Source: Trinickia fusca (GTDB lineage Bacteria > Pseudomonadota > Gammaproteobacteria > Burkholderiales > Burkholderiaceae). Taken from it: a DNA stretch of 64,000 nucleotides. Made by a program: the position numbers and the translations under genes. Under the pieces are notes generated by a model. It saw only the letters and a list, made by a program, of their open reading frames with translations. It searched no databases and was not told the DNA's origin. Shown one piece after another: positions 1 to 64,000 of this stretch. Within the stretch, counting starts at the first letter, position 1. Each line of letters begins with the position of its first letter. The stretch spans positions 124,001 through 188,000 of the forward strand of contig NZ_RBZV01000008.1 of assembly GCF_003628145.1 (NCBI RefSeq), in the 5' to 3' direction.

Positions 1-735
1 GTCGTCGAAGGCGCATGCGATTTCGAGCTCGTCGCCACAGGAACACGCACGCGACTGACCACGGGCGAGATCGTCGTGGTGCCGCACGGCGCGCACCATC
101 GGCTGCTGCCGTTACCGCGACAGCGCAATAGTGTCGTGCGCATTCTGTGCGGCACGTTCGCCACAGCGCCGCTGCGCGAGAGTGTGCTGCTAGCCGGCAT
201 GCCCGAGCAATTCGTCATCGATACGCAAGACCGCGCCGAATTCGCGTGGCTCGCCGGCGTGCTCGACATGATGGAGAACGAGACGCTGAGCGAGCGGGCC
301 GGCACCGCGGGTATCGTCGGCGACCTGAGCTCGGCCATCTTCACGTTGATTCTGCGCACGTGGCTGGAAGCGGCACCGGTTGCCGCGGGCCTGCTGGCGA
401 TGGCGGCGCACCCAGCGCTAGAGCGAATCGCTGTCGCCTTGCTCGACGAACCCGAGCGAGACTGGACCGCCGAACAACTGGCCGCGCTCGGCCACGTCTC
501 GCGCGCGACGCTCGCGCGGCTCACCGACAAGCACGGCGCCCCGACACCGGCACGGCTCTTGACCGAACTGCGCATGCATCGTGCAGCGCAGTGGCTCGCG
601 CGCGGCGACGCGACAGCCGCACGCGTGGCCGACTGGGTCGGCTACGACTCGGAAGCGGCGTTCAATCGTGCGTTCAAGCGCTTGTTCGGCATCACGCCGG
701 GACGTTTCGCGTCGGCGGCACGCATGCCGCGCTGA
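1..735 (+). CDS. AraC family transcriptional regulator, 5'-truncated by window
   Basis: The frame is open from the first base of the window, so the start lies outside; about 244 residues are visible. The first ~100 visible residues resemble the cupin-like sensor arm of AraC proteins (PHGAHHR segment). The last ~100 hold the paired helix-turn-helix of an AraC/XylS regulator, with the second unit around GYDSEAAFNRAFKRLFG and the usual terminal FGITPGRF. The gene converges on ligD with a 35-base gap. The target is unknown because the upstream neighbour is not visible. The family call is secure; the ligand is not known. Confidence 0.9.
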   Translation, partial: VVEGACDFELVATGTRTRLTTGEIVVVPHGAHHRLLPLPRQRNSVVRILCGTFATAPLRESVLLAGMPEQFVIDTQDRAEFAWLAGVLDMMENETLSERAGTAGIVGDLSSAIFTLILRTWLEAAPVAAGLLAMAAHPALERIAVALLDEPERDWTAEQLAALGHVSRATLARLTDKHGAPTPARLLTELRMHRAAQWLARGDATAARVADWVGYDSEAAFNRAFKRLFGITPGRFASAARMPR

Positions 736-770
736 TACGTAACGATAGCCGCACGCATGCGGCTCCCCGT

Positions 771-3341
771 TCACTCCCCGTTGCCGTCACGCATGCCGAG
801 ACGCATGCGCATCTCGCGCGTGATGCGTTGCCGCGTGCTCGCATAGTCGGCCCATGGGTCCGCTCGCAGCGCGTCGAGCCGTTGGTGAACGTTCTCGACG
901 GTCCACTGCGCCCCACCTGTCGTCGCGTCGACTTCCTCCCACGACAACGGCACCGATACGCCAAGCCCTGGTCGCGCACGCGGCGAGTAAGCCGCCACTG
1001 TGCTCGCGCCGCGGTTGTTACGCAGATAGTCGATGAAGATGCGACCTTGCCGGTTTTGCGCCCCCATCTTCGCGCTGAAGCGCTCGGGCAGCGTATCGGC
1101 CATGTGCTGTGCCGCGGCTTGCGCGAACGCCTTCGCTTGCGCCCAGCTCGCGTGCTTCGCAAGCGGCACGACCACATGCAACCCTTTGCCGCCGCTCGTC
1201 TTGCACCAGGATTGCAGCCCCAGTTCGTCGAGCAGCGAACGCATGAGCTGGGCAGCCTCGATCATGCGCTGCCAGCCGAGGCTCGGATCAGGATCGAGAT
1301 CGAAGACGATGCGATCGGGCTTGTCGATATTGGACGCCAAGGCGTTCCAGGTATGGAGCTCGATCGTACCCATCTGGGCGACGCTGACTAACGCCTGCTC
1401 GCTATCGACCGTCATCAGCGGCGCGTGGCCAGGATCGAGATCCTTGTACATCGTGACGTACGGAATCGACAACCGATTGCTGTGCTTCTGAAAGAACAGC
1501 TCGCCATCGATCCCGTCGGGTGCACGTGTGAGCGCTATTGGTCGCCCTTTCACGTGCGGTAGCATCCACGGCGCCACCCATTCGAAGTAGCGAACGAGAT
1601 CGAGTTTGTGCAAGCCCGTGGTCTTGTCGATCAGACGGTCAGGATGCGTAATGCGGATGCCGGAAAAGATATCTCCAGCTCGATCACGGAGGTTCGAGGG
1701 CTTTGCCGGCTCAGGTTCAGTCGACTCTACCTCGTCTGCATTGCGCGGCGCCTCTCGCACGATCTCGCTCGCGGGCTTGTCACGCCGCCAGCCGATAAAC
1801 GAAGCCTGACGCACGCTGCCCTCGCTGGTCCACTCGGCAAAGCTGCATTCGGCCACGAGCTCGGGCCGGACCCAGTGCGAACGCGCGTGGCCGCGCGCGG
1901 CTGGCATCGTCGCGAACGGCATCGCCTGCGTCTCGAGTGCATTGAGCGCTTTGCGCAACGCGCGCAACGTCGCCGTATCGAAACCCGTGCCCACGCGCCC
2001 TGCGTATTTCAGCGCGCCGTGTCCGTCATACACGCCCAGCAGCAGCGCGCCGAACCCCACCCGGCTGCCCGAGGGATCGCTATAGCCGCCGATCACGAAT
2101 TCCTGCCGGCGCCGGCAACGCAGCTTGACCCATGCCCCACTGCGCGTCGACGTATAGCGGCTGTCACGCCGTTTGCCGATGATGCCTTCGAGCCCCATCT
2201 CGCCGGCACTTTGCAGCAGCGCGTCGGCATCGACCATGAAGTCTTCGGAAAAGCGCAACGTGTCCTGCGCAACCGGCTCCATCAATGCGCGCAGCAACGC
2301 CCGCCGTTGCACGAGCGGCACGCCGCGCAAGTCATAGCCGTTCAGGTAGAGCAAATCGAACACGAACACGACGATGTCCCGCGACCGATTCGCATCGAGC
2401 GCGTTTTGGAGAGCCTGAAAGCTCGGCACGCCGCGCGCCCCGAATACGACGGCCTCGCCGTCGATCCACGCTGTGTGCACGTCGAGCGTCGCGAACGCCT
2501 GGCTCTGCTCGAGAAACTTCGCCGACCAGTCGAGACCGTTACGCGTGAAGATACGCACAGGCTGGGTAGCAGCGTGGTCGATGCGCGCAAGCACGCGGTA
2601 GCCGTCGAATTTCACTTCATACGACCATTCGTCGCTGCGCGGTGCGGTATCGACGAGCGTCGCGAGCTGGGGCTTGACCGACACGGGCAACGGCGCCTTC
2701 ACCGCGCCCTCGATAGACGGCGACGCAGCCAGCACGCGCAACGATTCGCTGGTGCGTGTCGCGACGATGTCCGGGGGTTTGCGTTTGCCGCGATCGGCCA
2801 GCACACTGCCGGGCTGCGCCGCGACCACGTCGTATTCGCTTGCGCTGCGTGCCTCCTCGTCGCGCTCCTTGATCAGCAGCCATTGCTCCTTGTCGCAGCT
2901 GCCATGCATGCTGCTGCGAACGAGCGCCCATCGCCCGTGCAGCTTTTCGCCGTTGAGCGTGAACTTGAGCCGCCCTGCCTCGTAGCCCTCGCGAGCCTGC
3001 GCGACCCCGCCGACCGGCTCCCACGTGCCGCGGTCCCAAACGATGACGGTACCCGCGCCATAGTTGCCTTCGGGAATCTCGCCTTCGAACGTGCCGTACT
3101 CGAGCGGATGGTCCTCGACATGCACGGCGAGCCGCTTGACCGACGGATCGAGGCAAGGCCCCTTCGGCACGGCCCACGAGTGCAGCGTGCCGTCAAGCTC
3201 GAGCCGGAAGTCGTAATGCAAACGGCGCGCGTGGTGTTCTTGAATCACGTACGACAAAGCATGGTCGTCGCCCATAGGCCGCTCGCCGGACGGTTCTGGC
3301 GTCGCGTCGAAACGACGCTTCTTGTCGAGCCTGCCCGCCAT
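771..3341 (-). CDS. ligD: DNA ligase D (ATP-dependent, multidomain NHEJ ligase)
   Basis: An 856-residue multidomain enzyme of bacterial non-homologous end joining. In order: a 3'-phosphoesterase domain (about residues 29-165, with HHARRLHYDFRLE), an ATP-dependent ligase core with the adenylation motif EVKFDGYR (nucleotidyl Lys at about 244), an OB-fold, and a C-terminal primase-polymerase domain (from about 570) with the metal-binding DLDPD motif. This PE-LIG-POL order and length match the Pseudomonas/Burkholderia type. The gene starts 37 bases after ku on the same strand, so the two are probably co-transcribed. It processes, fills and seals ends held by Ku. Confidence 0.97.
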   Translation of the reverse strand: MAGRLDKKRRFDATPEPSGERPMGDDHALSYVIQEHHARRLHYDFRLELDGTLHSWAVPKGPCLDPSVKRLAVHVEDHPLEYGTFEGEIPEGNYGAGTVIVWDRGTWEPVGGVAQAREGYEAGRLKFTLNGEKLHGRWALVRSSMHGSCDKEQWLLIKERDEEARSASEYDVVAAQPGSVLADRGKRKPPDIVATRTSESLRVLAASPSIEGAVKAPLPVSVKPQLATLVDTAPRSDEWSYEVKFDGYRVLARIDHAATQPVRIFTRNGLDWSAKFLEQSQAFATLDVHTAWIDGEAVVFGARGVPSFQALQNALDANRSRDIVVFVFDLLYLNGYDLRGVPLVQRRALLRALMEPVAQDTLRFSEDFMVDADALLQSAGEMGLEGIIGKRRDSRYTSTRSGAWVKLRCRRRQEFVIGGYSDPSGSRVGFGALLLGVYDGHGALKYAGRVGTGFDTATLRALRKALNALETQAMPFATMPAARGHARSHWVRPELVAECSFAEWTSEGSVRQASFIGWRRDKPASEIVREAPRNADEVESTEPEPAKPSNLRDRAGDIFSGIRITHPDRLIDKTTGLHKLDLVRYFEWVAPWMLPHVKGRPIALTRAPDGIDGELFFQKHSNRLSIPYVTMYKDLDPGHAPLMTVDSEQALVSVAQMGTIELHTWNALASNIDKPDRIVFDLDPDPSLGWQRMIEAAQLMRSLLDELGLQSWCKTSGGKGLHVVVPLAKHASWAQAKAFAQAAAQHMADTLPERFSAKMGAQNRQGRIFIDYLRNNRGASTVAAYSPRARPGLGVSVPLSWEEVDATTGGAQWTVENVHQRLDALRADPWADYASTRQRITREMRMRLGMRDGNGE

Positions 3342-3378
3342 GTCGATGCCGATTCAGTTCCGCGCTTTATCGATCCGC

Positions 3379-4197
3379 TCAAGCGACATGCTTGCCTTTG
3401 CCTCGCCCGAGGCTGCGCTTGAGCAACTCCGACAAATCGACGACGTCGGCCGTCGCCCGCGTCCTGGCCGGCACCTTTGCGGTGTCGCTGATTTCACGCG
3501 TCTTGCCCTCGTGAATCTTGCGGTCGACGAGCGCGAGGATGTCGTCGCGGAACGTATCGTGATACTCAGCAGGATTCCAGGGCCCGCTCATCTCCTCGAT
3601 CAGCTTGACCGCCATGTCGATTTCGCGTGCCGTGATGCCGGACTGCTTCGCATCGTCGGGGGGCACCGCGAGATCGTCGCAGGGCAGCACTTCGCCGGCC
3701 CACCGCAACGTGTTCAGCGCAAGCAGGGGGCCAGCCGGAATCAGCGCAGCCAAATGCTGCTTGTTGTGCAGCACGACATTGGCAATGCCGATCTTGCCGG
3801 TCTTGACGAGCGCCTCACGCAGCAAGACATAAGCTTTCTTGCCCTGGCGCTCCGGCACGAGGTAATAGGGCGTATCGAGGTAGAGAAACGAAACGGAGTA
3901 CGCCTCGACGAACGCAAGGATGTCGACGGTCTGCGTCGACTCGGGGCTCGCCGCGCGAATCTCCTCGTCGCTGAGCAGAACGTAGTGGCCCTTTTCGTAT
4001 TCGAAGCCGCGCGCGACGTTCTCGCGGCTGACTTCCTGGCCCGTGCGTTTGTTGATCTGCTTGTAGCCGATCGGGTCGGCCGTATCCTTGTCGAGCAGAT
4101 TGAAGCTCGTGCGCTCGAGACGCGTGGCCGGATACAGCTGCACCGGCACGTTGACGAGGCCGAAGCTGATCGCTCCTTTCCATATCACGCGTGACAT
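3379..4197 (-). CDS. ku: Ku protein, NHEJ end-binding factor
   Basis: A 272-residue bacterial Ku homodimer subunit, recognised by its N-terminus (MSRVIWKGAISFGLVNVPV) and the Ku core. It encircles double-strand ends and recruits LigD, which is encoded next. I chose the ATG at 4195-4197 because it is preceded by AAGGAG seven bases upstream and matches the family's usual start. A longer open frame to 4332 adds a non-conserved Arg-rich stretch and is unlikely. The tail is basic (KRSLGRGKGK), as is common for DNA-binding Ku C-termini. Upstream lies a 245-base spacer that should hold the promoter of ku-ligD. Confidence 0.97.
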   Translation of the reverse strand: MSRVIWKGAISFGLVNVPVQLYPATRLERTSFNLLDKDTADPIGYKQINKRTGQEVSRENVARGFEYEKGHYVLLSDEEIRAASPESTQTVDILAFVEAYSVSFLYLDTPYYLVPERQGKKAYVLLREALVKTGKIGIANVVLHNKQHLAALIPAGPLLALNTLRWAGEVLPCDDLAVPPDDAKQSGITAREIDMAVKLIEEMSGPWNPAEYHDTFRDDILALVDRKIHEGKTREISDTAKVPARTRATADVVDLSELLKRSLGRGKGKHVA

Positions 4198-4442
4198 GAT
4201 GGCTCCTTTGCGTGGTCCGCGAACACTACGCGCAAGCAGCGCGAGGTACGCGACAAACCGGCTCGGCAGCGTCACGCGCCTCGGCCCGTGGGCGCAGGCG
4301 GCGGGTGCCTGCGCGACGTCATCGGCATGCACCGACCGACATCGTCGCGAGGAAGATCACCAGGAAAATAAAGGATAGTATTTTTGCGTTCCGGGTGGCG
4401 TCCGCTGCGATGCCGGCGAGCCCGATAAGCGGAAATGGTCGC

Positions 4443-4994
4443 TCAGTCGTCGCCGCGTTCGACGGGCAACTTGTCAGGATCGGCCAGCGTTCGGTAGGGC
4501 AGCGCGTTCGAAGCAGGGTCGGTCGTCGTTTCATCGATGACACGCTCGACGTCGGCCGTCTTCGCGAGCTCGGCCAGGAATGTGTGCTTGTCGAAATCCG
4601 GCGCCACGCATCCCATGACGTAGACGAAGCGGCGTTGCAGCACGAGCCACAGCGTCGTGCGGTGCTGCCAGTGCGTGGCTGGCTCGATGTTGTTCAGGCG
4701 CCGGTGCACGGCCTCGTCGATTTCCTTGTCGTACAGGTAGCCGTTGGATAGCCGGCAACGGCCTTCCCACCAGCAGCTGTTGCCGCGCTCGACACGCCAA
4801 TGCGATTGCCTGCGCCACTCGTCTTCGGTCTCGAGCGGCCCGAGCGGTGTGGGGCAGGCCGCGATTGCCTGCGAGACTTCGAAAAACGGATCGTTGCCGC
4901 GGTTCAGGCGCCCGCTGTCGGCCCACGCGCTCGCGCCTGCGCTCGCCAACGCGATCGATACAGCCCCTGCACTCCATCGCAGCACGCGTTTCAT
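4443..4994 (-). CDS. Secreted protein with BON-like domain
   Basis: 183 residues with an N-terminal signal peptide (Arg-rich start, Ala-rich core, cleavage near SAWA-DSG), so it is exported to the periplasm. The middle carries a Trp/Cys-rich segment (SCWWEGRC). It is followed by a stretch shaped like a BON domain: DKEIDEAVHRRLNN, a beta segment ending in VYVMGCV where BON has its glycine, then a helix and DVERVIDE. Four cysteines are compatible with disulfides. BON proteins bind phospholipid or interact with the envelope. The assignment rests on pattern only; I do not recognise a named family. It is monocistronic by spacing. Confidence 0.6.
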   Translation of the reverse strand: MKRVLRWSAGAVSIALASAGASAWADSGRLNRGNDPFFEVSQAIAACPTPLGPLETEDEWRRQSHWRVERGNSCWWEGRCRLSNGYLYDKEIDEAVHRRLNNIEPATHWQHRTTLWLVLQRRFVYVMGCVAPDFDKHTFLAELAKTADVERVIDETTTDPASNALPYRTLADPDKLPVERGDD

Positions 4995-5227
4995 ACGTCC
5001 CCCGTTGTTTTAATACGACGCGATCAATCAGGAACGGCAGTCGGAAGGTCGGCGCGATTTCATCACGCGATGCCGTGCGTGGCAAGACTCGGCAATGCCG
5101 GACTCGACTCGTTGCGAACGCGTGCCCCCTGCAAAAACGGCATGCGAATTGCTTCCGGTTCTGGCACGATTGGCACACGCGGTATTCGATATAAACAAAA
5201 GACCAAGCACCAAGGAAAAAACACGCC

Positions 5228-6085
5228 ATGGCGATCTCGATCGCATCACCGCGTCACCTGTGCGCAGGCGCGCTTGCCGCTGCCGCGCTGATACCCGGGC
5301 CCGCGGCGGCCCAGACGCCGTCGCCGCTCGCCGAGTGGCAATACTCGTCGGGCATCCTGCTCGAGCAGATGTTCGAGCCGAATCTGCCGACCTGGCGCAT
5401 TCGGGTGGGACCGACGGTCGCTTTTCAACCGCGTTACGACGGCGCCGACAGCTACGCGACCCAGACCGGCGCGGCCATCGACATTCGCTACCGCGATCGC
5501 TTCTTTTTTTCAACCGGCGAAGGCCTCGGCGCCAACGTGCTGACCGGGCCGAACTGGCGGGTCGCACTCGGCGCGGCCTACGATATCGGGCGCCGCTCGG
5601 CCGACGATCTCGATCATCTGCACGGCCTGCCCAACATCAACCCGGCACCGCTGCTGCGCCTATCCGGCGAGTATGTGGTGTCGAAGTCGTTCCCGCTGGT
5701 CGTGCGCGCCGACGTGCGTCGCAGCTTCGGCGGCGACAACGGCTGGATCGGCGACCTCGGCGCGTACATGCCGATGCCGGGCAGCTCCGAGAAGTTCTCG
5801 TGGTTCGTCGGTCCGACGATGACGGCAGCCGATTCGCGCTACATGAATAGTTGGTTCGGCGTGAGCCCGGCGGCATCGGCTCGCTCGGGGCTCTCGACCT
5901 ATCACGCGTCGGCCGGTATCAAGTCGGTCGGCATCGGCGTCAGCGCCGACTGGGAGATCCGCAAGCATTGGCTGCTGTCGGCCGATGCGGCATTCCAGCA
6001 GCTCGTCGGCTCGGCCGCGCATAGCCCGATCACGCAGACGCGCGGGTCGGGCGTGTTCGACTTGTCCATCGACTACGATTTCTGA
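5228..6085 (+). CDS. MipA/OmpV family outer-membrane protein
   Basis: 285 residues: a signal peptide (cleavage near GPAAA-QTP), then alternating beta strands of an outer-membrane barrel ending in the aromatic SIDYDF, as BAM substrates do. The sequence follows the MipA/OmpV pattern: WRIRVGPTVAFQPRYDGADS near the N-terminus, then GANVLTGPNWRVALGAAYDIGRR, with DLDHLHGLPNI in the next loop. Family members are scaffold or porin-like proteins. The gene stands alone between opposite-strand genes. A likely terminator lies about 110 bases downstream. Confidence 0.9.
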   Translation: MAISIASPRHLCAGALAAAALIPGPAAAQTPSPLAEWQYSSGILLEQMFEPNLPTWRIRVGPTVAFQPRYDGADSYATQTGAAIDIRYRDRFFFSTGEGLGANVLTGPNWRVALGAAYDIGRRSADDLDHLHGLPNINPAPLLRLSGEYVVSKSFPLVVRADVRRSFGGDNGWIGDLGAYMPMPGSSEKFSWFVGPTMTAADSRYMNSWFGVSPAASARSGLSTYHASAGIKSVGIGVSADWEIRKHWLLSADAAFQQLVGSAAHSPITQTRGSGVFDLSIDYDF

Positions 6086-6194
6086 CGAGGGTGCTTGCGC
6101 AGCCCGCTGCCAACACGTAGGATCCGCTACGTAGTCGGGAGCGCTGAGACATCGGTGCGATGGGCGATTGTTCCACCCGGCTTCCCAATTCTGG

Positions 6195-6218
6195 CGGACC
6201 GCGACGCGGTCCGTTTTT
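6195..6218 (+). terminator. Rho-independent terminator after mipA-like gene
   Basis: An eight-base stem CGGACCGC / GCGGTCCG with a three-base loop, followed directly by five T on the + strand. It lies between convergent genes, so it most simply ends transcription from the MipA/OmpV gene. Confidence 0.8.
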
Positions 6219-6238
6219 CATTTGGATGCCCATCGTCG

Positions 6239-7618
6239 TCAAGCCGACAAATCATCGGCATGCGGTAACTCCGATTCACCGTTCGCGTCGCGCAATCCAT
6301 AGCGAACCATCAGCCGGTACAGCGTCGAGCGCGATACGCCGAGCTCGGCCGCCGCCTCGTTGATGCGATCGCCATGCCGCAGCAACGCGGTCTCGATCAC
6401 TTTCTTTTCCGCCGCCTCGCGTGCTTCGACCAGCGTCATGCCGGGCTGCGCGCTCGCAGGTTGAAGGCCGAGGTCCTCGGCGCCGATCAGCTTGCCCTCT
6501 GCCATCACGATGGCGCGCCGCACGCGATTGATCAGCTCGCGCACATTGCCGGGCCATGTGTACTCGTGCATTGCCTCGATCCCCGACGCGGCGAAGCCGC
6601 GAATCTTGCGTGCGCTGTCGCTCTTGTATTTGTGCAGCATGTGATGCGCAAGCAGCTCGATGTCCTTGCCGCGTGCGCGCAACGGCGGTTCGTCCACGCG
6701 CAGCACGCATAGGCGATGGAACAGGTCCGCGCGAAACCGCGCGTCATCCATCGCGCCTTCGAGATCGACGTGCGTGGCCGAAATCACGCGCACGTCTACG
6801 GCGATCGACTCGTGTCCACCAAGCCGTTCGATCTTGCCCTCCTGCAAAAAGCGCAACAGGCTCGCCTGGCTCTCGAGCGGCAGATCGCCGATTTCGTCGA
6901 GAAACAACGTGCCGCCGTCCGCCGCTTCGACACGGCCGATCTTGCGTTGATGCGCACCCGTGAACGCACCGCGCTCATAGCCGAACAGCTCCGATTGCAA
7001 CAAGTGCGGCGGAATCGCGCCGCAGTTGATCGCAACGAACGGCGCCTTGCGTCGAGGCGAGCGCTCATGAATGGCTTGGGCGGTCAGCTCCTTGCCCGTG
7101 CCCGATTCGCCGGCAATAAATACCGGCGCGTCCGTCGCCGCGACCTTGCGAACCATGCGAAAAAGCCGCTGCATGGCCTCGCAATCGCCAATCATGTGCG
7201 CGTCGCCGGTCGTGCCCCCTTCTGCCCGTTGCATCTCATCGTTCAGCGCCGACATGCCGCGCGCATGACCCAGAATCGCCGCGATGCGCGCAGGCTCCGT
7301 CGGCAGTGTCACGTAGTCGAAACAGTACAGACCGATAAGGCGACGCACACTCTCGTCAGTCATCTGCCCTGCCTTGACGGCCGCTACCCAGTTGATTCTC
7401 GAGGTTTGCAGCAGCGTTTCGACGACCCGCCAATCGCCCGCATCCACGCTGCCCAGATCGATGAGCCCCGCGGACTTCGGCCATTGCTTGGCGACCGCCC
7501 CAGCACGATTCGGCTGAGCCACGACCTCGACCGCCCACCCTGCTGCGCGCAGGTGTGCGATCAGTGCCGCGTCGGGCACCGTAGTGACATAAACGAGCAA
7601 AGGGGAGCTGGATAGCAT
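6239..7618 (-). CDS. Sigma-54-dependent Fis-family regulator with VpsR-like N-terminus
   Basis: 459 residues from the ATG at 7618; an in-frame TTG at 7636 would add six. The first ~120 residues look like the VpsR-type sensor domain, a receiver relative lacking clear phospho-acceptor features. The AAA+ domain has Walker A GESGTGKE (about 170-177), the sigma-54 contact loop GAFTGA and GGTLFLDEIGD. A Fis-type helix-turn-helix (NEAAAELGVSRSTLYRLM) ends the protein. Relatives such as VpsR and BerB respond to cyclic-di-GMP and control exopolysaccharide. A similar ligand is plausible here, since a GGDEF-EAL protein lies 8 kb away, but it is inferred. Confidence 0.9.
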   Translation of the reverse strand: MLSSSPLLVYVTTVPDAALIAHLRAAGWAVEVVAQPNRAGAVAKQWPKSAGLIDLGSVDAGDWRVVETLLQTSRINWVAAVKAGQMTDESVRRLIGLYCFDYVTLPTEPARIAAILGHARGMSALNDEMQRAEGGTTGDAHMIGDCEAMQRLFRMVRKVAATDAPVFIAGESGTGKELTAQAIHERSPRRKAPFVAINCGAIPPHLLQSELFGYERGAFTGAHQRKIGRVEAADGGTLFLDEIGDLPLESQASLLRFLQEGKIERLGGHESIAVDVRVISATHVDLEGAMDDARFRADLFHRLCVLRVDEPPLRARGKDIELLAHHMLHKYKSDSARKIRGFAASGIEAMHEYTWPGNVRELINRVRRAIVMAEGKLIGAEDLGLQPASAQPGMTLVEAREAAEKKVIETALLRHGDRINEAAAELGVSRSTLYRLMVRYGLRDANGESELPHADDLSA

Positions 7619-7781
7619 GGCCGTTTCGGATGGCAATCGTCGTATCGAGCTTCGCTGAGGAACCGCTCCTCTTCCCTACAATAATCGATCACAACTGAAT
7701 TCCCATCCCTCATTCGCATTGCACCGCAACGATGCGACTCGATTTCGCATAAGCAGCCCGGACGTCCAGGCCCGCGCGGGA

Positions 7782-8210
7782 TTACGCCGACATCAAAGCA
7801 GGCGTTTCGGCCACCAACGGCTCCCCGCGTTTGTGCAACGCCGAAGAACACCAGCCCGTGTAGAGCGTGCGACCAGCAATGGGCTTGCCCGCATCGTGCT
7901 CGACAATATGCGCGACCAGCGGCAACAAACGGACAGCGGCCTGGAGCTGCCACACGTTCAGGTGCCCCGACGACAATGGCGATGTCGACGCGGGCGGCAT
8001 ATGCCCTGCGACTTGCCCGGCATCGCGAATGTCGAGGCGATAACGCAAGGGAGTATGCGCATCCGGGAACGCGATCGACACGTCGTAGAAGCGCGCCGGC
8101 CTGCGTGGATGAACATAGCGAAAACAGAACTTCGCCGCGCCGCTCGCCCGCGTTTCGGGTGGCTTTGCGGGCGGCACGAGGCACAACAAACTCGAATCGC
8201 TCACGGACAT
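7782..8210 (-). CDS. Hypothetical protein, 142 aa
   Basis: I do not recognise this family. The start at 8210 (MSVSDSSLL) has AGGGAG just upstream, so I prefer it to the longer frame reaching 8573, whose extension is low-complexity and Arg/Cys-rich. The protein is soluble in appearance, with a likely beta-rich middle (AKFCFRYVHPRRPARFYDVS). Its C-terminal half contains WQLQAAVRLLPLVAHIVEHD and a Trp-Cys pair. It is divergent from the small membrane protein at 8480, and the shared 269-base intergenic region holds an inverted repeat and an FNR-like box. It may belong to the same oxygen-linked regulon. Confidence 0.55.
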   Translation of the reverse strand: MSVSDSSLLCLVPPAKPPETRASGAAKFCFRYVHPRRPARFYDVSIAFPDAHTPLRYRLDIRDAGQVAGHMPPASTSPLSSGHLNVWQLQAAVRLLPLVAHIVEHDAGKPIAGRTLYTGWCSSALHKRGEPLVAETPALMSA

Positions 8211-8287
8211 GTCTCCCTGATGGTCTTGTTGCGTGCCGCCTTCGACGAGGCGGTTTCGAATCAGTATTCCAGAGGGAAGCTGCAAGT

Positions 8288-8305
8288 ATTTGACGATTGT
8301 CAAAT
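8288..8305. promoter_or_regulatory. Inverted repeat in divergent promoter region
   Basis: ATTTGAC and its exact complement GTCAAAT flank a four-base centre. The site lies 78 bases upstream of the minus-strand 142-residue gene and about 175 bases upstream of the plus-strand membrane gene. It looks like a dimeric regulator site; the factor is unknown. Confidence 0.4.
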
Positions 8306-8396
8306 CGTCGTACGTGATTTTTTCAATTGCTTGACGACGCGGCTTTCGTGCCGCCGACAGGCCTCCCCCCTCGCGCTCGAGCTGGCACTCGTTCAA

Positions 8397-8410
8397 TTGA
8401 TCCAGGTCAA
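8397..8410. promoter_or_regulatory. FNR/Anr-like box (TTGAT-N4-GTCAA)
   Basis: TTGATCCAGGTCAA differs at one position from the FNR consensus TTGAT-N4-ATCAA. Its centre is 76 bases before the ATG at 8480, a plausible activation distance. Two sister sites occur at 10193 and 14399. Confidence 0.6.
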
Positions 8411-8479
8411 ATCTCCACACCGGTCGTTCATTACATTGACATCGCACACGACCGAACGCACAACGAGAAGGGGGCCACC

Positions 8480-8827
8480 ATGCAGCACATTCATCGCCTT
8501 CACCCCGAATGGCGGCATGCCACCGCACCGACCTACATCGCGAGCTACATCTTTCCCTTGTTGTTGCTGGCATACGAGGTGTATCGGCTCGGCTCGTGGA
8601 TCGCGCTGCAAGGCACCGACTTCAAGAACTACAGCCAAACCGGATACGAATTCACGATGATGCTCGCGACGTTCATCGTGCAAGTGGCGGCGGAGGGCGT
8701 ATTTCTAGCGATCGCGTGGGTCGGTCGTGATCCCGATCTCGAGCAGCGCCTCGCCAATGTATCGCTCGGTGTACTGTGCTCGTTCCTCGTGCTCGCCTTC
8801 GATTACCTGCTGCAAGTCGCGTTCTGA
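8480..8827 (+). CDS. Small integral membrane protein, unknown function
   Basis: 115 residues with about three hydrophobic helices: around SYIFPLLLLAYEVYRL, around TMMLATFIVQVAAEGVFLAI, and the C-terminal GVLCSFLVLAFDYLLQVAF. The start at 8480 has AAGGGGG a few bases upstream. The frame is open further back to 8327, but that part is not membrane-like and overlaps the regulatory sites. I recognise no named family. The FNR-like box upstream suggests expression at low oxygen. Its neighbours are a divergent unknown gene and a downstream 66-residue protein about 300 bases away. Confidence 0.65.
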   Translation: MQHIHRLHPEWRHATAPTYIASYIFPLLLLAYEVYRLGSWIALQGTDFKNYSQTGYEFTMMLATFIVQVAAEGVFLAIAWVGRDPDLEQRLANVSLGVLCSFLVLAFDYLLQVAF

Positions 8828-9129
8828 CATTCCGCTATCCATCGTTGACGGCGCGCTTGCATCGCCGCCCTCCAAGCCAGTCGATCGTCAGCCCCAGACG
8901 CGCTCGCCCTCCCGTGTTGCAGTGCGCTGTGTGAAGGCGCCACCCCCGCTATCCCCTTGTAGGCGAACGCCGACAGCATCGCTCGATGCCTTACGCGAGG
9001 TTCAGTGTGGGCTGATTTCCAATACGCGGTGCTCCGCCGATACTGAAGCCATCGGATAACCGATCGGCGAAACGGCCTCCGAACTGCCCAGCGTCTCGCC
9101 GCCCTGCAATGCACATTCGGAGCACCGCC
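8828..9129. other. Intergenic region, 302 bases
   Basis: No convincing coding frame. The right half holds overlapping short inverted repeats built from ATCGG/CCGAT around 9030-9072, which could fold into a hairpin in the leader of the small gene at 9130. Otherwise I see nothing distinctive. Confidence 0.4.
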
Positions 9130-9330
9130 ATGTCGAACTCTGCATCGAACAACACGAAGATCGGCAACGTCGACGACATCCTCGACCTGGCGCGTGATGC
9201 CGGCTTGCTCGTCACGCTCGACGGCCAGATCGGCCGCGAGAAATATCAAAGCGTCGCTGGATCACTGAACGCATTCCTGCGCTTCGTCGACGCATTGCGC
9301 GCCGATCGCCCCGAAAGCGCCACGGCCTGA
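9130..9330 (+). CDS. Small conserved-looking soluble protein, 66 aa
   Basis: 66 residues starting at an ATG with GGAG nine bases upstream; an in-frame ATG at 9109 would add seven residues but lacks a good site. The sequence is a compact, amphipathic helix-rich module (DDILDLARDAGLLVTLDGQ, then SVAGSLNAFLRFVDAL) with a short acidic, Ser-rich start. It has no cysteines or membrane segments. I cannot assign a function. The size and position in an oxygen/dormancy block fit a small stress-associated regulator or adaptor, which is inference. Confidence 0.6.
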   Translation: MSNSASNNTKIGNVDDILDLARDAGLLVTLDGQIGREKYQSVAGSLNAFLRFVDALRADRPESATA

Positions 9331-9590
9331 TGAAGGTCGCTCAATCACGCTCACCACGCCTTCATCCTGACCATGCACACCTCGACCCTTCCAGTGACCT
9401 CGCCCTGTTCCCGCGTGTGGAATATCGCAGCCCGGTATGCGCGACGCCCCGGCACGAACAATCAGCGCGGCGTCACGCTACGCGGCGCGGCGCACGCCTC
9501 TCTGACGTTGGTCAAACGCTCGCTCGATCGGCGCGTCTAATCTGAACCGAAGCACGGTAGTTACCCGCGGCCCCGTGCCGCTGATCGTCC

Positions 9591-10196
9591 ATGACGCTTT
9601 TCCTCGTCGCATTGAACGTCGTCGCGTTCGTGCTCGAACTGGGCGACTTCGAGCGCATCATCAATGTGTTCGCGCTGTGGCCGCCGGCCTCCGCAAGCGT
9701 CGCCGGCGCGCCGCCGTTTCATGTCTGGCAAATCGTCAGTTACAGCCTGCTGCACGCGAACACGCCTCATCTGCTGTTCAACATGCTGGGCCTGTACATG
9801 TTCGGGCGCGAAATCGAACTCGCGTTGGGCCGCGCGCGGCTCGCGATGCTCTATGTCGCGAGCGTCGTCGCCGGCGCGCTCATGCAATTGCTCGTGCTGG
9901 CCGTCTCACGGCCGCTCGGCTATCCGACCGTCGGCGCCTCGGCCGGCGTGTTCGGGCTGCTGCTGACCTACGCCGTGCTGTTTCCGCGCCGCCGCGTCGT
10001 GCTGCTGTTTCCGCCGATCCCGATGCCCGCCTGGATATTCGCTACGGGCTACGCGATCCTCGAGCTCGCGCTTGGCGTGAGCGGCACGCAAGCCGGCGTC
10101 GCGCACTTCGCTCACCTGGGTGGCATGCTCGGCGCGCTCGTGTGCCTCGCTTATTGGTACTGGCGAGCTCGAGCGTCGAGACGACACGTCGATTGA
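9591..10196 (+). CDS. Rhomboid family intramembrane serine protease
   Basis: 201 residues with about six transmembrane segments, the usual bacterial core. The catalytic dyad is visible: Ser in GASAGVFG and His in HFAHLGGM. The oxyanion-side HLLFNMLGLYMFG and the L1-loop region are also present. It should cleave membrane proteins within or near the bilayer. The start at 9591 is an ATG without a strong ribosome site. A 260-base spacer precedes it, in which I see no gene. Its stop overlaps a perfect FNR box, and a terminator follows at 10323. Confidence 0.93.
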   Translation: MTLFLVALNVVAFVLELGDFERIINVFALWPPASASVAGAPPFHVWQIVSYSLLHANTPHLLFNMLGLYMFGREIELALGRARLAMLYVASVVAGALMQLLVLAVSRPLGYPTVGASAGVFGLLLTYAVLFPRRRVVLLFPPIPMPAWIFATGYAILELALGVSGTQAGVAHFAHLGGMLGALVCLAYWYWRARASRRHVD

Positions 10197-10206
10197 TCTG
10201 TATCAA
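10193..10206. promoter_or_regulatory. Consensus FNR/Anr box
   Basis: TTGATCTGTATCAA fits TTGAT-N4-ATCAA exactly. It overlaps the end of the rhomboid gene and lies about 375 bases before the kinase ATG. It would need a long leader to serve the kinase, or it may drive a short transcript ending at the terminator at 10323. Confidence 0.7.
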
Positions 10207-10575
10207 TCCGCCCGGTTATGCACTGGCTAGACTCGAGTCAACTTGAGTCAACGTCACGCAGTCACACGGTCACCCGACCGACGTCTCCGCAACGCACAGG
10301 CAGACTGCCTGCGCGCCTTCGTACGCCCGTCTCCGCACGGGCGTCTTTTCTTTCGTGCAGCCGTATCGACGGAGCTGTGCTCATACGCGTCTGTCGATAT
10401 GCAAACGGCATCGATACGGCCAATATCATTCCCTATTCATCCGAGCATTGGCAGCACGGTCCGAAGCGAGCACAATCGCCCCAAGCTCGGTATCGCGGCA
10501 AGTCGGTACCGCCGTTTCCGGTTGCCTCACGCAAGGTAAGGGGCGACGGAAAACCTCCACGACGGCAGGATACGC
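10197..10575. other. Intergenic region upstream of the kinase operon
   Basis: 379 bases without a gene. From left to right: the FNR box, a pair of GAGTCAAC-like repeats near 10235-10251, a perfect CAGGCAG-A-CTGCCTG inverted repeat at 10297-10311, a Rho-independent terminator at 10323-10353, then ~220 bases that should hold the kinase promoter. An FNR box followed ~130 bases later by a terminator could delimit a small RNA; this is inference. Confidence 0.5.
10323..10353 (+). terminator. Rho-independent terminator
   Basis: Perfect eight-base stem ACGCCCGT / ACGGGCGT with a six-base loop, followed by a T-rich tract (CTTTTCTTT). It ends either the rhomboid transcript or a short FNR-driven RNA. 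Confidence 0.8.
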
Positions 10576-12759
10576 ATGACCGCTTCCGGTAATTCGTCTC
10601 CCCCTGCCGCCCTGTCCGCCCGTGCGCGGGCCGGAGCGACGTTTCTTCGAGGCCCCGCGCTTGCCGCGGCAGCGACAGCGGCGGTCGTACTCGTTGCCAC
10701 GGCAGCGGCATCACTGCTCGTGCGCGCGCACCTGCTCGATGAGGCCGAATCGACGTTCGAAGTGCGCACCGTGCGTACCAGCGCCGAGATTCGACGCGAA
10801 CTCGTGCTGTGCACGCAGATTCTGCGCGGTGCGGGCGGGTTCGTGGCGGCGCAGCCGACCGCGCCGGGCGACCTGTCCTCGGCCGATGCGTGGGATCGCT
10901 ACATTGCGCGCCAGGCGCTCGACGATACGCCGCCCTCCGTGCGTTCGCTCGGCTATGCCGCGCTGACGGCCAACCTCGCCGACGTGCCCGCGAGTAGCGG
11001 CGCCAACGCCGGCACTGGCACCGGCGCGGCCGTACCGCTCGCGCACATCATGCTGACCTGGCCGCAGCACAGCGAAACGCTTGATGGACAGGATCTCGGC
11101 GTACGTGCCGAGACACGCGCGGCGTTGCTGCGTGCGGCCGACACGGCGCAGATCGCGACCGCCGTCCGGCAGGAGTCCCACGAAGCCGACGCCGGTGAAA
11201 GCGCAACCCGCGCGCGCGTCGACCTCTATCTGCCCGTCTACCGCAATACGCCGCCTCCGGCGTTGCCCCCCGCCCGGCGCGCCGCTCTGGCCGGCTTCGT
11301 ATTCGCGCGGCTCGACACCGATTACCTATTCGCCAGCGTGGCCGCGCGTGCGCCGCGCATGGAGCTGCACGTGACAGGCGGTACGCCGTCCGTCGTGCTG
11401 TATCCGCCCGGTGGCACGAGCAACGAAGGAACCGAGCAGTCGCGTTTCCATCGCACCGAGACGCTGCGCTTCGGCGGCGAGACCTTCTCGCTGACCTATG
11501 CGACGAGCGACCCGTCGCTCACGGCTGCTGCCGACTTCGGCAGCAGCGCGACGCTGGCCGCCGGGTGCGTGGCTGCCCTGATCGCGAGCGGCGCCGCGTT
11601 TGCATTCGCACGTCGGCGTGGCACGCCCCTTACCGAAGCGGGGCTCGCGCGTTCGCTCTCCACGCTGAACGAAGCACGCATGATGACGATCATCCGTTCG
11701 TCGTCGGAAGCCATCATCACGATCGACGACGCTCAACGCATCGTCATCTTCAATCCGATGGCCGAGCGCATCTTCCGCTGTTCGGCGATGGACGCGATCG
11801 GCCAGCCGCTCGATCGCTTCATCCCCGAACGCTACCGGCAAGCGCACAGCAAGCACGTCGAGCAATTCGGTGCGACCGGCGTCTCGGAGCGGAAAATGGG
11901 GGGCCAGCGGGTGCTGGCCGGGCTACGCGCCGACGGCGAGGAGTTCCCGGTGGAGGCATCGATCTCGCAGACACCCGACGGCGACGGCACACGCAAGTTC
12001 TACACGGTGATGCTGCGCGACGTGACCGAGCGCATGAAAGCCGACGACGATCTCAAGAAATCGCGCGAGGCGCTGCGCAAGCTGTCGGCCAATCTGCAAA
12101 ACGTGCGTGAAGAGGAGAAGACGCGCATTGCACGCGAACTGCATGACGACCTCGGGCAGCAGCTTACGGCGCTGAAGATCGATCTATCGTCGATCGAGCT
12201 CTCGCTCGGCGCGAACGAATCGGCATCGCCGGACGTCCTCGCGCAACTGCGCGGCATGCGTCGCATCATCGACACGACGGTGGCTTCCGCGCGGCGCATC
12301 GCGGCCGACCTGCGGCCCGTCATGCTCGACGATCTGGGGCTGCTCCCGGCGATCGACTGGCTCGTCAACGATTTCAGGACACGCTACGGCATCGAGGTCG
12401 AGCGCCGCATCGAGCCTGGCGACGTGATGTTCTCGCGCAACGCCGCCACTGCCCTCTTTCGCATCGCCCAGGAAGCGCTGACCAACGTCGCTCGGCACGC
12501 CGACGCGACACGCGTTACGCTGACACTTGTCGTAGAAGGAGCGCAGTGCAAGCTGTCGATCGCCGACAACGGTCGCGGGGCGGCCGAGCCCGGCGCGCTC
12601 GACGCACACGGGGAGAAGTCGTTCGGCTTGCTCGGGATTCGGGAACGGGCGCATATCCTGGGCGGCTCGGTGTCCATCGAGACCGCGGTCAAGCACGGGT
12701 TCGCGATCACCGTCGTATTCCCGCTGGCCGCCATACAACAGGAAGAGGCCCTGCCATGA
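10576..12759 (+). CDS. CHASE-PAS sensor histidine kinase (HisKA_3/NarX-like)
   Basis: 727 residues. An N-terminal membrane segment (about 18-45) is followed by a periplasmic CHASE-type sensor and a second membrane segment near 315-340. A PAS domain (about 370-495, with DVTERMKA at its end) comes next. The kinase core is of the HisKA_3 class, with phospho-acceptor His at about 523 in ARELHDDLGQQL. The ATPase domain shows QEALTNVARHA, DNGRG and GLLGIRERA. The next gene overlaps by ATGA and encodes a NarL-type regulator, its evident partner. The signal is unknown; FNR sites nearby hint at redox or oxygen. Confidence 0.95.
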   Translation: MTASGNSSPPAALSARARAGATFLRGPALAAAATAAVVLVATAAASLLVRAHLLDEAESTFEVRTVRTSAEIRRELVLCTQILRGAGGFVAAQPTAPGDLSSADAWDRYIARQALDDTPPSVRSLGYAALTANLADVPASSGANAGTGTGAAVPLAHIMLTWPQHSETLDGQDLGVRAETRAALLRAADTAQIATAVRQESHEADAGESATRARVDLYLPVYRNTPPPALPPARRAALAGFVFARLDTDYLFASVAARAPRMELHVTGGTPSVVLYPPGGTSNEGTEQSRFHRTETLRFGGETFSLTYATSDPSLTAAADFGSSATLAAGCVAALIASGAAFAFARRRGTPLTEAGLARSLSTLNEARMMTIIRSSSEAIITIDDAQRIVIFNPMAERIFRCSAMDAIGQPLDRFIPERYRQAHSKHVEQFGATGVSERKMGGQRVLAGLRADGEEFPVEASISQTPDGDGTRKFYTVMLRDVTERMKADDDLKKSREALRKLSANLQNVREEEKTRIARELHDDLGQQLTALKIDLSSIELSLGANESASPDVLAQLRGMRRIIDTTVASARRIAADLRPVMLDDLGLLPAIDWLVNDFRTRYGIEVERRIEPGDVMFSRNAATALFRIAQEALTNVARHADATRVTLTLVVEGAQCKLSIADNGRGAAEPGALDAHGEKSFGLLGIRERAHILGGSVSIETAVKHGFAITVVFPLAAIQQEEALP

Positions 12760-13403
12760 CCAAAGTCCTCCTGGCCGACGACCATACGCTCGTACGCGAT
12801 GGTCTGCGCCACATTCTCCAAGGTACCAGCGGCTTCGAAGTCGTCGGAGAAGCTTACGACGGGCCGACGACGATCGCCCTCGTGCGGGCAACGCCGGCCG
12901 ACGTGCTGGTGCTCGATCTGTCGATGCCGGGCCGCAACGGCGTCGAGCTCGTCAAGCAGATCAAGGACGAGAAACCATCGCTGCGCATTCTCGTGCTGAC
13001 GATGCATGCCGAACAGCAATATGCGGTACGTGCGTTCAAGGCCGGTGCGTCGGGCTATCTGACCAAGGAAAGCGCGAGCACCGAACTGGTCACGGCCGTC
13101 ACCAAGGTATCGGCGGGCGGCGTCTATGTGAGCCTGTCGATGGCCGAGCGGCTGGCGCAAAGCCTGAACGAGCCGACTGACATGCTGCCCCATCAGCGGC
13201 TGTCGGATCGCGAATTCGACGTCTTCCGGCGCATCGCGGCCGGCCAGACGATCACCGAAATCGCGCACGAACTTTGCGTGAGTGCCAAGACGGTGAGCAC
13301 CTACAAAACGCGCATCCTCGAAAAAATGCAGATGCCGCATGAAGCGGCGCTGGTACGTTATGCGATTCAGCACAAGCTGTTCGACGACAACGAAGGGATC
13401 TGA
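12756..13403 (+). CDS. NarL/LuxR-family response regulator
   Basis: 215 residues: a receiver domain with acidic pocket ADDH, phospho-acceptor Asp at 54 (LVLDLSMPG) and the conserved Lys in TKES, then a LuxR-type helix-turn-helix (LSDREFDVFRRIAAG...SAKTVSTYK). Its ATG overlaps the kinase stop (ATGA), so the two form a translationally coupled two-component pair. The overall look is UvrY/GacA-like. NarL-type dimers bind inverted repeats; a GTAGG-N6-CCTAC repeat 60 bases downstream of this gene is a candidate site before the next regulator. Confidence 0.96.
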   Translation: MTKVLLADDHTLVRDGLRHILQGTSGFEVVGEAYDGPTTIALVRATPADVLVLDLSMPGRNGVELVKQIKDEKPSLRILVLTMHAEQQYAVRAFKAGASGYLTKESASTELVTAVTKVSAGGVYVSLSMAERLAQSLNEPTDMLPHQRLSDREFDVFRRIAAGQTITEIAHELCVSAKTVSTYKTRILEKMQMPHEAALVRYAIQHKLFDDNEGI

Positions 13404-13463
13404 GCGCTGCGCGTCTACGTCGAGGACGCGCGCCGGCCGTGTAGCGGGTCGATGCGAAAACGC

Positions 13464-13479
13464 GTAGGAAACGCCCTAC
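13464..13479. promoter_or_regulatory. Inverted repeat GTAGG-N6-CCTAC
   Basis: Perfect five-base arms separated by six bases, about 80 bases before the solo receiver gene. A further CCTAC occurs at 13497 and 13511. The shape suits a NarL/FixJ-type dimer such as the regulator just upstream. Confidence 0.45.
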
Positions 13480-13557
13480 ACGGCACTTCCCGAATGCCTA
13501 CCGTATCTTCCTACGGCGCCACTTTTCTTTCGGCCGATCAAAGTCGATACTCTATTC

Positions 13558-13974
13558 ATGGATCCGACCACCTGCCCACCACTGAGAGTCTTCGTCGTCG
13601 AAGACTCGCTCCTCGTACGCGAACGACTGGCCGCGCGCATCGAACCGCCGTCGGGCAACGCGTGCATCGTCGGCGAAGCGGAAGACGTCGAGACGGCCCT
13701 GAGCGGCATCGAGGAAAGCGATCCCGAAGCGATCGTGCTCGATTTGCGCCTGACCGACAGCCATGGCATCCACCTCCTCGAGGCGCTGAAGAACCGCACC
13801 GATCCGATCGTCACGATCGTGCTCACGAATTATTCGACGCCGCACTTCCGCAATGCGAGCTTCAGCGCAGGCGCCGACTACTTCTTCGACAAGACGACGG
13901 AATTCGATCTAGCGATGGACACCATCGCGCAGCTTGCACACGAGAAGAAAATTACGCGCGAAGGCCCAGCCTGA
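13558..13974 (+). CDS. Stand-alone response regulator receiver protein
   Basis: 138 residues consisting only of a receiver domain: acidic pair ED at 15-16, phospho-acceptor Asp at 62 (VLDLRLTDSHG), switch Thr in VLTNYST and Lys in DKTTE. There is no output domain, so it acts by protein contact, as a phosphate sink, or through a partner. It follows the kinase-regulator pair by 154 bases on the same strand and may be controlled by it through the GTAGG repeat. Confidence 0.93.
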   Translation: MDPTTCPPLRVFVVEDSLLVRERLAARIEPPSGNACIVGEAEDVETALSGIEESDPEAIVLDLRLTDSHGIHLLEALKNRTDPIVTIVLTNYSTPHFRNASFSAGADYFFDKTTEFDLAMDTIAQLAHEKKITREGPA

Positions 13975-13976
13975 CC

Positions 13977-14294
13977 CTAATGCAGTAATTGCGCGGCATC
14001 GCCGCGGCTGTTCGTGAGTGCGCGCTCGGCGCAATCGAAGGCGGCGCGCACGGCCGCTTCCGGGTCCGCGTTCGTGAAGTGCGGCATCGGCACCAGATCG
14101 TTGTTGCGCGTGATGAGATCGAGTCGTGCGTCGTAGCGACGCCCCCGTGCATCGTCCATCGCTTCGATCGCCAGATGGCAGCCGCTAATACTGGTAGCGA
14201 AGCGCTCGAGGCGCAGCAGTTGTACCGCAGCTTCGGCCTCTATCGGCGCAGCCCCGGCAAACCCGAAGTACACGATCTGCATGCCGATTCCCAT
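13977..14294 (-). CDS. HPF/RaiA-like ribosome-associated protein
   Basis: 105 residues from the ATG at 14294, which has GGAG seven bases upstream; an internal ATG at 14282 is an alternative. The pattern matches short HPF/RaiA relatives: an edge strand (MQIVYFGF), a helix ending in LLRLERFATSI, SGCHLAIEAM, then GRRYDARLDLITRNNDL and the helix DPEAAVRAAFDCAERAL. Such proteins bind the 30S decoding region and inactivate ribosomes in dormancy. A near-perfect FNR box lies about 105 bases upstream, which would make this a low-oxygen hibernation factor. It is shorter than canonical HPF at the C-terminus. Confidence 0.72.
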   Translation of the reverse strand: MGIGMQIVYFGFAGAAPIEAEAAVQLLRLERFATSISGCHLAIEAMDDARGRRYDARLDLITRNNDLVPMPHFTNADPEAAVRAAFDCAERALTNSRGDAAQLLH

Positions 14295-14398
14295 TTGCCA
14301 TCTCCCGCCCCCGTGCGCCCACATCGGTTATTCGATTGGCGGTATGCCTCATGGCCCTTGCCGCTGATCGCATCTTCGCGCGGTTGGGCATGGACACG

Positions 14399-14412
14399 TT
14401 GACCTGTATCAA
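14399..14412. promoter_or_regulatory. FNR/Anr-like box upstream of HPF-like gene
   Basis: TTGACCTGTATCAA differs by one base from the consensus and from the site at 10193, sharing the CTGT centre. It lies on the promoter side of the minus-strand HPF-like gene, centre about 111 bases from its ATG. Confidence 0.65.
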
Positions 14413-14486
14413 CGGAGTGCGACGTCGTCGCATACACGGCCGCACTGCGCCGTGGCGCTTCATCTGAAGGTTGGTTTGATCGACGA

Positions 14487-14521
14487 ACGCGGGGCATCGA
14501 CGCGTAATCGATGCCCCGCGT
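14487..14521 (-). terminator. Strong hairpin downstream of the YCV-repeat gene
   Basis: Perfect 14-base arms (ACGCGGGGCATCGA and its complement) around a seven-base loop, 22 bases after the stop of the minus-strand repeat gene. It has no clear T-run on either strand, so it may act as a 3'-end stabiliser or a non-canonical terminator. Confidence 0.6.
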
Positions 14522-14542
14522 GCCCAGTGAGGGCTAGCCAGG

Positions 14543-15562
14543 TCAGGCGTGCAGGACGCGAGCGGTGGATGCGGCGGAGTCAGCCGGAGCGGTACTCACG
14601 ACGCAGTAGGCAGGGTGGCTCGGAGCGGTGCTCACAACACAGTAGGCGGGGTTGCTCGGCGCGGTGCTCGTTACGCAGTACGCGGCCTTGCTCGGCGCGG
14701 CGCTCGTTACGCAGTAAGCGGCCTTGCTCGGCGCAGCGCTCGTCACGCAGTAAGCGGCCTTGCTCGGCGCGGCGCTCGTCACGCAGTAAGCGGCCTTGCT
14801 CGGCGCAGCGCTCGTCACGCAGTAAGCAGCCTTGCTCGGCGCAGCGCTCGTCACGCAGTACGCAGCCTTGCTCGGGGCAGCACTCGTCACGCAGTAAGCA
14901 GCCTTGCTCGGGGCAGCGCTCGTCACGCAGTAAGCAGCCTTGCTCGGGGCAGCGCTCGTCACGCAGTAAGCGGCCTTGCTCGGCGCAGCACTCACCACGC
15001 AGTAGGCGGGGTCGCTCGGGGCAGTACTCACGACACAGTAGGCGGCAGAGGCTTCCTTGACCAGTGGCCGCACGCAATACGCGGCCGAAGCTTCCTCCGT
15101 CAGCGGACGTACACAATAGGCAGCCGACGCTTCCTGCACCAACGGCCGCACGCAATACGCCTTGCCCAACGCATCGGCCTCGCCGAATTCACTCGCAGCC
15201 AACGCATTGCTGACTGCAGCCAGCGCATGAAGACGAGCTTCGTCCTCGGGACCGTCGATGCCGACATACGGATCGTGATGCAGCATGTGACCGAAGATGC
15301 GTTCGCAATCGGCACCATAGCGCTGCGTGTCGAGGATGTGCATATGCCAGAACTCATCCACCTCCTCGCTAGGCACCACGGGCGTTTCCGGATGCTTGGC
15401 GGCGAGCTTCAGGAACTGACGGTAACCGGCTTCCGCATGCGCGACCGCTTCGCGCGTCATCGCACCGTGATGCCGATGCAACAGCTTGTCCTGGATGCGC
15501 TCGAAGTCGAGTTCGTCGATGGCGTTCCACATGCCGGCAACATCACGCGTTTGGTTTTTCAT
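14543..15562 (-). CDS. GRDP-like protein with 16 tandem Tyr-Cys-Val repeats
   Basis: 339 residues in two parts. Residues 1-~132 resemble the GRDP-like (DUF1399) fold: EVDEFWHMHILDTQRYGADC (66-86 region) and MLHHDPYVG, the W-H-x-H / D-C / H-H-x-P-Y signature. From 134 to the end is a tandem tail with cysteines at 137, 150, 163, 176 and then every 12 residues to 320. Three early units are AYCVRPL(V/T)xEASA; the core unit AYCVTSAAPSKA occurs eight times identically; end units vary. No signal peptide is visible. The start has GGGAGAG and lies 15 bases after the GGDEF-EAL gene, so the two are probably one operon. The function is unknown; the tail resembles a multi-core peptide precursor or a repetitive metal/thiol scaffold. 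Confidence 0.8.
   Translation of the reverse strand: MKNQTRDVAGMWNAIDELDFERIQDKLLHRHHGAMTREAVAHAEAGYRQFLKLAAKHPETPVVPSEEVDEFWHMHILDTQRYGADCERIFGHMLHHDPYVGIDGPEDEARLHALAAVSNALAASEFGEADALGKAYCVRPLVQEASAAYCVRPLTEEASAAYCVRPLVKEASAAYCVVSTAPSDPAYCVVSAAPSKAAYCVTSAAPSKAAYCVTSAAPSKAAYCVTSAAPSKAAYCVTSAAPSKAAYCVTSAAPSKAAYCVTSAAPSKAAYCVTSAAPSKAAYCVTSAAPSKAAYCVTSTAPSNPAYCVVSTAPSHPAYCVVSTAPADSAASTARVLHA
14575..15163 (-). repeat. Tandem 36-39 base coding repeat array
   Basis: DNA encoding the YCV repeats. Three 39-base units at the right end (13 residues each) give way to 36-base units. The central block, about 14681-14971, is nearly identical from copy to copy, with mainly synonymous differences (for example AAGCGGC/AAGCAGC/ACGCAGC junctions). 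Recent copy-number change by slippage or unequal crossing is likely, and short-read assemblies may miscount it. Confidence 0.95.
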
Positions 15563-15577
15563 GGTGGTCTCTCCCTT

Positions 15578-18500
15578 TCAGCTATGGTATGAGCGGTCAG
15601 AGCCTGTGCCCCGCACGCTTTTCGTAGTCGGCATCGGCGCACTGCCGGTGCCGGTTTGCAACGGACGTCCGAGGAAACCCCACACGTCGTCGGCCGGGAT
15701 CGGGCGGCTGAAGAAGTACCCTTGCACTTCGTCGCAGCCTTCCCGGCGTAAAAAGTCGATCTGCGCCTGCGTTTCCGCACCCTCGGCGATGACGGTCAAA
15801 CCGAGGCTGTGTCCCAGCGCGATCACGGCGCTCGTGATCTGCGTATCGCTATGGCTGTCCGGCACGTTGCGGATGAACGAGCGATCGATCTTCACGAGAT
15901 CGATCGGGAAACGATTGAGGTAGGCGAGCGACGAGTAGCCCGTGCCGAAGTCGTCGATCGACAGGCGAACGCCGGTCTTCTTCACGCTCGTGAGCCAGCG
16001 CGCGGCCTGCTCCGGATGGCGCATGACCATGCTTTCGGTCAGCTCGAGCTCGAGCAGCTCGCCCGGCAGGCGCGCGTCCTCGAGCGCTTCGATGATGCTC
16101 TCGTGCAGGTGCGGATCGGCGAACTGACGTGCCGACAGATTGACGGCCACGTGAATCGACAACCCATTCGCGCGCCACTCCGCGGCCTGGCGGCAGGCTT
16201 CGCGCAGCACCCATTCGCCGATCGGCACGATGGCGCCCGTCTCTTCGGCCAGCGGAATGAAGTCCGACGGCATGACCAAGCCCAGCTGCGGGTTGTTCCA
16301 GCGAATCAGCGCCTCGACACCTGTGCAATGATTCGTGCTCAACTCGATGCGCGGCTGATAGAAGAGCGTGAACTCGCGGTTCTCGATCGCATGCCGCAGT
16401 TGTGCCTCCATCTCGACACGCCGTTGCAGCGACATGCTCATCTGCCGCAGATACATCTGATACGTGTTCTTGCCGCGCTGCTTCGCCCCGTACATCGCGA
16501 TGTCGGCATGCTTGAGCAGCGTTTGCGCATCTTCGCCGTCGCCTGGGAACGAGCTCACGCCGATGCTCGCACTCACCTGCATCTGCATGCCATTCACGAC
16601 GAACGGCTGGGCGAGCGCGCCCTGAATGGCGTCGATCGTATGCAGCACGTTGATGCCACGTTCGTTGCGCTGCTTCACGAGCACGATGAATTCATCGCCG
16701 CCCAGACGCGCGATCATGTCGGCGTCCTTCACTTCGTCGCTCAAGCGTTCTGCTACGGCACGCAACAACTGATCGCCGGTGTTGTGGCCCATCGAATCGT
16801 TGATGTCCTTGAAGCGGTCCAGATCGATGAACAACACGTTGAGCGCGGTGCCGTCCTCATCGGCGCGCACCAGCGAGCTTTCGAGGTGCTCCTTGAACAT
16901 GAGCCGGTTCGGCAACCCGGTCAGCGCGTCGTGCGTCGCCAGGAAGTGCAGGTTGTCCTCGGCTTGACGGCGTTGCAGGAAGTGGCTCATCTGGCTCGTA
17001 ATCGAGCGGGCCATCGCCAGCGCATGCTGCTCGAGGTGACGCCGCTCGCGCGAATAGAATTCAGCGGTGCCGAGCACCACCGAACCGATGCGCAGCGGAA
17101 ACGAGAACGTGGTGACGATATGCGCCTCGGCCAGCCAGCGTGCGGTCGACAGCCCGGCCACATGCCGGCCGACACGCCAAGTCGGTTCGGGCGACAGGTC
17201 CTCTTGTTTCGACATCCCACGCACGCGCGACAGCAGCCACGGCTCGAGATCGACGGCATGAGCGCAATAGGCCGCGCAAAGCAGCTGCTTCAAGCCTTCC
17301 TGGGTCGGCCAGAACGCGCCGGCGTCCCAGTCCATGCCCCTCGTCAGCGACCCGACTAGCTGCTGGAAAATGTCGAATTCGTTGGCGGCCGTCGCGAGCT
17401 GCAGCGTGAAGGCATGCTCGAGTTCGCGCACGCGCTCGACCGACTTTTGCTTCGTGATCTCGAGCGCCGTGCCGCGCAGCACGCGCGAGCCCGTCGCGCC
17501 CTGCGCCTGGCCGACCACGCGCATCCAGCCGCGCCGGCCGCGCCGCGAACGGTAGCGGCATTCGAGTTCGAACGGTTCGTGCGTCTCGAGCGTGTGCTTC
17601 ACGTGCTCGATCAACATGTGGCGATCGGCGGCGTCGATGGTGTGCACGAGGACCTTCACCGATGGCGACACGGACCGGCGCCAGCCGATCAGCCGCGCCA
17701 TCTCGCCCGACAGGTGAGTGGTGTTCGCATTGAGGTCCGCGCGCCAGTCGCCCAGATGGGCGATGCGCTGCGCTTCGGCACGCGCCATTTCGCTGGAGCG
17801 CAGATCGAACGTGATCGCGTCGGCCAGCTTGACCGCCCTGGCTCGCGAGCTCGACAGCGCATAGGTCAACCCCGAGAGCAGCGCACTGATGATGAGCCCG
17901 GTCCCGAGCGCGACGTCTGGCAAGTAGCCTTGCGAGCCGACCAGGTCGTCCGGATAGGCCGTGAAAACGATGGTCCAGCGGCGCCCTGCGAACAACTGCG
18001 TCGCGACGCGCTGCAACGGCTTCACGCTGGCATGGCGTTGGATGTCGTCCGCCGCATTCACTACAGCGCTACCGCTGGTCTTCGCTGCGGTGGAGCCCGC
18101 GATCGGCGGACCTTCGATGCTGTCGAACAATAACGTGGACGGCGAAGGTGAAATCGCCGGCGTGCGCATGTTGCCCGCGTCATAGATCCTGAACTTGATC
18201 ACGCGCAACGTCTCGGCGCCGAGCAGACCCGACATCATGTCCTTGATGCGGATGCCGGCACCGACTGAGCCCACGTACGCGCGTTGCCGCTCTTCAGTCG
18301 TCCCGGTGGGCATGCCATGCCGGTAGACGGGCAAACGCATCGCGATCCCGACGTACTGCGCGCCGCGATTCGCAAACAGCGTCCGTCCGCTGCTGATCGC
18401 CTGCCCCGATGCGCCCGACACTTCGAGTGCATGGCGGCGCTGCAGATCCGCGCTCATGTCGATGCCGAGAGAAACGAGGTTTTCCTGCAACGGCTCGACG

Positions 18501-18970
18501 TACGTCACGACGTTGTAGTCGGGCCGCGGGCCGGGCGGGCGAATCACGAACCTCACGCCCGCCGCGCGCAGCATCGGATCTCGATTCTGCTTGGCGACGA
18601 ATGCCGGCAGGTCGGCATTGCGCACATAGGCCCCATAGCTGAGGGCCTGAAAGCCCGGATAGCGGTTCGGCAGATCGAGCCCTTTGACGAATTCGCGAAA
18701 CTCGTCGCGTTCGACCGCCGAGTCTTCGGCGAACAGTGCACGCATCGTCACCAGCACGTCCGAATAGAGGCGCACGCGCGTCGCGATTTGCTGCTCGACG
18801 CTGCGCGAATCGTTGTCGAAGCGCAGGCTGGCTTCGTGGTCGACGAGGCCCTTGCTCAGCGAATAGACTGCGAACGCCGCGGCCACGCCGAGCACCAGCA
18901 CCGCAACGGCAAACCCTGTTGCGTACTGGTTGCGGCAAAAGCGCCGCATACGTTCGAATGTCCTGCGCAT
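15578..18970 (-). CDS. CHASE-PAS-GAF-GGDEF-EAL cyclic-di-GMP enzyme
   Basis: 1130 residues from the ATG at 18970, which has AGGGGA upstream; a longer frame to 19093 adds only an Arg-rich stretch. In order: membrane segment (~15-38), periplasmic CHASE domain, second membrane segment near 330, PAS, a GAF-like domain, GGDEF (intact RLGGDEF near 756) and EAL (intact EALIRW near 885, with later DDFGTGYSS). Both catalytic motifs are complete, so it could make and hydrolyse cyclic-di-GMP, perhaps with GGDEF as a GTP-sensing domain. The YCV-repeat gene follows closely and may be an output or partner. Confidence 0.95.
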   Translation of the reverse strand: MRRTFERMRRFCRNQYATGFAVAVLVLGVAAAFAVYSLSKGLVDHEASLRFDNDSRSVEQQIATRVRLYSDVLVTMRALFAEDSAVERDEFREFVKGLDLPNRYPGFQALSYGAYVRNADLPAFVAKQNRDPMLRAAGVRFVIRPPGPRPDYNVVTYVEPLQENLVSLGIDMSADLQRRHALEVSGASGQAISSGRTLFANRGAQYVGIAMRLPVYRHGMPTGTTEERQRAYVGSVGAGIRIKDMMSGLLGAETLRVIKFRIYDAGNMRTPAISPSPSTLLFDSIEGPPIAGSTAAKTSGSAVVNAADDIQRHASVKPLQRVATQLFAGRRWTIVFTAYPDDLVGSQGYLPDVALGTGLIISALLSGLTYALSSSRARAVKLADAITFDLRSSEMARAEAQRIAHLGDWRADLNANTTHLSGEMARLIGWRRSVSPSVKVLVHTIDAADRHMLIEHVKHTLETHEPFELECRYRSRRGRRGWMRVVGQAQGATGSRVLRGTALEITKQKSVERVRELEHAFTLQLATAANEFDIFQQLVGSLTRGMDWDAGAFWPTQEGLKQLLCAAYCAHAVDLEPWLLSRVRGMSKQEDLSPEPTWRVGRHVAGLSTARWLAEAHIVTTFSFPLRIGSVVLGTAEFYSRERRHLEQHALAMARSITSQMSHFLQRRQAEDNLHFLATHDALTGLPNRLMFKEHLESSLVRADEDGTALNVLFIDLDRFKDINDSMGHNTGDQLLRAVAERLSDEVKDADMIARLGGDEFIVLVKQRNERGINVLHTIDAIQGALAQPFVVNGMQMQVSASIGVSSFPGDGEDAQTLLKHADIAMYGAKQRGKNTYQMYLRQMSMSLQRRVEMEAQLRHAIENREFTLFYQPRIELSTNHCTGVEALIRWNNPQLGLVMPSDFIPLAEETGAIVPIGEWVLREACRQAAEWRANGLSIHVAVNLSARQFADPHLHESIIEALEDARLPGELLELELTESMVMRHPEQAARWLTSVKKTGVRLSIDDFGTGYSSLAYLNRFPIDLVKIDRSFIRNVPDSHSDTQITSAVIALGHSLGLTVIAEGAETQAQIDFLRREGCDEVQGYFFSRPIPADDVWGFLGRPLQTGTGSAPMPTTKSVRGTGSDRSYHS

Positions 18971-19402
18971 AGCTTTCCCCTGGCAGTGCCGTATGACACT
19001 GCGTTGCGCACCCGTGAAACTTCCCGTGCACTGGGGAGCGCTTCGCATGCGTGCCGGGCAAGCACGACGCAGCCGCGTTCTCCAGCGACGCATTCGTCTG
19101 TCGATTAAGCAATTACCGTGCTTTTAGCGAAACCTTTACCGATTGCTGGTAAAGCACCCCATGGAAATGGGCTGGAAATGAAGCACGGCCTCCCGAACGC
19201 CCCGGTAGGGCTCTGAGAATGGCTTTGTTCTTCTGCTTATGTGCCGCAGTGTTTTGTCAGAAGAATAACGTTTAACGGCTTCATTTCAACAGTCGGAAAC
19301 CCTATCGAAATTAACCCGTAAGCTATCCTCCTAATCAGAGGAAAATTTAATTCAGATCAAATAAATGAATATCACAGGGAAAAACCCCTACTCCACAAGA
19401 CC
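18971..19402. other. Intergenic region upstream of the GGDEF-EAL gene
   Basis: 432 bases without a gene, more AT-rich than the surroundings. It contains the inverted repeat CTTTACC-N7-GGTAAAG at 19134-19154, about 165 bases before the GGDEF-EAL ATG, a candidate operator. The left end should hold that gene's promoter. The part near 19330-19402 is the 3' end of the porin transcript, where I see no clear terminator. Confidence 0.5.
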
Positions 19403-20491
19403 CTAAAACAGGTGTCGGATCCCTAGTGAAACGATCGTTTGGGCATTCGAACTCGAAGCGGGCAGCAAGAACAATTGCGCCCGCGTATTGCCCGACGCAC
19501 GCAGATAGACGGCGTTCAGATAAATATCGGTCCGCTTGGACAACAAGTAATCGGTACCCGCCACGACCTCGCTCCAATGCGTGCTGCCGAGCTTCGAGTA
19601 GGCATAGCTGGCCGCCAGCGACAACGCGTAATTGAGCGAATATTTCACGCCACCCTCGCCCGTGCGCAGCGTCGAGCTCGCGCCGCCCTGCTTGAGGTCG
19701 ACCGAAGTGAACACGCCATGCAAATTCGCCGGCCCGAGTTGATAGCCGGCTCCCAGGCCCCATTCCGTCAGCTTGTCGAAGGTCTGAAACGGCGACAGCA
19801 GACCTTGCGACGCCGCGCTCACGAGCGATTTGCCAAGCACAGCCGTGCCGATGCCGAAGGCCTGCGTGTAGTTGTGGATTTCGACATAGGCCGCGCCGGC
19901 ATGGAATGGCCCGTTTTTATACGAAGCGCCGAACCCTGCCGCGCTGTTGGCGACGAAATTGCCCGCTTGGCCGCCGAACGAATAGAGCCCGCCAAGTTGC
20001 AGGCCCGCGAATTCGGGCGTGACGTAGCGCACCGAATTGTCGATGCGCTCCGCGCCCAGCCGATCCAAGTCGCCGAGATGGAAAGCGAAGACCGATGGCG
20101 TCACGGTGCCGGCCGAGAATTCGGTCAGGTTCGTCGTCGTGAAATCGTACTGGCGCCCCAACGTCAGCGTGCCCCATCGATCGCTCGAGATGCCGACGAA
20201 CGCCATGCGGCCGAATTCGAGGCCGCCTTGCGAAAAGCGCCCATCGTTGATCGTGAACCCGTTTTCGAGGCGAAACACGGCGTGATAGCCGCCGCCGAGA
20301 TCCTCGTCGCCACGCAGGCCCCATCGATTCGATTGCCCCACCCCCGCCGATTGCGCCCAGGCTCGCCCGCCCGCTTCGTTCGAGATGTATGACAGAGCGT
20401 CGTCGACGATGCCGTACAGCTGGACGCTGCTCTGAGCAGATGCCACGTTCGCCAAACCGCACAACACCGCGCAACCGATCCATCGATTCAT
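19403..20491 (-). CDS. Gram-negative porin (OmpC-like, Burkholderia type)
   Basis: 362 residues: a 19-residue signal peptide (cleavage after NVASA), then the classic beta-proteobacterial porin start QSSVQLYGIVDDALSY, SNRWGLRGDEDLGGGYHAVF and GRMAFVGISSDRWGTLTLGRQ, and a terminal GIRHLF with the C-terminal Phe needed for BAM assembly. It forms a trimeric, 16-stranded general diffusion channel. It appears monocistronic, with a promoter in the 250-base region upstream. The match to the family is strong throughout. Confidence 0.96.
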   Translation of the reverse strand: MNRWIGCAVLCGLANVASAQSSVQLYGIVDDALSYISNEAGGRAWAQSAGVGQSNRWGLRGDEDLGGGYHAVFRLENGFTINDGRFSQGGLEFGRMAFVGISSDRWGTLTLGRQYDFTTTNLTEFSAGTVTPSVFAFHLGDLDRLGAERIDNSVRYVTPEFAGLQLGGLYSFGGQAGNFVANSAAGFGASYKNGPFHAGAAYVEIHNYTQAFGIGTAVLGKSLVSAASQGLLSPFQTFDKLTEWGLGAGYQLGPANLHGVFTSVDLKQGGASSTLRTGEGGVKYSLNYALSLAASYAYSKLGSTHWSEVVAGTDYLLSKRTDIYLNAVYLRASGNTRAQLFLLPASSSNAQTIVSLGIRHLF

Positions 20492-20695
20492 GGTTTTCCC
20501 CCTAGGTCGTTGCCAATCGCGAACGAAGTGGGGCCGTTGGCCCGGCCGCCACGCCTTGGGAGAAGCATAGGTAAACCATCAGACGGAATGGGGTACGTCT
20601 CGCTTTGTAAATGAAATGTTCAGCTAATTAAATCGGAAAGGGAGCACTGAAAGAGGAAAGGAACGCGCCATCCGTGCGTCACTCATGCGCATCGG

Positions 20696-20719
20696 GCATC
20701 GGGGCAAAAACCCCGATGC
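20696..20719 (-). terminator. Hairpin at the end of the halogenase cluster
   Basis: Nine-base perfect stem GCATCGGGG / CCCCGATGC with a six-base loop (T-rich on the minus strand), 23 bases beyond the stop of the minus-strand SDR. No T-run follows, so termination is probable but not certain. Confidence 0.55.
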
Positions 20720-20741
20720 ATGCCTGCTCACGCGAAAACGA

Positions 20742-21512
20742 TCAGCACATCAAAATCCCACCGTCGACGGGGAAATTCGCGCCCGTGATCCAGTTCGACT
20801 CGTCCGACGCGAGAAACACCGCACACCACGCAATGTCGTCGGGCGTGCCGAAGCGCTTGAGCGGAATGCGCGCGAACATGCGCTCGCGCGCCTTGTCGTC
20901 ATCGGCAAACGCGCGTTCGGTAGCCGGCGTCATGATGAGGCCCGGCGAAATCGTGTTGGCACGGATCGTCGGCGCGCCTTCGACGGCCAGTTGGCGCGTC
21001 ATCGCGAGCACCGCACCCTTCGCGGCGCAGTGCGCGGTCATGCCGAACACCGTCGACGCGCGAAACGCCGCTACCGAAGCGAAGTTGACGATCGATGCGT
21101 TCGGGCTCTTGCACAGATACGGCCACGCATGATGGCAAGCCAGGAACACGACGTCGACCTCGCCCGACAGCGTCGGCGACCACTGACTTTCGTAGTCCAT
21201 CTCGGCGAGCGACGCCGTATGCGGCGCCGCGGCGGCCGCATTGACGAGCGCGTCGATGCGGCCGTAGCGTTCGCCCGCATAATCGACGTAACGCTTGACG
21301 TCGGCCTCCCGCGTCAGGTCGCATGGTGCGACGACGTCGATCGTCAGGCCCTGTGCCTTGGCTTCGTCGCGCGTAGTCGCGGCCATTGCCGCATCGATGT
21401 CGCAGCCGATCACCGTTGCACCTTCACTCGCGAAGCGCAGCGCACAGCCCTTGCCGATGCCGCCCCCGATACCTGTCACCAATGCGATTTTTTCTTGCAG
21501 TCTTTTTTGCAT
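20742..21512 (-). CDS. SDR family oxidoreductase, last gene of halogenase cluster
   Basis: 256 residues of a classical short-chain dehydrogenase: NAD(P)-binding TGIGGGIGKG, and a YxxxK-type site whose region reads FGMTAHCAAKGAVLAMTRQ, so the usual Tyr is not in the standard place (HCAAK instead of YxxxK). The C-terminal NFPVDGGILM is typical. I chose the ATG at 21512 behind GGAGGAGCGGAG; a TTG at 21536 would contain that site. The apparent loss of the catalytic Tyr is odd and may mean altered chemistry. It is the last gene of the same-strand cluster and probably modifies its product. Confidence 0.85.
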   Translation of the reverse strand: MQKRLQEKIALVTGIGGGIGKGCALRFASEGATVIGCDIDAAMAATTRDEAKAQGLTIDVVAPCDLTREADVKRYVDYAGERYGRIDALVNAAAAAPHTASLAEMDYESQWSPTLSGEVDVVFLACHHAWPYLCKSPNASIVNFASVAAFRASTVFGMTAHCAAKGAVLAMTRQLAVEGAPTIRANTISPGLIMTPATERAFADDDKARERMFARIPLKRFGTPDDIAWCAVFLASDESNWITGANFPVDGGILMC

Positions 21513-21630
21513 ACCTCGCTCCGCTCCTCCTATCAACTTGCGTTAAACGAAGGCGCCGACTGCTCCCTCTTCCTCTCCGAGCAGTGGCGCGTTGGGGCAC
21601 CCAAGGGCCTGTTCACGCTGATAACAGGTC

Positions 21631-22653
21631 CTAAGCCGGCATACCGAGCAGCGCACGCACGTCGCGCCCCGGGTTCGCATCGGCGGCATACGAGAAGTCG
21701 CCCGCATCCTGACGCTTGGCGATCTGTTGCAACAGGAAGCGATAGCGCGCGCCGGCCCCGTCGAAGCGCGAGAACAGATCGCGTCGGCCGGCGGCCTCCG
21801 CATAGCGGCCGCTTTGCGGGCCGACCATCACGTTGTCCTGCGGGCCGACGATGTATGGCGTCTTCGGCATCAGAAAGCGCAGTGGCACGGGTGCCGACGT
21901 CGAATTGATCGCGAAGTTCAGGCGGCAGCGGTCGCGCGACTCGGACACGCATGGATGAAACAGCTTCAGGTCGACGCCGGGCGTATAGCGGCCATACGCG
22001 AGCGCGACCGAGCTGCGCACGTGCACGTGAATGACGGCGCGCACATCCTGAAACCGCGACCGCACGCCACCGAACCAGCGCATGATCGGCGCGACCGTCT
22101 TGTTCTTGCAGGTGCGGATCATCGTGACGGTCTCGGACGTGTACTGCACCTCGATGCGGTCTTCGTCGGCACGCTCGTCGCCGAGCACATCGGCGTGCAG
22201 GAAATCGGCGTGCGTGAGATCGAGCAGATTCTCGATCAACAAGGCCGAGCAGCAGTCGAACCGCACCGTGCCGTGCATGTAGGGCGGCAGCCCGCCGTCG
22301 TACGGCAGATACGGCACATCGGGCACCAACGTATCGCTCGCGTGTTCGGGGTCGCCGTACCACACCCACACGTAGCCGTAGCGTTCGAGCACCGGATAGT
22401 CGTGCGAACCGTCATCGCGGATGTTTGCGCGCACGGGCCCGTCAGGACGACGCTTCGACGCGCGCAACCGCCCTTTCACGCGCCACAGGTAGCATGGTTC
22501 GGATTGGACCTGCCGTCGCGCGACGGACTCGTCGACCTCGTGCCCGTGCGCGACGGGCAGCCACGCATCGCGCAGGTCGAACCGGTTCGGGATCCACTCG
22601 CGCTCCAGATACCGCTGCGCGGTGGCGGCTTCATCGAGCTCGAGCTTAGCCAT
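21631..22653 (-). CDS. Rieske-oxygenase homologue lacking the Rieske cluster ligands
   Basis: 340 residues with the overall plan of a Rieske non-heme oxygenase alpha subunit. The N-terminal domain (about 28-110: DAWLPVAHGHE ... YGYVWVWYGD) keeps the Rieske fold signature but lacks both C-x-H and C-x2-H. The catalytic domain keeps the iron motif intact: ENLLDLTHADFLH gives bridging Asp145, His148 and His153, with Asp273 (QDNVMV) as likely third ligand. It should bind Fe(II) but cannot carry [2Fe-2S]. It overlaps the preceding gene by eight bases; that protein has the complementary half, so I infer a heteromeric oxygenase. Confidence 0.85.
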   Translation of the reverse strand: MAKLELDEAATAQRYLEREWIPNRFDLRDAWLPVAHGHEVDESVARRQVQSEPCYLWRVKGRLRASKRRPDGPVRANIRDDGSHDYPVLERYGYVWVWYGDPEHASDTLVPDVPYLPYDGGLPPYMHGTVRFDCCSALLIENLLDLTHADFLHADVLGDERADEDRIEVQYTSETVTMIRTCKNKTVAPIMRWFGGVRSRFQDVRAVIHVHVRSSVALAYGRYTPGVDLKLFHPCVSESRDRCRLNFAINSTSAPVPLRFLMPKTPYIVGPQDNVMVGPQSGRYAEAAGRRDLFSRFDGAGARYRFLLQQIAKRQDAGDFSYAADANPGRDVRALLGMPA

Positions 22654-23683
22654 CGATCGTCCCCATGTCCTTTGCCATCATTTCGCTCACCTGTGCGTCA
22701 CGGGCCGGTTCGTTCGCGCGCAGCAGCTGCCGCCAATCACGCGACGAAGCTACGTCGAGTCTTGCAAGCGCGTGCGCATCGATCTGCGCGCGCATCTCGA
22801 ACGGCCTGCGCCCCAGCTTCGCGCCAAGCCTGAAGCGGACCGCATCGAGCCCACCGGCCGTCGCCAGTACGCCGCCACGCCACAGCACGGCCGTCGTGCC
22901 ACGCGCGGCAGGTGTGATGCCGATCGCGGCCCAGAGCGCGAGTTCTTCCTCGCTCGTGTAAAGCTCGATCGTCGTCAGCGCGCCGCGCGCCATTGCGGCT
23001 ACGCTGAGCGACCACGGGTATTGCGTGACGAAGCGATGATTGCGCTTGCGCGACGCCCACACCACGCCACGCTCCATGCTGACCAATGTGCCGTGCGGCG
23101 CAGGATCGGCACTCACGTAGTTCGTGATGCGCAGCCCCGCGATGTGCATCAGCAGTTCGGGATCATCGACAAGCGCGGCCACATACTGCTCATGGGACAG
23201 GCCCACCGTCACCGATCCCGAAAAATGTTGCGAGCAGGCAGCCGGCACCGCAGCGAGACCGATCGGCTCGTCATCACCAGCAGATTGGGCGCGGATCAGC
23301 ACGAACCCGTCGCGTTCGAGCACGCTGTAGGCACGCGCCGCATAGTGCGACGGCACGCGTTCGCTGGTCGACAGATTAGGAATCGTCACGCAGATGCCCG
23401 TGATCCCGTCGTAAGTCCATCCGTGATAGCCGCATTGCAACTGCCCGTCGGAGGTAATGCGGCCCAGCGACAGCGGCGCGCGCCGATGCCGGCATCGATC
23501 CTCGAGCGCACGCACGGCACCGGTCGCATCGCGATACAGCACGACGGGCTCGCCGTCGCACATCACACCGAGCGGCACCTTGCTGCTGACCTGTTCCGAC
23601 AGCGCCACCGGCCACCAGCGCGCATCGGCGCGACGCACGAGCAGATTCGCGATCGGCTCGCACGATTCGTTCGACATGTTCAT
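22646..23683 (-). CDS. Rieske [2Fe-2S] protein with degenerate oxygenase domain
   Basis: 345 residues. The N-terminal Rieske domain is complete: Cys64-x-His66, 17 residues, Cys84-x2-His87 (CRHRRAPL ... CGYHGW). The C-terminal domain is the size of an oxygenase catalytic domain, but the iron motif is lost: where D-x2-H-x4-H is expected it reads LVDDPELLMH, without the His pair. It should transfer electrons but not activate oxygen itself. The start at 23683 has GAGGG upstream. Its stop lies inside the next gene, so the two are translationally coupled and probably made in equal amounts. No reductase is encoded nearby. Confidence 0.87.
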   Translation of the reverse strand: MNMSNESCEPIANLLVRRADARWWPVALSEQVSSKVPLGVMCDGEPVVLYRDATGAVRALEDRCRHRRAPLSLGRITSDGQLQCGYHGWTYDGITGICVTIPNLSTSERVPSHYAARAYSVLERDGFVLIRAQSAGDDEPIGLAAVPAACSQHFSGSVTVGLSHEQYVAALVDDPELLMHIAGLRITNYVSADPAPHGTLVSMERGVVWASRKRNHRFVTQYPWSLSVAAMARGALTTIELYTSEEELALWAAIGITPAARGTTAVLWRGGVLATAGGLDAVRFRLGAKLGRRPFEMRAQIDAHALARLDVASSRDWRQLLRANEPARDAQVSEMMAKDMGTIDG

Positions 23684-23721
23684 CCGTTTTCCCTCGTGAT
23701 CGTGATTGAGCGAATGTCACG

Positions 23722-24966
23722 CTAGCTGGCGGTCACCGCATGACGCACGTCGCGCCGTTCCTCCCGCGTCCACTTGTGCGCCCAGCGTGCGCTGAGCGCG
23801 GTCATCGCGAGTGTCGCGATGAGCAGCACCGTATAGAGCGATGCCGGGATCAAGTGCAGCTGCAAACCGATGCTGAGCACGAGCAACTCGACCGTGCCGC
23901 GGCTGTTCATCAATGCCGCGACCATGCGCGCTTCTTCCGGCTCGATACGGCACAGCCGCGCGGCTGCGTAGCACCCGCCGAACTTGCCGGCCACGCCGCC
24001 CACGAGGAATAGCAGCAACCATCCCCACAGCGTGGGCGAGTGCAAAGCGGAAATCGAAGCTTGAATGCCGACGCTGACGAAGAACAGCGGCGTCAGCACG
24101 AGTTCGGCCAGGCCCGCGAAACGCCGACTCCACAACTGCCGCAGATCGCGCCGCGCCGACATGTTCACGGCTGCGATCAACGCACCGAATGCGCTGTGGA
24201 AACCGAGCGTCGTCGCCACCCATGAGGACAGCAGCAGATAGCAAAGTGCGCAGATCAGGAGCGCCGAGCTGCTGCCCGAACGACGCACGGCATCGAGCAG
24301 CCGGTGCACGGCAAACCGTACGACGGTGATCGAAACCGCAAAGAACACGGCAAGCAGCAGCAGGTTGTGCAACATCGAGCTTGGCGAGAAGCCGGATGTC
24401 GCAATGGCGCCGACGCTCGCCAGCATGATCCAGCCCACGGCATCGGTCACCGTCGCCGCGAGAAGCGACAACTTGGCACTGGCACGATGCGCGATGCCGG
24501 CCTCCTCGATGATGCGGGCCATGACGGGCAAGGCCGACACCGACAGGGCGATCCCGCAAAAAAGGATGCTCGCGAGGCGCGGCACGCGCGGTGCAAAAGC
24601 CGTATCGGCCAGTGCCGCGATCGCGCAACCGATTGCGAACGGGCAGATCATGCCAAGCGCCGCGATCAGAAACGGCGCAAACGATGCCGACCGTGTCCTC
24701 GGCATATCGCCGACGATGTGGGCGCCCGTCTGGAACATGAGAAAGACGAGACCGAGCTCGCCCAGATGCGAAACGATCGACGTCGATGCGGGGCTGAACA
24801 GCGCCTGATAGCCGGCACCGCCGATGGCTCCCAGCATCGACGGACCCAGCAGCAAGCCGGCCAGCAGTTCGCCGATGACCTTGCCTTGACCGAGGCGGTG
24901 CGCGAACGCGCCGCAGACGGACGTCGCGACGATGACGATACACAGCTGAAGCATCCAGTTGCTCAT
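23722..24966 (-). CDS. CPA2-type cation/proton antiporter
   Basis: 414 residues with about 12 membrane segments. It follows the Kef/GerN/NapA (CPA2) pattern: GQGKVIGELLAGLLLGP near the start, ATVTDAVGW with the Asp of the ion-binding unwound region, and NSRGTVELL near the end. There is no C-terminal regulatory (TrkA) domain. Embedded in the halogenase cluster, it may export the product or balance pH/ions needed for tolerance; antiporter-like genes of this family occur in several biosynthetic clusters. It lies 38 bases before the Rieske gene and 108 bases after the halogenase. Confidence 0.9.
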   Translation of the reverse strand: MSNWMLQLCIVIVATSVCGAFAHRLGQGKVIGELLAGLLLGPSMLGAIGGAGYQALFSPASTSIVSHLGELGLVFLMFQTGAHIVGDMPRTRSASFAPFLIAALGMICPFAIGCAIAALADTAFAPRVPRLASILFCGIALSVSALPVMARIIEEAGIAHRASAKLSLLAATVTDAVGWIMLASVGAIATSGFSPSSMLHNLLLLAVFFAVSITVVRFAVHRLLDAVRRSGSSSALLICALCYLLLSSWVATTLGFHSAFGALIAAVNMSARRDLRQLWSRRFAGLAELVLTPLFFVSVGIQASISALHSPTLWGWLLLFLVGGVAGKFGGCYAAARLCRIEPEEARMVAALMNSRGTVELLVLSIGLQLHLIPASLYTVLLIATLAMTALSARWAHKWTREERRDVRHAVTAS

Positions 24967-25074
24967 GGGTAGGGTCGCCGTTCGTGATGCCGTTGATCTG
25001 CCGCTCCGATCGAGCGCAAGGACGATCGGAGCGTGCAGCGGGCGACGTACGCCGCCCGCTGCTTTCTCCGTTGC

Positions 25075-26520
25075 TCAGACCGTGACGGCCACGCGGCGCA
25101 GTCCGAGCCGCGGCTTCGTCGACACGTACAGCCCTTCGAGCGCCATGTCTTCCGACAAGCAAGGCAAGCCTTCGATGGCGTCGAAGAAGCGCGCGTTGTC
25201 TTCGGCTTCCTTCGATCCAATCTTGTCGCCGAGCTGCGACTTGTCCTTGCGCATCGACAGGTTCTCGTCGACGCGACGCGCCATCTCGCCCATCAGGTGG
25301 GAAGTGACCTGCTCGACATCGGCGATGTCCTCGAGGCCCGAAACCAGATTCAGGAATGCGCGATGGAGGTCGCCGGCCTTGAGCGTGTAGTGACTGAGCT
25401 CGTCGGCCTTGCTCCAGTAGCCGAGCTTGCCGTGCGCTTCGTAGAACGTCTGCACGAAGATCACGAACCGCACATAGGCCTGACGGTAGCTGCTTTCGTA
25501 GTAGGCGCACGCCTCTTCTTCCGTCACCTCTCCGCGCAAGATGCTCGCGATCGATGCGGCCGACAGCATGCCGCTGTACATGGCCAAGTGCACGCCCGTC
25601 GAGAGCAGCGGATCGAGGAAGCAGGCCGAGTCGCCGGCAAGGAAGAAGCCCTTGCCCTGGAACGCTTCGCTCGCATACGAGTAGTCCTGTTCCGTCTTGA
25701 TCGGCGAAACCAATTCCGCGCCTTTCACGAGATCCGTCATCAGCGGGCTCATCGCCAGCGCGTTCTCGTAGAGCTGCTCCAGCGAATTGTTGCGGCGCGC
25801 TTGCGTAAACGCATCGCGGTGCTGGACCAAGCCGACGCTGACCGTGCCGTCGGAAAGCGGGATACCCCACCACCAGCCGTCGGGAACCGAGGCCACGAGA
25901 ATCGCCCCTTCGGCGCAATCCTTGGGCCAGTTCGCGTTCTTCCAATAGCCCCACGCGGCGATGTTGCGGAAGATGTCGTGGAACTTGCGGTTCTCGAGGT
26001 AGCCCGTTGCCATGACACCGTTGCGGCCCGACGCATCGACGAGGTAGTCGAACTCGATCGTCTGCAGCGACTCGCTGCCCTTCACACTGCACACGGCACG
26101 GCGCGGGCGGCCGTCTTCGAATTGCAGCTCGCGCACGGTCACGCCCTCGTGCACCTTCGCGCCCATCGTGCGCGCATGACTCAGCAGCAGATAATCGAAA
26201 TCTTCACGGCGCACTTGATAGCTGTAGCGATACGATCCGCCCAGCTCGCCGAAGTCGAGCGTCCACGTCTCGCCCTTCCAGTTGAAGTACGCACCTGGCT
26301 TGCGTTGGAAGCCATAGCTGTCGAACAGTTTGCGCGCGCCCATGAGACCGACGATCTCCAGGCACGACGGCAGCAGCGACTCGCCTATGTGATAGCGCGG
26401 AAACACTTCGCGATCGAGAACGGTGACTTCGACGCCCTCACGTGCCAGAAAACCGGCCGTGGTAGCGCCTGCGGGCCCGCCGCCGATGACGAGAACCTTC
26501 GTGTAACGCGGTAAAGACAT
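25075..26520 (-). CDS. Flavin-dependent halogenase
   Basis: 481 residues. FAD-binding GGGPAG at 13-18, the RYHIGESLLP segment and a later GDSACFLDPLLSTG mark the PHBH-fold flavoprotein family. The halogenase marker W-x-W-x-I-P is present as WWWGIP near 213-218. Lys74 in QRKPGA falls where halogenases carry the Lys that holds hypohalous acid. Size and look are closer to PltA/CmlS-type enzymes than to the ~530-residue tryptophan halogenases, so a phenolic, pyrrolic or carrier-bound substrate is possible. The start has AGGAGG. It needs reduced flavin from a reductase not encoded here. Confidence 0.9.
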   Translation of the reverse strand: MSLPRYTKVLVIGGGPAGATTAGFLAREGVEVTVLDREVFPRYHIGESLLPSCLEIVGLMGARKLFDSYGFQRKPGAYFNWKGETWTLDFGELGGSYRYSYQVRREDFDYLLLSHARTMGAKVHEGVTVRELQFEDGRPRRAVCSVKGSESLQTIEFDYLVDASGRNGVMATGYLENRKFHDIFRNIAAWGYWKNANWPKDCAEGAILVASVPDGWWWGIPLSDGTVSVGLVQHRDAFTQARRNNSLEQLYENALAMSPLMTDLVKGAELVSPIKTEQDYSYASEAFQGKGFFLAGDSACFLDPLLSTGVHLAMYSGMLSAASIASILRGEVTEEEACAYYESSYRQAYVRFVIFVQTFYEAHGKLGYWSKADELSHYTLKAGDLHRAFLNLVSGLEDIADVEQVTSHLMGEMARRVDENLSMRKDKSQLGDKIGSKEAEDNARFFDAIEGLPCLSEDMALEGLYVSTKPRLGLRRVAVTV

Positions 26521-26661
26521 ACTGCCTCCTATTGGCTGGCTAGGACAGCCCGCGCCGCGAAACAGGCAGCATGCGGGCCGAAAACGAATGCTTTCTGGCG
26601 ATGCCTACGCTTGACGGCAGACCTCGCCCTACCGAAACCGGCATTGCGCCGGCCACCCGCG

Positions 26662-27375
26662 TTACGCGGCTGCCTGGAACTCGCCCAGTGCGATCTTGTT
26701 GATCTCGTACTTGTGATCGAGGAATTCTCGGAAGCTCGCGAAGTGGTCGTCGACGATGCTCACCGCCTCCATGCGCTTCTCGTCGGAAAGGTGCTGATCG
26801 AGGAATACCGACGAGTCGATCGAGTTGTCGACTTCGCTGTCGATGTGCTCGGCGCCGAGGTAGCGCAGGGTGTTGCCGGTGTCGGCCTCGTACATCGCAG
26901 CGAGGCGGCGCGAGGTCGTAAAGAACACCTTCGACGTGGCTTCGCCGGCCTCCATCGACGCCATCTTCAACAGCGGGCACTCGCCACAACGGCGTGCACG
27001 CGAAATCAGCGAATACATGTACTTGCGCACCGTGAAACCGAGGTCGTCCCAGATGACACGGATGGCGCTCTCGCAGTCGTGAGCCTTGTCGTTGACGCCC
27101 AGGATCTTGATATCCGAGACCATCATGCCCCAGTGTTCCGCATCCACATTGACGTGCGCATTTATGGCGCGCTCCAATTGATCACCAGGATTTTCGTAGT
27201 GGTAGTACATCTTGTTAATATCGCGGAACGTCATGGCGAGGTGAATCAGCAGCGGCGACCAAATGCGCATCAGTTCTTTGATCTGCGGCACGGAAATGTC
27301 TTCGAGCTGCGCAAATACCGGGTGACTCAAAAGAGCAGCTTTTTCGACACGAATGCGATCGAAGATCTGTTTCAT
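26662..27375 (-). CDS. Heme-oxygenase-like di-iron oxidase/oxygenase (HDO)
   Basis: 237 residues, almost all helical. It fits the iron-containing redox enzyme/HDO superfamily: the first ligand helix reads INAHVNVDAEHW (His74, Asp78, His81). A second helix has MEAGEATSKVFF (Glu142/145). A third has RYLGAEHIDSEVDN (His177, Glu181). A Cys pair (RRCGEC) is also present. Known HDO enzymes cleave or oxidise amino or fatty acids: UndA, BesC, SznF, CADD, and AetD, which turns halogenated tryptophan into a nitrile. It is probably the first gene of the cluster, with the long AT-rich region upstream. The chemistry here is unknown. Confidence 0.75.
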   Translation of the reverse strand: MKQIFDRIRVEKAALLSHPVFAQLEDISVPQIKELMRIWSPLLIHLAMTFRDINKMYYHYENPGDQLERAINAHVNVDAEHWGMMVSDIKILGVNDKAHDCESAIRVIWDDLGFTVRKYMYSLISRARRCGECPLLKMASMEAGEATSKVFFTTSRRLAAMYEADTGNTLRYLGAEHIDSEVDNSIDSSVFLDQHLSDEKRMEAVSIVDDHFASFREFLDHKYEINKIALGEFQAAA

Positions 27376-27797
27376 GGCAGCAATTCCTTTTGGTTGATTG
27401 TGGGACGAACGGATAAGACATAGGCCCCGCCTGCCGCGACGGCACCCTTTTCTGCAAGATCAAATCGATAGGTACGAAAAGCCCAGCTGTGCGCGGCGCG
27501 CAACTCACGCTCGGTCAAGAAAAAGCCGGGAAGATGATGAATGCGACGGCGTCTGCTCCACCGTTCACACGTTAAAAGCTCCTCGATTCGTCTCGCGACC
27601 TGCCGAAACGAATTCGATCCACGAAAAGCAACAAAGCTGAGGCAAGCTCAGTCTCTCTCACACCCTGCGCTTCCGATTTTTGACACGACCTTCGTGCAGT
27701 CATTGCCGTGTCAGCGAATTCAGTCTAGCTAAAAATCAAATCTTGTCAAAGCATAATGAATCGATCGGTGCCCGCCTTTTTTGGTAGGGGAGCCGCA

Positions 27798-27813
27798 CAT
27801 CAATCGATTGATG
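27798..27813. promoter_or_regulatory. Perfect 16-base palindrome
   Basis: CATCAATCGATTGATG, about 425 bases upstream of the HDO gene and 340 bases upstream of the dehydrogenase. It is a candidate site for a dimeric regulator not encoded in the cluster. Confidence 0.45.
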
Positions 27814-27917
27814 AAACGTTACACCGTCAATCTTCGCTGTTTAGCAAAAATCCTACGCAACCCACGCATTTCACACTACCACCTACACCTCGAAAGAGGG
27901 GACACACCAACCAAATC

Positions 27918-27941
27918 GAATCGTTAAAACGTCAACGATTC
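27918..27941. promoter_or_regulatory. Inverted repeat GAATCGTT-N8-AACGATTC
   Basis: Exact eight-base arms with an eight-base spacer in the same AT-rich region. Half-site spacing of about one and a half turns suits a dimeric regulator; as RNA it would form a hairpin. Confidence 0.45.
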
Positions 27942-28154
27942 AACATTTATTCACCACCCGATCCGGGTATATCTAAAATCTCAAAAAATTACTCACCAAA
28001 TAACAACCACCCAAGAATTATTGGAAGTTTTACCGAGACGATCAGCATTCGCCCATAGAAATTACCGGTGCATGCCCGGCAACACGACACATGCGGCTAA
28101 AATCGCTCGAACGGACAAGCGCAAGCGGCATCACGCCGCCAAAGGAGCATTCGA

Positions 28155-29240
28155 ATGAGCAGCAACTACCGCATCGCCGTGATTCCTGGCGACGGAATCG
28201 GCGTGGAGGTCATGCCGGAAGGCCTGCGCGCGCTCGATGCCGCCTGCAAGCGTTTCGGCATCGGCCTCGAGTACGAGTACATCGAATGGGCAAGCTGTGC
28301 CTACTACGCGCGGCACGGCCAGATGATGCCCGACGACTGGAAAGCGCAGCTCGAGCGCTGCGACGCGATCCTGTTCGGCGCCGTGGGCTGGCCCGCGACC
28401 GTTCCCGACCACATCTCGCTGTGGGGATCGCTGCTGAAATTTCGCCGCGAGTTCGACCAGTACGTCAACTTGCGTCCGGCACGCCTGTTCGACGGCGTGC
28501 CGTCGCCGCTCGCGGGCCGCCGCGCGGGCGACATCGATTTCTGGATCGTGCGAGAGAACACCGAGGGCGAGTACTCGTCGGTAGGCGGCGTGATGTTCGA
28601 GGGCACCGAGCGTGAGTTCGTCGTCCAGGAGTCGATCTTCACGCGCCACGGCAGCGAGCGCGTGCTCAAGTTCGCCTTCGACCTCGCCCAGCGTCGCGCG
28701 CGAAAGACGCTGACGGTCGCCACGAAAAGCAACGGCATCGCCATCAGCATGCCCTGGTGGGACAACTGCGCCACCCGCATCGCCGCGCAATATCCCGATG
28801 TCGCATGGGACAAGCAGCACATCGACATCCTGTGCGCACGCTTCGTGCTGAGCCCCGATCGCTTCGATGTCGTGGTCGCCACGAACCTGTTCGGCGACAT
28901 CCTCTCGGACCTCGGTCCCGCCTGCACGGGCACCATCGGGCTGGCGCCGTCGGCGAACCTCGATCCCGAGCGACGCTTCCCGTCGCTGTTCGAACCCGTG
29001 CACGGCTCCGCCCCCGATATTGCAGGCAAGAACGTTGCCAATCCGATTGCGATGATCTGGTCGGCGGCGATGATGCTCGACTTTCTCGGGCACGGAGCGG
29101 GCGCCGAGCGAGCCGCGCACGACGCGATCCTTGCCGCGATCGAAGCGACGCTGAAGCAAGGCCCGCACACGGCCGACCTCGGGGGCAAGGCGAGCACGAC
29201 CGAAATCGGCCGGGCCATTGCGGAGCGCATCGCCGGTTAG
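28155..29240 (+). CDS. Tartrate / D-malate dehydrogenase (isopropylmalate dehydrogenase family)
   Basis: 361 residues of the beta-decarboxylating dehydrogenase family: IPGDGIGVEVMPEG at the start, VRENTEGEYS, the substrate Lys/Tyr region, and GDILSDL with the metal-binding Asp residues. The details (FGAVGWPATVPDH, SLLKFRREFDQYVNLRPAR) fit tartrate dehydrogenase/decarboxylase or DmlA D-malate dehydrogenase rather than LeuB. It uses NAD(+) and a divalent metal in the cytoplasm. The ATG at 28155 has AAAGGAG upstream. It converges on a LysR gene that may not be its regulator. Confidence 0.9.
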   Translation: MSSNYRIAVIPGDGIGVEVMPEGLRALDAACKRFGIGLEYEYIEWASCAYYARHGQMMPDDWKAQLERCDAILFGAVGWPATVPDHISLWGSLLKFRREFDQYVNLRPARLFDGVPSPLAGRRAGDIDFWIVRENTEGEYSSVGGVMFEGTEREFVVQESIFTRHGSERVLKFAFDLAQRRARKTLTVATKSNGIAISMPWWDNCATRIAAQYPDVAWDKQHIDILCARFVLSPDRFDVVVATNLFGDILSDLGPACTGTIGLAPSANLDPERRFPSLFEPVHGSAPDIAGKNVANPIAMIWSAAMMLDFLGHGAGAERAAHDAILAAIEATLKQGPHTADLGGKASTTEIGRAIAERIAG

Positions 29241-29280
29241 TGACGACGGACGCCGCGCTTTAAGGGTCCGCGCTTGCGAC

Positions 29281-30174
29281 TTACTTGAAACGCGAGTCTT
29301 CGCCTATGAAGTCGAGAAACGTACGGACTTTCGACGAGAGGTATTTTCGGCTTTGATAGACGCCGAACAAGTGAGCATCGAAGACGCGGTACTCGGTCAG
29401 TACCGCTTCGAGCCGCCCTGCTTCGAGGTCGCGAGAGATCTGGCACCTCGGCAGTATCGCCAAGCCCATGCCTTCCAGCGCGGCGAGCCGGAGCAACGAT
29501 TCGTTGTTGCTGAGCAGAACCGGCTCGAACTTCACCGCCTCTTCGCCGTATGGCCCCTTCACCTCTATGGCGGTGCCGGCAGGCAGCAGCGAGTAGCCGA
29601 GCATCGCGTGGCCCGCGAGCTCGGCTACTCGCGTCGGACGGCCTGCGCGGCGCAGATAGTCCGGAGAACCGACGACATGGAACGTCACCGGAGCGATCGG
29701 CTTGGCGATCAAGGTCTGGCCGAGGCCCAGCGGATTCGTCACACGAAGCGCAAGATCGAATCCTTCCTCGACGAGATTGACGAAGCGTCCTGACAAATCG
29801 ACGTCGAGCCGCACATCTGGATAGCGCGCGCGGTAATCGTTCAGTAGTCCGATGAAATCGGGATTGACCATCCACACGGGTACGCTGATCCGCAAGATAC
29901 CGCTCGGTGCAACCGTGGCCTTGGTGACGACCGATTCGACATCTTCGAGGTCGTCGAGCATCTGTCGCGCGTGATCGAAGTACACCGCTCCCGCCTCCGT
30001 CAGGCTCAAATGACGGCTCGTGCGATTGAGCAGCAGCGTGCCGAGACGCTGTTCGAGGTGCATGACGTGCTTGCTCGCCATCGCCGGCGACATGTCGAGC
30101 CGACGCGCCGCGGCCGCAAAGCTCTTCAATTCCACGGCCAGGCGAAAAACCTTCATGCTCGTCAGCGTATCCAT
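29281..30174 (-). CDS. LysR family transcriptional regulator
   Basis: 297 residues from the ATG at 30174 (MDTLTSMKVFRLAVELKSF), a typical CrgA/DntR-like LysR start; an ATG at 30207 would add eleven residues. The N-terminal winged helix (FAAAARRLDMSPAMASKHV) precedes a two-lobed effector domain. It is divergent from the DoxX gene, with 165 bases between them, and most likely controls that gene and itself. The effector is unknown. Confidence 0.92.
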   Translation of the reverse strand: MDTLTSMKVFRLAVELKSFAAAARRLDMSPAMASKHVMHLEQRLGTLLLNRTSRHLSLTEAGAVYFDHARQMLDDLEDVESVVTKATVAPSGILRISVPVWMVNPDFIGLLNDYRARYPDVRLDVDLSGRFVNLVEEGFDLALRVTNPLGLGQTLIAKPIAPVTFHVVGSPDYLRRAGRPTRVAELAGHAMLGYSLLPAGTAIEVKGPYGEEAVKFEPVLLSNNESLLRLAALEGMGLAILPRCQISRDLEAGRLEAVLTEYRVFDAHLFGVYQSRKYLSSKVRTFLDFIGEDSRFK

Positions 30175-30339
30175 CCGATCGTCAACCAGGAGTAAATGAT
30201 GGATCAATCATAGTCGAGTTGATCGGCACAACCGACTTTCGTATCGTTCGCTCAAGCGGAGCGGCGGCATGCCCTGACCGGCATCGCCGCCGCTTTGCTC
30301 GTTATCGACTCCTCTGTTTTCATCGTTCGACGCTACGAA

Positions 30340-30747
30340 ATGATCAACAACCACACCGCTCCTTTTGCCGCCCTTCTGCTCCGCGTGAGCCTCGGCATCC
30401 TGTTTCTCGCACACGTCGGCCTCAAACTCTTCGTGTTCACACTGCCGGGCTTCGTCGGCTACTTCGCCTCGTTGGGGCTGCCGGCCATCGCCGCCTATCT
30501 GACGGTCGCGCTCGAGCTGTTCGGCGGACTCGCGCTGATTCTCGGCATCTACGCTCCGTGGGTGGCCGTGCCGCTCGCAGCCGAAATGCTCGGCACGGTC
30601 GTGATGGTCCACGGCGCGAATGGCTGGATGTTCACGAACAAGGGCGGCGGCTGGGAATATCCGGCCTTCTGGGCCACGGCACTCGTCGTCCTGTTTCTGC
30701 TCGGCGACGGCGCCTATGCACTGCGTCCCGCCGTGCGCACGAAATAG
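30340..30747 (+). CDS. DoxX family membrane protein
   Basis: 135 residues with four hydrophobic helices and the DoxX pattern: LLRVSLGILFLAHVGLKLF, TVALELFGGLALILGIY, MVHGANGWMFTNKGGGWEYP near the third helix. An upstream in-frame start at 30295 is unlikely because it adds a non-membrane stretch. The ribosome site is weak. Family members are linked to thiol or quinone redox and stress. Divergent from a LysR regulator, the usual arrangement for inducible DoxX genes. Confidence 0.88.
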   Translation: MINNHTAPFAALLLRVSLGILFLAHVGLKLFVFTLPGFVGYFASLGLPAIAAYLTVALELFGGLALILGIYAPWVAVPLAAEMLGTVVMVHGANGWMFTNKGGGWEYPAFWATALVVLFLLGDGAYALRPAVRTK

Positions 30748-30912
30748 CAAGAGAAAGGACTTCGTCATACAAGGCGCGTTGCAGCCCTTCAACAGAGTGT
30801 TTCATCGGCGTGTCTCCCATGCGCACGCCGATAGCGGCATAATTCGCGCATGACGCGCGAGAAGCGCGGCCCTCCCTGAACCTGCAATCCATCCATTAGA
30901 AAAGTCGCGCCG

Positions 30913-31911
30913 ATGCTTCACGACCTCGTCGTCCGTTACGGGCCGGTACTCGTATTCGCCAACGCACTCGCGGCCTCGCTCGGCCTGCCGGTGCCCGCCA
31001 TGCCTTCGCTTGTGCTGTTCGGCGCGATGGCGGCGCTGCATCCGGTGGCGATCGGCACCCAGCTGGCGTCGGTGCTACTGCTCGCCGTCTGCGGCACGCT
31101 GATCGGCGATAGCGTGTGGTTCCTGGCCGGGCGCCTGTATGGTCATGTCACGCTGAGCACGCTGTGCAGGCTGTCGCTCTCGCGCGATACGTGTGTGCGC
31201 AAGACCGAGCGCTTCTTCGGCCGCTGGGGCGTGCGCGTGCTGATGGTCGCGAAGCTCGTGCCGGGCTTGTCGATTCTGTCGGTGCCGATGGCCGGCGCGT
31301 TGCGCACACCGTATCGCACGTTTCTCGCGCATGACGGCGTCGGCGCAGCCGTATGGGCCGGTCTCGGCCTGATCGTCGGCGTGCTGCTTGCCCCGCAGAT
31401 CGACATGGTGCTGGCCGGCGCAAGCCGGCTCGGGCGCGCGAGCCTGATCGTCATAGCCGCACTGGCGGTGCTCTACGCAGGGTATCGATGGATGCGACGT
31501 CGCTCGCTGACGAAGCAACTCGCGACGGCGCGCATCGCCATCGACGAACTCGAAGCCTTGATGCAGCGTGATAACGCTCCGGTCATCTTCGACATCCGCT
31601 CGAAGGAAACACGCCAGATCGATCCGTACGCGATTCCGGGTGCACGGTTCGTCGACGAACACGATCTCGCCGACATCGTCGCCACGTATCAGCGCAATCA
31701 GAAGCTCGTGGTCTACTGTTCGTGCCCGAACGAAGTGTCCGCCGCATGGATGGCCACGCAGTTGACCCAGGCCGGCTTCTCCGACGTGCTGCCGCTGCTG
31801 GGCGGGATCGACGCGTGGCGCGACAGTGGACGCCCCGTCATCGCGCTACCCACTGCGTCGAGCGGCGCCGACGCGCAGGCTAACGTGCCGCCCGCGGCCA
31901 GCGCGGCGTAA
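30913..31911 (+). CDS. DedA-family membrane protein fused to rhodanese domain
   Basis: 332 residues. The first ~200 form a DedA (SNARE-associated/VTT) unit: GDSVWFLAGRLYG, RFFGRWGVRVLMVAKLVPGL, with several membrane segments; these are lipid carrier flippases or scramblases. After a membrane segment ending in YRWMRRRS comes a cytoplasmic rhodanese domain (about 215-310) with active-site loop YCSCPNE, whose first Cys is the sulfur-carrying position, and LLGGIDAWRDSG. The fusion is seen in related bacteria; how the sulfurtransferase affects the carrier is unknown. The tail is Ala/Pro-rich and disordered. Confidence 0.92.
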   Translation: MLHDLVVRYGPVLVFANALAASLGLPVPAMPSLVLFGAMAALHPVAIGTQLASVLLLAVCGTLIGDSVWFLAGRLYGHVTLSTLCRLSLSRDTCVRKTERFFGRWGVRVLMVAKLVPGLSILSVPMAGALRTPYRTFLAHDGVGAAVWAGLGLIVGVLLAPQIDMVLAGASRLGRASLIVIAALAVLYAGYRWMRRRSLTKQLATARIAIDELEALMQRDNAPVIFDIRSKETRQIDPYAIPGARFVDEHDLADIVATYQRNQKLVVYCSCPNEVSAAWMATQLTQAGFSDVLPLLGGIDAWRDSGRPVIALPTASSGADAQANVPPAASAA

Positions 31912-31941
31912 CGACCGGTCGATTGCCTCGACAGACGGCGT

Positions 31942-32850
31942 TCACTTTGACCACAAGCACCATGCCTGCGCGTTGAACGCCAACGACTTGAACTCCGCGT
32001 AGGCCTCGTCGACCAAACAGCTTTGCTTGTCGAGGTGCCCGTCGAGCGTGATGCACCCCGCATGCTCCTTGCAGATGACCTGCTCGTAGCGGCCATGCTT
32101 AACCGCGGGCACCATCGAAAGAAAGTTGATCTCGGGTTTATAGCCGCGCGCCTTGTCGAGCCATGCAGCGCGACGCACCAAGGGGGGAACGAGCGCCTTG
32201 CCTTCCAGTTCGCGCTCGGCGACCGACTGCATGCATGCCTTGACGAACGTGTCGAGCGTTAGCGAGCGGCCCTCAGGTGGCATCTCGATATCGAGCGTGA
32301 TACCTCCCGAAACGGGCGGTCCAACGGTATCGCCCATTCCGCCTTGCGCCTTGCCCTGCTTGTGAGCCAATAGTTCCCAGGTATCGTTGTCGGCACGAAT
32401 CGACGCGTTGACGCCGATCGCCAGCGGCACGCCGGGCAGCCCGGCCTCGACCCAGAAGGCGTCGCCGGGTGAGCGACGCGTCCTCAACGCATCGGCAATC
32501 GACATTTCCTCGAGTGCTCCCAGCTTCACACGGCGATTCAACCATTGCGCCTCCGTGAACAACAGACGCGTAAAGAAGTCGGCCTCCAACGCGATGTAGT
32601 GCTGGGCCTCTTCGAACAAGAGCACCGTATCGCCGTTTTTGAAGTCCGGCTTGCCGTCGCGATACGCCTGCTTGCCGATTTCGAGCTCATCGTGCTTGAG
32701 CTTGGTCCCGTGCGACACGATCACCGGCTTGTCCCAATCCGGCGACCAAGTCTCGAATTGCTCGGCGAAGCGCGTGGGTTCGAATGACGACCTCCCTATC
32801 GGGCAGACGCTGTCCTTATTACCTTGCGTATAACGAACCTGAATCGACAT
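31942..32850 (-). CDS. Hypothetical protein, 302 aa
   Basis: I do not recognise this protein. From the ATG at 32850 (MSIQVRYTQ) it is a soluble, acidic-to-neutral protein with no signal peptide or membrane helix and five cysteines spread along the chain. It contains repeated charged stretches (KLKHDELEIGKQAYRDGKPDF) and ends in AWCLWSK. A longer frame to 32913 would add an Arg-rich stretch and is less likely. It stands alone between a DedA-rhodanese gene and an SDR. Secretion-effector or phage-like origins are possible, but nothing shows it. Confidence 0.6.
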   Translation of the reverse strand: MSIQVRYTQGNKDSVCPIGRSSFEPTRFAEQFETWSPDWDKPVIVSHGTKLKHDELEIGKQAYRDGKPDFKNGDTVLLFEEAQHYIALEADFFTRLLFTEAQWLNRRVKLGALEEMSIADALRTRRSPGDAFWVEAGLPGVPLAIGVNASIRADNDTWELLAHKQGKAQGGMGDTVGPPVSGGITLDIEMPPEGRSLTLDTFVKACMQSVAERELEGKALVPPLVRRAAWLDKARGYKPEINFLSMVPAVKHGRYEQVICKEHAGCITLDGHLDKQSCLVDEAYAEFKSLAFNAQAWCLWSK

Positions 32851-33024
32851 GACGCGGCAGACCCCATGCAATAGACGATGGCGCAGTCTGCCGCCAAGCG
32901 CGCGTGCACGCAACCGTCTCGCGATGCACGCGGCTCGCGCGGCTCGCCAATCGTCGGCAGTTTATGGATTACGGTCGAGCGACTAGTCTTCAGTCACCCT
33001 CATCTACTGCCAAGGAGCGGCCAA

Positions 33025-33798
33025 ATGAGCGCAACCACTCTTCAGGACAAAGTGATCGTCATCGGCGGCGGCGCCAAGAACCTCGGCGGCGCGATGGCCC
33101 GGCATTACGCCGCCAACGGCGCGGGCGCGATCGCCGTGCACTACAACAGCGATGCCACGCGTGGTGCCGCGCAGGAAACGGTGGCCGCCGTCGAAGCAGC
33201 CGGTGCAAAAGCGCTGGCCATTCAGGGTGACCTCACGAAAGTCAGCGAAGTCACGCGGCTATTCGACGAAACGATTGCCGCGTTCGGCCGCGTCGACATC
33301 GCCATCAACACGACCGGCATGATCGTCAAGAAGCCGATGGCCGACGTCACAGAAGACGACTACGACAAAAGCTTCGCGATCAACTCGAAAGCCGCGTTCT
33401 TCTTCATGCAGGAGGCCGGCAAGAAGCTCGTGGACGGCGGCAAGCTGTGCACGGTGGTCACCTCGCTGCTGGGGGCGTTCACGGGTCTTTACGCCATCTA
33501 TGCGGGCAGCAAGGCACCCGTCGAGCACTTCACGCGCGCGGCGGCGAAGGAGTTCGGCGAGCGCGGCATCTCGGTGACGGCGGTCGCGCCGGGGCCGATG
33601 GAAACGCCGTTCTTCTACGGCCAGGAGACGCCCGACTCGACGCGCTATCACCAGACAGCCGCGGCCCTCAGCCCATTCACGCGCACAGGCTTGACCGACC
33701 CGCACGACATCGTCACGCTCGTGCAATACCTTGTCACCGACGGCTGGTGGATCACCGGGCAGACGATTCTCGCCAACGGCGGCTATACGACCAAGTAA
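33025..33798 (+). CDS. SDR family oxidoreductase
   Basis: 257 residues. NAD(P)-binding region IGGGAKNLGGAMARHYAANG, the dinucleotide motif around INTTGMI, and the active-site segment YAIYAGSKAPVEHF, which gives the Tyr-x3-Lys pair; the C-terminal GQTILANGGYTTK is typical. The start at 33025 follows AAGGAG. The substrate is unknown. It is monocistronic or weakly linked to the TMEM175 gene 72 bases later. Confidence 0.92.
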   Translation: MSATTLQDKVIVIGGGAKNLGGAMARHYAANGAGAIAVHYNSDATRGAAQETVAAVEAAGAKALAIQGDLTKVSEVTRLFDETIAAFGRVDIAINTTGMIVKKPMADVTEDDYDKSFAINSKAAFFFMQEAGKKLVDGGKLCTVVTSLLGAFTGLYAIYAGSKAPVEHFTRAAAKEFGERGISVTAVAPGPMETPFFYGQETPDSTRYHQTAAALSPFTRTGLTDPHDIVTLVQYLVTDGWWITGQTILANGGYTTK

Positions 33799-33870
33799 AC
33801 CTGCGGCGAGCGGGCCCGCTCTTCATGAACGCCCCTTATAACAACCGCTGTCCCGAGGCAGACCGAGCAT

Positions 33871-34470
33871 ATGGAAAAAAATCGATTGGAAGCGTTCAGT
33901 GATGGCGTGATGGCGGTCATCATCACCATCATGGTGCTCGAGCTGAAAGTCCCGCACGGGCAGGACCTTTCGGTGCTGGCGCCGTTGTGGTCGACGTGGA
34001 TCAGCTACGTGCTCAGCTTCATCTACGTCGGCATCTACTGGAACAATCATCACCATATGCTGCAGGTCGTCCGCAGCGTGAACGGCGGGATCCTGTGGAC
34101 GAACCTGCATCTGCTGTTCTGGCTGTCGTTGCTGCCATTCACGACGGGCTGGATGGGCGAGAACCATTTCGCGCGCTGGCCGACGATGCTTTACGGCTTC
34201 GACCTGCTCGCATGCGCAGTGGCGTGGTATCTGTTGCAGACGTGTCTTATCGAGCACCACGGCGCCGATAGCTTGCTTGCCCGGGCCGTGCGCGGCGACG
34301 CGAAACTTAAGCTCTCGGTCGTGTTGTACTTCGGCGGCCTGGGTGCTGCCGGGCTAGGCTGGCCCACCGTCGGCATCCTGCTGTTTGCCATCGTCGCGCT
34401 GTTCTGGATCGTGCCCGATCGCCGCATGGAGCGCGCGCTGGCCGAAGCGCAAAGCAAGCGGCAGCAATGA
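33871..34470 (+). CDS. TMEM175 family potassium channel
   Basis: 199 residues, six membrane segments in one repeat. The family hallmark FSDGVMAVIIT lies near the start (residues 9-19), followed by WISYVLSFIYVGIYWNNHHH. Bacterial TMEM175 proteins form tetrameric K+-permeable channels lacking a classic selectivity filter, with the FSD motif at the N-terminal helix. The C-terminus is short and basic. No partner gene is evident. Confidence 0.92.
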   Translation: MEKNRLEAFSDGVMAVIITIMVLELKVPHGQDLSVLAPLWSTWISYVLSFIYVGIYWNNHHHMLQVVRSVNGGILWTNLHLLFWLSLLPFTTGWMGENHFARWPTMLYGFDLLACAVAWYLLQTCLIEHHGADSLLARAVRGDAKLKLSVVLYFGGLGAAGLGWPTVGILLFAIVALFWIVPDRRMERALAEAQSKRQQ

Positions 34471-34611
34471 CGATTTGCACGGTCCAGGTTGTAGGACCTA
34501 GTCTGCGTCGATCGTCGGGATGTCGATTTCGGTGGGCCCCATTCGTCGTCATGTCGAGCAGTCCGTTTTGCGCGCGCCAGGCGTGCGCCCTTTTCTTTCA
34601 AGGTGCTGACA

Positions 34612-35271
34612 ATGACGCTGAAGCTTTTTGCCCACCCGTTTTCCTCCTACTGCCAGAAGGCCCTGACCGCACTCTACGAGAACGCCACGCCGTTCGAATG
34701 GTGCCTGCTGACGCCCGAGAACCCCGACGCGATGACGACGCTTGCCAAGCTCTGGCCGCACAAGCGCTTTCCAGTGCTCGTCGATGGCGACCGCACAATC
34801 ATGGAGGCCAGCATCATCATCGAATACCTGGGCCTCTACCATCCGGGGCCGGTCCGGTTGCTGCCATCCGATCCGCGCGCCGCGCTGCACGTGCGCACGA
34901 TGGATCGTTTCTTCGACAATTACGTCTCCACGCCGGTACAAAAGATCGTGTTCGACACGTTTCGGCCGGAAGGCGAGCACGATGTCCGCGGCGTGGCCGA
35001 CGCGCGCGCAATGCTCGAGACCTCCTATGCCTGGCTCGACAAGACGATGGCCGGACGCGAGTGGGCGGCCGGCGATACGTTCAGCCTCGCCGACTGCGGT
35101 GCCGCGCCGTTCCTGTTCTACGCCGACTGGACGCATCGCATCGACGCGTCGTTGACGAACGTGATCGCCTACCGGCAGCGACTGCTTGCACGGCCGTCGT
35201 TCGCGCGTGCGGTGGATGAAGCGCGCCCGTATCGACACCTGTTCCCGCTCGGGGCACCGGATCGCGACTAA
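34612..35271 (+). CDS. Glutathione S-transferase family protein
   Basis: 219 residues. A thioredoxin-like N-terminal domain (LKLFAHPFSSYCQKALTAL) with Ser/Cys near the glutathione site, the cis-Pro region RFPVLVDG and the GSH-contacting EASIIIEYL are followed by an all-helical C-terminal domain with the N-capping box FSLADCGAAPFLFY. I chose the ATG at 34612; a GTG at 34603 is possible. The role is detoxification or isomerisation; the substrate is unknown. Confidence 0.92.
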   Translation: MTLKLFAHPFSSYCQKALTALYENATPFEWCLLTPENPDAMTTLAKLWPHKRFPVLVDGDRTIMEASIIIEYLGLYHPGPVRLLPSDPRAALHVRTMDRFFDNYVSTPVQKIVFDTFRPEGEHDVRGVADARAMLETSYAWLDKTMAGREWAAGDTFSLADCGAAPFLFYADWTHRIDASLTNVIAYRQRLLARPSFARAVDEARPYRHLFPLGAPDRD

Positions 35272-35349
35272 CTCAATGCAGGCATCTTCCGCGCTGGCGA
35301 TTCGCGTGATTCGACGCTTTCGCCGGCGCGGTCGCTCGCGTCCCTAGCT

Positions 35350-35835
35350 TTAGCTTGCGCGCCGTGCGGCTTCGATCGGCGCATTGGCTTCGAATTTCGC
35401 GCGATGCGTCGAGAAGAACGTGCGCACGTTGCGGACGTTCGACGAGTTCGTGAAGAGGCGCCGCGCGAATTCATCGTAGGCGCTCATATCGGAGAGATCG
35501 GCCATGACGACGAAATCCGGGCCTGGCGAGACCCGATAGCACTGCGTGACCGCAGACTCGGCGCAGATATAGCCCTCAAACGCTTCGAAATCCTCGGCCG
35601 CCTGACGATCGAGGCTGACCTCGATGATTGCCGTCACGCTCATGCCCACCTTGCGGTGATCGACCAACGCGATTTCCCGCTGAATGACGCCCGCCTCCTT
35701 GAGCCGGCGCACGCGTCGCATGCACGTGGGAGCCGACGCGAGCACACGCTCGGCCAGCTCGGCATTCGAAATCGACGAATCGTATTGCAGGACGCGCAGG
35801 ATCCGGAGATCGAGCTCGTCTAAGTGGATGCTCAT
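35350..35835 (-). CDS. Lrp/AsnC family transcriptional regulator
   Basis: 161 residues: helix-turn-helix ([25 protein letters not shown]) and a RAM effector-binding domain. The recognition helix carries SAPTCMRRV where most relatives have SPxxVxxRV. Divergent from glmS across 188 bases, an arrangement I believe is common for glmS in Burkholderia. It may respond to an amino acid and influence glmS. Confidence 0.92.
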
Positions 35836-36023
35836 CGCTTGTCTCTGTTGTCTCGATTATTGGAGTAATTGTCGGGTCGATGATGAAAGAATATTTCATG
35901 TCCCACGGCGATGATATCTCGATTTCATTTCGAGCGAAAATTCGAAAGAAAATTACATCGCACCGACCGTACTATCGCATCCAACGCCTGAACGAAACGG
36001 GCTCTTCAACGGAGTGTGCGGAT

Positions 36024-37853
36024 ATGTGTGGAATCGTCGGTGCGGTCGCTCAACGAAACGTCCTGCCTGATCTCGTCAACGGGCTGAAACGCCTCGAATA
36101 TCGAGGCTACGACTCGTGCGGCGTGACGGTACACCAAAACCGCATGCTCGTGCGTGCACGCAGCGTCGATCGGGTGGCGGCATTGCAGACCGAGATCGCG
36201 CAACGCGAACTGGCCGGTTATACGGGCATTGCGCATACGCGGTGGGCTACGCATGGCGAGCCTGTTACGGCGAATGCGCATCCGCACTTCTCGCCTAGTG
36301 ATGAGCGCCCGCGGATCGCCGCTTCGCACAACGGCATCATTGAAAACTACGAAGCGCTGCGGGCCGAGTTGCAAGGGCATGGGTATGTGTTCGCGAGTCA
36401 GACCGATAGTGAGGTGATCGCTCATCTCGTCGATCACCTGTATGACGGCGATCTGTTTGAAGCTGTGCGTGCGGCCGTTGCGCGTTTGCGTGGCAGCTTC
36501 GCTATTGCGGTGCTGTGCCGGGATGAGCCGCATCGGCTCGTCGGTGCGCGCAACGGCAGCCCACTTGTTGTTGGCGTGGGCGAAGGCGAGAACTTTCTCG
36601 CCTCGGATGCGATCGCGCTATCGAATATCACCGACCAGATTGCTTACCTAGAAAACGGCGATGTCGTCGATGTGCAGTTGCATCGGTATTGGATCGTCGA
36701 CGGCAACGGGCAGCGTGTCGAGCGGGCGGTGCGTACGGTTTCGGCTCATAGCGGTGCCGCTGATCTCGGGCCGTACCGCTATTACATGCAGAAGGAGATC
36801 TTCGAGCAGCCGCGTGCGGTTGCCGACACCTTGCAGGGCATCGACTCGATCATGCCGGAGTTGTTCGGCGACACCGCATGGCGCGTGTTCAATGCCGTCG
36901 ATTCGGTGTTGCTGCTTGCGTGTGGGGGCAGCTTTCATGCGGCGTTGACCGCGAAGTATTGGATCGAGAGCATCGCCCGGCTGCCGGTGCAGGTTGAGAT
37001 CGCTAGCGAGTTTCGGTATCGCGACGCTGTGCTCAGCGAAAACACGTTGGTTGTTGCTGTGTCGCAGAGTGGTGAGACGGCTGATGTGCTGGGTGCTGTC
37101 GAGGTGGCTAAGCAGATGGGGATGGCGAAGACGCTCGCGATCTGCAATGTGGCCACGAGTGCGCTCGTGCGTGAGTGTGCGTTGCACTTCATCACTAGGG
37201 CCGGGATTGAGATTGGCGTCGCCTCGACCAAGGCGTTTACTACGCAGCTCGTTGCGTTGTTTCTGCTTACGTTGTCGTTGGCTCAGGTGCGCGGGAAGCT
37301 GACCGATGAGGAGGAGAAGGAGCACTTGCGGGCATTGCGCCATCTTCCCGATGCGATGAGCAAGGTGCTTGCGCTCGAACCTAGCATCATCGCTTGGTCC
37401 GAGGTTCTGACTCGTAAGGAGAACATACTGTTCGTCGGGCGAGGAATGCATTATCCCGTTGCGCTCGAAGGGGCGCTGAAAATGAAGGAGATCTCGTATA
37501 TCCACGCCGAAGCTTATGCGGCCGGTGAGCTCAAGCATGGGCCGTTGGCGTTGGTCAGCGCAGAGATGCCGGTGGTGGCGGTCGCGCCTAATGACCGACT
37601 ACTCGAGAAGCTTAGGTCGAACATGCATGAGGTCAACGCGCGCGGCGGGAAGCTGTTCGTGTTTGCGGATGTGGATTGTGGGTTGTCGCCAGCGCCGGGG
37701 ATCGAGGTGATCAGGCTCGTGGAGCACTATGGGCCGCTTTCGCCGATCCTGCATACGCTTCCGATGCAGTTGCTCGCTTATCATGCCGCGCTCGCGAGGG
37801 GGACCGATATCGATAAGCCCAGGAATTTGGCCAAGTCGGTGACGGTGGAGTGA
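36024..37853 (+). CDS. glmS: Glutamine--fructose-6-phosphate aminotransferase (isomerizing)
   Basis: 609 residues, the length of E. coli GlmS. Start MCGIVGAV gives the N-terminal nucleophile Cys; the glutaminase domain carries [13 protein letters not shown] and [14 protein letters not shown]. Two SIS isomerase domains follow ([40 protein letters not shown]) and the end LAKSVTVE is standard. It makes glucosamine-6-phosphate for peptidoglycan and LPS. The ATG at 36024 has GGAG ten bases upstream; a frame open back to 35880 is rejected since Cys2 must be N-terminal. Codon use is noticeably richer in T-ending codons than in neighbours. Confidence 0.97.
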
Positions 37854-37958
37854 GGGGGGCTGCCTCTTCGATTCCGGCCGCCTTCTTGCAAGGCGCGTGA
37901 CGCTCGTGCTATCTATTCGCCCCTCAATATACAAAAAACTACCGAGGGCCTCAGCAGA

Positions 37959-38540
37959 ATGAGACGTAGCTATCTGAAAATCGGCGATAAATCGTCGGTC
38001 GGCGGAACTGTAGCAGAAGGCATACCGAAGACAACCCATTACGGCACCGAACTCACCTTCATAGGGGCGCAGGTCGTTTGTCCAGCCTGCAAATCTGTGG
38101 GTCACATTGCCGCGAAGGGTCCGCGCCGGCCCGGTTCGATGATGGGTAAAGAGCCCGCCCTGGAAGGAGACATCTGCGTATGCAAGTGTAGCTCGCCACC
38201 CGTAATGCTTCCCTCTCAGTCCAATATGTACGAGAGCTTCGAAAGCCACGAACTGGCGAGCATGGGCTACGGACCCGCGGGCAACTACTTGGCCGACGAG
38301 CCGGCAGGCGAGCACTGGATTCGATTCTCGCTGAGCGATGCAGGCAGTTGCGAAGGCCTGCATTGCCGCGCCCACTTCGCCGATGGCTCCGTTGAAGAAG
38401 GCGTCTTCGACGCCGACAACAAAGTCCATTTTGATCGCCCCAACGCCTCCGCGTGCCGGCGGGTCGATGTCGTGCTCGACGGCGGTCGGACGAGCGGCCA
38501 GTCGGCGATGGGCAACATTCTGATGGCGATGGCGGGGTAA
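37959..38540 (+). CDS. PAAR domain protein (type VI secretion spike tip)
   Basis: 193 residues. The first ~90 are a PAAR domain: KIGDKSSVGGTVAEG, THYGTELTFIGAQVVCPACKSVGHI, and KEPALEGDICVCKC with Cys/His residues that bind the metal at the tip of the cone. The remaining ~100 residues are a beta-rich extension (DGSVEEGVFDADNKVHFDRPN). PAAR proteins cap VgrG and carry effectors. It lies two bases before the next gene, which is therefore its likely cargo. No VgrG or sheath gene lies in the window, so this is an orphan effector cassette. Confidence 0.9.
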   Translation: MRRSYLKIGDKSSVGGTVAEGIPKTTHYGTELTFIGAQVVCPACKSVGHIAAKGPRRPGSMMGKEPALEGDICVCKCSSPPVMLPSQSNMYESFESHELASMGYGPAGNYLADEPAGEHWIRFSLSDAGSCEGLHCRAHFADGSVEEGVFDADNKVHFDRPNASACRRVDVVLDGGRTSGQSAMGNILMAMAG

Positions 38541-38542
38541 AC

Positions 38543-39340
38543 ATGGCGGATACGACAGCAAGCAAGAACACGGTCGCCAGCGGCTCGTTCAACACCCAGC
38601 AGGTTCATGACATCAAGAGTGGTCTGCTGGAAGCAGCCATCGCGGACTACGAAGCAATCGCCACGACCTTCGCCGTCAACGCAATCAGCGACGACAAGGT
38701 TCGCCAGCAATATAGCAAGCACATCAGCGAAATATCCGACCAGGTGAGGCAGGAAGTTGCCAACGGCAACATGACCGTGAAAGAGGGTGCGGAATATTGC
38801 AGCCAACTGCGCGACAAGCTCTTCGTCGAGTATCGAAAGTACACGTCCGCCGTCGGAGTCGCGAAGGCCGAGGCACTGAAGCTCAAATCCAGAGGATTCG
38901 ACTACTACCTGAACAAGTACGCTCAGGCTCAGTTCGGTAAGAACTTCGATGTGCTGACGACTGAAGAGCGTAATGCTGTCTACTACACGGTGCTGAAGAA
39001 AGCCGGCGGTGCCAACGCCGATGTCTCAGCCAAGGTCCGCCGATTGCAAGTCAGCGCCCGAGTCGCCATCCTATTCACGGCTATCATCGCGACCGGCGAG
39101 GTCATTGGCGCCAGGGACAAAGTGAAAGAGGCCGCACGACAGGGGAGCATCATCGCAGGCGGCATGATTGGTGGAAGCCTCGCAGGGCTCGCTGTTTCAT
39201 TCGTTTGCGGCCCCGCTGAGCCCGCGTGCGCTGTCGCGCTGGTGCTCATCGGGAGTAACCTGGGAGGAATGGCAGCCGAAGCCGGAAACGACATGTACCA
39301 GGAAGAACTGCCTGTGTTCATGCACTGGATGAACGACTAA
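38543..39340 (+). CDS. Probable T6SS effector with glycine-zipper membrane region
   Basis: 265 residues. The N-terminal ~180 are helical and charged (ISEISDQVRQEVANGNMT ...), with no enzyme motif I can see. The C-terminal third has two Gly/Ala-rich hydrophobic helices: GSIIAGGMIGGSLAGLAVSF and ACAVALVLIGSNLGGMAAEAG, separated by a Cys-Pro turn. Glycine zippers of this sort occur in pore-forming and membrane-targeted T6SS effectors. It starts two bases after the PAAR gene and is followed by a small two-helix membrane protein, a likely immunity factor. Pore formation is inferred. Confidence 0.7.
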   Translation: MADTTASKNTVASGSFNTQQVHDIKSGLLEAAIADYEAIATTFAVNAISDDKVRQQYSKHISEISDQVRQEVANGNMTVKEGAEYCSQLRDKLFVEYRKYTSAVGVAKAEALKLKSRGFDYYLNKYAQAQFGKNFDVLTTEERNAVYYTVLKKAGGANADVSAKVRRLQVSARVAILFTAIIATGEVIGARDKVKEAARQGSIIAGGMIGGSLAGLAVSFVCGPAEPACAVALVLIGSNLGGMAAEAGNDMYQEELPVFMHWMND

Positions 39341-39355
39341 GCGGAACGCCGAAAA

Positions 39356-39580
39356 ATGTCGACGCCAATATTCATAGTTCTTTTCGTGCTCTTCGTCGGT
39401 GCCGCCGTGTTAATTATCATCAATATCACGGATGACCCGGGCATCGACTACTGGGACCTCGACGGGGAGAACAAACCTCCTGTGTCCAAGCTCGATGTCC
39501 TCCGAAACAAGCCAGTATTCTACGGCGCAGGGGCGGTGCTCATCGGTACCTTCATTGCTTACCTATTGGTACGCCGCTAA
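39356..39580 (+). CDS. Small two-helix membrane protein, candidate immunity protein
   Basis: 74 residues: a first membrane helix (IFIVLFVLFVGAAVLIII), an acidic periplasmic or cytoplasmic loop (DDPGIDYWDLDGE) and a second helix (VFYGAGAVLIGTFIAYLLV) ending in RR. It lies 15 bases after the effector candidate and abuts the next gene with no gap. Size, topology and position suit an immunity protein that blocks a pore-forming effector in the inner membrane. I know no named family for it. Confidence 0.65.
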   Translation: MSTPIFIVLFVLFVGAAVLIIINITDDPGIDYWDLDGENKPPVSKLDVLRNKPVFYGAGAVLIGTFIAYLLVRR

Positions 39581-40017
39581 ATGAAGGTCATCGACGTGAA
39601 AAAGCAATACATCGCGCCGATGTCGCTTTGGCTTGGGGTGCGCAAACGGTTCCTAGATACGGAGCTCTTCATTGAGCCCGTGTGGGTTGGCTCGGGCGAC
39701 ACGTGCAGACCTGTGGTCTTTGTTGCACGCGTCCTCGCGGAATCTTATGCCTATCTACGAAACAAGTACCACGGACCGACGCTAACAACACTTGGAAAGT
39801 CGTCGCATTGCACGACTTCAACTTGCTGAGCCACGCTCGAGGCATCAACGGACCGCTCTACTGCATGATAGCCTCTGGGTTCTCCATGGAAGACGCGGAC
39901 AGCGTCACAGTCTATGAGCGATCTCTACCGAACCCGATGGTGCCCGAAGCAGAATGTGCTTCCGCTGGAGTGCACTCAATAATTGAGGCGGGCGTATCCG
40001 CTCATTGCGAAAGCTAA
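39581..40017 (+). pseudogene. Frameshifted gene in T6SS cassette
   Basis: Two overlapping frames make one sensible protein of about 145 residues. The first runs MKVIDVKKQYIAPMSLWLG ... NKYHGP. The second continues DANNTWKVVALHDFNLL ... VSAHCES. The switch is at about 39776-39781, where CCGACGCT would read correctly as CCGGACGCT; loss of one G explains it. Its start abuts the stop of the small membrane gene and its end lies three bases from the next ATG, so it was part of the operon. It may be a decayed accessory or immunity gene, or a sequencing error. I do not recognise the family. Confidence 0.75.
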
Positions 40018-40020
40018 ACC

Positions 40021-40686
40021 ATGTTTGACATCATTTTTGGAACGGCGCACGCCATCTACATCGCGGGCGCACTGGTCGGAAGCATCATCCTGTGGCCGGA
40101 CCAGACTTACCCACTTCACAAAGCCCCCGAGGAACGGGAAATGGTAGAAGTCGTCGGCTTTCATCCTCAGTGGTACAAGGCAGACTCGAAGTGCCATTAC
40201 ACCGGCCTCATCGTCCCGTACGTGCGCGACTGGCCCGAAACCGTGCGCCGCGGCCAGGAGGAAGAAATACTTTCGCCGGACCTCGAGCATACGGCCGGAC
40301 ACGCTGTCATCTTGGACACGAAGACGTGTCCGGGGAAAGAAGACGAGACGGTTTTCCTCGTCGACGCAGTGGAGCGCAATTTCGGCGCCCTCGGTGGTGG
40401 CACAGACTTCCACTTCGACGACCCAGACACCATCAAGCCCGAGTACAAACCGAAGTGGTTGCCGCAAGTAATGCAACGCATCGAGCGCGTGGCTGAGCAC
40501 GACGGGAACGCCAAGGAACTTCTTAAGGCAATCACCGCGCTCGAGCATGACCGTGCAACCAAGGCGCAGGCAGCTGTAGCGGCGGCGTCTAACGCGACCG
40601 CCGCCAGCGCCGACGCGGCGGCGGCACCGGCAAGTGCGTCGGTGTCAACCAGTGAACCGGCCATCCCAACCGCTAATACCGACTAA
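40021..40686 (+). CDS. Hypothetical protein of T6SS cassette, 221 aa
   Basis: A hydrophobic N-terminal segment (HAIYIAGALVGSIILW) is followed by a soluble domain with several conserved-looking Tyr/Trp/Pro residues (VVGFHPQWYKADSKCHYTG, FHFDDPDTIKPEYKPKW). The last ~50 residues are an Ala/Ser/Thr-rich, disordered tail. It is anchored in the membrane, probably as the last gene of the PAAR operon. A role in effector handling or protection is plausible; I see no defining motif. Confidence 0.6.
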   Translation: MFDIIFGTAHAIYIAGALVGSIILWPDQTYPLHKAPEEREMVEVVGFHPQWYKADSKCHYTGLIVPYVRDWPETVRRGQEEEILSPDLEHTAGHAVILDTKTCPGKEDETVFLVDAVERNFGALGGGTDFHFDDPDTIKPEYKPKWLPQVMQRIERVAEHDGNAKELLKAITALEHDRATKAQAAVAAASNATAASADAAAAPASASVSTSEPAIPTANTD

Positions 40687-40960
40687 CCGGGGTTGGCGCA
40701 GCCCGTTGCAAACATGCGCCATGTGGCCGGGGCATGCCACCTTGTGGCCCGGTTCGCGATGGTGGCGATGAAACCGCCCGCCGTTGTTTGCACGCGACAC
40801 CCATCGGTGAGAGCGCGCATATCGCACTGGTCGTCGGAACAGGCTTCAAGCATTTGTCGAGCTTACCCGCGATTCGGCCTGCGAAGCACCGAAGGTGCGC
40901 CGCTAGCGGCGTCGCGGACGGCTTCAAGAAGATTGACGACAGCACACAAGAATCGTTACC
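40687..40960. other. Non-coding stretch, possible dispersed element
   Basis: No credible gene. The sequence begins with a Gly/Cys/Thr-like codon pattern on both strands and contains repeated motifs (GGCGCAGCCCGTTGCAAACA, ATGGTGGCGATGAAACC) that, from general familiarity, resemble leader-like elements found several times in Burkholderia genomes. I cannot confirm copies from this window. It directly precedes the cobalamin riboswitch. Confidence 0.3.
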
Positions 40961-40972
40961 CTCCCGCGCTGA

Positions 40973-41146
40973 TGGTTCCCATCAAAGGGATCAAAAGGGA
41001 ACGCAGTAGAAGCGTCGATGCTTCGAGTCTGCGGCTGCCCCCGCAACTGTAAGCGGCGAGTCCGGGCCACTCATGACCACTGGGAAACTGGGAAGGTCGG
41101 CATCGGACGATGACCTGCGAGCCAGGAGACCTGCCATCAACCGAGG
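40973..41146 (+). ncRNA. Cobalamin (B12) riboswitch
   Basis: The conserved core is plain: GGCTGCCCCCGCAACTGTAA at about 41032-41051, then GGGAAGGTCGG and the B12 box GCCAGGAGACCTGCC at 41121-41135. The paired element GGTTCCC / GGGAACG at the 5' end closes P1-like helices. About 95 bases separate it from the TonB-receptor ATG. Binding adenosylcobalamin should block ribosome access or terminate transcription, so the receptor is made when B12 is scarce. Exact ends are approximate. Confidence 0.95.
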
Positions 41147-41240
41147 TCCAAGCAGCCGTGCCGGGCGGGGTGTCCCGATGCGCTAGCGCCGCATGATGCG
41201 GTCGCATGTTGCAAGGACAGCCCCGATCTCAGGTTCTGTC

Positions 41241-43220
41241 ATGTCCATCGTTGTGAAAGCGGCGCCCTCTCAGGGCGCCTTTCGTCGTAGCGCCGCCGGC
41301 GTCTGCGCTACGCTCGCCGTCTCGCTCGGTGCGCCCATCGCCCACGCCGCGGACGATTCGGTCTCCGCGCAAACTAGCGCTGCGCTGCCCGTCGCCGAAA
41401 CCACGCTGCCGAACATCCTCGTCATCGGCGATACCCAGCATCTGCCGCAGTCGTTCGATCAGCGCTATGCGACGACTCATGTGCTCACGCGCCAGGATCT
41501 CGACCGCCTGTCGCCCGCGTCCCCCAGCATCACAGACGTGCTGGCCACGCTGCCCGGCATCACCGTGTCGCAAAGCGGTGGCCCAGGCGCCGCGTCTTCT
41601 GTCAGCATCCGAGGCTCGTCGGCCCAGCAGGTCGCCGTGTTCATCGACGGCATCCGCGTCGGCTCCGCCACAACGGGCATCGCCGAGTGGGCGGATCTAC
41701 CGACCGAGGCCTTCGACCGCGTCGAGGTGATTTCGGGGCCGGCCGCCGCGTCGTTCGGCGCGGACGCAGTGGGCGGCGTGGTGCAGCTCTTCACGCGCCA
41801 TGCGTCGAATCAGCCCAACCAGACCTCGATCTCGTTCGGAGGCGGCTCGAACAAGACCTTCGACACGCAGGTCCGTACCTCCGGCACCGTGCCTTCGACG
41901 GGGCCGCTTTCCGCCCTTGCCGGACTCACGTACTCGCTCGGATTGCACGACTACAACACGGCCGGCATCGATGCGACCCAGCCGTATGCGTTCGGCCACG
42001 AGGATGGCCGCAACCCCTATCACGCGCAGAACATCGATGCGCGGCTCGGCTATGCCCATGGCAATTGGTCGATCTCCACGTTCGCGCTTTACCATCGGTC
42101 CAATCTTTCCTACGACAACATCGACGGGGACGACTGGCAGCTCGATCACCAGCTGACGACAGGTGTGGCGTTTCATTGGGACATTACCCCGGACACCCAG
42201 TTCGACCAGTCGATCGGCTATGCGAACGACCATCAGTTCTACTACGCTGTCTCCCCGACGTTTCCGACCGATGAAATCGACTCGACGCGCCTCAGCACGT
42301 CGACCTCGCTGACGCATCAGGAACGTGGACTCAAGCTGTTTGGCCTGCCGCTGTCGGGCGAGACGAAGCTCGCGTACGACTTTTCGCGCGAACAAGCGTT
42401 CTTGCCTGTCGACATCCCGACGGGCGTGCCGACGCGCAACGATTCGGCGGTGTCGCTCCATCAGGCGGCCACGCTGGGCGCGTTCACGATGTTCCTCGCC
42501 GGGCGCCACGAGATTGTCCAAGGCCGGACGGTCAACACGGGTAACGTCGCGCTCTCTTATGCGATCACACCGGTCTACACGGCGCGGCTGTCGTATGGCA
42601 ACGCGTTCCGCCTGCCGACGTTCAACGACCTGTACTACCCACAGTACGGCAACCCGAACCTGCGGCCCGAGCGCAGCGATACGGTTGAGGCGGCACTCGA
42701 CGCATCCACCGCATTCGGCACGTTTTCCGCGGCGATTTACGATACGCGAGTGCATGATCTGATTGCGTACAACGCGGCGACGTTCGCACCGGACAACATC
42801 GGGCGGGCGCACATTCAAGGCATCGACCTCTCGTACAAGGGCACGCTCGCCAAGACCACGTCCGTCAGAATTGCCGTGGGCATCCTGAATCCGCAGGACG
42901 TCACCGACCAGACCTGGCTCAATCGCCGTCCGCGCCAGACAGCTAGCCTGCGCGTCGATCACACGTGGGATGAGTTCCAGTTGCACGCGCTCAGCACCGG
43001 ACTCTCCGTGCTGTATGGTGGACCGACCTTCGACGATCAGATCAACACGATTTATCTCCCGTCCTATACGACGGTCAGCCTGCGCGCGACGTACAAGGTC
43101 AATGCGCATCTCACCGTGTCGGCGAACCTGTCGAACGTCTTCGACCGGCAGTACATGACCGCGTACGGCTACAACTCGTTGGGACGTACGGCCTTCGGCA
43201 AGCTCGCATATACGTTCTGA
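41241..43220 (+). CDS. btuB: TonB-dependent cobalamin receptor (BtuB-like)
   Basis: 659 residues: signal peptide (cleavage near IAHAA-DDS), a plug domain (ITDVLATLPGITVSQSGGPG, SVSIRGSSAQQVAVFIDGIR, RVEVISGPAAASFGADAVGG) and a 22-strand barrel ending in GKLAYTF with the C-terminal Phe. The riboswitch directly upstream makes cobalamin or a corrinoid the likely ligand. I chose the ATG at 41241; a longer frame to 41193 overlaps the leader. No ABC importer or cobalamin gene follows, so it depends on BtuCDF encoded elsewhere. Confidence 0.93.
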   Translation: MSIVVKAAPSQGAFRRSAAGVCATLAVSLGAPIAHAADDSVSAQTSAALPVAETTLPNILVIGDTQHLPQSFDQRYATTHVLTRQDLDRLSPASPSITDVLATLPGITVSQSGGPGAASSVSIRGSSAQQVAVFIDGIRVGSATTGIAEWADLPTEAFDRVEVISGPAAASFGADAVGGVVQLFTRHASNQPNQTSISFGGGSNKTFDTQVRTSGTVPSTGPLSALAGLTYSLGLHDYNTAGIDATQPYAFGHEDGRNPYHAQNIDARLGYAHGNWSISTFALYHRSNLSYDNIDGDDWQLDHQLTTGVAFHWDITPDTQFDQSIGYANDHQFYYAVSPTFPTDEIDSTRLSTSTSLTHQERGLKLFGLPLSGETKLAYDFSREQAFLPVDIPTGVPTRNDSAVSLHQAATLGAFTMFLAGRHEIVQGRTVNTGNVALSYAITPVYTARLSYGNAFRLPTFNDLYYPQYGNPNLRPERSDTVEAALDASTAFGTFSAAIYDTRVHDLIAYNAATFAPDNIGRAHIQGIDLSYKGTLAKTTSVRIAVGILNPQDVTDQTWLNRRPRQTASLRVDHTWDEFQLHALSTGLSVLYGGPTFDDQINTIYLPSYTTVSLRATYKVNAHLTVSANLSNVFDRQYMTAYGYNSLGRTAFGKLAYTF

Positions 43221-43362
43221 ACGACAAGACAGTGTCGCGCTCCTGAGTCCGGACACATCACGGGTGGGCCGTCGTCACGACGGCCCACGATTGCCGTTCA
43301 GGAGATCCATCGGATGCGGACAATGCAAGCCCGTTCGCGGGCTTCAGGCGTTGCCATCGAAC

Positions 43363-43944
43363 TCATCGATCATTGAGTCCCTGTCCATCGAGGATTTTCT
43401 GCATGCACTTCTCAACCCTCGACTCCCGCGTTTTGGATTGCTTGGGCTCGGAAAAATAAAGAAGGTAGGCCCTTTGCCTCCCTGGGGTCAATTCATCAAA
43501 CGCAGCCCTCAAGGCAGAGACCTCATCCAATTTCCTTCGAAATTCCTCCGGGATCGCAAATTCTTCCGTCTTTTTGAAAGGCACCTTCAAACCGGCCTTC
43601 TCCACCTCGATAGCCTCATGGAGATAGGACTTCAAGATGGATTCCATCTCGACTATTTCCCGAACGCTCGTGAACCTCACCTGGCGCGCCGACTGCACAT
43701 TCTCCGTTTGCGCGATCAGAATACTCTTGGCGTCCTTTAACAAAGCACCCTTAAAAAACAGCAGCGCACAGTACTCCTTGAACCCATGCATCAAAACTAC
43801 GTTTCCATCCTGAAACGTGTAGCAAGGAACGCCCCACTTCAACTCTTCGGTCAATTGACAGTCAAGGACGATCTCTCTCAACGCCTCAAACTCTTCGCGC
43901 CATGCTTTTACATTGCCCAGATACGCGTCGACCTTAGGATTCAT
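43363..43944 (-). CDS. YdeI/OmpD-associated DUF1801 protein
   Basis: 193 residues from the ATG at 43944, behind GGAGG. The first ~130 are a DUF1801 unit (DAYLGNVKAWREEFEALREIV, ELKWGVPCYTFQDGNVVLM, FKEYCALLFFKGALLKD). The end has the YdeI-type bacteriocin-protection motif: RAAFDELTPGRQRAYLLYF ... KTRESRVEKCMQKI. Members of this group have been linked to peptide-antibiotic tolerance, but the biochemistry is unclear. It stands alone. Confidence 0.88.
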   Translation of the reverse strand: MNPKVDAYLGNVKAWREEFEALREIVLDCQLTEELKWGVPCYTFQDGNVVLMHGFKEYCALLFFKGALLKDAKSILIAQTENVQSARQVRFTSVREIVEMESILKSYLHEAIEVEKAGLKVPFKKTEEFAIPEEFRRKLDEVSALRAAFDELTPGRQRAYLLYFSEPKQSKTRESRVEKCMQKILDGQGLNDR

Positions 43945-44052
43945 TCCTTGCCCCCTCCAAGACGATGACTCGAGATAGAAGTTTTCGACTAACCAGGGAG
44001 CAAGTCTAACGCCGATAACGCTATGTCGGCATGTGCTGACCAAGCAATTCAC

Positions 44053-45207
44053 CTACTTCGGTACAGCCGGCGCTGCGGTCATTTTCGGCTCTGTCTTGGC
44101 CGTGTCGGCAGACTGATCACCAGCCGCCTCGAGCTCTTCGCCGTTTCCGCCATCAGGCGTATCCTCACCCTCATCTGCGGAAGGCTCCACCTCCGTGCCT
44201 TCGGCATTGGCCTGCTCCTTTGCTGCGGACGACCACCGAGATGGGTCCAGCGGCGCATTGAATTGAAACTGATTGGCGAGGTCTTCCCAAAACCGACGCC
44301 GCTCCTTGGCCGTGGAGGGCAGCGTATACCCAAGCGCCGTCGCGAGTGCGGGTAGATACAAGTCGAAGGCGCTCTTGACCACTTCCCCCCAAGCGATAGC
44401 CGTCGACACCGCAGCCAAATAGCAAAGCCGGCTCACGATAAACGCCATCGTGCAAACGCCAACAAACACCCAAAGCTGTCCACCGTAAAACCCACTCAGA
44501 AAGTCAGCGACGCACCGAGCAAATGCGATCACCCCCAGCAGAAACGAGACAAACACGAGACTCACGAAAAAGTCGACCGGTGCCCGTGCATCGGCCAACG
44601 TCTCCTGATAATTCTTGGGCACCACGGCGAGGAGTCTTGGCCAAGCATGAATGCTTTCGACACCGTACACGTTGCCCGCATACATCTCGAATGCGCGAAG
44701 TACGTTCCCGAAGCGGGTCGGCAGCACCAGTTCCCGCTGATCCGGGTACTCCAGTGCCAATTTTCGCCTAAGCCGCAGATAGCTGAATTCGAGTGCCGCG
44801 CGCGACTGCACCCCGTCGGCACGGGTCGTTCCCACGACCAAGACTTTGGACGCGCTCCCGGCGCTCGATATAGCCGCCGAGGCAACCCTCGCCGCCTGCC
44901 TCTGCTGTTTCCGACGCGCTAACTGCCGCTGACGAAGCCACGATTGCTTCAGTGGCCAAACGTAGCCTTCGAGCACGCGATACATCCAGTGATTGCCGGC
45001 CATCAGCAGCACCGCAAGCGTCCACACCGACAGCAGCATGACCGTCAGGTTCGAAAATGTCTTGTCTTCGGCGGCCTCCGTGAGCAGCGTTTTGAACGGC
45101 TCGATGTCGCGGTTCAACCATAGGAACACGACCGTGCCCACGAGTGCGGGCAGGAAAAAACCCAGCACAAAGGACTTGTCAGCCAGTTTGGAAAGACCGC
45201 TGAACAT
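44053..45207 (-). CDS. Multi-pass membrane protein of unknown function
   Basis: 384 residues with two hydrophobic segments near the N-terminus (FVLGFFLPALVGTVVFLWL, NLTVMLLSVWTLAVLLMAG), a cytoplasmic basic stretch (RQRQLARRKQQRQ), a soluble middle, two or three more membrane helices (DFFVSLVFVSFLLGVIAFA, VFVGVCTMAFIVSRL) and an acidic, low-complexity tail of about 60 residues. It is four bases downstream of a 130-residue partner gene, so the two are one operon. I do not recognise the family; membrane-anchored effectors of conflict systems can look like this, which is inference. Confidence 0.7.
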   Translation of the reverse strand: MFSGLSKLADKSFVLGFFLPALVGTVVFLWLNRDIEPFKTLLTEAAEDKTFSNLTVMLLSVWTLAVLLMAGNHWMYRVLEGYVWPLKQSWLRQRQLARRKQQRQAARVASAAISSAGSASKVLVVGTTRADGVQSRAALEFSYLRLRRKLALEYPDQRELVLPTRFGNVLRAFEMYAGNVYGVESIHAWPRLLAVVPKNYQETLADARAPVDFFVSLVFVSFLLGVIAFARCVADFLSGFYGGQLWVFVGVCTMAFIVSRLCYLAAVSTAIAWGEVVKSAFDLYLPALATALGYTLPSTAKERRRFWEDLANQFQFNAPLDPSRWSSAAKEQANAEGTEVEPSADEGEDTPDGGNGEELEAAGDQSADTAKTEPKMTAAPAVPK

Positions 45208-45211
45208 GTCG

Positions 45212-45604
45212 CTAGTCGTCGTCGGGATCCGGCGGGTCCGGTAGTCGCGTCGGCTTCTGCCCCGGTTCGCCAGGCAACATCAGCTGAATATTCTCGACCA
45301 CCCCTACGAAACCCAGGCCTTCTGTCAGCTCTACGGCTTGGTCTTCATTGCTGAGGACGACGCCGGTTTTATGCTCCGTTAGCCACGAATAGAGGCTCTG
45401 AGCCAAAACCGGTGCCTCATACGCTTTTAATACAAGATACAAGCCCGCGTCACGGCCCAGCGGTCCGCTTAAAAACGACGACGATTCCAAGCCTACGATC
45501 GGGCTAAATACCTGGAATTGGTCGCGCAATGAATCAGCGAGATATACCAACTGGGTTTCGTCCTCGGACAAAACCTGCACCCTCATCAAAATCGACAGGT
45601 CCAT
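45212..45604 (-). CDS. Small soluble protein, partner of membrane gene, EACC1-like look
   Basis: 130 residues, alpha/beta in appearance, ending in an acidic Pro/Asp tail (PDPPDPDDD). It starts MDLSILMRVQVLSEDETQ. A helix-strand unit near residues 65-95 (APVLAQSLYSWLTEHKTG, then VVLSNEDQAVELTEG) resembles the shape of the effector-associated EACC1 module seen in bacterial conflict systems. The likeness is weak and by eye. It is the first gene of a two-gene operon with the membrane protein at 44053. Confidence 0.55.
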   Translation of the reverse strand: MDLSILMRVQVLSEDETQLVYLADSLRDQFQVFSPIVGLESSSFLSGPLGRDAGLYLVLKAYEAPVLAQSLYSWLTEHKTGVVLSNEDQAVELTEGLGFVGVVENIQLMLPGEPGQKPTRLPDPPDPDDD

Positions 45605-45774
45605 AGCGCTTCCCCGCGACCGGGCTAGACGCGTTCTCGCGTCCCCAGTGACATACGTCGGAACATATGTTGAATTCTAGGCAGCGCTAAGCTGTTTCGC
45701 TATCTCTCGAACCGAACTCCTACGTCACTGGACACGCCCCACCGCCGAACGACCGTTTCACTCTTCGCTAGCCG

Positions 45775-46368
45775 TTATGCACTCCAATCAAACTCCGTAA
45801 TTTCCGCATGCCCGAGGCTATCCCATTGGCGCAGGTCAGGGTCGCGCCACCATGTGCCCTTGCCATTGGCAAGCCCGATGTTGTCGCGAAAGGTAGCTGC
45901 ACCATGCAACAGGCGCGTCGGTTCACCGGAGACACCGCGCAGCGGTTTAGCGACCGCCACACCAATTTTCCCAACCGTGATTCGCGTCTCATCTGGGCCA
46001 CTCTGGATATCGAACGGCGCCTCCTGAGTCGGTAGCCATGTCTTGACCAGTTGCCCGACAACGCCATACACGCCCCCCAGCTGGCCCTTGAACAAAGGTT
46101 CGAGCACGGCCCGCTGCTCGGCCGACACCGAGGAATCGAAGTAGATGCGCCCGACGCCCAGACCACCCAGAAAGCCTTTAGGCCAATCAGCCACCCAAGC
46201 GAGCTTGGTGCTCCCGACGTCTACGCCATCGACATCTCCACTGCCTATATGAACCCACTGTCCACCCGAGCACCAGACTTGATCGCCTTCCATCTCGCCG
46301 AAGACGCAAGGGCAGCCAACCTTGCAGCTGCATGGCGCATAGTAGGTCCCCACAATATGCCAAGCCAT
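45775..46368 (-). CDS. DUF1326 domain protein
   Basis: 197 residues from the ATG at 46368, with AGGAGG seven bases upstream; a much longer upstream frame overlaps the DUF2182 gene on the same strand and is rejected. The DUF1326 signature Cys motif is at the start: GTYYAPCSCKVGCPCVFGE. The rest is a beta-rich domain ending in HAEITEFDWSA. The closely spaced cysteines suggest metal binding. It is in a cluster with DUF2182 and a second DUF1326, so the three probably act together. Confidence 0.92.
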   Translation of the reverse strand: MAWHIVGTYYAPCSCKVGCPCVFGEMEGDQVWCSGGQWVHIGSGDVDGVDVGSTKLAWVADWPKGFLGGLGVGRIYFDSSVSAEQRAVLEPLFKGQLGGVYGVVGQLVKTWLPTQEAPFDIQSGPDETRITVGKIGVAVAKPLRGVSGEPTRLLHGAATFRDNIGLANGKGTWWRDPDLRQWDSLGHAEITEFDWSA

Positions 46369-46448
46369 AGCACGCCTCCTTGTGTTCGCTGGTTGTAAAA
46401 CGCGACATGGCACGCGTTCGCGCGCCATGTCACACCCATCCTTGCCGG

Positions 46449-47234
46449 CTATAGGACACTCCCTAACCAGGGTGTCGCCAGCACCACGAGTCCGCCCCCG
46501 ATGAGCGCCACACCTAGGGGCCACGCCACGCGGTGTCCGCCGGGCAAGGTCTTTTCGATGAAAATGAGGATCGCCGCCGTGGACATCCACGCCATATTCA
46601 TTGCGCCGAGCGCGACCAATGCGACCATCAGGCCGGCGCAGCATCCGATGCAGTCGATCGCATGTAGCACACCGAGGCGCAAAGCGCCGCGCGCGCCCGG
46701 CCGCCAGTGCCGCAAAAGGAAGAACAGCGGGTTGCTACACCGCATGTGACAACTGCGCTTTAGCGTCGTGAACTGATAGACGCCTCCCGCGATCAACAGC
46801 AAGCCGGGGCCAATGCTCCCGCCCAGGCTCACGTGGCCGATGATTTGTTGATATGCGTACACCGGCAACCCAGTCGCAGTCCAAAGCACCACGTAGCCCA
46901 TGATCAGCGCAACCATTCCCGACCACGCACCGGAACGGGCCGTGCGCTCGCGAGCAGTGATCCGATAGAGCAATATCAGAGGCAGGATGGCCGGGAGCAT
47001 CATCGCTACCATCATCACGGCCCAGGCCAGCAGAAAGAAAGCGATGCGGCTGTCCATTTGCCCAGCCATGCCCATCTCATCCATCGCACGCCCCTGCTGG
47101 ACGGTGTAGGTCCAACTCGCCGCAGTCACCAGCAGAAGCACCGCGCCAGGAAAAAGGTTCTCCCGCCTCGCCAAGGCGGCCCATCCAACGGTAATCAGCC
47201 TGTCGGATTTGTCCGAAGCGCGAGGGTGGGACAT
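46449..47234 (-). CDS. DUF2182 predicted metal-binding membrane protein
   Basis: 261 residues, about six membrane segments. Family signatures: WAVMMVAMMLPAILPL, a C-x-M-x-C (CHMRCSNPLFFLLRHWR) and CIGCCAGLMVALVALGAMNMAWM with EKTLPGG near the end. These Met/Cys-rich motifs in the membrane fit copper or similar metal handling. DUF2182 and DUF1326 genes are repeatedly neighbours in proteobacteria; here DUF2182 sits between two DUF1326 genes on one strand. Confidence 0.92.
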   Translation of the reverse strand: MSHPRASDKSDRLITVGWAALARRENLFPGAVLLLVTAASWTYTVQQGRAMDEMGMAGQMDSRIAFFLLAWAVMMVAMMLPAILPLILLYRITARERTARSGAWSGMVALIMGYVVLWTATGLPVYAYQQIIGHVSLGGSIGPGLLLIAGGVYQFTTLKRSCHMRCSNPLFFLLRHWRPGARGALRLGVLHAIDCIGCCAGLMVALVALGAMNMAWMSTAAILIFIEKTLPGGHRVAWPLGVALIGGGLVVLATPWLGSVL

Positions 47235-47323
47235 GACGTTCTCTTCGTGGCCGCTCGTGCAGCTATCGATGACCGGCGCAGGTCATGCAGGCGACGAGAA
47301 GGATTGGGCGCTTCCCGCAGCAC

Positions 47324-47956
47324 TCAGGCATTGACCCAGTCGAACTCATTGAGCTGAGCGTAGGTATTCTGGTGATGCATGACGAGCGGCTCCGGCGTGG
47401 AGACGTCCATGCGTGCCACGTTACCCATCTCGGCCACCTTGTACTCGAAGCCGTTCGGCAGTTCGATGCGCGCGCGATGCTCCTCGCCCGTGACCGGGTT
47501 CTTGATCGGCTCGACGTCGAACTCGGCAATGCCGGGAACACGGAGTGCACCAGTACGACGCCCGCGATCAATCTCCAGCTCAATGGCGGCGAACACCGGG
47601 TCGAATGTATGCGGGCACACGGACGCGAAAATTTCAAAATACGTTCCGCCTTCCTTGCCGCTCTGGATCGCCGTCAAGGCTTCCCGCTGCGCGGGCGACG
47701 CTTTCTCGTCGATGACCCACTGCCTGGTGCCGTTCCCTTCGTGGATTGCGCCGGGCCAGCGCACGATCTGAACGAAGCGCAGACCATCGAGACGAATCGT
47801 GCCGTACTCGCCAGCACGGATTTCGTAGCCGATGACCGCTTCGCAGTGCCCCGCGGTAGGCAGCGCGTTGAACTGACATGGACAGCCCCACGCACAGTTG
47901 CAGCTCGCCACCTCTTCCCCTTCCATTCGCCAATGGGTCCTGGTCGAGCTTCCCAT
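47324..47956 (-). CDS. DUF1326 domain protein (second copy)
   Basis: 210 residues from the ATG at 47956, behind GGAGG. Its Cys motif reads VASCNCAWGCPCQFNALPT, more typical of the family than the copy at 45775, and the end is AQLNEFDWVNA. The two copies share the fold and C-terminal NEFDW/TEFDW but are clearly diverged, so they are not a recent duplication. It is the first gene of the DUF1326-DUF2182-DUF1326 cluster. Confidence 0.92.
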   Translation of the reverse strand: MGSSTRTHWRMEGEEVASCNCAWGCPCQFNALPTAGHCEAVIGYEIRAGEYGTIRLDGLRFVQIVRWPGAIHEGNGTRQWVIDEKASPAQREALTAIQSGKEGGTYFEIFASVCPHTFDPVFAAIELEIDRGRRTGALRVPGIAEFDVEPIKNPVTGEEHRARIELPNGFEYKVAEMGNVARMDVSTPEPLVMHHQNTYAQLNEFDWVNA

Positions 47957-48377
47957 GATTCTTTCCTCCTTCGCGTGCGGACCGGAGCCAATCGTTGGAC
48001 CAGCACGTCGGGAGGTGGACCGCAATGTAGACCTCTCGGCATGAGACCTACCCGCTCTGATGAGCCCGTCCAGATCCGTCCATGACGGCTATCGCGGAAG
48101 GAGTGTCATCAAGATTAGATGCCACACCATGCAAAATCCAGCCGCTTCGGTGGTGGCTCAGAAGCCGTATGCATCGACCTCTAGCCCCTGCAAATTGCGC
48201 GTTTTCTTTAAGTGTTTTACGTTGCGCAGCGCGTCTTGGAGCCATTCATCAACCGTCCGGTGCGATGGCTGCCGCGCCGGACATGAAGTGCCCCGGCGGC
48301 GCGCCTGTTCATCAAGGTGTCACGCTTCAGTTATTTCTGTCTTGACAGAAATAACTGAATTTCATAGAGTTCGTCCC
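47957..48377. other. Intergenic region between DUF1326 cluster and GbsR regulator
   Basis: 421 bases without a believable gene. The left side should contain the promoter of the minus-strand DUF1326 cluster. The right side contains the long palindrome at 48326 just before the regulator. No other structure stands out. Confidence 0.5.
48326..48359. promoter_or_regulatory. 34-base palindromic operator before GbsR/MarR gene
   Basis: Perfect 16-base arms (TTCAGTTATTTCTGTC and its complement) around two bases, ending 18 bases before the regulator ATG. The core ATTTCTGTC-N2-GACAGAAAT recurs at 48953 before the next operon, so it is most likely the binding site of the regulator itself, overlapping its promoter or leader (autorepression). 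Confidence 0.85.
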
Positions 48378-48908
48378 ATGGAACTTACACCGATCGCTGA
48401 GCGATTCATTCTTCATTGGGGCGAAATGGGTTCGCGCTGGGGCGTCAATCGCACCGTGGCCCAGATTCATGCCCTGCTCTATCTGCTCGGCCGCCCCGTC
48501 GCCGCTGACGAGATCGCCGACACGCTGGGTGTCGCGCGCTCGAATGTCAGCACGAGCCTGAAAGAACTCCAGGCATGGCGACTCGCGAAAGTGGTTCATG
48601 TCAGGGGTGACCGACGGGATCACTTCGAGACGTCGACGGACGTTTGGGAACTGTTCAAACTCATTGTGGAAGGACGACGCCAACGCGAAATCGATCCGAC
48701 GCTCACGATGCTGCGGGACAGCCTGATGAATCCCGACATGGCCAGCGAGAGTCGTGAGACCGAACAGCGTATTCGCGACACCTTGCAATTTATCGAGACG
48801 TTGACGACCTGGTCTGATGAGATGCTGCGCCTCAAGCCCGACACGCTCATGAAGACGCTTGGCCTTGGCGCGAAGATCAGCCGGGTAGTCAGGCGCAAAT
48901 CGCCCTAA
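48378..48908 (+). CDS. GbsR/MarR family transcriptional regulator
   Basis: 176 residues. The start MELTPIAERFILHWGEMGS and the winged-helix GRPVAADEIADTLGVARSNVSTSLKEL fit the GbsR/MarR (COG1510) group, with a helical C-terminal dimerisation part and a basic end. It is preceded by a 34-base palindrome and followed by a terminator and a second copy of the palindrome core before the next operon. That arrangement indicates an autoregulated repressor of the downstream genes. The inducer is unknown. Confidence 0.93.
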   Translation: MELTPIAERFILHWGEMGSRWGVNRTVAQIHALLYLLGRPVAADEIADTLGVARSNVSTSLKELQAWRLAKVVHVRGDRRDHFETSTDVWELFKLIVEGRRQREIDPTLTMLRDSLMNPDMASESRETEQRIRDTLQFIETLTTWSDEMLRLKPDTLMKTLGLGAKISRVVRRKSP

Positions 48909-48918
48909 GTCGGCAGGT

Positions 48919-48943
48919 GCGGACTTGATGGTCCGCTTTTTTT
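48919..48943 (+). terminator. Rho-independent terminator after GbsR/MarR gene
   Basis: Stem GCGGAC / GTCCGC with a six-base loop and seven T immediately after. It separates the regulator transcript from the operon that starts at 48995. Confidence 0.9.
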
Positions 48944-48952
48944 AACCCATAT

Positions 48953-48972
48953 ATTTCTGTCTATACAGAAAT
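48953..48972. promoter_or_regulatory. Second operator for the GbsR/MarR regulator
   Basis: ATTTCTGT-CTAT-ACAGAAAT, differing from the core at 48333-48352 only in the central bases. It ends 22 bases before the ATG at 48995, so binding should block the operon's promoter or initiation. Confidence 0.82.
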
Positions 48973-48994
48973 TACAGTAACTCAAGGATACGAG

Positions 48995-49369
48995 ATGAGC
49001 ATTGCTTTGCTGCTTGCATTCCGGTTTGCCAGCCCCGCTTTGGTAGGGCTGGTCGTGACGCGCTACCTGCGAGAAGTCACGATGCGGTTGTTGACCGACA
49101 TATGCGGGACGACCGATCGCGCTGAATTCTGGGTCCGCGTTTCCGCCGTGCTGATGGTTATTGCTCCGCTTGCGCTCGTTCTCTTGGCCGCCCGGAGTCC
49201 GCTGACGTGTTTGGCGAACGACATCGTCTGTCAGGAACTCGTGCTGCGCCAAACACTCGTCAGCACCTTGATTGGCGCCATCGTCGCGGTTGGCTCGGTA
49301 GCCGGTGTAGTTAGCCGATACATTCCTCGCGAGCCAATCTCCAGGCGTGCTCAGGAGGCTGCCGCATGA
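48995..49369 (+). CDS. Small membrane protein, first gene of regulated operon
   Basis: 124 residues with two or three membrane helices (MSIALLLAFRFASPALVGLVV, VLMVIAPLALVLLAARS, LIGAIVAVGSVAGVVSRYI) and a Cys pair (TCLANDIVC). AAGGATACGAG precedes the ATG. It overlaps the next gene by ATGA. I recognise no family; the operon encodes an SDR-DoxX fusion and a DUF2269 protein, so a membrane redox or envelope-stress function is a reasonable guess. Confidence 0.7.
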   Translation: MSIALLLAFRFASPALVGLVVTRYLREVTMRLLTDICGTTDRAEFWVRVSAVLMVIAPLALVLLAARSPLTCLANDIVCQELVLRQTLVSTLIGAIVAVGSVAGVVSRYIPREPISRRAQEAAA

Positions 49370-50619
49370 ACGTTCTTGTATGCGGAGCTCATGGCTTCAT
49401 CGGAAGTGCGCTATGCACGTGGCTCGAACGTAGCGGACATCGTGTCGTGAAAGGTGTGCGGTGCGCAGAGAAGGCGGACGATATTGCGATCGACTACACA
49501 ACGGACGTCGATCCCGAGCAATGGCGCGCGAGGCTCAAAGGCATTGATGCCGTGGTCAACGCGGTAGGCATACTGGTTGAGCGCGGTAATCAGACCTTCG
49601 ACGCTGTCCATCGGCGTGGCCCGATTGCGCTTTTTGAAGCCTGCTCCCGTGTGGGAGTGAAGCGGGTGATCCAGATATCCGCACTCGGTGCACAGGAAGG
49701 TGACACGCCCTATTTCACGAGCAAGTGTGCGGCGGACGCGTATTTGCAGACGTTGCCAGTGAGCCATCATATTGTGAGGCCTGCTCTTGTGTATGGCCCG
49801 CGCGGAGCGTCAGCTACCTTTTTCCGGATGCTCGCAAGCGTGCCGGTCCACTTTCTCCCGGCAGGTGGTCATCAACTTTTGCGGCCGATCCATATCGACG
49901 ATCTGGCCGAAGTGGTTGTCCGACTGTTGGATACAGCCGAGGCCGATTACCAATCGATCGAAGTTGTAGGTGCCGAGCAAGTCGAATACCGCGAGATGCT
50001 GGCCATCTATCGGAAATCGCTGGGGCTGACGTCCCCGTTGCGTGTCAGCATTCCGGCCATTGCGATCGATGCGGGTGCCGCGCTACTCAACCGCGTACCC
50101 GGTTCGATGCTCAATCGCGATACGTGGCGAATGCTGAAGGCCGGAAATACGAGCGACGTAGCGCAGACATCGGCAGTCCTCGGTCGGCTCCCTCGCGGTA
50201 TCCAAGCGTTTATGAGGGAAAACGCAGCGTCGTTGCGCCGCGAAGCACTCGAAGCCTGGCGGCCGTGCATGTTGAGGAGCGCCTTGGCAGTCGTATGGAT
50301 AGGGAGCGCCTTTGTTAGCGCATTTTTCCATCCCCGTTCAGAAAGCCTTGCGCTGCTAGCGAGGGTTCATCTGCATGGAGCAGCGGCCATCGTGGCGCTT
50401 TATCTTGCTGCGACGCTGGATTTCGCTTTCGGGTTAGCCACGATCTTTCGGCCGGGTCGGCGTCTTTGGATAGCACAAGGTTTGCTGATCACCATGTACT
50501 CGACGATCGTTGCGATCTTTATTCCAGAGGTGATCTCGGACCCGTTCGGCGCGATTCTCAAGAACTTGCCGATCCTCGCCATTCTGCTCGTTCTGTTTAG
50601 CGAGGAGGCGCGCCCATGA
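49366..50619 (+). CDS. SDR (NAD-dependent epimerase-like) fused to DoxX-like membrane domain
   Basis: 417 residues. The first ~285 are an atypical/extended SDR with NAD-binding VCGAHGFIGSALCTWL, and the YFTSK active-site pair (Tyr-x2-Lys spacing, so atypical). The last ~125 are a four-helix DoxX-like unit (MLRSALAVVWIGSAFVSAF, LHLHGAAAIVALYLAATLDFAF region). The gene starts and ends with ATGA overlaps, so it is coupled to both neighbours. The fusion would place a reductase at the inner membrane. Confidence 0.88.
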   Translation: MNVLVCGAHGFIGSALCTWLERSGHRVVKGVRCAEKADDIAIDYTTDVDPEQWRARLKGIDAVVNAVGILVERGNQTFDAVHRRGPIALFEACSRVGVKRVIQISALGAQEGDTPYFTSKCAADAYLQTLPVSHHIVRPALVYGPRGASATFFRMLASVPVHFLPAGGHQLLRPIHIDDLAEVVVRLLDTAEADYQSIEVVGAEQVEYREMLAIYRKSLGLTSPLRVSIPAIAIDAGAALLNRVPGSMLNRDTWRMLKAGNTSDVAQTSAVLGRLPRGIQAFMRENAASLRREALEAWRPCMLRSALAVVWIGSAFVSAFFHPRSESLALLARVHLHGAAAIVALYLAATLDFAFGLATIFRPGRRLWIAQGLLITMYSTIVAIFIPEVISDPFGAILKNLPILAILLVLFSEEARP

Positions 50620-51086
50620 ACGTCTATCTCGCGATCAAGGCACTGCACATCATTTCCTCGGTGTTGCTTGTCGGCACGGGCTTCGGAACGGCGTTTTACC
50701 TCTATTTCGCAAACCGCACACAATCAGTTCCCGTCATTGCCGCCGTATCTCGCCTCGTGGTGCGTGCCGACTGGTGGTTCACGACACCTGCGGTATTGTT
50801 TCAACCGGCGTCCGGCCTTTGGTTAGCGCATATCGCTGGATGGCCGTTGAATAGCAAATGGATCGTTGCGTCTGCCGCTCTGTACGTGCTTGCGGGCGTG
50901 TGTTGGCTGCCGGTTGTCTGGCTGCAGATTCGGTTGGCGAAAATGGCTCAGACCGCTCAGGCGTGCGGTGCTTCGACTCTGCCCGACCAGTATTGGAGAT
51001 ACGCCAAGGCGTGGGAACGACTGGGCTACCCTGCGTTTTTGGCTATGGTGTCGGTCTACTTCTTGATGGTGTGTAAGCCGACCTAG
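50616..51086 (+). CDS. DUF2269 family membrane protein
   Basis: 156 residues, four membrane helices; the DUF2269 pattern is present: KALHIISSVLLVGTGFGTAFYLYF, then WWFTTPAVLFQPASGLWLAH, and YWRYAKAWERLGYPAFLAMV. The conserved His of the first helix could be a metal or heme ligand. It overlaps the SDR-DoxX gene by ATGA; the two families (DoxX, DUF2269) are often neighbours. Confidence 0.88.
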   Translation: MNVYLAIKALHIISSVLLVGTGFGTAFYLYFANRTQSVPVIAAVSRLVVRADWWFTTPAVLFQPASGLWLAHIAGWPLNSKWIVASAALYVLAGVCWLPVVWLQIRLAKMAQTAQACGASTLPDQYWRYAKAWERLGYPAFLAMVSVYFLMVCKPT

Positions 51087-51149
51087 GTGCCCGAGGCAGA
51101 CTTTTCGACTCGATCACAATCTAGCCACTTTCCTATCTACGCAGAAAAG

Positions 51150-51590
51150 ATGGACACGTTCGAACTATATCGCTCGAAGTTCTACAAGTTGGTCCAGGCG
51201 ACTAGCTATCGTTTGCCGGGTTACCTGATCCTCGAGGCCTTATCTCCCGTCACGCAGTTTGCCGATCTCCCGGTCGATGCTGATGCCGACCTGGTGGCAT
51301 GTTTTCGTGTTGCAGAACAAGTGCTTGCGGCTCTATTGAACGCTGAGCGTGTGTACTTCTTGCGCTTCGGCGAGTCGACCCAAACGATACATTTCCATGT
51401 GGTACCACGCACAGCTGAGATTGCACAACGATACTGCCATCCCTCCGCGGTCACACCCGGACTCAACGGCGCTGAAATCGTGAGTTGGATATGGTCCAAC
51501 CATGAAAGCCTGAAGTATTCGGATACCGATATCAGTGAGTTTGTCCGCGCAGCGCGGCAATACCTACAGACCACTGACCTAGAAGCTTGA
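51150..51590 (+). CDS. HIT-like protein
   Basis: 146 residues from the ATG at 51150; a GTG at 51087, directly after the previous stop, would add 21 residues and may be the true start. It resembles a histidine-triad protein: central [19 protein letters not shown]. The usual H-x-H-x-H is only partly kept, since the first His is Thr (T-I-H-F-H), while the last two, including the nucleophile position, remain. It might hydrolyse nucleotide phosphoramidates or be a degenerate relative. It may be the last gene of the regulated operon. Confidence 0.7.
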
Positions 51591-51688
51591 ACGGTCGCTC
51601 CCGCCAAAGCTGAAGATCAGCAGCGTGGACGCCTGTCACCCGCGTAGCGTCCACGCGCGCAGCTTCAGGATCTGCGCGGGAGCGGGTA

Positions 51689-52486
51689 TCAGTCGGGTAA
51701 CTCGATCGTTCCCTCGAGATACTGAACGGCATAACCAGAAACGCGAACCCGCTCCGCTTCAACTTCGCAATGCAGTACACCGCTGCGTCGGGAAGCCTGC
51801 AGCGCCAACAACGTCTTCTTGCCGAGCCGCGCTGCCCATAGCGGTGCAAGCGTCGCGTGAATCGAACCCGTCACCGGGTCTTCGTCACCGCCATTGGCCG
51901 GCCAGAAGTAACGTGAAACGAAATCGTGGTGCTCGCCGCGAGCGGTGACCACCACGTCGCGCGGCGCAAGCCGTGCGATCAGCGCAAGATCGGGCACGAC
52001 GGCGCGCACATCCTGCTCACTGTCATATAGCGCGATGAAGGCCTGTTGGCTGACCAAGACTTCCCTGGGTCGGATCGAAAGGCCGTGTGCTAGCTCGTCG
52101 GATATCTCGCCGACCGGTTCAGCATTGCGCAGCGGGAAATCCATCTCGATCAGACCGTTCGGCCGACGGCAGACGCCGAACGAACCAACCTCTGGTGCAT
52201 GGAACTCGATCAGTTCGCGTTCAGGAAAGAGTTTGAACAACACGAATGCGCTCGCGAGCGTTGCATGTCCGCAGAAAGCGATTTCTGTGATCGGCGAAAA
52301 CCAGCGAATGTCGAAACCTCCGTTCGCATTGGGCGCGAAGAAAGCCGTTTCAGACAAGTTGTTCTCGGCGGCGATGGCCTGCATCAGAGACACCGGTAGC
52401 CACGCCTCGAGTGGAACCACCGCCGCGTAATTGCCCTTGAATACATCGCTTGTGAATGCATCTATTTGATAGATTGGCAGCTTCAT
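51689..52486 (-). CDS. PhzF family isomerase/epimerase-like protein
   Basis: 265 residues. The two-lobed diaminopimelate-epimerase fold of PhzF: IDAFTSDVFKGNYAAVV, then NLSETAFF with the catalytic Glu, CGHATLASAFVL, and the C-terminal lobe with DEDPVTGSIHATLAP. It is not in a phenazine cluster; most PhzF relatives outside such clusters have unknown substrates. An inverted repeat lies 25 bases upstream. A degraded relative of the same gene lies at 54712. Confidence 0.93.
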   Translation of the reverse strand: MKLPIYQIDAFTSDVFKGNYAAVVPLEAWLPVSLMQAIAAENNLSETAFFAPNANGGFDIRWFSPITEIAFCGHATLASAFVLFKLFPERELIEFHAPEVGSFGVCRRPNGLIEMDFPLRNAEPVGEISDELAHGLSIRPREVLVSQQAFIALYDSEQDVRAVVPDLALIARLAPRDVVVTARGEHHDFVSRYFWPANGGDEDPVTGSIHATLAPLWAARLGKKTLLALQASRRSGVLHCEVEAERVRVSGYAVQYLEGTIELPD

Positions 52487-52511
52487 GGCAAGGCCTTGTC
52501 CGCGACGAGTC

Positions 52512-52532
52512 GTCGTTTTCAGTTGAAACGAC
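52512..52532. promoter_or_regulatory. Inverted repeat upstream of phzF-like gene
   Basis: GTCGTTTTCAGTTGAAACGAC, nearly perfect, centred about 36 bases before the phzF-like ATG on the minus strand. It looks like a regulator site near that gene's promoter; the factor is not evident. Confidence 0.5.
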
Positions 52533-52714
52533 TATCCTATCGAGCCCTGGCCGCTACGAACATACACACTTTTTTGGGAAGCGAAACGAAAGTGACAGGC
52601 GGAGGGCCGTGATACATCCATTCGAGGGCAACACCTTCGATTCACTTGCGATTACGTGGGGATTGACTGACTCACCTGAGTCGAGCGAGCATCCCGTCAC
52701 GAAGGAGAATTACC

Positions 52715-54013
52715 TTGCATTCCTTTCGCCGCTTAGCCTGTGCGTTACCTGTCGCTGTCGCGCTCACCGTTCCATCGATGCCAGCCTTCCCGGAAGATGC
52801 AGGGGGCGCGCATCCGGTCTTTTCCGACACTGGGCCGGATGCGTTCTCATACGGAAAAACATTAGGCTACCCGGTCGGCTTGCCAGCACGGCGCCAGCCC
52901 TACATGGTTGGGAACTACTCTCACTATGACAGTTTGCATCCGTCCCATCTTGTAGCGCGCGCCAATACGGCGTCGGTACTCGAGCGAGCAACCACAGAAA
53001 TACGCGCCAGTTATCGATACGACAACCGGGATCTGACGATACAGGACTATCTGGCCCGCAATCCGACAACCGGCCTGCTGATCGCGAAGGGCAATTCAAT
53101 CCTCTTCGAGCACTACCAATACGGACGTAACGACGAGCAACGTTTCATGTCCGAGTCGATGGCGAAGACGTTCGTTTCGATGTTGGTCGGTATCGCTGTT
53201 GAAGAGCACAAAATACGCTCGATCGACGACGCCGTTCAGACCTATGTGCCCGAGCTCCAACACACCGAGATCGGAACGGTGTCGATCCGCGCATTGCTAC
53301 ACATGGCCTCTGGGATTGCGTTCGAACAAAGCTACATCCATTCCGACGACAACGCGCAGCTCCATGATTTGCTGCTTTCCCCCACCGGCCCCGGACCAAT
53401 CGCTACGGTAAAGCGCTTTAATAAACGACTCGCGGAACCGGATACCGTGTTCAGCTATGCGAGCCTCGATACCGAAACGCTGGGCCTTGTTTTGACCCAT
53501 GCGACCGGGATGAGTCTTTCCGAGTATTTGCAGACTCGCATCTGGCAACCGATGGGAGCCGAAGCCGATGCGCGCTGGATCATCGACGACACGGGTCAAG
53601 AAATCGCATCCTGCTGCTTCAATGCCACGTTGAGAGACTATGCGCGCTTTGGATTACTACTAGCGCATGACGGTGCCTTCAACGGTCGCCAGATCATCCC
53701 GAAGCAGTGGGTCCAGGATGCCACCCAACCTGCAAGTCCCGGTTCCTTTCTTGCGATGGGCAAAGGAGAGCACCCCGGCGGGTACGGGTATCAGGTCTGG
53801 CTGCTGCCCGGATCGCGCAGAATGTTTGCGCTAGAAGGCGTCTATGGGCAACGCATCTTCGTCGATCCTGAGTCCGGGCTCGTGCTGGTGCACACTGCCG
53901 TCCGCACGAAGGCTATCGGTTCACCGGGGGAAGCAGAACTTCGCGCGCTTTGGCGAGTCTTGGTTAAGCAGTACGGTAGCGACTCCGCTGCGAATGGCTT
54001 GCCGATTAGCTAG
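52715..54013 (+). CDS. Secreted serine hydrolase (beta-lactamase/class C-like)
   Basis: 432 residues. A signal peptide (RRLACALPVAVALTVPSMPA) is followed by the class C/esterase fold, with the nucleophile motif S-x-x-K as SMAK in MSESMAKTFVSML, and YAS in FSYASLDTETLG as the Tyr motif. The start is a TTG at 52715, decided by AAGGAG seven bases upstream and by the signal peptide, which the next Met would truncate. It probably acts in the periplasm or outside on an ester or amide; a true beta-lactamase role is not implied. Confidence 0.88.
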   Translation: MHSFRRLACALPVAVALTVPSMPAFPEDAGGAHPVFSDTGPDAFSYGKTLGYPVGLPARRQPYMVGNYSHYDSLHPSHLVARANTASVLERATTEIRASYRYDNRDLTIQDYLARNPTTGLLIAKGNSILFEHYQYGRNDEQRFMSESMAKTFVSMLVGIAVEEHKIRSIDDAVQTYVPELQHTEIGTVSIRALLHMASGIAFEQSYIHSDDNAQLHDLLLSPTGPGPIATVKRFNKRLAEPDTVFSYASLDTETLGLVLTHATGMSLSEYLQTRIWQPMGAEADARWIIDDTGQEIASCCFNATLRDYARFGLLLAHDGAFNGRQIIPKQWVQDATQPASPGSFLAMGKGEHPGGYGYQVWLLPGSRRMFALEGVYGQRIFVDPESGLVLVHTAVRTKAIGSPGEAELRALWRVLVKQYGSDSAANGLPIS

Positions 54014-54093
54014 ATGAAGCACGTGGTGAGCAGGTCGATAGTCCGTGCGGCTTTCATGACGAAGCCATATAACTTCACAAAGGAGCGTTCTGT

Positions 54094-54708
54094 ATGACAT
54101 ACGCAATCAGAAGCGTCGCGCAACTGGAGGAAATATACGGAAAGCCAAGCGATCGATCGCTGGGGAAGGAGATCGATTTCCTGAACGAAGACTATCAAGC
54201 CTTTGTGAAGGCTTCGCCTCTAGTCGTGCTGGCGTCGGTGGGCGCCGGTGGCACCGATTGCTCTCCTCGAGGCGATCTCGCCGGCTTCGTTGAAATTATC
54301 GATGAGCGAACCGTGGCCATCCCTGATCGTCCCGGCAACAACAGGCTCGATAACTTACGGAACATCGTTTCGGACCCTCGAGTATCGCTGTTGTTTTTGG
54401 TTCCAGGCGTGGATGAAACTCTTCGTGTCAATGGGCGCGCTGAAATCACAGTCGACCCTAAACTTCTCGCCCCATTCGAGATGACAGGCAAACTACCGCG
54501 CACGGTCATCGTCGTCAGGATCGATGCGGTGTACTTTCACTGCTCGAAGGCACTTGTCCGCTCCAGCCTTTGGGATCCGGCAAAACACATCGAACGCAGC
54601 AGCCTGCCTAGCCCCGGTGCCATGCTCAAACGTCTGGTGGGCAATGCATTTGATGCGGTGACATACGACCGCGAATTGCCAGAGCGCGTTAACGCAAGTT
54701 TGTATTGA
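54094..54708 (+). CDS. PPOX-class FMN-dependent flavoprotein (MSMEG_1061-like)
   Basis: 204 residues of the pyridoxamine-phosphate-oxidase-like split barrel: PLVVLASVGAGGTDCSPRGD near 42-61, AIPDRPGNNRLDNLRNI, and GRAEITVDP. The family binds FMN or F420; the true substrate is unknown. AAAGGAG lies 14 bases before the ATG. Isolated, between the serine hydrolase and the remnant phzF. Confidence 0.85.
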   Translation: MTYAIRSVAQLEEIYGKPSDRSLGKEIDFLNEDYQAFVKASPLVVLASVGAGGTDCSPRGDLAGFVEIIDERTVAIPDRPGNNRLDNLRNIVSDPRVSLLFLVPGVDETLRVNGRAEITVDPKLLAPFEMTGKLPRTVIVVRIDAVYFHCSKALVRSSLWDPAKHIERSSLPSPGAMLKRLVGNAFDAVTYDRELPERVNASLY

Positions 54709-55071
54709 CCGGGCTGACCAAGACTTCGCCGGGCCGGATGAAGAGTGACCGGCGAGAACCAGCAGACGTTGAAATCCTCACTTCGCATTGAGCGCGAGAA
54801 AGACCGTTTCGGACAGGTCTTTCTCGATAGCGGTCGTCCGCATCAGGGCCACCCGCAGCCACACCTCAAGCGAAGCGCATGATTCGTAAGTCACTGCCTT
54901 TTATCGTCCATTTCTTCGCGAAGCCCTCGCCCGCTTTTCGCGCAGCCGATACGCTGCTCGAAATCATGACTCACGCTGGTCGATTCGCTATCGCATGCAT
55001 TTCAGATACGCGAATCAATGCTGCTCAACCGCTGCTTTGCATATTCACCTTAAATCACTTTGGAGAATGCC
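54709..55071. other. Intergenic region containing a gene remnant
   Basis: About 360 bases without an intact gene. The first ~165 bases are the phzF remnant annotated separately. The rest, 54878-55071, is AT-richer and should hold the chitosanase promoter; I see no clear terminator or operator there. Confidence 0.5.
54712..54877 (-). pseudogene. Degraded phzF-like gene fragment
   Basis: The + strand sequence aligns by eye with two blocks of the intact phzF-like gene. CTGACCAAGACTTC plus GGGCCGGAT matches about 52052-52075. After a deletion, a ~130-base stretch with ACCAGCAGACGTTGAAATC, TCGCATTGAGCGCGAGAAAG and CACCCGCAGCCACACCTC matches about 52290-52415. Several indels and substitutions remove any frame. 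Same orientation as the intact copy, about 2.5 kb away: a decayed paralogue, or the trace of an old insertion of the serine hydrolase/PPOX pair. Confidence 0.8.
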
Positions 55072-56187
55072 ATGTTGAGATTCATGCGGGTAAAGAAGTT
55101 GAAGTTCTCATTGATGTGCGCGACGACCTACGCTTTGCTGTGCGCATCAGGCAATGTTTCGGCTCACATCACGAAAGCGAATGCGGATGCCCGCCCAAGC
55201 GGCTCCGCTATCGAAATCTGCAACTCGCCTTGGTCGGCCACTCATATCTACACGAACGGCAACGTCGTGAGCGTCGATGGCAGAAACTACACCGCCGCCT
55301 ACTGGACCCAGGGCAACGCCCCATCGACGAGCAGCGGCGAAGCCAACAGCGGTCAGCCATGGATTTCCGGTGCGGCTTGCAAGCCTGCCTCCCTCACCGC
55401 GCAGACGCGGGACCACGATAGCAACTTCTCCCCCGCTACGTTGAAGTTCCTGACAAGCCATACCGGGCTCGACGGCGAACAGTGGGACAACATCATGAAG
55501 CTGATCAATAAACCCGAGCAGGACTCGCTCGATTGGACCAAGTACTACGGCTACTGCGAAAACATTCACGACGATCGCGGCTATACGATCGGCATCTTCG
55601 GTGCGACCACCGGCGGCCCCAACGACGACGGTCCCGACGGGCCAGCGCTGTTCAAGGAATACGATGCGGTCAGCGGCGCGAGCAATCCGTCCGTCGAGGG
55701 CGGACTGTCGCGCATTGGCGTGCATGGCCGCATGTCCGGCTCCATCCTGAAGATCAGCGACAGCGCGAAAGTATTCTGCGGAAAGATCAACGGGTTGCAG
55801 AGCGATGCCTCGTGGCGCGAAGCCATGTGGCGCACCTTCTACGACGTCTATATCTCGTACAGCGTCCAGCAGGCGCAGCAAAGGGGCTTCGATAGCGCGT
55901 TGACCATCGGCTCGTTCGTCGACACGGCCCTGAACCAGGGCGCCACCGGCGACTCAGGCTCGCTCGAGGGACTGCTCTCGCGCTCCGGCGACAGCTCGGA
56001 TGAAAAAACCTTTATGACCACCTTCTACGCACAACGCACCAAGATCGTCGACACACACGACTACAACCAGCCGCCCAATGGCAAGCATCGCGTGAAGGAA
56101 TGGAGCACGTTGATGAACGAAGGCATCACCGATCTGAAGAATTGCGACGCCGAAATCGTCAAGGTCACCGACTGGACCATGCATTAA
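55072..56187 (+). CDS. GH46 chitosanase with N-terminal CBM5/12-type carbohydrate-binding domain
   Basis: 371 residues. A signal peptide with the hydrophobic core FSLMCATTYALLCASG is followed by a CBM5/12-like module (AYWTQGNAPSTSSGEANSG with surface Trp/Tyr residues), then the GH46 domain beginning QTRDHDSNFSPATLKFLT. The active-site region YYGYCENIHDDRGYTIG carries the catalytic Glu; a following Asp in GPNDDGPDG is the likely second acid. The secreted enzyme would hydrolyse chitosan, a fungal-wall polymer. GGAG precedes the ATG. It appears monocistronic. Confidence 0.93.
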   Translation: MLRFMRVKKLKFSLMCATTYALLCASGNVSAHITKANADARPSGSAIEICNSPWSATHIYTNGNVVSVDGRNYTAAYWTQGNAPSTSSGEANSGQPWISGAACKPASLTAQTRDHDSNFSPATLKFLTSHTGLDGEQWDNIMKLINKPEQDSLDWTKYYGYCENIHDDRGYTIGIFGATTGGPNDDGPDGPALFKEYDAVSGASNPSVEGGLSRIGVHGRMSGSILKISDSAKVFCGKINGLQSDASWREAMWRTFYDVYISYSVQQAQQRGFDSALTIGSFVDTALNQGATGDSGSLEGLLSRSGDSSDEKTFMTTFYAQRTKIVDTHDYNQPPNGKHRVKEWSTLMNEGITDLKNCDAEIVKVTDWTMH

Positions 56188-56481
56188 GGCGTTATCCGCT
56201 CTCTCCTCTGCGCTCGCCGGTCCATCCCGGCGAGTGCCCTCTACACGTGCAATCCGGCGTCGCAGCACACGAAAAAGCGAAAAATTTCGCAATCCCAACT
56301 TCCTGAGCGCGTGTGTATTTGCCACATACGTCGAGATCGACTTCCGGACATCCGCGTCGCGCATCAGGAACTCACACCCCACTCATACTGTCTGCTGCAT
56401 AACAGCGCGTACCCACCACGCAACAGCACGCGCTGCCCGTATCCGCTTCGTACGCCGAAGCCTTGCCTTACAGGAGAATGC

Positions 56482-57072
56482 ATGCAACGCCGCCAATTCA
56501 TCGCAATGACCAGTGCTGTGCTCGCATCCGGCGGCTTATCGCTTGCCGGCTGCACGACCACACCGCCTGCGTCGAGCTCGACACCCGAGGGCAGTGCTGG
56601 GCGGCGCCAGTCGCTCGATGCAGATGTCAATGCCACGCTCACGCGTCTATTCTCGACCGTGAAGGGCTCGCGCGAAATGGTAGACGGCGCGCGCGGCGTG
56701 CTGGTCTTCCCGTCCGTGATCGAGGCTGGCTTCTGGTTCGGTGCCCAATATGGACAGGGTGCGCTGCGCGTCGGCGGACAAACGAACGGCTACTACAGCG
56801 TGACGGCCGCTTCGTTCGGTCTGCAGATCGGCGCGCAGTCGAAGGCCGTCGTCATGCTGTTCATGACGCAGCCCGCCCTCGATGACTTCATACAGAGCCA
56901 GGGCTGGGCCGCCGGGGTCAACGCAACCGTCGCCGTGCTGCGCATCGGTGCAAATGGCAACGTCGATACGTCGACGGCCACGAGCCCCGTCGAGGCATTC
57001 GTGCTGACCAACGCAGGGCTGATGGCAGGCGTGTCGCTGGAAGGGACGAAGATTTCGCGCCTCGTGTTGTAA
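56482..57072 (+). CDS. YSC84-related lipoprotein
   Basis: 196 residues with a lipoprotein signal (lipobox LAGC near residue 24) after RRQFIAMTSAVLAS. The mature domain is the YSC84/SYLF lipid-binding fold: ARGVLVFPSVIEAGFWFGAQYGQG and the mid-chain SFGLQIGAQSKAVVMLF, ending VSLEGTKISRLVL. It would be anchored in the envelope and bind phosphoinositide-like or other lipids. AGGAG lies upstream of the ATG. Confidence 0.92.
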   Translation: MQRRQFIAMTSAVLASGGLSLAGCTTTPPASSSTPEGSAGRRQSLDADVNATLTRLFSTVKGSREMVDGARGVLVFPSVIEAGFWFGAQYGQGALRVGGQTNGYYSVTAASFGLQIGAQSKAVVMLFMTQPALDDFIQSQGWAAGVNATVAVLRIGANGNVDTSTATSPVEAFVLTNAGLMAGVSLEGTKISRLVL

Positions 57073-57096
57073 TCTGCAAGCTACCCAGGAAAGGAC

Positions 57097-57711
57097 ATGA
57101 GCACGACGATCGTAGGCCCCGATGGAAAACTGCGCTGTAGCTGGTGTACGGCGGCACCCGACTATCTCCGCTACCATGACGTCGAATGGGGCTTTCCGGT
57201 CAGTGACGATCATCGCCTGTTCGAAAAGCTGTGCCTCGAGGGTTTTCAATCGGGGCTCAGCTGGCGCACGATTCTCACCAAGCGTGAGAACTTTCGCGTG
57301 GCCTTTCACGATTTCGACTTCGACCGGATCGCGCGCTTTACCGAGCGCGATGTCGAGCGTCTGCTGCAGGATGCCGGCATCGTTCGCCACCGAGGGAAAA
57401 TCGAAGCCGTGATCAACAACGCGTTGCGCGCGCAGGAACTGGTCAAGCAGGAAGGCTCGTTAGCCGCCTTCCTCTGGCGCTACGAGCCGGTCAACAGACC
57501 CGCTGCTACGCCCCCGCATGAGGTAGCGACACCGGAAGTGTCGATCGCGTTGTCGAAGGACCTCAAGAAGCTCGGATGGAAGTTCGTCGGACCGACCACG
57601 GTCTACGCGTTCATGCAGGCGATGGGCCTCGTCAACGACCATATGCATGACTGCGTGATTCGCGCCAAAGTCGAACGCGCGCGCAAAGCCTTCAAGCGAC
57701 CGGGACAGTAA
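57097..57711 (+). CDS. tag: DNA-3-methyladenine glycosylase I
   Basis: 204 residues. CSWCTAAPDYLRYHDVEWG gives the zinc Cys/His ligands and the conserved YHDxEWG loop; the catalytic helix region LEGFQSGLSWRTIL and the C-terminal HMHDCVIRAKV supply the remaining zinc ligands. It removes 3-methyladenine from alkylated DNA. It begins 24 bases after the lipoprotein gene; the two may share a transcript. Confidence 0.96.
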   Translation: MSTTIVGPDGKLRCSWCTAAPDYLRYHDVEWGFPVSDDHRLFEKLCLEGFQSGLSWRTILTKRENFRVAFHDFDFDRIARFTERDVERLLQDAGIVRHRGKIEAVINNALRAQELVKQEGSLAAFLWRYEPVNRPAATPPHEVATPEVSIALSKDLKKLGWKFVGPTTVYAFMQAMGLVNDHMHDCVIRAKVERARKAFKRPGQ

Positions 57712-57742
57712 CGGACGTCCCACCACCTGTGAGCCGCTCAGC

Positions 57743-58636
57743 TCACACCGCCCCAGCGATATGGTCACGCAACCATCGATGTGCCGGATCGCGATGCACG
57801 CGCTCGTGCCAGAGCATCGACATCTCGTAGCCTGGCACTTCGACTGGCGGCTCCACGACCCGCAACGCGCCGACGTTGTGCGCCAAGCGCGAAGGCAGCA
57901 TCGCCACGAGGTCCGTGCTCGCGACCGCCGACATGACAAACAGAAAATGCGGCACGGACAGTACAACGTTGCGCGTGAGTCCTGCTCGTGCGAGCACATC
58001 GTCCGTCACACCGTAAAATCCGCCGCCGTCGGGCGAGACGATCACGTGGTCGAGACTGCAGAACTGCGCGAGCGTAGGCCGTCTCTTCAAGCGAGGATGC
58101 CCGGCTCGGCCGACGAGTATGTAGCGCTCCGTAAAGAGCGCACGCCGGCGCAGCCCTGGCGGCGCTCCCTCGGTCGTGTGAAACGCCAGATCGATCTCGC
58201 CCTGTTCGGCCTGCTTCTCGATGCGTGACGGAATGATCCCCAGCACGGCCAGCCTGGTACCCGGAGCGACGGCGCGCAGACCGCTCAACGCGGGCAGCAC
58301 GATCGTCGATTCGCTGTAGTCGGATGCCGCCACGCGCCAAGCGTGCGTAGCCTTGGCCGGATCGAACGGGCTCACCGGCGCGACGGCCTGCGCCAACCCT
58401 TCCAGCGCGTGCCGCAACGGTTCGCGCAGCGCTTCGGCGCGCGCCGTCGGACGCATGCCGCGCGGCCCGGGCAACAGCAATGGATCGCCGAGGACATCCC
58501 GAAGCTTGGCCAGTTGCACGCTTACCGTAGGTTGAGAAAGATGCAAGCGCTCCGCGGCCCGCGTCACGTTGTGTTCTGCGAGCAACGCATCGAGCGTCAC
58601 GAGGAGGTTGAGATCGAGCCGCCTCAAATTATCCAT
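57743..58636 (-). CDS. LysR family transcriptional regulator (NodD/LinR-like)
   Basis: 297 residues: LysR helix-turn-helix (DLNLLVTLDALLAEHNVTRAAERL, HLSQPTVSVQLAKLRD) with the NodD-like P-G-P-R-G-M-R-P-T-A wing, then the effector domain. Divergent from the quinone-reductase gene at 58727, with a palindrome in the 90-base gap; it most likely controls that gene. Confidence 0.93.
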   Translation of the reverse strand: MDNLRRLDLNLLVTLDALLAEHNVTRAAERLHLSQPTVSVQLAKLRDVLGDPLLLPGPRGMRPTARAEALREPLRHALEGLAQAVAPVSPFDPAKATHAWRVAASDYSESTIVLPALSGLRAVAPGTRLAVLGIIPSRIEKQAEQGEIDLAFHTTEGAPPGLRRRALFTERYILVGRAGHPRLKRRPTLAQFCSLDHVIVSPDGGGFYGVTDDVLARAGLTRNVVLSVPHFLFVMSAVASTDLVAMLPSRLAHNVGALRVVEPPVEVPGYEMSMLWHERVHRDPAHRWLRDHIAGAV

Positions 58637-58654
58637 TGCAATACCTGGAATATC

Positions 58655-58668
58655 AGAAATTCATTTCT
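58655..58668. promoter_or_regulatory. Palindrome in LysR/quinone reductase promoter
   Basis: AGAAAT-TC-ATTTCT, flanked on both sides by ATACCTG direct repeats at 58641 and 58672. It lies in the 90-base gap between divergent genes, where a LysR-type regulator normally binds. Confidence 0.6.
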
Positions 58669-58726
58669 AATATACCTGACAAGGGCCTAGCCTATTCTCG
58701 TCTCTCAAACCAATCGGGCCCCTCCC

Positions 58727-59503
58727 ATGAACATTCTTCTCGTCTACGCGCACCCGGAACCCAAGTCGTTGAACGGTGCACTCAAGGACTTCGCTGTCCA
58801 ACGCTTGAAAGACGCAGGACACACCGTCCAGGTATCGGACTTGTACGCCATGAACTGGAAGGCGGCGCTCGACCCCAGCGACAGCACGGATCGCCACGCC
58901 GATGCGCGCTTCAATCCGTCGCTCGAATCGAAGCATGCGTTCGAGCGCGGCACACAGAGCCCGGACATCGCGCGCGAGCAGGACAAGCTGCGATGGGCCG
59001 ATGCGGTCATCCTTCAGTTTCCTTTGTGGTGGTTCTCGATGCCCGCGATCCTCAAGGGCTGGGTGGAGCGGGTCTACGCCTATGGATTCGCCTACGGCGT
59101 GGGCGAGCATTCAGATAGGCATTGGGGCGACCGCTATGGGGAAGGCTCGATGGCCGGCAAGCGAGCCATGCTGGTCGTGACGACCGGTGGATGGGAGTCG
59201 CATTACAGCCCGCGCGGCATCAACGGGCCGATCAACGATATTCTGTTCCCGATCCAGCACGGCATGCTGTACTACCCTGGCTTCGAGGTATTGCCGCCGT
59301 TCGTGGTCCACCGCACGGGCCGCATGGACGAGGCCCGCTTCTCGAGCACTTGCGAAGCACTCGGCCAACGCCTGGACGATCTCTGGAACACGGCGCCGAT
59401 CCCGTTCCGCCGGCAGAATACCGGCGACTATACGATTCCCGAACTGACGTTACGCGACGAGATCGCCCCCGGCCGGTACGGATATGCGGCGCATGTGGAG
59501 TAG
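58727..59503 (+). CDS. NAD(P)H-dependent quinone oxidoreductase (NQO1/MdaB-like)
   Basis: 258 residues of the flavodoxin-like fold: start MNILLVYAHPEPKSLNGAL, flavin contacts in FPLWWFSMPAILKGWVERV and TTGGWESHYSPRGINGP. It reduces quinones or nitro compounds by two electrons, using FAD or FMN. Divergent LysR control suggests induction by a quinone or electrophile. Confidence 0.93.
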   Translation: MNILLVYAHPEPKSLNGALKDFAVQRLKDAGHTVQVSDLYAMNWKAALDPSDSTDRHADARFNPSLESKHAFERGTQSPDIAREQDKLRWADAVILQFPLWWFSMPAILKGWVERVYAYGFAYGVGEHSDRHWGDRYGEGSMAGKRAMLVVTTGGWESHYSPRGINGPINDILFPIQHGMLYYPGFEVLPPFVVHRTGRMDEARFSSTCEALGQRLDDLWNTAPIPFRRQNTGDYTIPELTLRDEIAPGRYGYAAHVE

Positions 59504-59520
59504 CAGCCGAGGTGTGCCGC

Positions 59521-60225
59521 CTAACGCTTCTCACCCCGCGGCGGCGTCGGAAAATACACCCCGGCCCGCTGCGCGGCAGCCGTGATATGCGCTTCGATGC
59601 TGCGCCCCGCCGCCTCGCAGTCGCGCGCCTTCAACGCATCGAGAATCGCGCGATGCTCCTGATAGGTCAGTTGCAACAGGTCGCGGCGATAGAACGGCAA
59701 GCGCTGGCTCTCCTTCATGATCTCGCTGCTGCTGCGCAGAATCGCCTCGATCGCGCCATTACCGGCCACGCCGATGATGCGCATGTGAAAGGCAAAATCG
59801 AGTTGCGACGCCGTATCGAGGTCGCCTTCGGCCAACGCTTGTCGTAGCGCCGCCATGTTCTCTTCGAGCGCATCGATCACGTCGTCGGTCATCGCCAGCG
59901 CCGCCATACGCGCTGCAAAACCCTCGAGCGCGTAGCGCACCTGGTAGGTATCGGGCAACGACGATTGCTCGGCAAACCGCCACGCCTGCCCGTTGACGGC
60001 CTGCGCGCTCTGTACGTATACGCCCTTGCCAGCGCGAATCGTCAGCATGCCGAGCGCTTCGAGCGTCGATAACGCCTCGCGCAGCGCCGCGCGGCTGATA
60101 TCAAGCTCCTCCGACAGTTGCCGCTGAGCCGGCAGCGCACTGCCCACCGGATAGTCGCCCCGTTCGATGCGCTCACGGATCGTCTCGGTAGCCGCTTCCG
60201 TCACCGTCTGCGTGTTGCTTCTCAT
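59521..60225 (-). CDS. FadR-type GntR family transcriptional regulator
   Basis: 234 residues. An N-terminal winged helix (PVGSALPAQRQLSEELDISRAALREALSTLEALG) precedes an all-helical FCD effector domain whose Asp/His metal residues are visible (LDFAFHMRIIG, EHRAILDALKARD, EAHITAA). Two FadR-type operators lie between it and dctA. It most likely represses itself and the dctA-alc-allA operon until an allantoin-pathway intermediate or dicarboxylate appears. Confidence 0.94.
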   Translation of the reverse strand: MRSNTQTVTEAATETIRERIERGDYPVGSALPAQRQLSEELDISRAALREALSTLEALGMLTIRAGKGVYVQSAQAVNGQAWRFAEQSSLPDTYQVRYALEGFAARMAALAMTDDVIDALEENMAALRQALAEGDLDTASQLDFAFHMRIIGVAGNGAIEAILRSSSEIMKESQRLPFYRRDLLQLTYQEHRAILDALKARDCEAAGRSIEAHITAAAQRAGVYFPTPPRGEKR

Positions 60226-60243
60226 CGTCGGTCACCCATCCAC

Positions 60244-60254
60244 TGGTCGGACCA
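60244..60254. promoter_or_regulatory. FadR-type operator TGGTC-G-GACCA
   Basis: A perfect five-base inverted repeat with one central base, the usual FadR-subfamily spacing, 19 bases upstream of the regulator start. It suggests autoregulation. Confidence 0.75.
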
Positions 60255-60384
60255 AAATTGTAGCGCCGCCCTGCCCGGTCACGCTGACGCCTACCCGCCT
60301 GCTCCCTGAAAGTAAAGGTAAACCACTACCCAAACCTTTCTTGACGATGTCATATCGGCTTTCTAATCTTTGTCATAAGTCTCG

Positions 60385-60404
60385 TGGTCTTACCAGTTAG
60401 ACCA
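60385..60404. promoter_or_regulatory. FadR/PdhR-type operator before dctA
   Basis: TGGTCTTACCAGTTAGACCA: contains the PdhR-like TGGT-N3-ACCA and an outer TGGTCT/AGACCA pair. It ends 32 bases before the dctA start, where binding would block transcription of the allantoate operon. Confidence 0.75.
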
Positions 60405-60436
60405 GACGATTACCGCCAACGCCATTGGAGGAAGCC

Positions 60437-61762
60437 GTGTTCAGATTCATGAATTCGCTGTTCGGCCGTGTGATGGTTGCGCTTGTGGCCGGGATCCTGA
60501 TCGGTGCGCTATTCCCGCACTTTGGTCAGTCGCTGCGGCCGCTCGGGGACGGCTTTCTCAAGCTGATCAAGATGGTGATCGCGCCGATCGTCTTCTGTGT
60601 CGTCGTCAGCGGCATGGCCAGCGCCGGCAACCTCAAGAAAGTCGGGCGCGTGGGCGGCAAGGCCGTGATGTACTTCGAGGTGATGACCTCGATCGCGCTG
60701 TTGATCGGCGCCGTGCTCGCCGCCGTCCTGAAGCCCGGTGCCGGCATGAACGTCGACGTTCATACGCTCGATGCCACGGCGTTGGCGACCTACTCCGAGC
60801 ACGCCAAGAGCCTGAAGGATGTGGCCGGCTTCCTGCTCAAGATCATCCCCGACACGGCTTTCGACGCCTTCGTGAAAGGCGACATCCTGCAAGTGCTCGT
60901 CTTCGCGGTCCTGTTCGGCTCGGCCCTATCGTTGCTCGGTGACAAGGCCAGGCGCGTGAACTCGCTGATCGACGAGCTCGCACAGGTGTTCTTCCGCGTG
61001 ATGGGCTTCATCATCAAGCTCGCACCGCTCGGCGTGCTCGGCGCCATTGCCTTCACGACGGGTACCTATGGCGTGGCTTCGCTCAAGCAACTGAGCCTGC
61101 TCGTGCTGATCTTCTATGTGAGCTGCGCGCTGTTCGTGGTCGTCGTGCTCGGCGTCGTCATGCGCCTTGCCGGCTTCAACCTCTTCAAGCTCGTCCGCTA
61201 TCTGCGCGAGGAACTCGTGATCGTGCTCGGCACGGCGTCGTCCGATGCCGTGCTGCCGCAGATCATGCGCAAGCTCGAATGGATGGGCATCAAGGATTCG
61301 ACGGTCGGTCTCGTGATCCCGACGGGCTACTCGTTCAACCTCGACGGCTTCTCGATCTACCTCACGCTCGCCGTGCTGTTCATCGCGCAAGCCACCAACA
61401 CGCCGCTGTCGCTGCACGATCTCGTCGTGGTGCTGCTCGTCTCGCTCGTGACGTCCAAGGGCGCCCACGGCATCCCGGGCTCGGCGATCGTGATTCTGGC
61501 CGCGACGCTGTCGGCCATCCCCGCGATTCCGGTACTCGGGCTCGTGCTGATCCTTCCGGTCGACTGGTTCGTCGGCATCGCACGTGCGATCACGAACCTG
61601 ATCGGTAACTGCGTCGCGACGGTGGTCATCGCCGCCTGGGAGCGAGACATCGATTACGCGCGTGCGCGTCGTGTGCTGAACCAGGATCCCGAGCTGCGCT
61701 ACGTGCCCGAAGTCGCCGTACCGCATATCGACGTGCCGGCTCACGGTGCGCCCGCTGTTTGA
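60437..61762 (+). CDS. dctA: Dicarboxylate/cation symporter (DctA-like, DAACS family)
   Basis: 441 residues with the eight membrane segments and two hairpins of the DAACS family. It shows GTASSDAVLPQIM (serine-rich HP1, here SS), PTGYSFNLDGFSIYLT and TSKGAHGIPGSAIVIL, all hallmarks of DctA. The start is a GTG at 60437, placed by GGAGG five bases upstream; an ATG at 60449 is an alternative. It imports C4-dicarboxylates with cations; in this operon a related acid from purine breakdown may be carried. Confidence 0.94.
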   Translation: MFRFMNSLFGRVMVALVAGILIGALFPHFGQSLRPLGDGFLKLIKMVIAPIVFCVVVSGMASAGNLKKVGRVGGKAVMYFEVMTSIALLIGAVLAAVLKPGAGMNVDVHTLDATALATYSEHAKSLKDVAGFLLKIIPDTAFDAFVKGDILQVLVFAVLFGSALSLLGDKARRVNSLIDELAQVFFRVMGFIIKLAPLGVLGAIAFTTGTYGVASLKQLSLLVLIFYVSCALFVVVVLGVVMRLAGFNLFKLVRYLREELVIVLGTASSDAVLPQIMRKLEWMGIKDSTVGLVIPTGYSFNLDGFSIYLTLAVLFIAQATNTPLSLHDLVVVLLVSLVTSKGAHGIPGSAIVILAATLSAIPAIPVLGLVLILPVDWFVGIARAITNLIGNCVATVVIAAWERDIDYARARRVLNQDPELRYVPEVAVPHIDVPAHGAPAV

Positions 61763-61822
61763 CGTCGAGGCGGCCGGCGCCGCCTCATCACGAGCAACCC
61801 TTCGCATTCCGAATCATCGATC

Positions 61823-62839
61823 ATGGCCATCCCGACTCTCGATCCCAATGCCCCCGCCTTCACCCGTCGTTGCCTGAACCTCGCCGATGCGCGTCTCGGT
61901 GCAAAGGCCGTTGCCGCCAGTGACGAGTTTTTCGCTCCGAAGGAGCGCATGCTCGAGCCGCAGCCGGCCGTCTTCATCCCTGGCAAATACGACGACCACG
62001 GCAAGTGGATGGACGGCTGGGAAACTCGCCGCAAGCGCACGACGGGCCAGGACTGGTGCATCGTGAAGCTGGCCCGCCGCGGCACGATCGAAGGCGTCGA
62101 CATCGACACGAGCCACTTCACGGGCAACTACCCGCCGGCCGCGTCGATCGAAGCATGCAACGCCGATGGCGAACTGCCGCCCGACGATGCGCAGTGGCAA
62201 ATGCTCGTGCCGCCCACCGCGTTGCAGGGGAATCAGCATCACTACATCGCCGTCGACGATCGGCGTGCGTTTTCGCATATCCGCATCACGTTGTTTCCTG
62301 ACGGCGGCGTGGCACGGTTGCGCGTCTACGGCAGGCCTTCGCTCGACGCGTCGAATACGGCGACGGCCAGCAACCAGCTCGTCGACTTCGCCGCGGCGAT
62401 CAACGGCGCCTATGTCGTCGCTGCGAACAACCAGCACTTCGGCCTCGCATCGAACCTGCTGATGCCAGGCCGCGGTGCGAACATGGGCGACGGCTGGGAA
62501 ACACGCCGTCGCCGCGAGCCCGGCAACGATTGGTCGATCATCGCACTCGCGCAACCCGGCGTCATCCGCAAGGTTGAAGTCGATACGGCGTTCTTCAAAG
62601 GCAACTATCCCGATCGCTGCTCGTTACAAGCGGCGCGCGTCGTCGGCGGCACGGACGAATCGCTGATCACGCAATCGATGTTCTGGCCCGTGCTGCTGCC
62701 CGAGCTGCCGCTACGGATGGATAACCAGCACTTCTATGACAAGGAGCTCGCCTCGCTCGGCGTCGTCACACACGTACGATTCAACATCTACCCCGACGGC
62801 GGCGTCTCGCGCTTGCGTCTGTGGGGCGAACCCGCGTAA
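61823..62839 (+). CDS. alc: Allantoicase
   Basis: 338 residues built of two jelly-roll repeats, as in the family: [20 protein letters not shown] and its partner [20 protein letters not shown]; each repeat continues with [11 protein letters not shown] or [11 protein letters not shown] and ends in [13 protein letters not shown] or [13 protein letters not shown]. It hydrolyses allantoate to ureidoglycolate and urea. It is followed 10 bases later by allA, so two consecutive steps of purine catabolism are encoded together. Confidence 0.97.
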
Positions 62840-62849
62840 CGAGGCAATC

Positions 62850-63359
62850 GTGAGCAACGTCCTCCAGGTTCGACCACTCACTCGCGATGCGTTCGCGCCG
62901 TTCGGCGACGTCATCACGCTCGACGGCGCACGCCACTTCCCGATCAATGGCGGCACGACCGAGCGCTTCCACGATCTGGCCAGGATCGACGTGGACGCTG
63001 AAGGCGGACGCCCGCTCGTCAACGTGTTCCGCGGCCAGCCACGCGCGTTGCCGTTCGACGTGTCGATGATGGAACGCCACCCGCTCGGCAGCCAGGCGTT
63101 CATTCCGCTTGGCGACGTTCGCTATCTGGTCGTCGTCGCGCCCGCGGGGCCGTTCGACGAACGGCGCATGCAAGCATTCAGCGTGCAAGGATTCGTCGGC
63201 GTCAACTATGCGCGTGGCGTTTGGCATCACCCGTTGATCTCGCTCGATCGCACGAGCGACTTCATCGTCATCGATCGCGGCGGCAGCCAGCCCAATTGTG
63301 ACGAGATCGAGCTGGCTACGCCTTATCGACTGGCGTTCGACGAAGTGGTGACGACCTGA
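62850..63359 (+). CDS. allA: Ureidoglycolate lyase
   Basis: 169 residues of the AllA cupin: [17 protein letters not shown] near the start, [21 protein letters not shown], then [20 protein letters not shown] and IDRGG. The start is a GTG at 62850, preceded by GAGG, giving the normal family length. It splits ureidoglycolate into glyoxylate and urea. It is the last gene of the dctA-alc-allA operon. Confidence 0.96.
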
Positions 63360-63366
63360 CTGTGCG

Positions 63367-64000
63367 TCAGTCGCCACTGCGCTGCAACGATCGAAAGACC
63401 AGATAGCCCGCAACGATCGCGATCAGTGCCAACGCAAGGGCGAACGCCGTCGCACCCGTGGCGAAGCCGAAGAAGTCGATCACGTAGCCGGTCATGACGG
63501 GCAACAGCCCTGCCGGTACATAGCCGCCCATGTTCATGATCGCGTTTGCTTCGGCCCGGCGTGTGTCGGGCACATGCAGGCCGATCAACGTGAGCCCGCC
63601 CAGTTGCCCCAGCCCTTGGCCAGCACCCGCGAATAGCGCGGCAATCACCAGCAGCACCGCCGACGAGGCATGCACGGCCGCACACAAGGCCATCATCGAG
63701 AGCACCGTCGCCGTCGTGCCGGCGACGAACAGCGTGCGTATCGACCAACGCCGGACGGCGAACTGAACGCCTGTCGCCGTCAGAAACATCGCGCACGCCA
63801 TGCCGCCCGCCAACATCGGGCTGCGCACTTCGAGCAAACGGGCCAACAGCGACGGCCCCAGCGCCAGCACGAACGACGTTGCCGTGATCCCAGGCCCGAA
63901 CACGCCGATGCCGGCCGCTACATGGCGCCGATTCTGCGCCGGCACCGAAGGCAGATGCAGACGCGCAGCGGCACTCCGCTGTGTGCTTGCCGCCCTGCTG
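63367..64000 (-). CDS. MFS transporter, truncated at window edge
   Basis: The frame is open to the right edge; about 210 C-terminal residues are visible. They comprise a loop (RLHLPSVPAQNRR) and six membrane helices, the second half of an MFS permease: GPGITATSFVLALGPSLLARLL, CAMFLTATGVQFAVRRW, FAGAGQGLGQLGGLTLIG, and AIMNMGGYVPAGLLPVMTGYV. It converges on allA. A drug/sugar-type efflux or uptake role cannot be told from this half. Confidence 0.85.
   Translation of the reverse strand, partial: SRAASTQRSAAARLHLPSVPAQNRRHVAAGIGVFGPGITATSFVLALGPSLLARLLEVRSPMLAGGMACAMFLTATGVQFAVRRWSIRTLFVAGTTATVLSMMALCAAVHASSAVLLVIAALFAGAGQGLGQLGGLTLIGLHVPDTRRAEANAIMNMGGYVPAGLLPVMTGYVIDFFGFATGATAFALALALIAIVAGYLVFRSLQRSGD

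Follow-up and report, generated by a model that had tools for sequence, protein, structure and literature searches.

A Conserved Bacterial Pair of Reciprocally Reduced Rieske Oxygenase Paralogues in Trinickia fusca, Very Probably Subunits of One Heteromeric Enzyme

Introduction

A paper of 2013 reportedly placed the Rieske centre of the chlorophyllide a oxygenase of Micromonas pusilla (MpCAO) on one chain and the iron on the other. Another study describes MpCAO as a Rieske oxygenase in two polypeptide chains, which had earlier been proposed to be a heterodimer and is active with the reductase VanB; its authors consider a trimer of dimers or a similar assembly likely for this two-chain enzyme (PMC9615114). 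A second system is the 7-methylxanthine N7-demethylase NdmCDE, in which the non-haem iron oxygenase NdmC has no Rieske cluster of its own, the cluster being located on another polypeptide (PMC4408171). The reductase NdmD carries the extra Rieske cluster of NdmCDE as a fusion, and the GST-like protein NdmE is also required. Precedents for divided centres therefore exist (two-chain Micromonas CAO and NdmCDE). By comparison, dicamba monooxygenase (DdmC) and guaiacol demethylase (GdmA) have both centres in every chain.

A term search of a 2025 review found neither NdmC nor Micromonas, and its table of structures contains no enzyme divided in this way (PMC12445004). A literature search, in which subscription journals were little covered, returned no description of a bacterial pair of this kind. 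Here, we analysed a stretch of 64,000 nucleotides from Trinickia fusca (hereafter the window), in which two adjacent genes, called UP and DN, have the following features.

22646..23683, minus strand: UP, predicted Rieske-bearing subunit, 345 aa (Pfam Rieske 4.5e-22, no VanA_C)
21631..22653, minus strand: DN, predicted mononuclear-iron subunit, 340 aa (Pfam VanA_C 7.7e-32, no Rieske)
22646..22653, minus strand: overlap of the UP stop and the DN start, 8 bases (ORF positions)
23423..23494, minus strand: Cys64, His66, Cys84 and His87 of UP, Rieske ligands (codons checked; 25/25 rows)
22709..23236, minus strand: degenerate catalytic domain of UP, residues ~150-325 (lacks the pieces that hold the second His and the ligand Asp)
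23165-23167, minus strand: Asp173 of UP, retained at the bridging-Asp position (25/25 rows)
22339..22578, minus strand: Rieske-domain remnant of DN, residues ~26-105 (36-residue CxH...CxxH block missing in DN rows)
22195..22221, minus strand: Asp145 (bridging position), His148 and His153 of DN (27/27 rows; codons checked)
21835..21837, minus strand: Asp273 of DN, facial-triad carboxylate (27/27 rows)

Unlike the chains of DdmC and GdmA, UP and DN have one centre each. As in NdmCDE, the iron and the Rieske cluster would lie on different polypeptides; however, UP differs from NdmD in that Pfam finds only a Rieske domain in it, with no flavin or NAD domain, and in that its model has a whole oxygenase-like second domain. 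The original prediction had named NdmC/NdmD as the precedent, which is a fair choice, but Micromonas CAO in its two polypeptide chains is closer. The likeness to MpCAO is drawn from the description of that enzyme, which is eukaryotic and acts on chlorophyllide, whereas UP and DN are bacterial, are encoded by adjacent genes and are set among halogenase-like or catabolic-looking genes. What appears to be new is that the reciprocally degenerate paralogues form a bacterial pair, which occurs in three proteobacterial classes.

Materials and Methods

Pfam domain calls on UP and DN were made at E 0.001. The alignment contained 25 UP rows, 27 DN rows and 36 complete oxygenases. The complete oxygenases were picked by patterns requiring both motifs and were used only as a frame, so that the presence of both motifs in 36/36 of them reflects selection and is no test. 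Because the pattern required D..H....H, it excluded six L001-type rows; L001 and L014 read DMNHQFLH. The 25 UP/DN pairs were reduced to 20 by removing pairs at least 90% identical in both proteins; the pair of L112 is identical to that of L110. Two DN rows have no UP, namely L043, whose contig starts within DN, and the orphan L089; contig ends also cut the DN of L044 and the UP of L045.

Species genomes were scanned with DN using one genome per species (genome_contigs, 84,980 species), and such a single-protein query reaches close relatives only. Loci L047-L071 match DN only in part, and some of them were used as complete-oxygenase rows. Copies were left out for the L032 locus (L007, L078, L094), for L034 (its near copy L042), for the window (L003, L006, L077, L095) and for the L082-L089 loci (L072-L076, L079-L081, L090-L093, L096-L098). 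In the profile searches, at most five candidates were scored per genome. One 443-residue ORF of L071 was removed before the tree was built. For the AlphaFold single-chain models of UP and DN, A1 (14 rows) and A2 (15 rows) served as the input alignments.

Results and Discussion

Only a Rieske domain was found in UP and only VanA_C in DN, and the ORF coordinates bear out the overlap of eight bases noticed originally. UP had been read as keeping all four Rieske ligands, and its codons agree; Cys/His/Cys/His is kept in all of its aligned relatives, and the motif CxH...CxxH is present in 25/25 UP rows and missing from 27/27 DN rows. The columns of the second His and the ligand Asp (carboxylate) are gaps in every UP row (25/25), while the column of the first iron His is occupied by E (13), H (4), S (4), G (2), Q (1) or D (1). 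DN had been described as lacking the four Rieske ligands yet keeping Asp145, His148, His153 and Asp273, which again matches both the codons and the 27 DN relatives: Asp/His/His/Asp is kept in 27/27 rows, and the four Rieske ligand columns are gaps throughout (27/27). The 2-His-1-carboxylate set is accordingly complete in 27/27 DN rows and incomplete in 25/25 UP rows. Compared with the complete oxygenases, DN has a cluster-binding block of 36 columns deleted, and UP has pieces of 6, 8 and 15 columns deleted, the first holding the second His and the last the ligand Asp; the centre losses of UP and DN are deletions. By sequence, one full set of both centres is shared across the two partner chains in 25/25 pairs.

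The stretch LVDDPELLMH of UP had been taken as a lost iron motif. The loss of the site stands, but the aspartate aligned to the bridging Asp (Asp173) is kept, and Asp173, Trp209 and Trp268 are each invariant (25/25). The invariance of Asp173 counts against the heteromeric enzyme proposed below, since a dead iron site has no obvious need for a bridging Asp. Whether the missing ligands are supplied elsewhere in each chain was addressed by scanning all alignment columns, in which just one column has Cys in at least half of the DN rows (16/27), and just the two Rieske His columns have His in at least half of the UP rows; no substitute site is visible in the aligned sequences. The search for conserved neighbouring pairs with reciprocal motif loss yielded 25 pairs, 20 of them non-redundant, a number that rules out chance or sequencing error behind the reciprocal loss, which was found in 25/25 pairs; no homologous pair with both centres in each protein was found.

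The AlphaFold model of UP has two domains, with a pLDDT of 82.3 and a pTM of 0.79; that of DN has a pLDDT of 78.0 (against 52-59 for its other four models) and a pTM of 0.83, with pLDDT falling below 50 at residues 148-158, i.e., at the iron ligands. Foldseek ranks DdmC first for both proteins, aligning it with DN over 348 columns (3gke, TM 0.70, rmsd 4.4) and with UP over 359 columns (3gb4, TM 0.58, rmsd 8.8), the latter rmsd across the whole chain making the placement of the two domains of UP uncertain. GdmA ranks 8 for DN and 17 for UP, where it has the highest TM among the UP matches listed, and DdmC and GdmA are also among the sequence matches of UP and DN. Both chains are thus predicted to adopt the two-domain fold of a Rieske oxygenase alpha subunit, that of DN without the cluster block. 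The idea of a "split" oxygenase therefore holds for the reciprocal loss of centres and fails for the genes: a literal split gene is ruled out by the models and fold matches, in which UP and DN are both full length with two domains, and since each is a whole two-domain paralogue, the word is figurative.

The DN scan of the 84,980 species genomes gave 40 loci, of which 15 (L032-L046) match most of the length of DN; a UP relative lies just upstream in 14 of these 15, and the contig of the remaining one (L043) begins inside DN. Of all DN loci used, 25/27 have UP immediately upstream in the same orientation, L043 and L089 being the exceptions. Among 398 genomes of the family, the DN profile detected 9 genomes (own genome included) and 10 loci at E <=1e-40, and the UP profile detected the same nine at <=1.4e-105. 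For independent draws, this nine-of-nine co-occurrence would have a chance of ~1.6e-18, which is a rough guide only, because the nine carriers span just 4 genera. The UP profile also matched genome G245 (144 bits, 2.1e-41); this protein was rejected as UP, because it has both the Rieske motif and DGAHAVFTH and is an ordinary oxygenase. At E 1e-20, DN was found in the own genome only, both in the class sample (1/369) and in the phylum sample (1/398).

Among 72,556 plasmid records, DN was covered over at least 80% in four, from Massilia putida, Croceicoccus marinus (two records) and Novosphingobium resinovorum, and UP adjoins DN in all four. These records are also the best plasmid matches of UP (37.6-38.9% identity); UP was covered over at least 80% in five records, the fifth, at 28% identity, being outside the four with DN. 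The genes are labelled 'Rieske protein' and 'oxygenase' or 'dioxygenase subunit alpha' in the plasmid records, and such separate names mask that UP and DN probably constitute one enzyme. In viral_contigs, 37 stretches matched the DN alignment, with no relative among them. Overall, the pair appears to be rare and yet distributed across beta-, gamma- and alphaproteobacteria. This distribution is a minimum, given the limit of five candidates per genome and the close-relative reach of the species scan.

Three Rieske oxygenase ORFs are clustered at several actinobacterial loci (L054, L062, L065, L068, and L071). These runs were considered as a parallel to UP/DN and rejected, as every listed plus-strand ORF has both motifs.

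Upstream of UP in the direction of transcription, the window contains three further genes on the same strand.

23722..24966, minus strand: Na+/H+ exchanger family protein (Pfam Na_H_Exchanger 1.5e-47)
25075..26520, minus strand: flavin-dependent halogenase-like protein (Pfam Trp_halogenase 4.1e-37)
26662..27375, minus strand: AetD-like haem-oxygenase-like diiron protein (phmmer vs PDB AetD 2.3e-16)

The best NCBIfam match of the halogenase-like protein is the CmlS halogenase model, at 269.9 bits, under its cut-off of 900, and the AetD-like protein has no match in Pfam or NCBIfam. A unit of five genes, in the order AetD-like diiron protein, flavin halogenase-like protein, Na+/H+ exchanger, UP and DN, is common to the window, Trinickia dabaoshanensis (L032) and two further genomes of the family (L087, L088). 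In the AetD-like protein, a relative of a nitrile synthase, the window copy deviates at the last position of the HX3EX2H ligand motif, which is kept in L104-L107. Directly after DN, T. dabaoshanensis has a tryptophan halogenase, another halogenase-like ORF and a Rieske oxygenase (L032:9093-14682). We take this segment to resemble a pyrrolnitrin cluster; its Rieske oxygenase groups with PrnD-like rows.

Outside the five-gene unit, most of the neighbours examined are of catabolic types: enoyl-CoA hydratase, SDR, zinc dehydrogenase, MMPL and YCF48-like proteins in Massilia; CoA ligase, P450 and amine oxidase-like proteins in Pseudomaricurvus; acyl-CoA dehydrogenase and amidohydrolase at L083; and sulphotransferase, a 2Fe-2S protein and F420 genes in sphingomonads. 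Because the neighbours vary in this way, the substrate of UP/DN probably differs between lineages. As to the redox partner, the 12 Fer2 matches of the genome are all outside the window, with no Fer2-type reductase near the pair. A gene annotated as 2Fe-2S cluster-binding lies upstream of two alphaproteobacterial pairs on large plasmids (L109:6276-6593 and L110:5376-5693) and is a candidate redox partner.

That last gene also fits a different division of labour, in which DN would be a self-standing iron oxygenase fed by a separate ferredoxin or Rieske-bearing reductase, and UP a soluble ferredoxin-like carrier or regulator without a Rieske-type interface. NdmC uses an extra Rieske cluster located on the reductase NdmD (PMC4408171), and the orphan DN of L089 points the same way. 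However, the model of UP includes a whole second domain, which would be needless for a mere carrier, Pfam detects no reductase domain in UP, UP adjoins DN at nearly all DN loci, and the two proteins co-diverge, so we consider UP as a carrier unlikely. The orphan (L089:8828-9859) lies near regulator-like ORFs in genome G366, which has another, paired DN; it may borrow UP from that other locus. This orphan counts against the heteromeric enzyme, although G366 does encode UP elsewhere.

In a quick tree of 80 rows, which carried a long-branch warning, UP formed one clade (SH-aLRT 99) and DN another (SH-aLRT 100), and UP and DN together as one clade were neither supported nor rejected (p-AU 0.40). 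UP and DN diverge in step: over 21 pairs, the UP and DN distances correlate with r 0.934, a value as high being reached in 0/9999 permutations (best permuted 0.68), in a comparison that ignores shared species history. In the same 21 pairs, the mean pairwise identity of UP is 55% in the Rieske part (residues 22-132) and 38% in the catalytic part (residues 133-325), while that of DN is 56% in the Rieske remnant (residues 22-105) and 59% in the catalytic part. The Rieske remnant of DN is still constrained, as a scaffold would be, and the catalytic domain of UP is less constrained. The faster change of this domain is what one would expect if a duplicated oxygenase were decaying, with one or both copies being lost, but that explanation is barely credible, as none of the 25 UP and 27 DN rows has lost the remaining ligands, at pairwise identities down to 25% (UP) and 39% (DN) in the 21 pairs, and the conservation spans beta-, gamma- and alphaproteobacteria.

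The reciprocal loss, the full-length predicted folds, the co-occurrence and the co-divergence form the basis of our preferred explanation, namely that UP and DN very probably act together as a single heteromeric Rieske oxygenase, the iron of DN receiving its electrons from UP. Both would belong, as full-length and reciprocally reduced paralogues, to the dicamba/guaiacol demethylase (VanA-like) type. From this basis we infer a UP-DN complex, its metal binding and the direction of its electron flow: UP would carry the [2Fe-2S] cluster, take electrons from a reductase encoded elsewhere and pack on DN through the usual head-to-tail Rieske interface; electrons would then go from UP via Asp145 of DN to the iron that His148, His153 and Asp273 of DN would bind, and this iron would activate O2 on the substrate. 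The dead domain of each subunit may be retained as a scaffold forming the other interface. In known oxygenases, the cluster is ~12 A from the iron of the neighbouring chain, compared with 45 A within the chain, according to the 2025 review (PMC12445004). With one centre per chain, UP would be donor only and DN acceptor only. Since two chains cannot alternate around a ring of three, at most one productive UP-to-DN contact would fit into a classical UP/DN trimer; either there is one live site per trimer, or the assembly differs from a trimer.

Separate homotrimers of UP and DN, stacked in the manner of NdmA/NdmB with electrons crossing between the trimers, are an arrangement that we regard as very improbable. 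In stacked trimers, electron transfer remains inside one trimer, whereas a DN trimer would have no cluster and a UP trimer no iron. The point in its favour is that alpha3-alpha'3 hexamers are listed for NdmA/NdmB in the 2025 review (PMC12445004).

Conclusions

Taken more broadly, the heteromeric reading of UP and DN points to what is probably a class of bacterial Rieske oxygenases that are obligately heteromeric. Its members, some of them plasmid-borne, would be spread across beta-, gamma- and alphaproteobacteria, have arisen with reciprocal deletions of the cluster-binding block and the iron site, pass electrons one way from UP to DN, and break the usual threefold equivalence of sites. In ordinary Rieske oxygenases, each chain is both donor and acceptor, and the inter-subunit path can be cut only by mutation, with all sites changed together. 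If UP and DN do form one enzyme with its centres on separate chains, donor and acceptor could be purified, reduced and titrated independently of each other, and the number and timing of electrons, as well as cross-talk between sites, would become directly testable. Such an enzyme would also pose the puzzle of how two unlike chains are fitted into an assembly that is usually threefold-symmetric.
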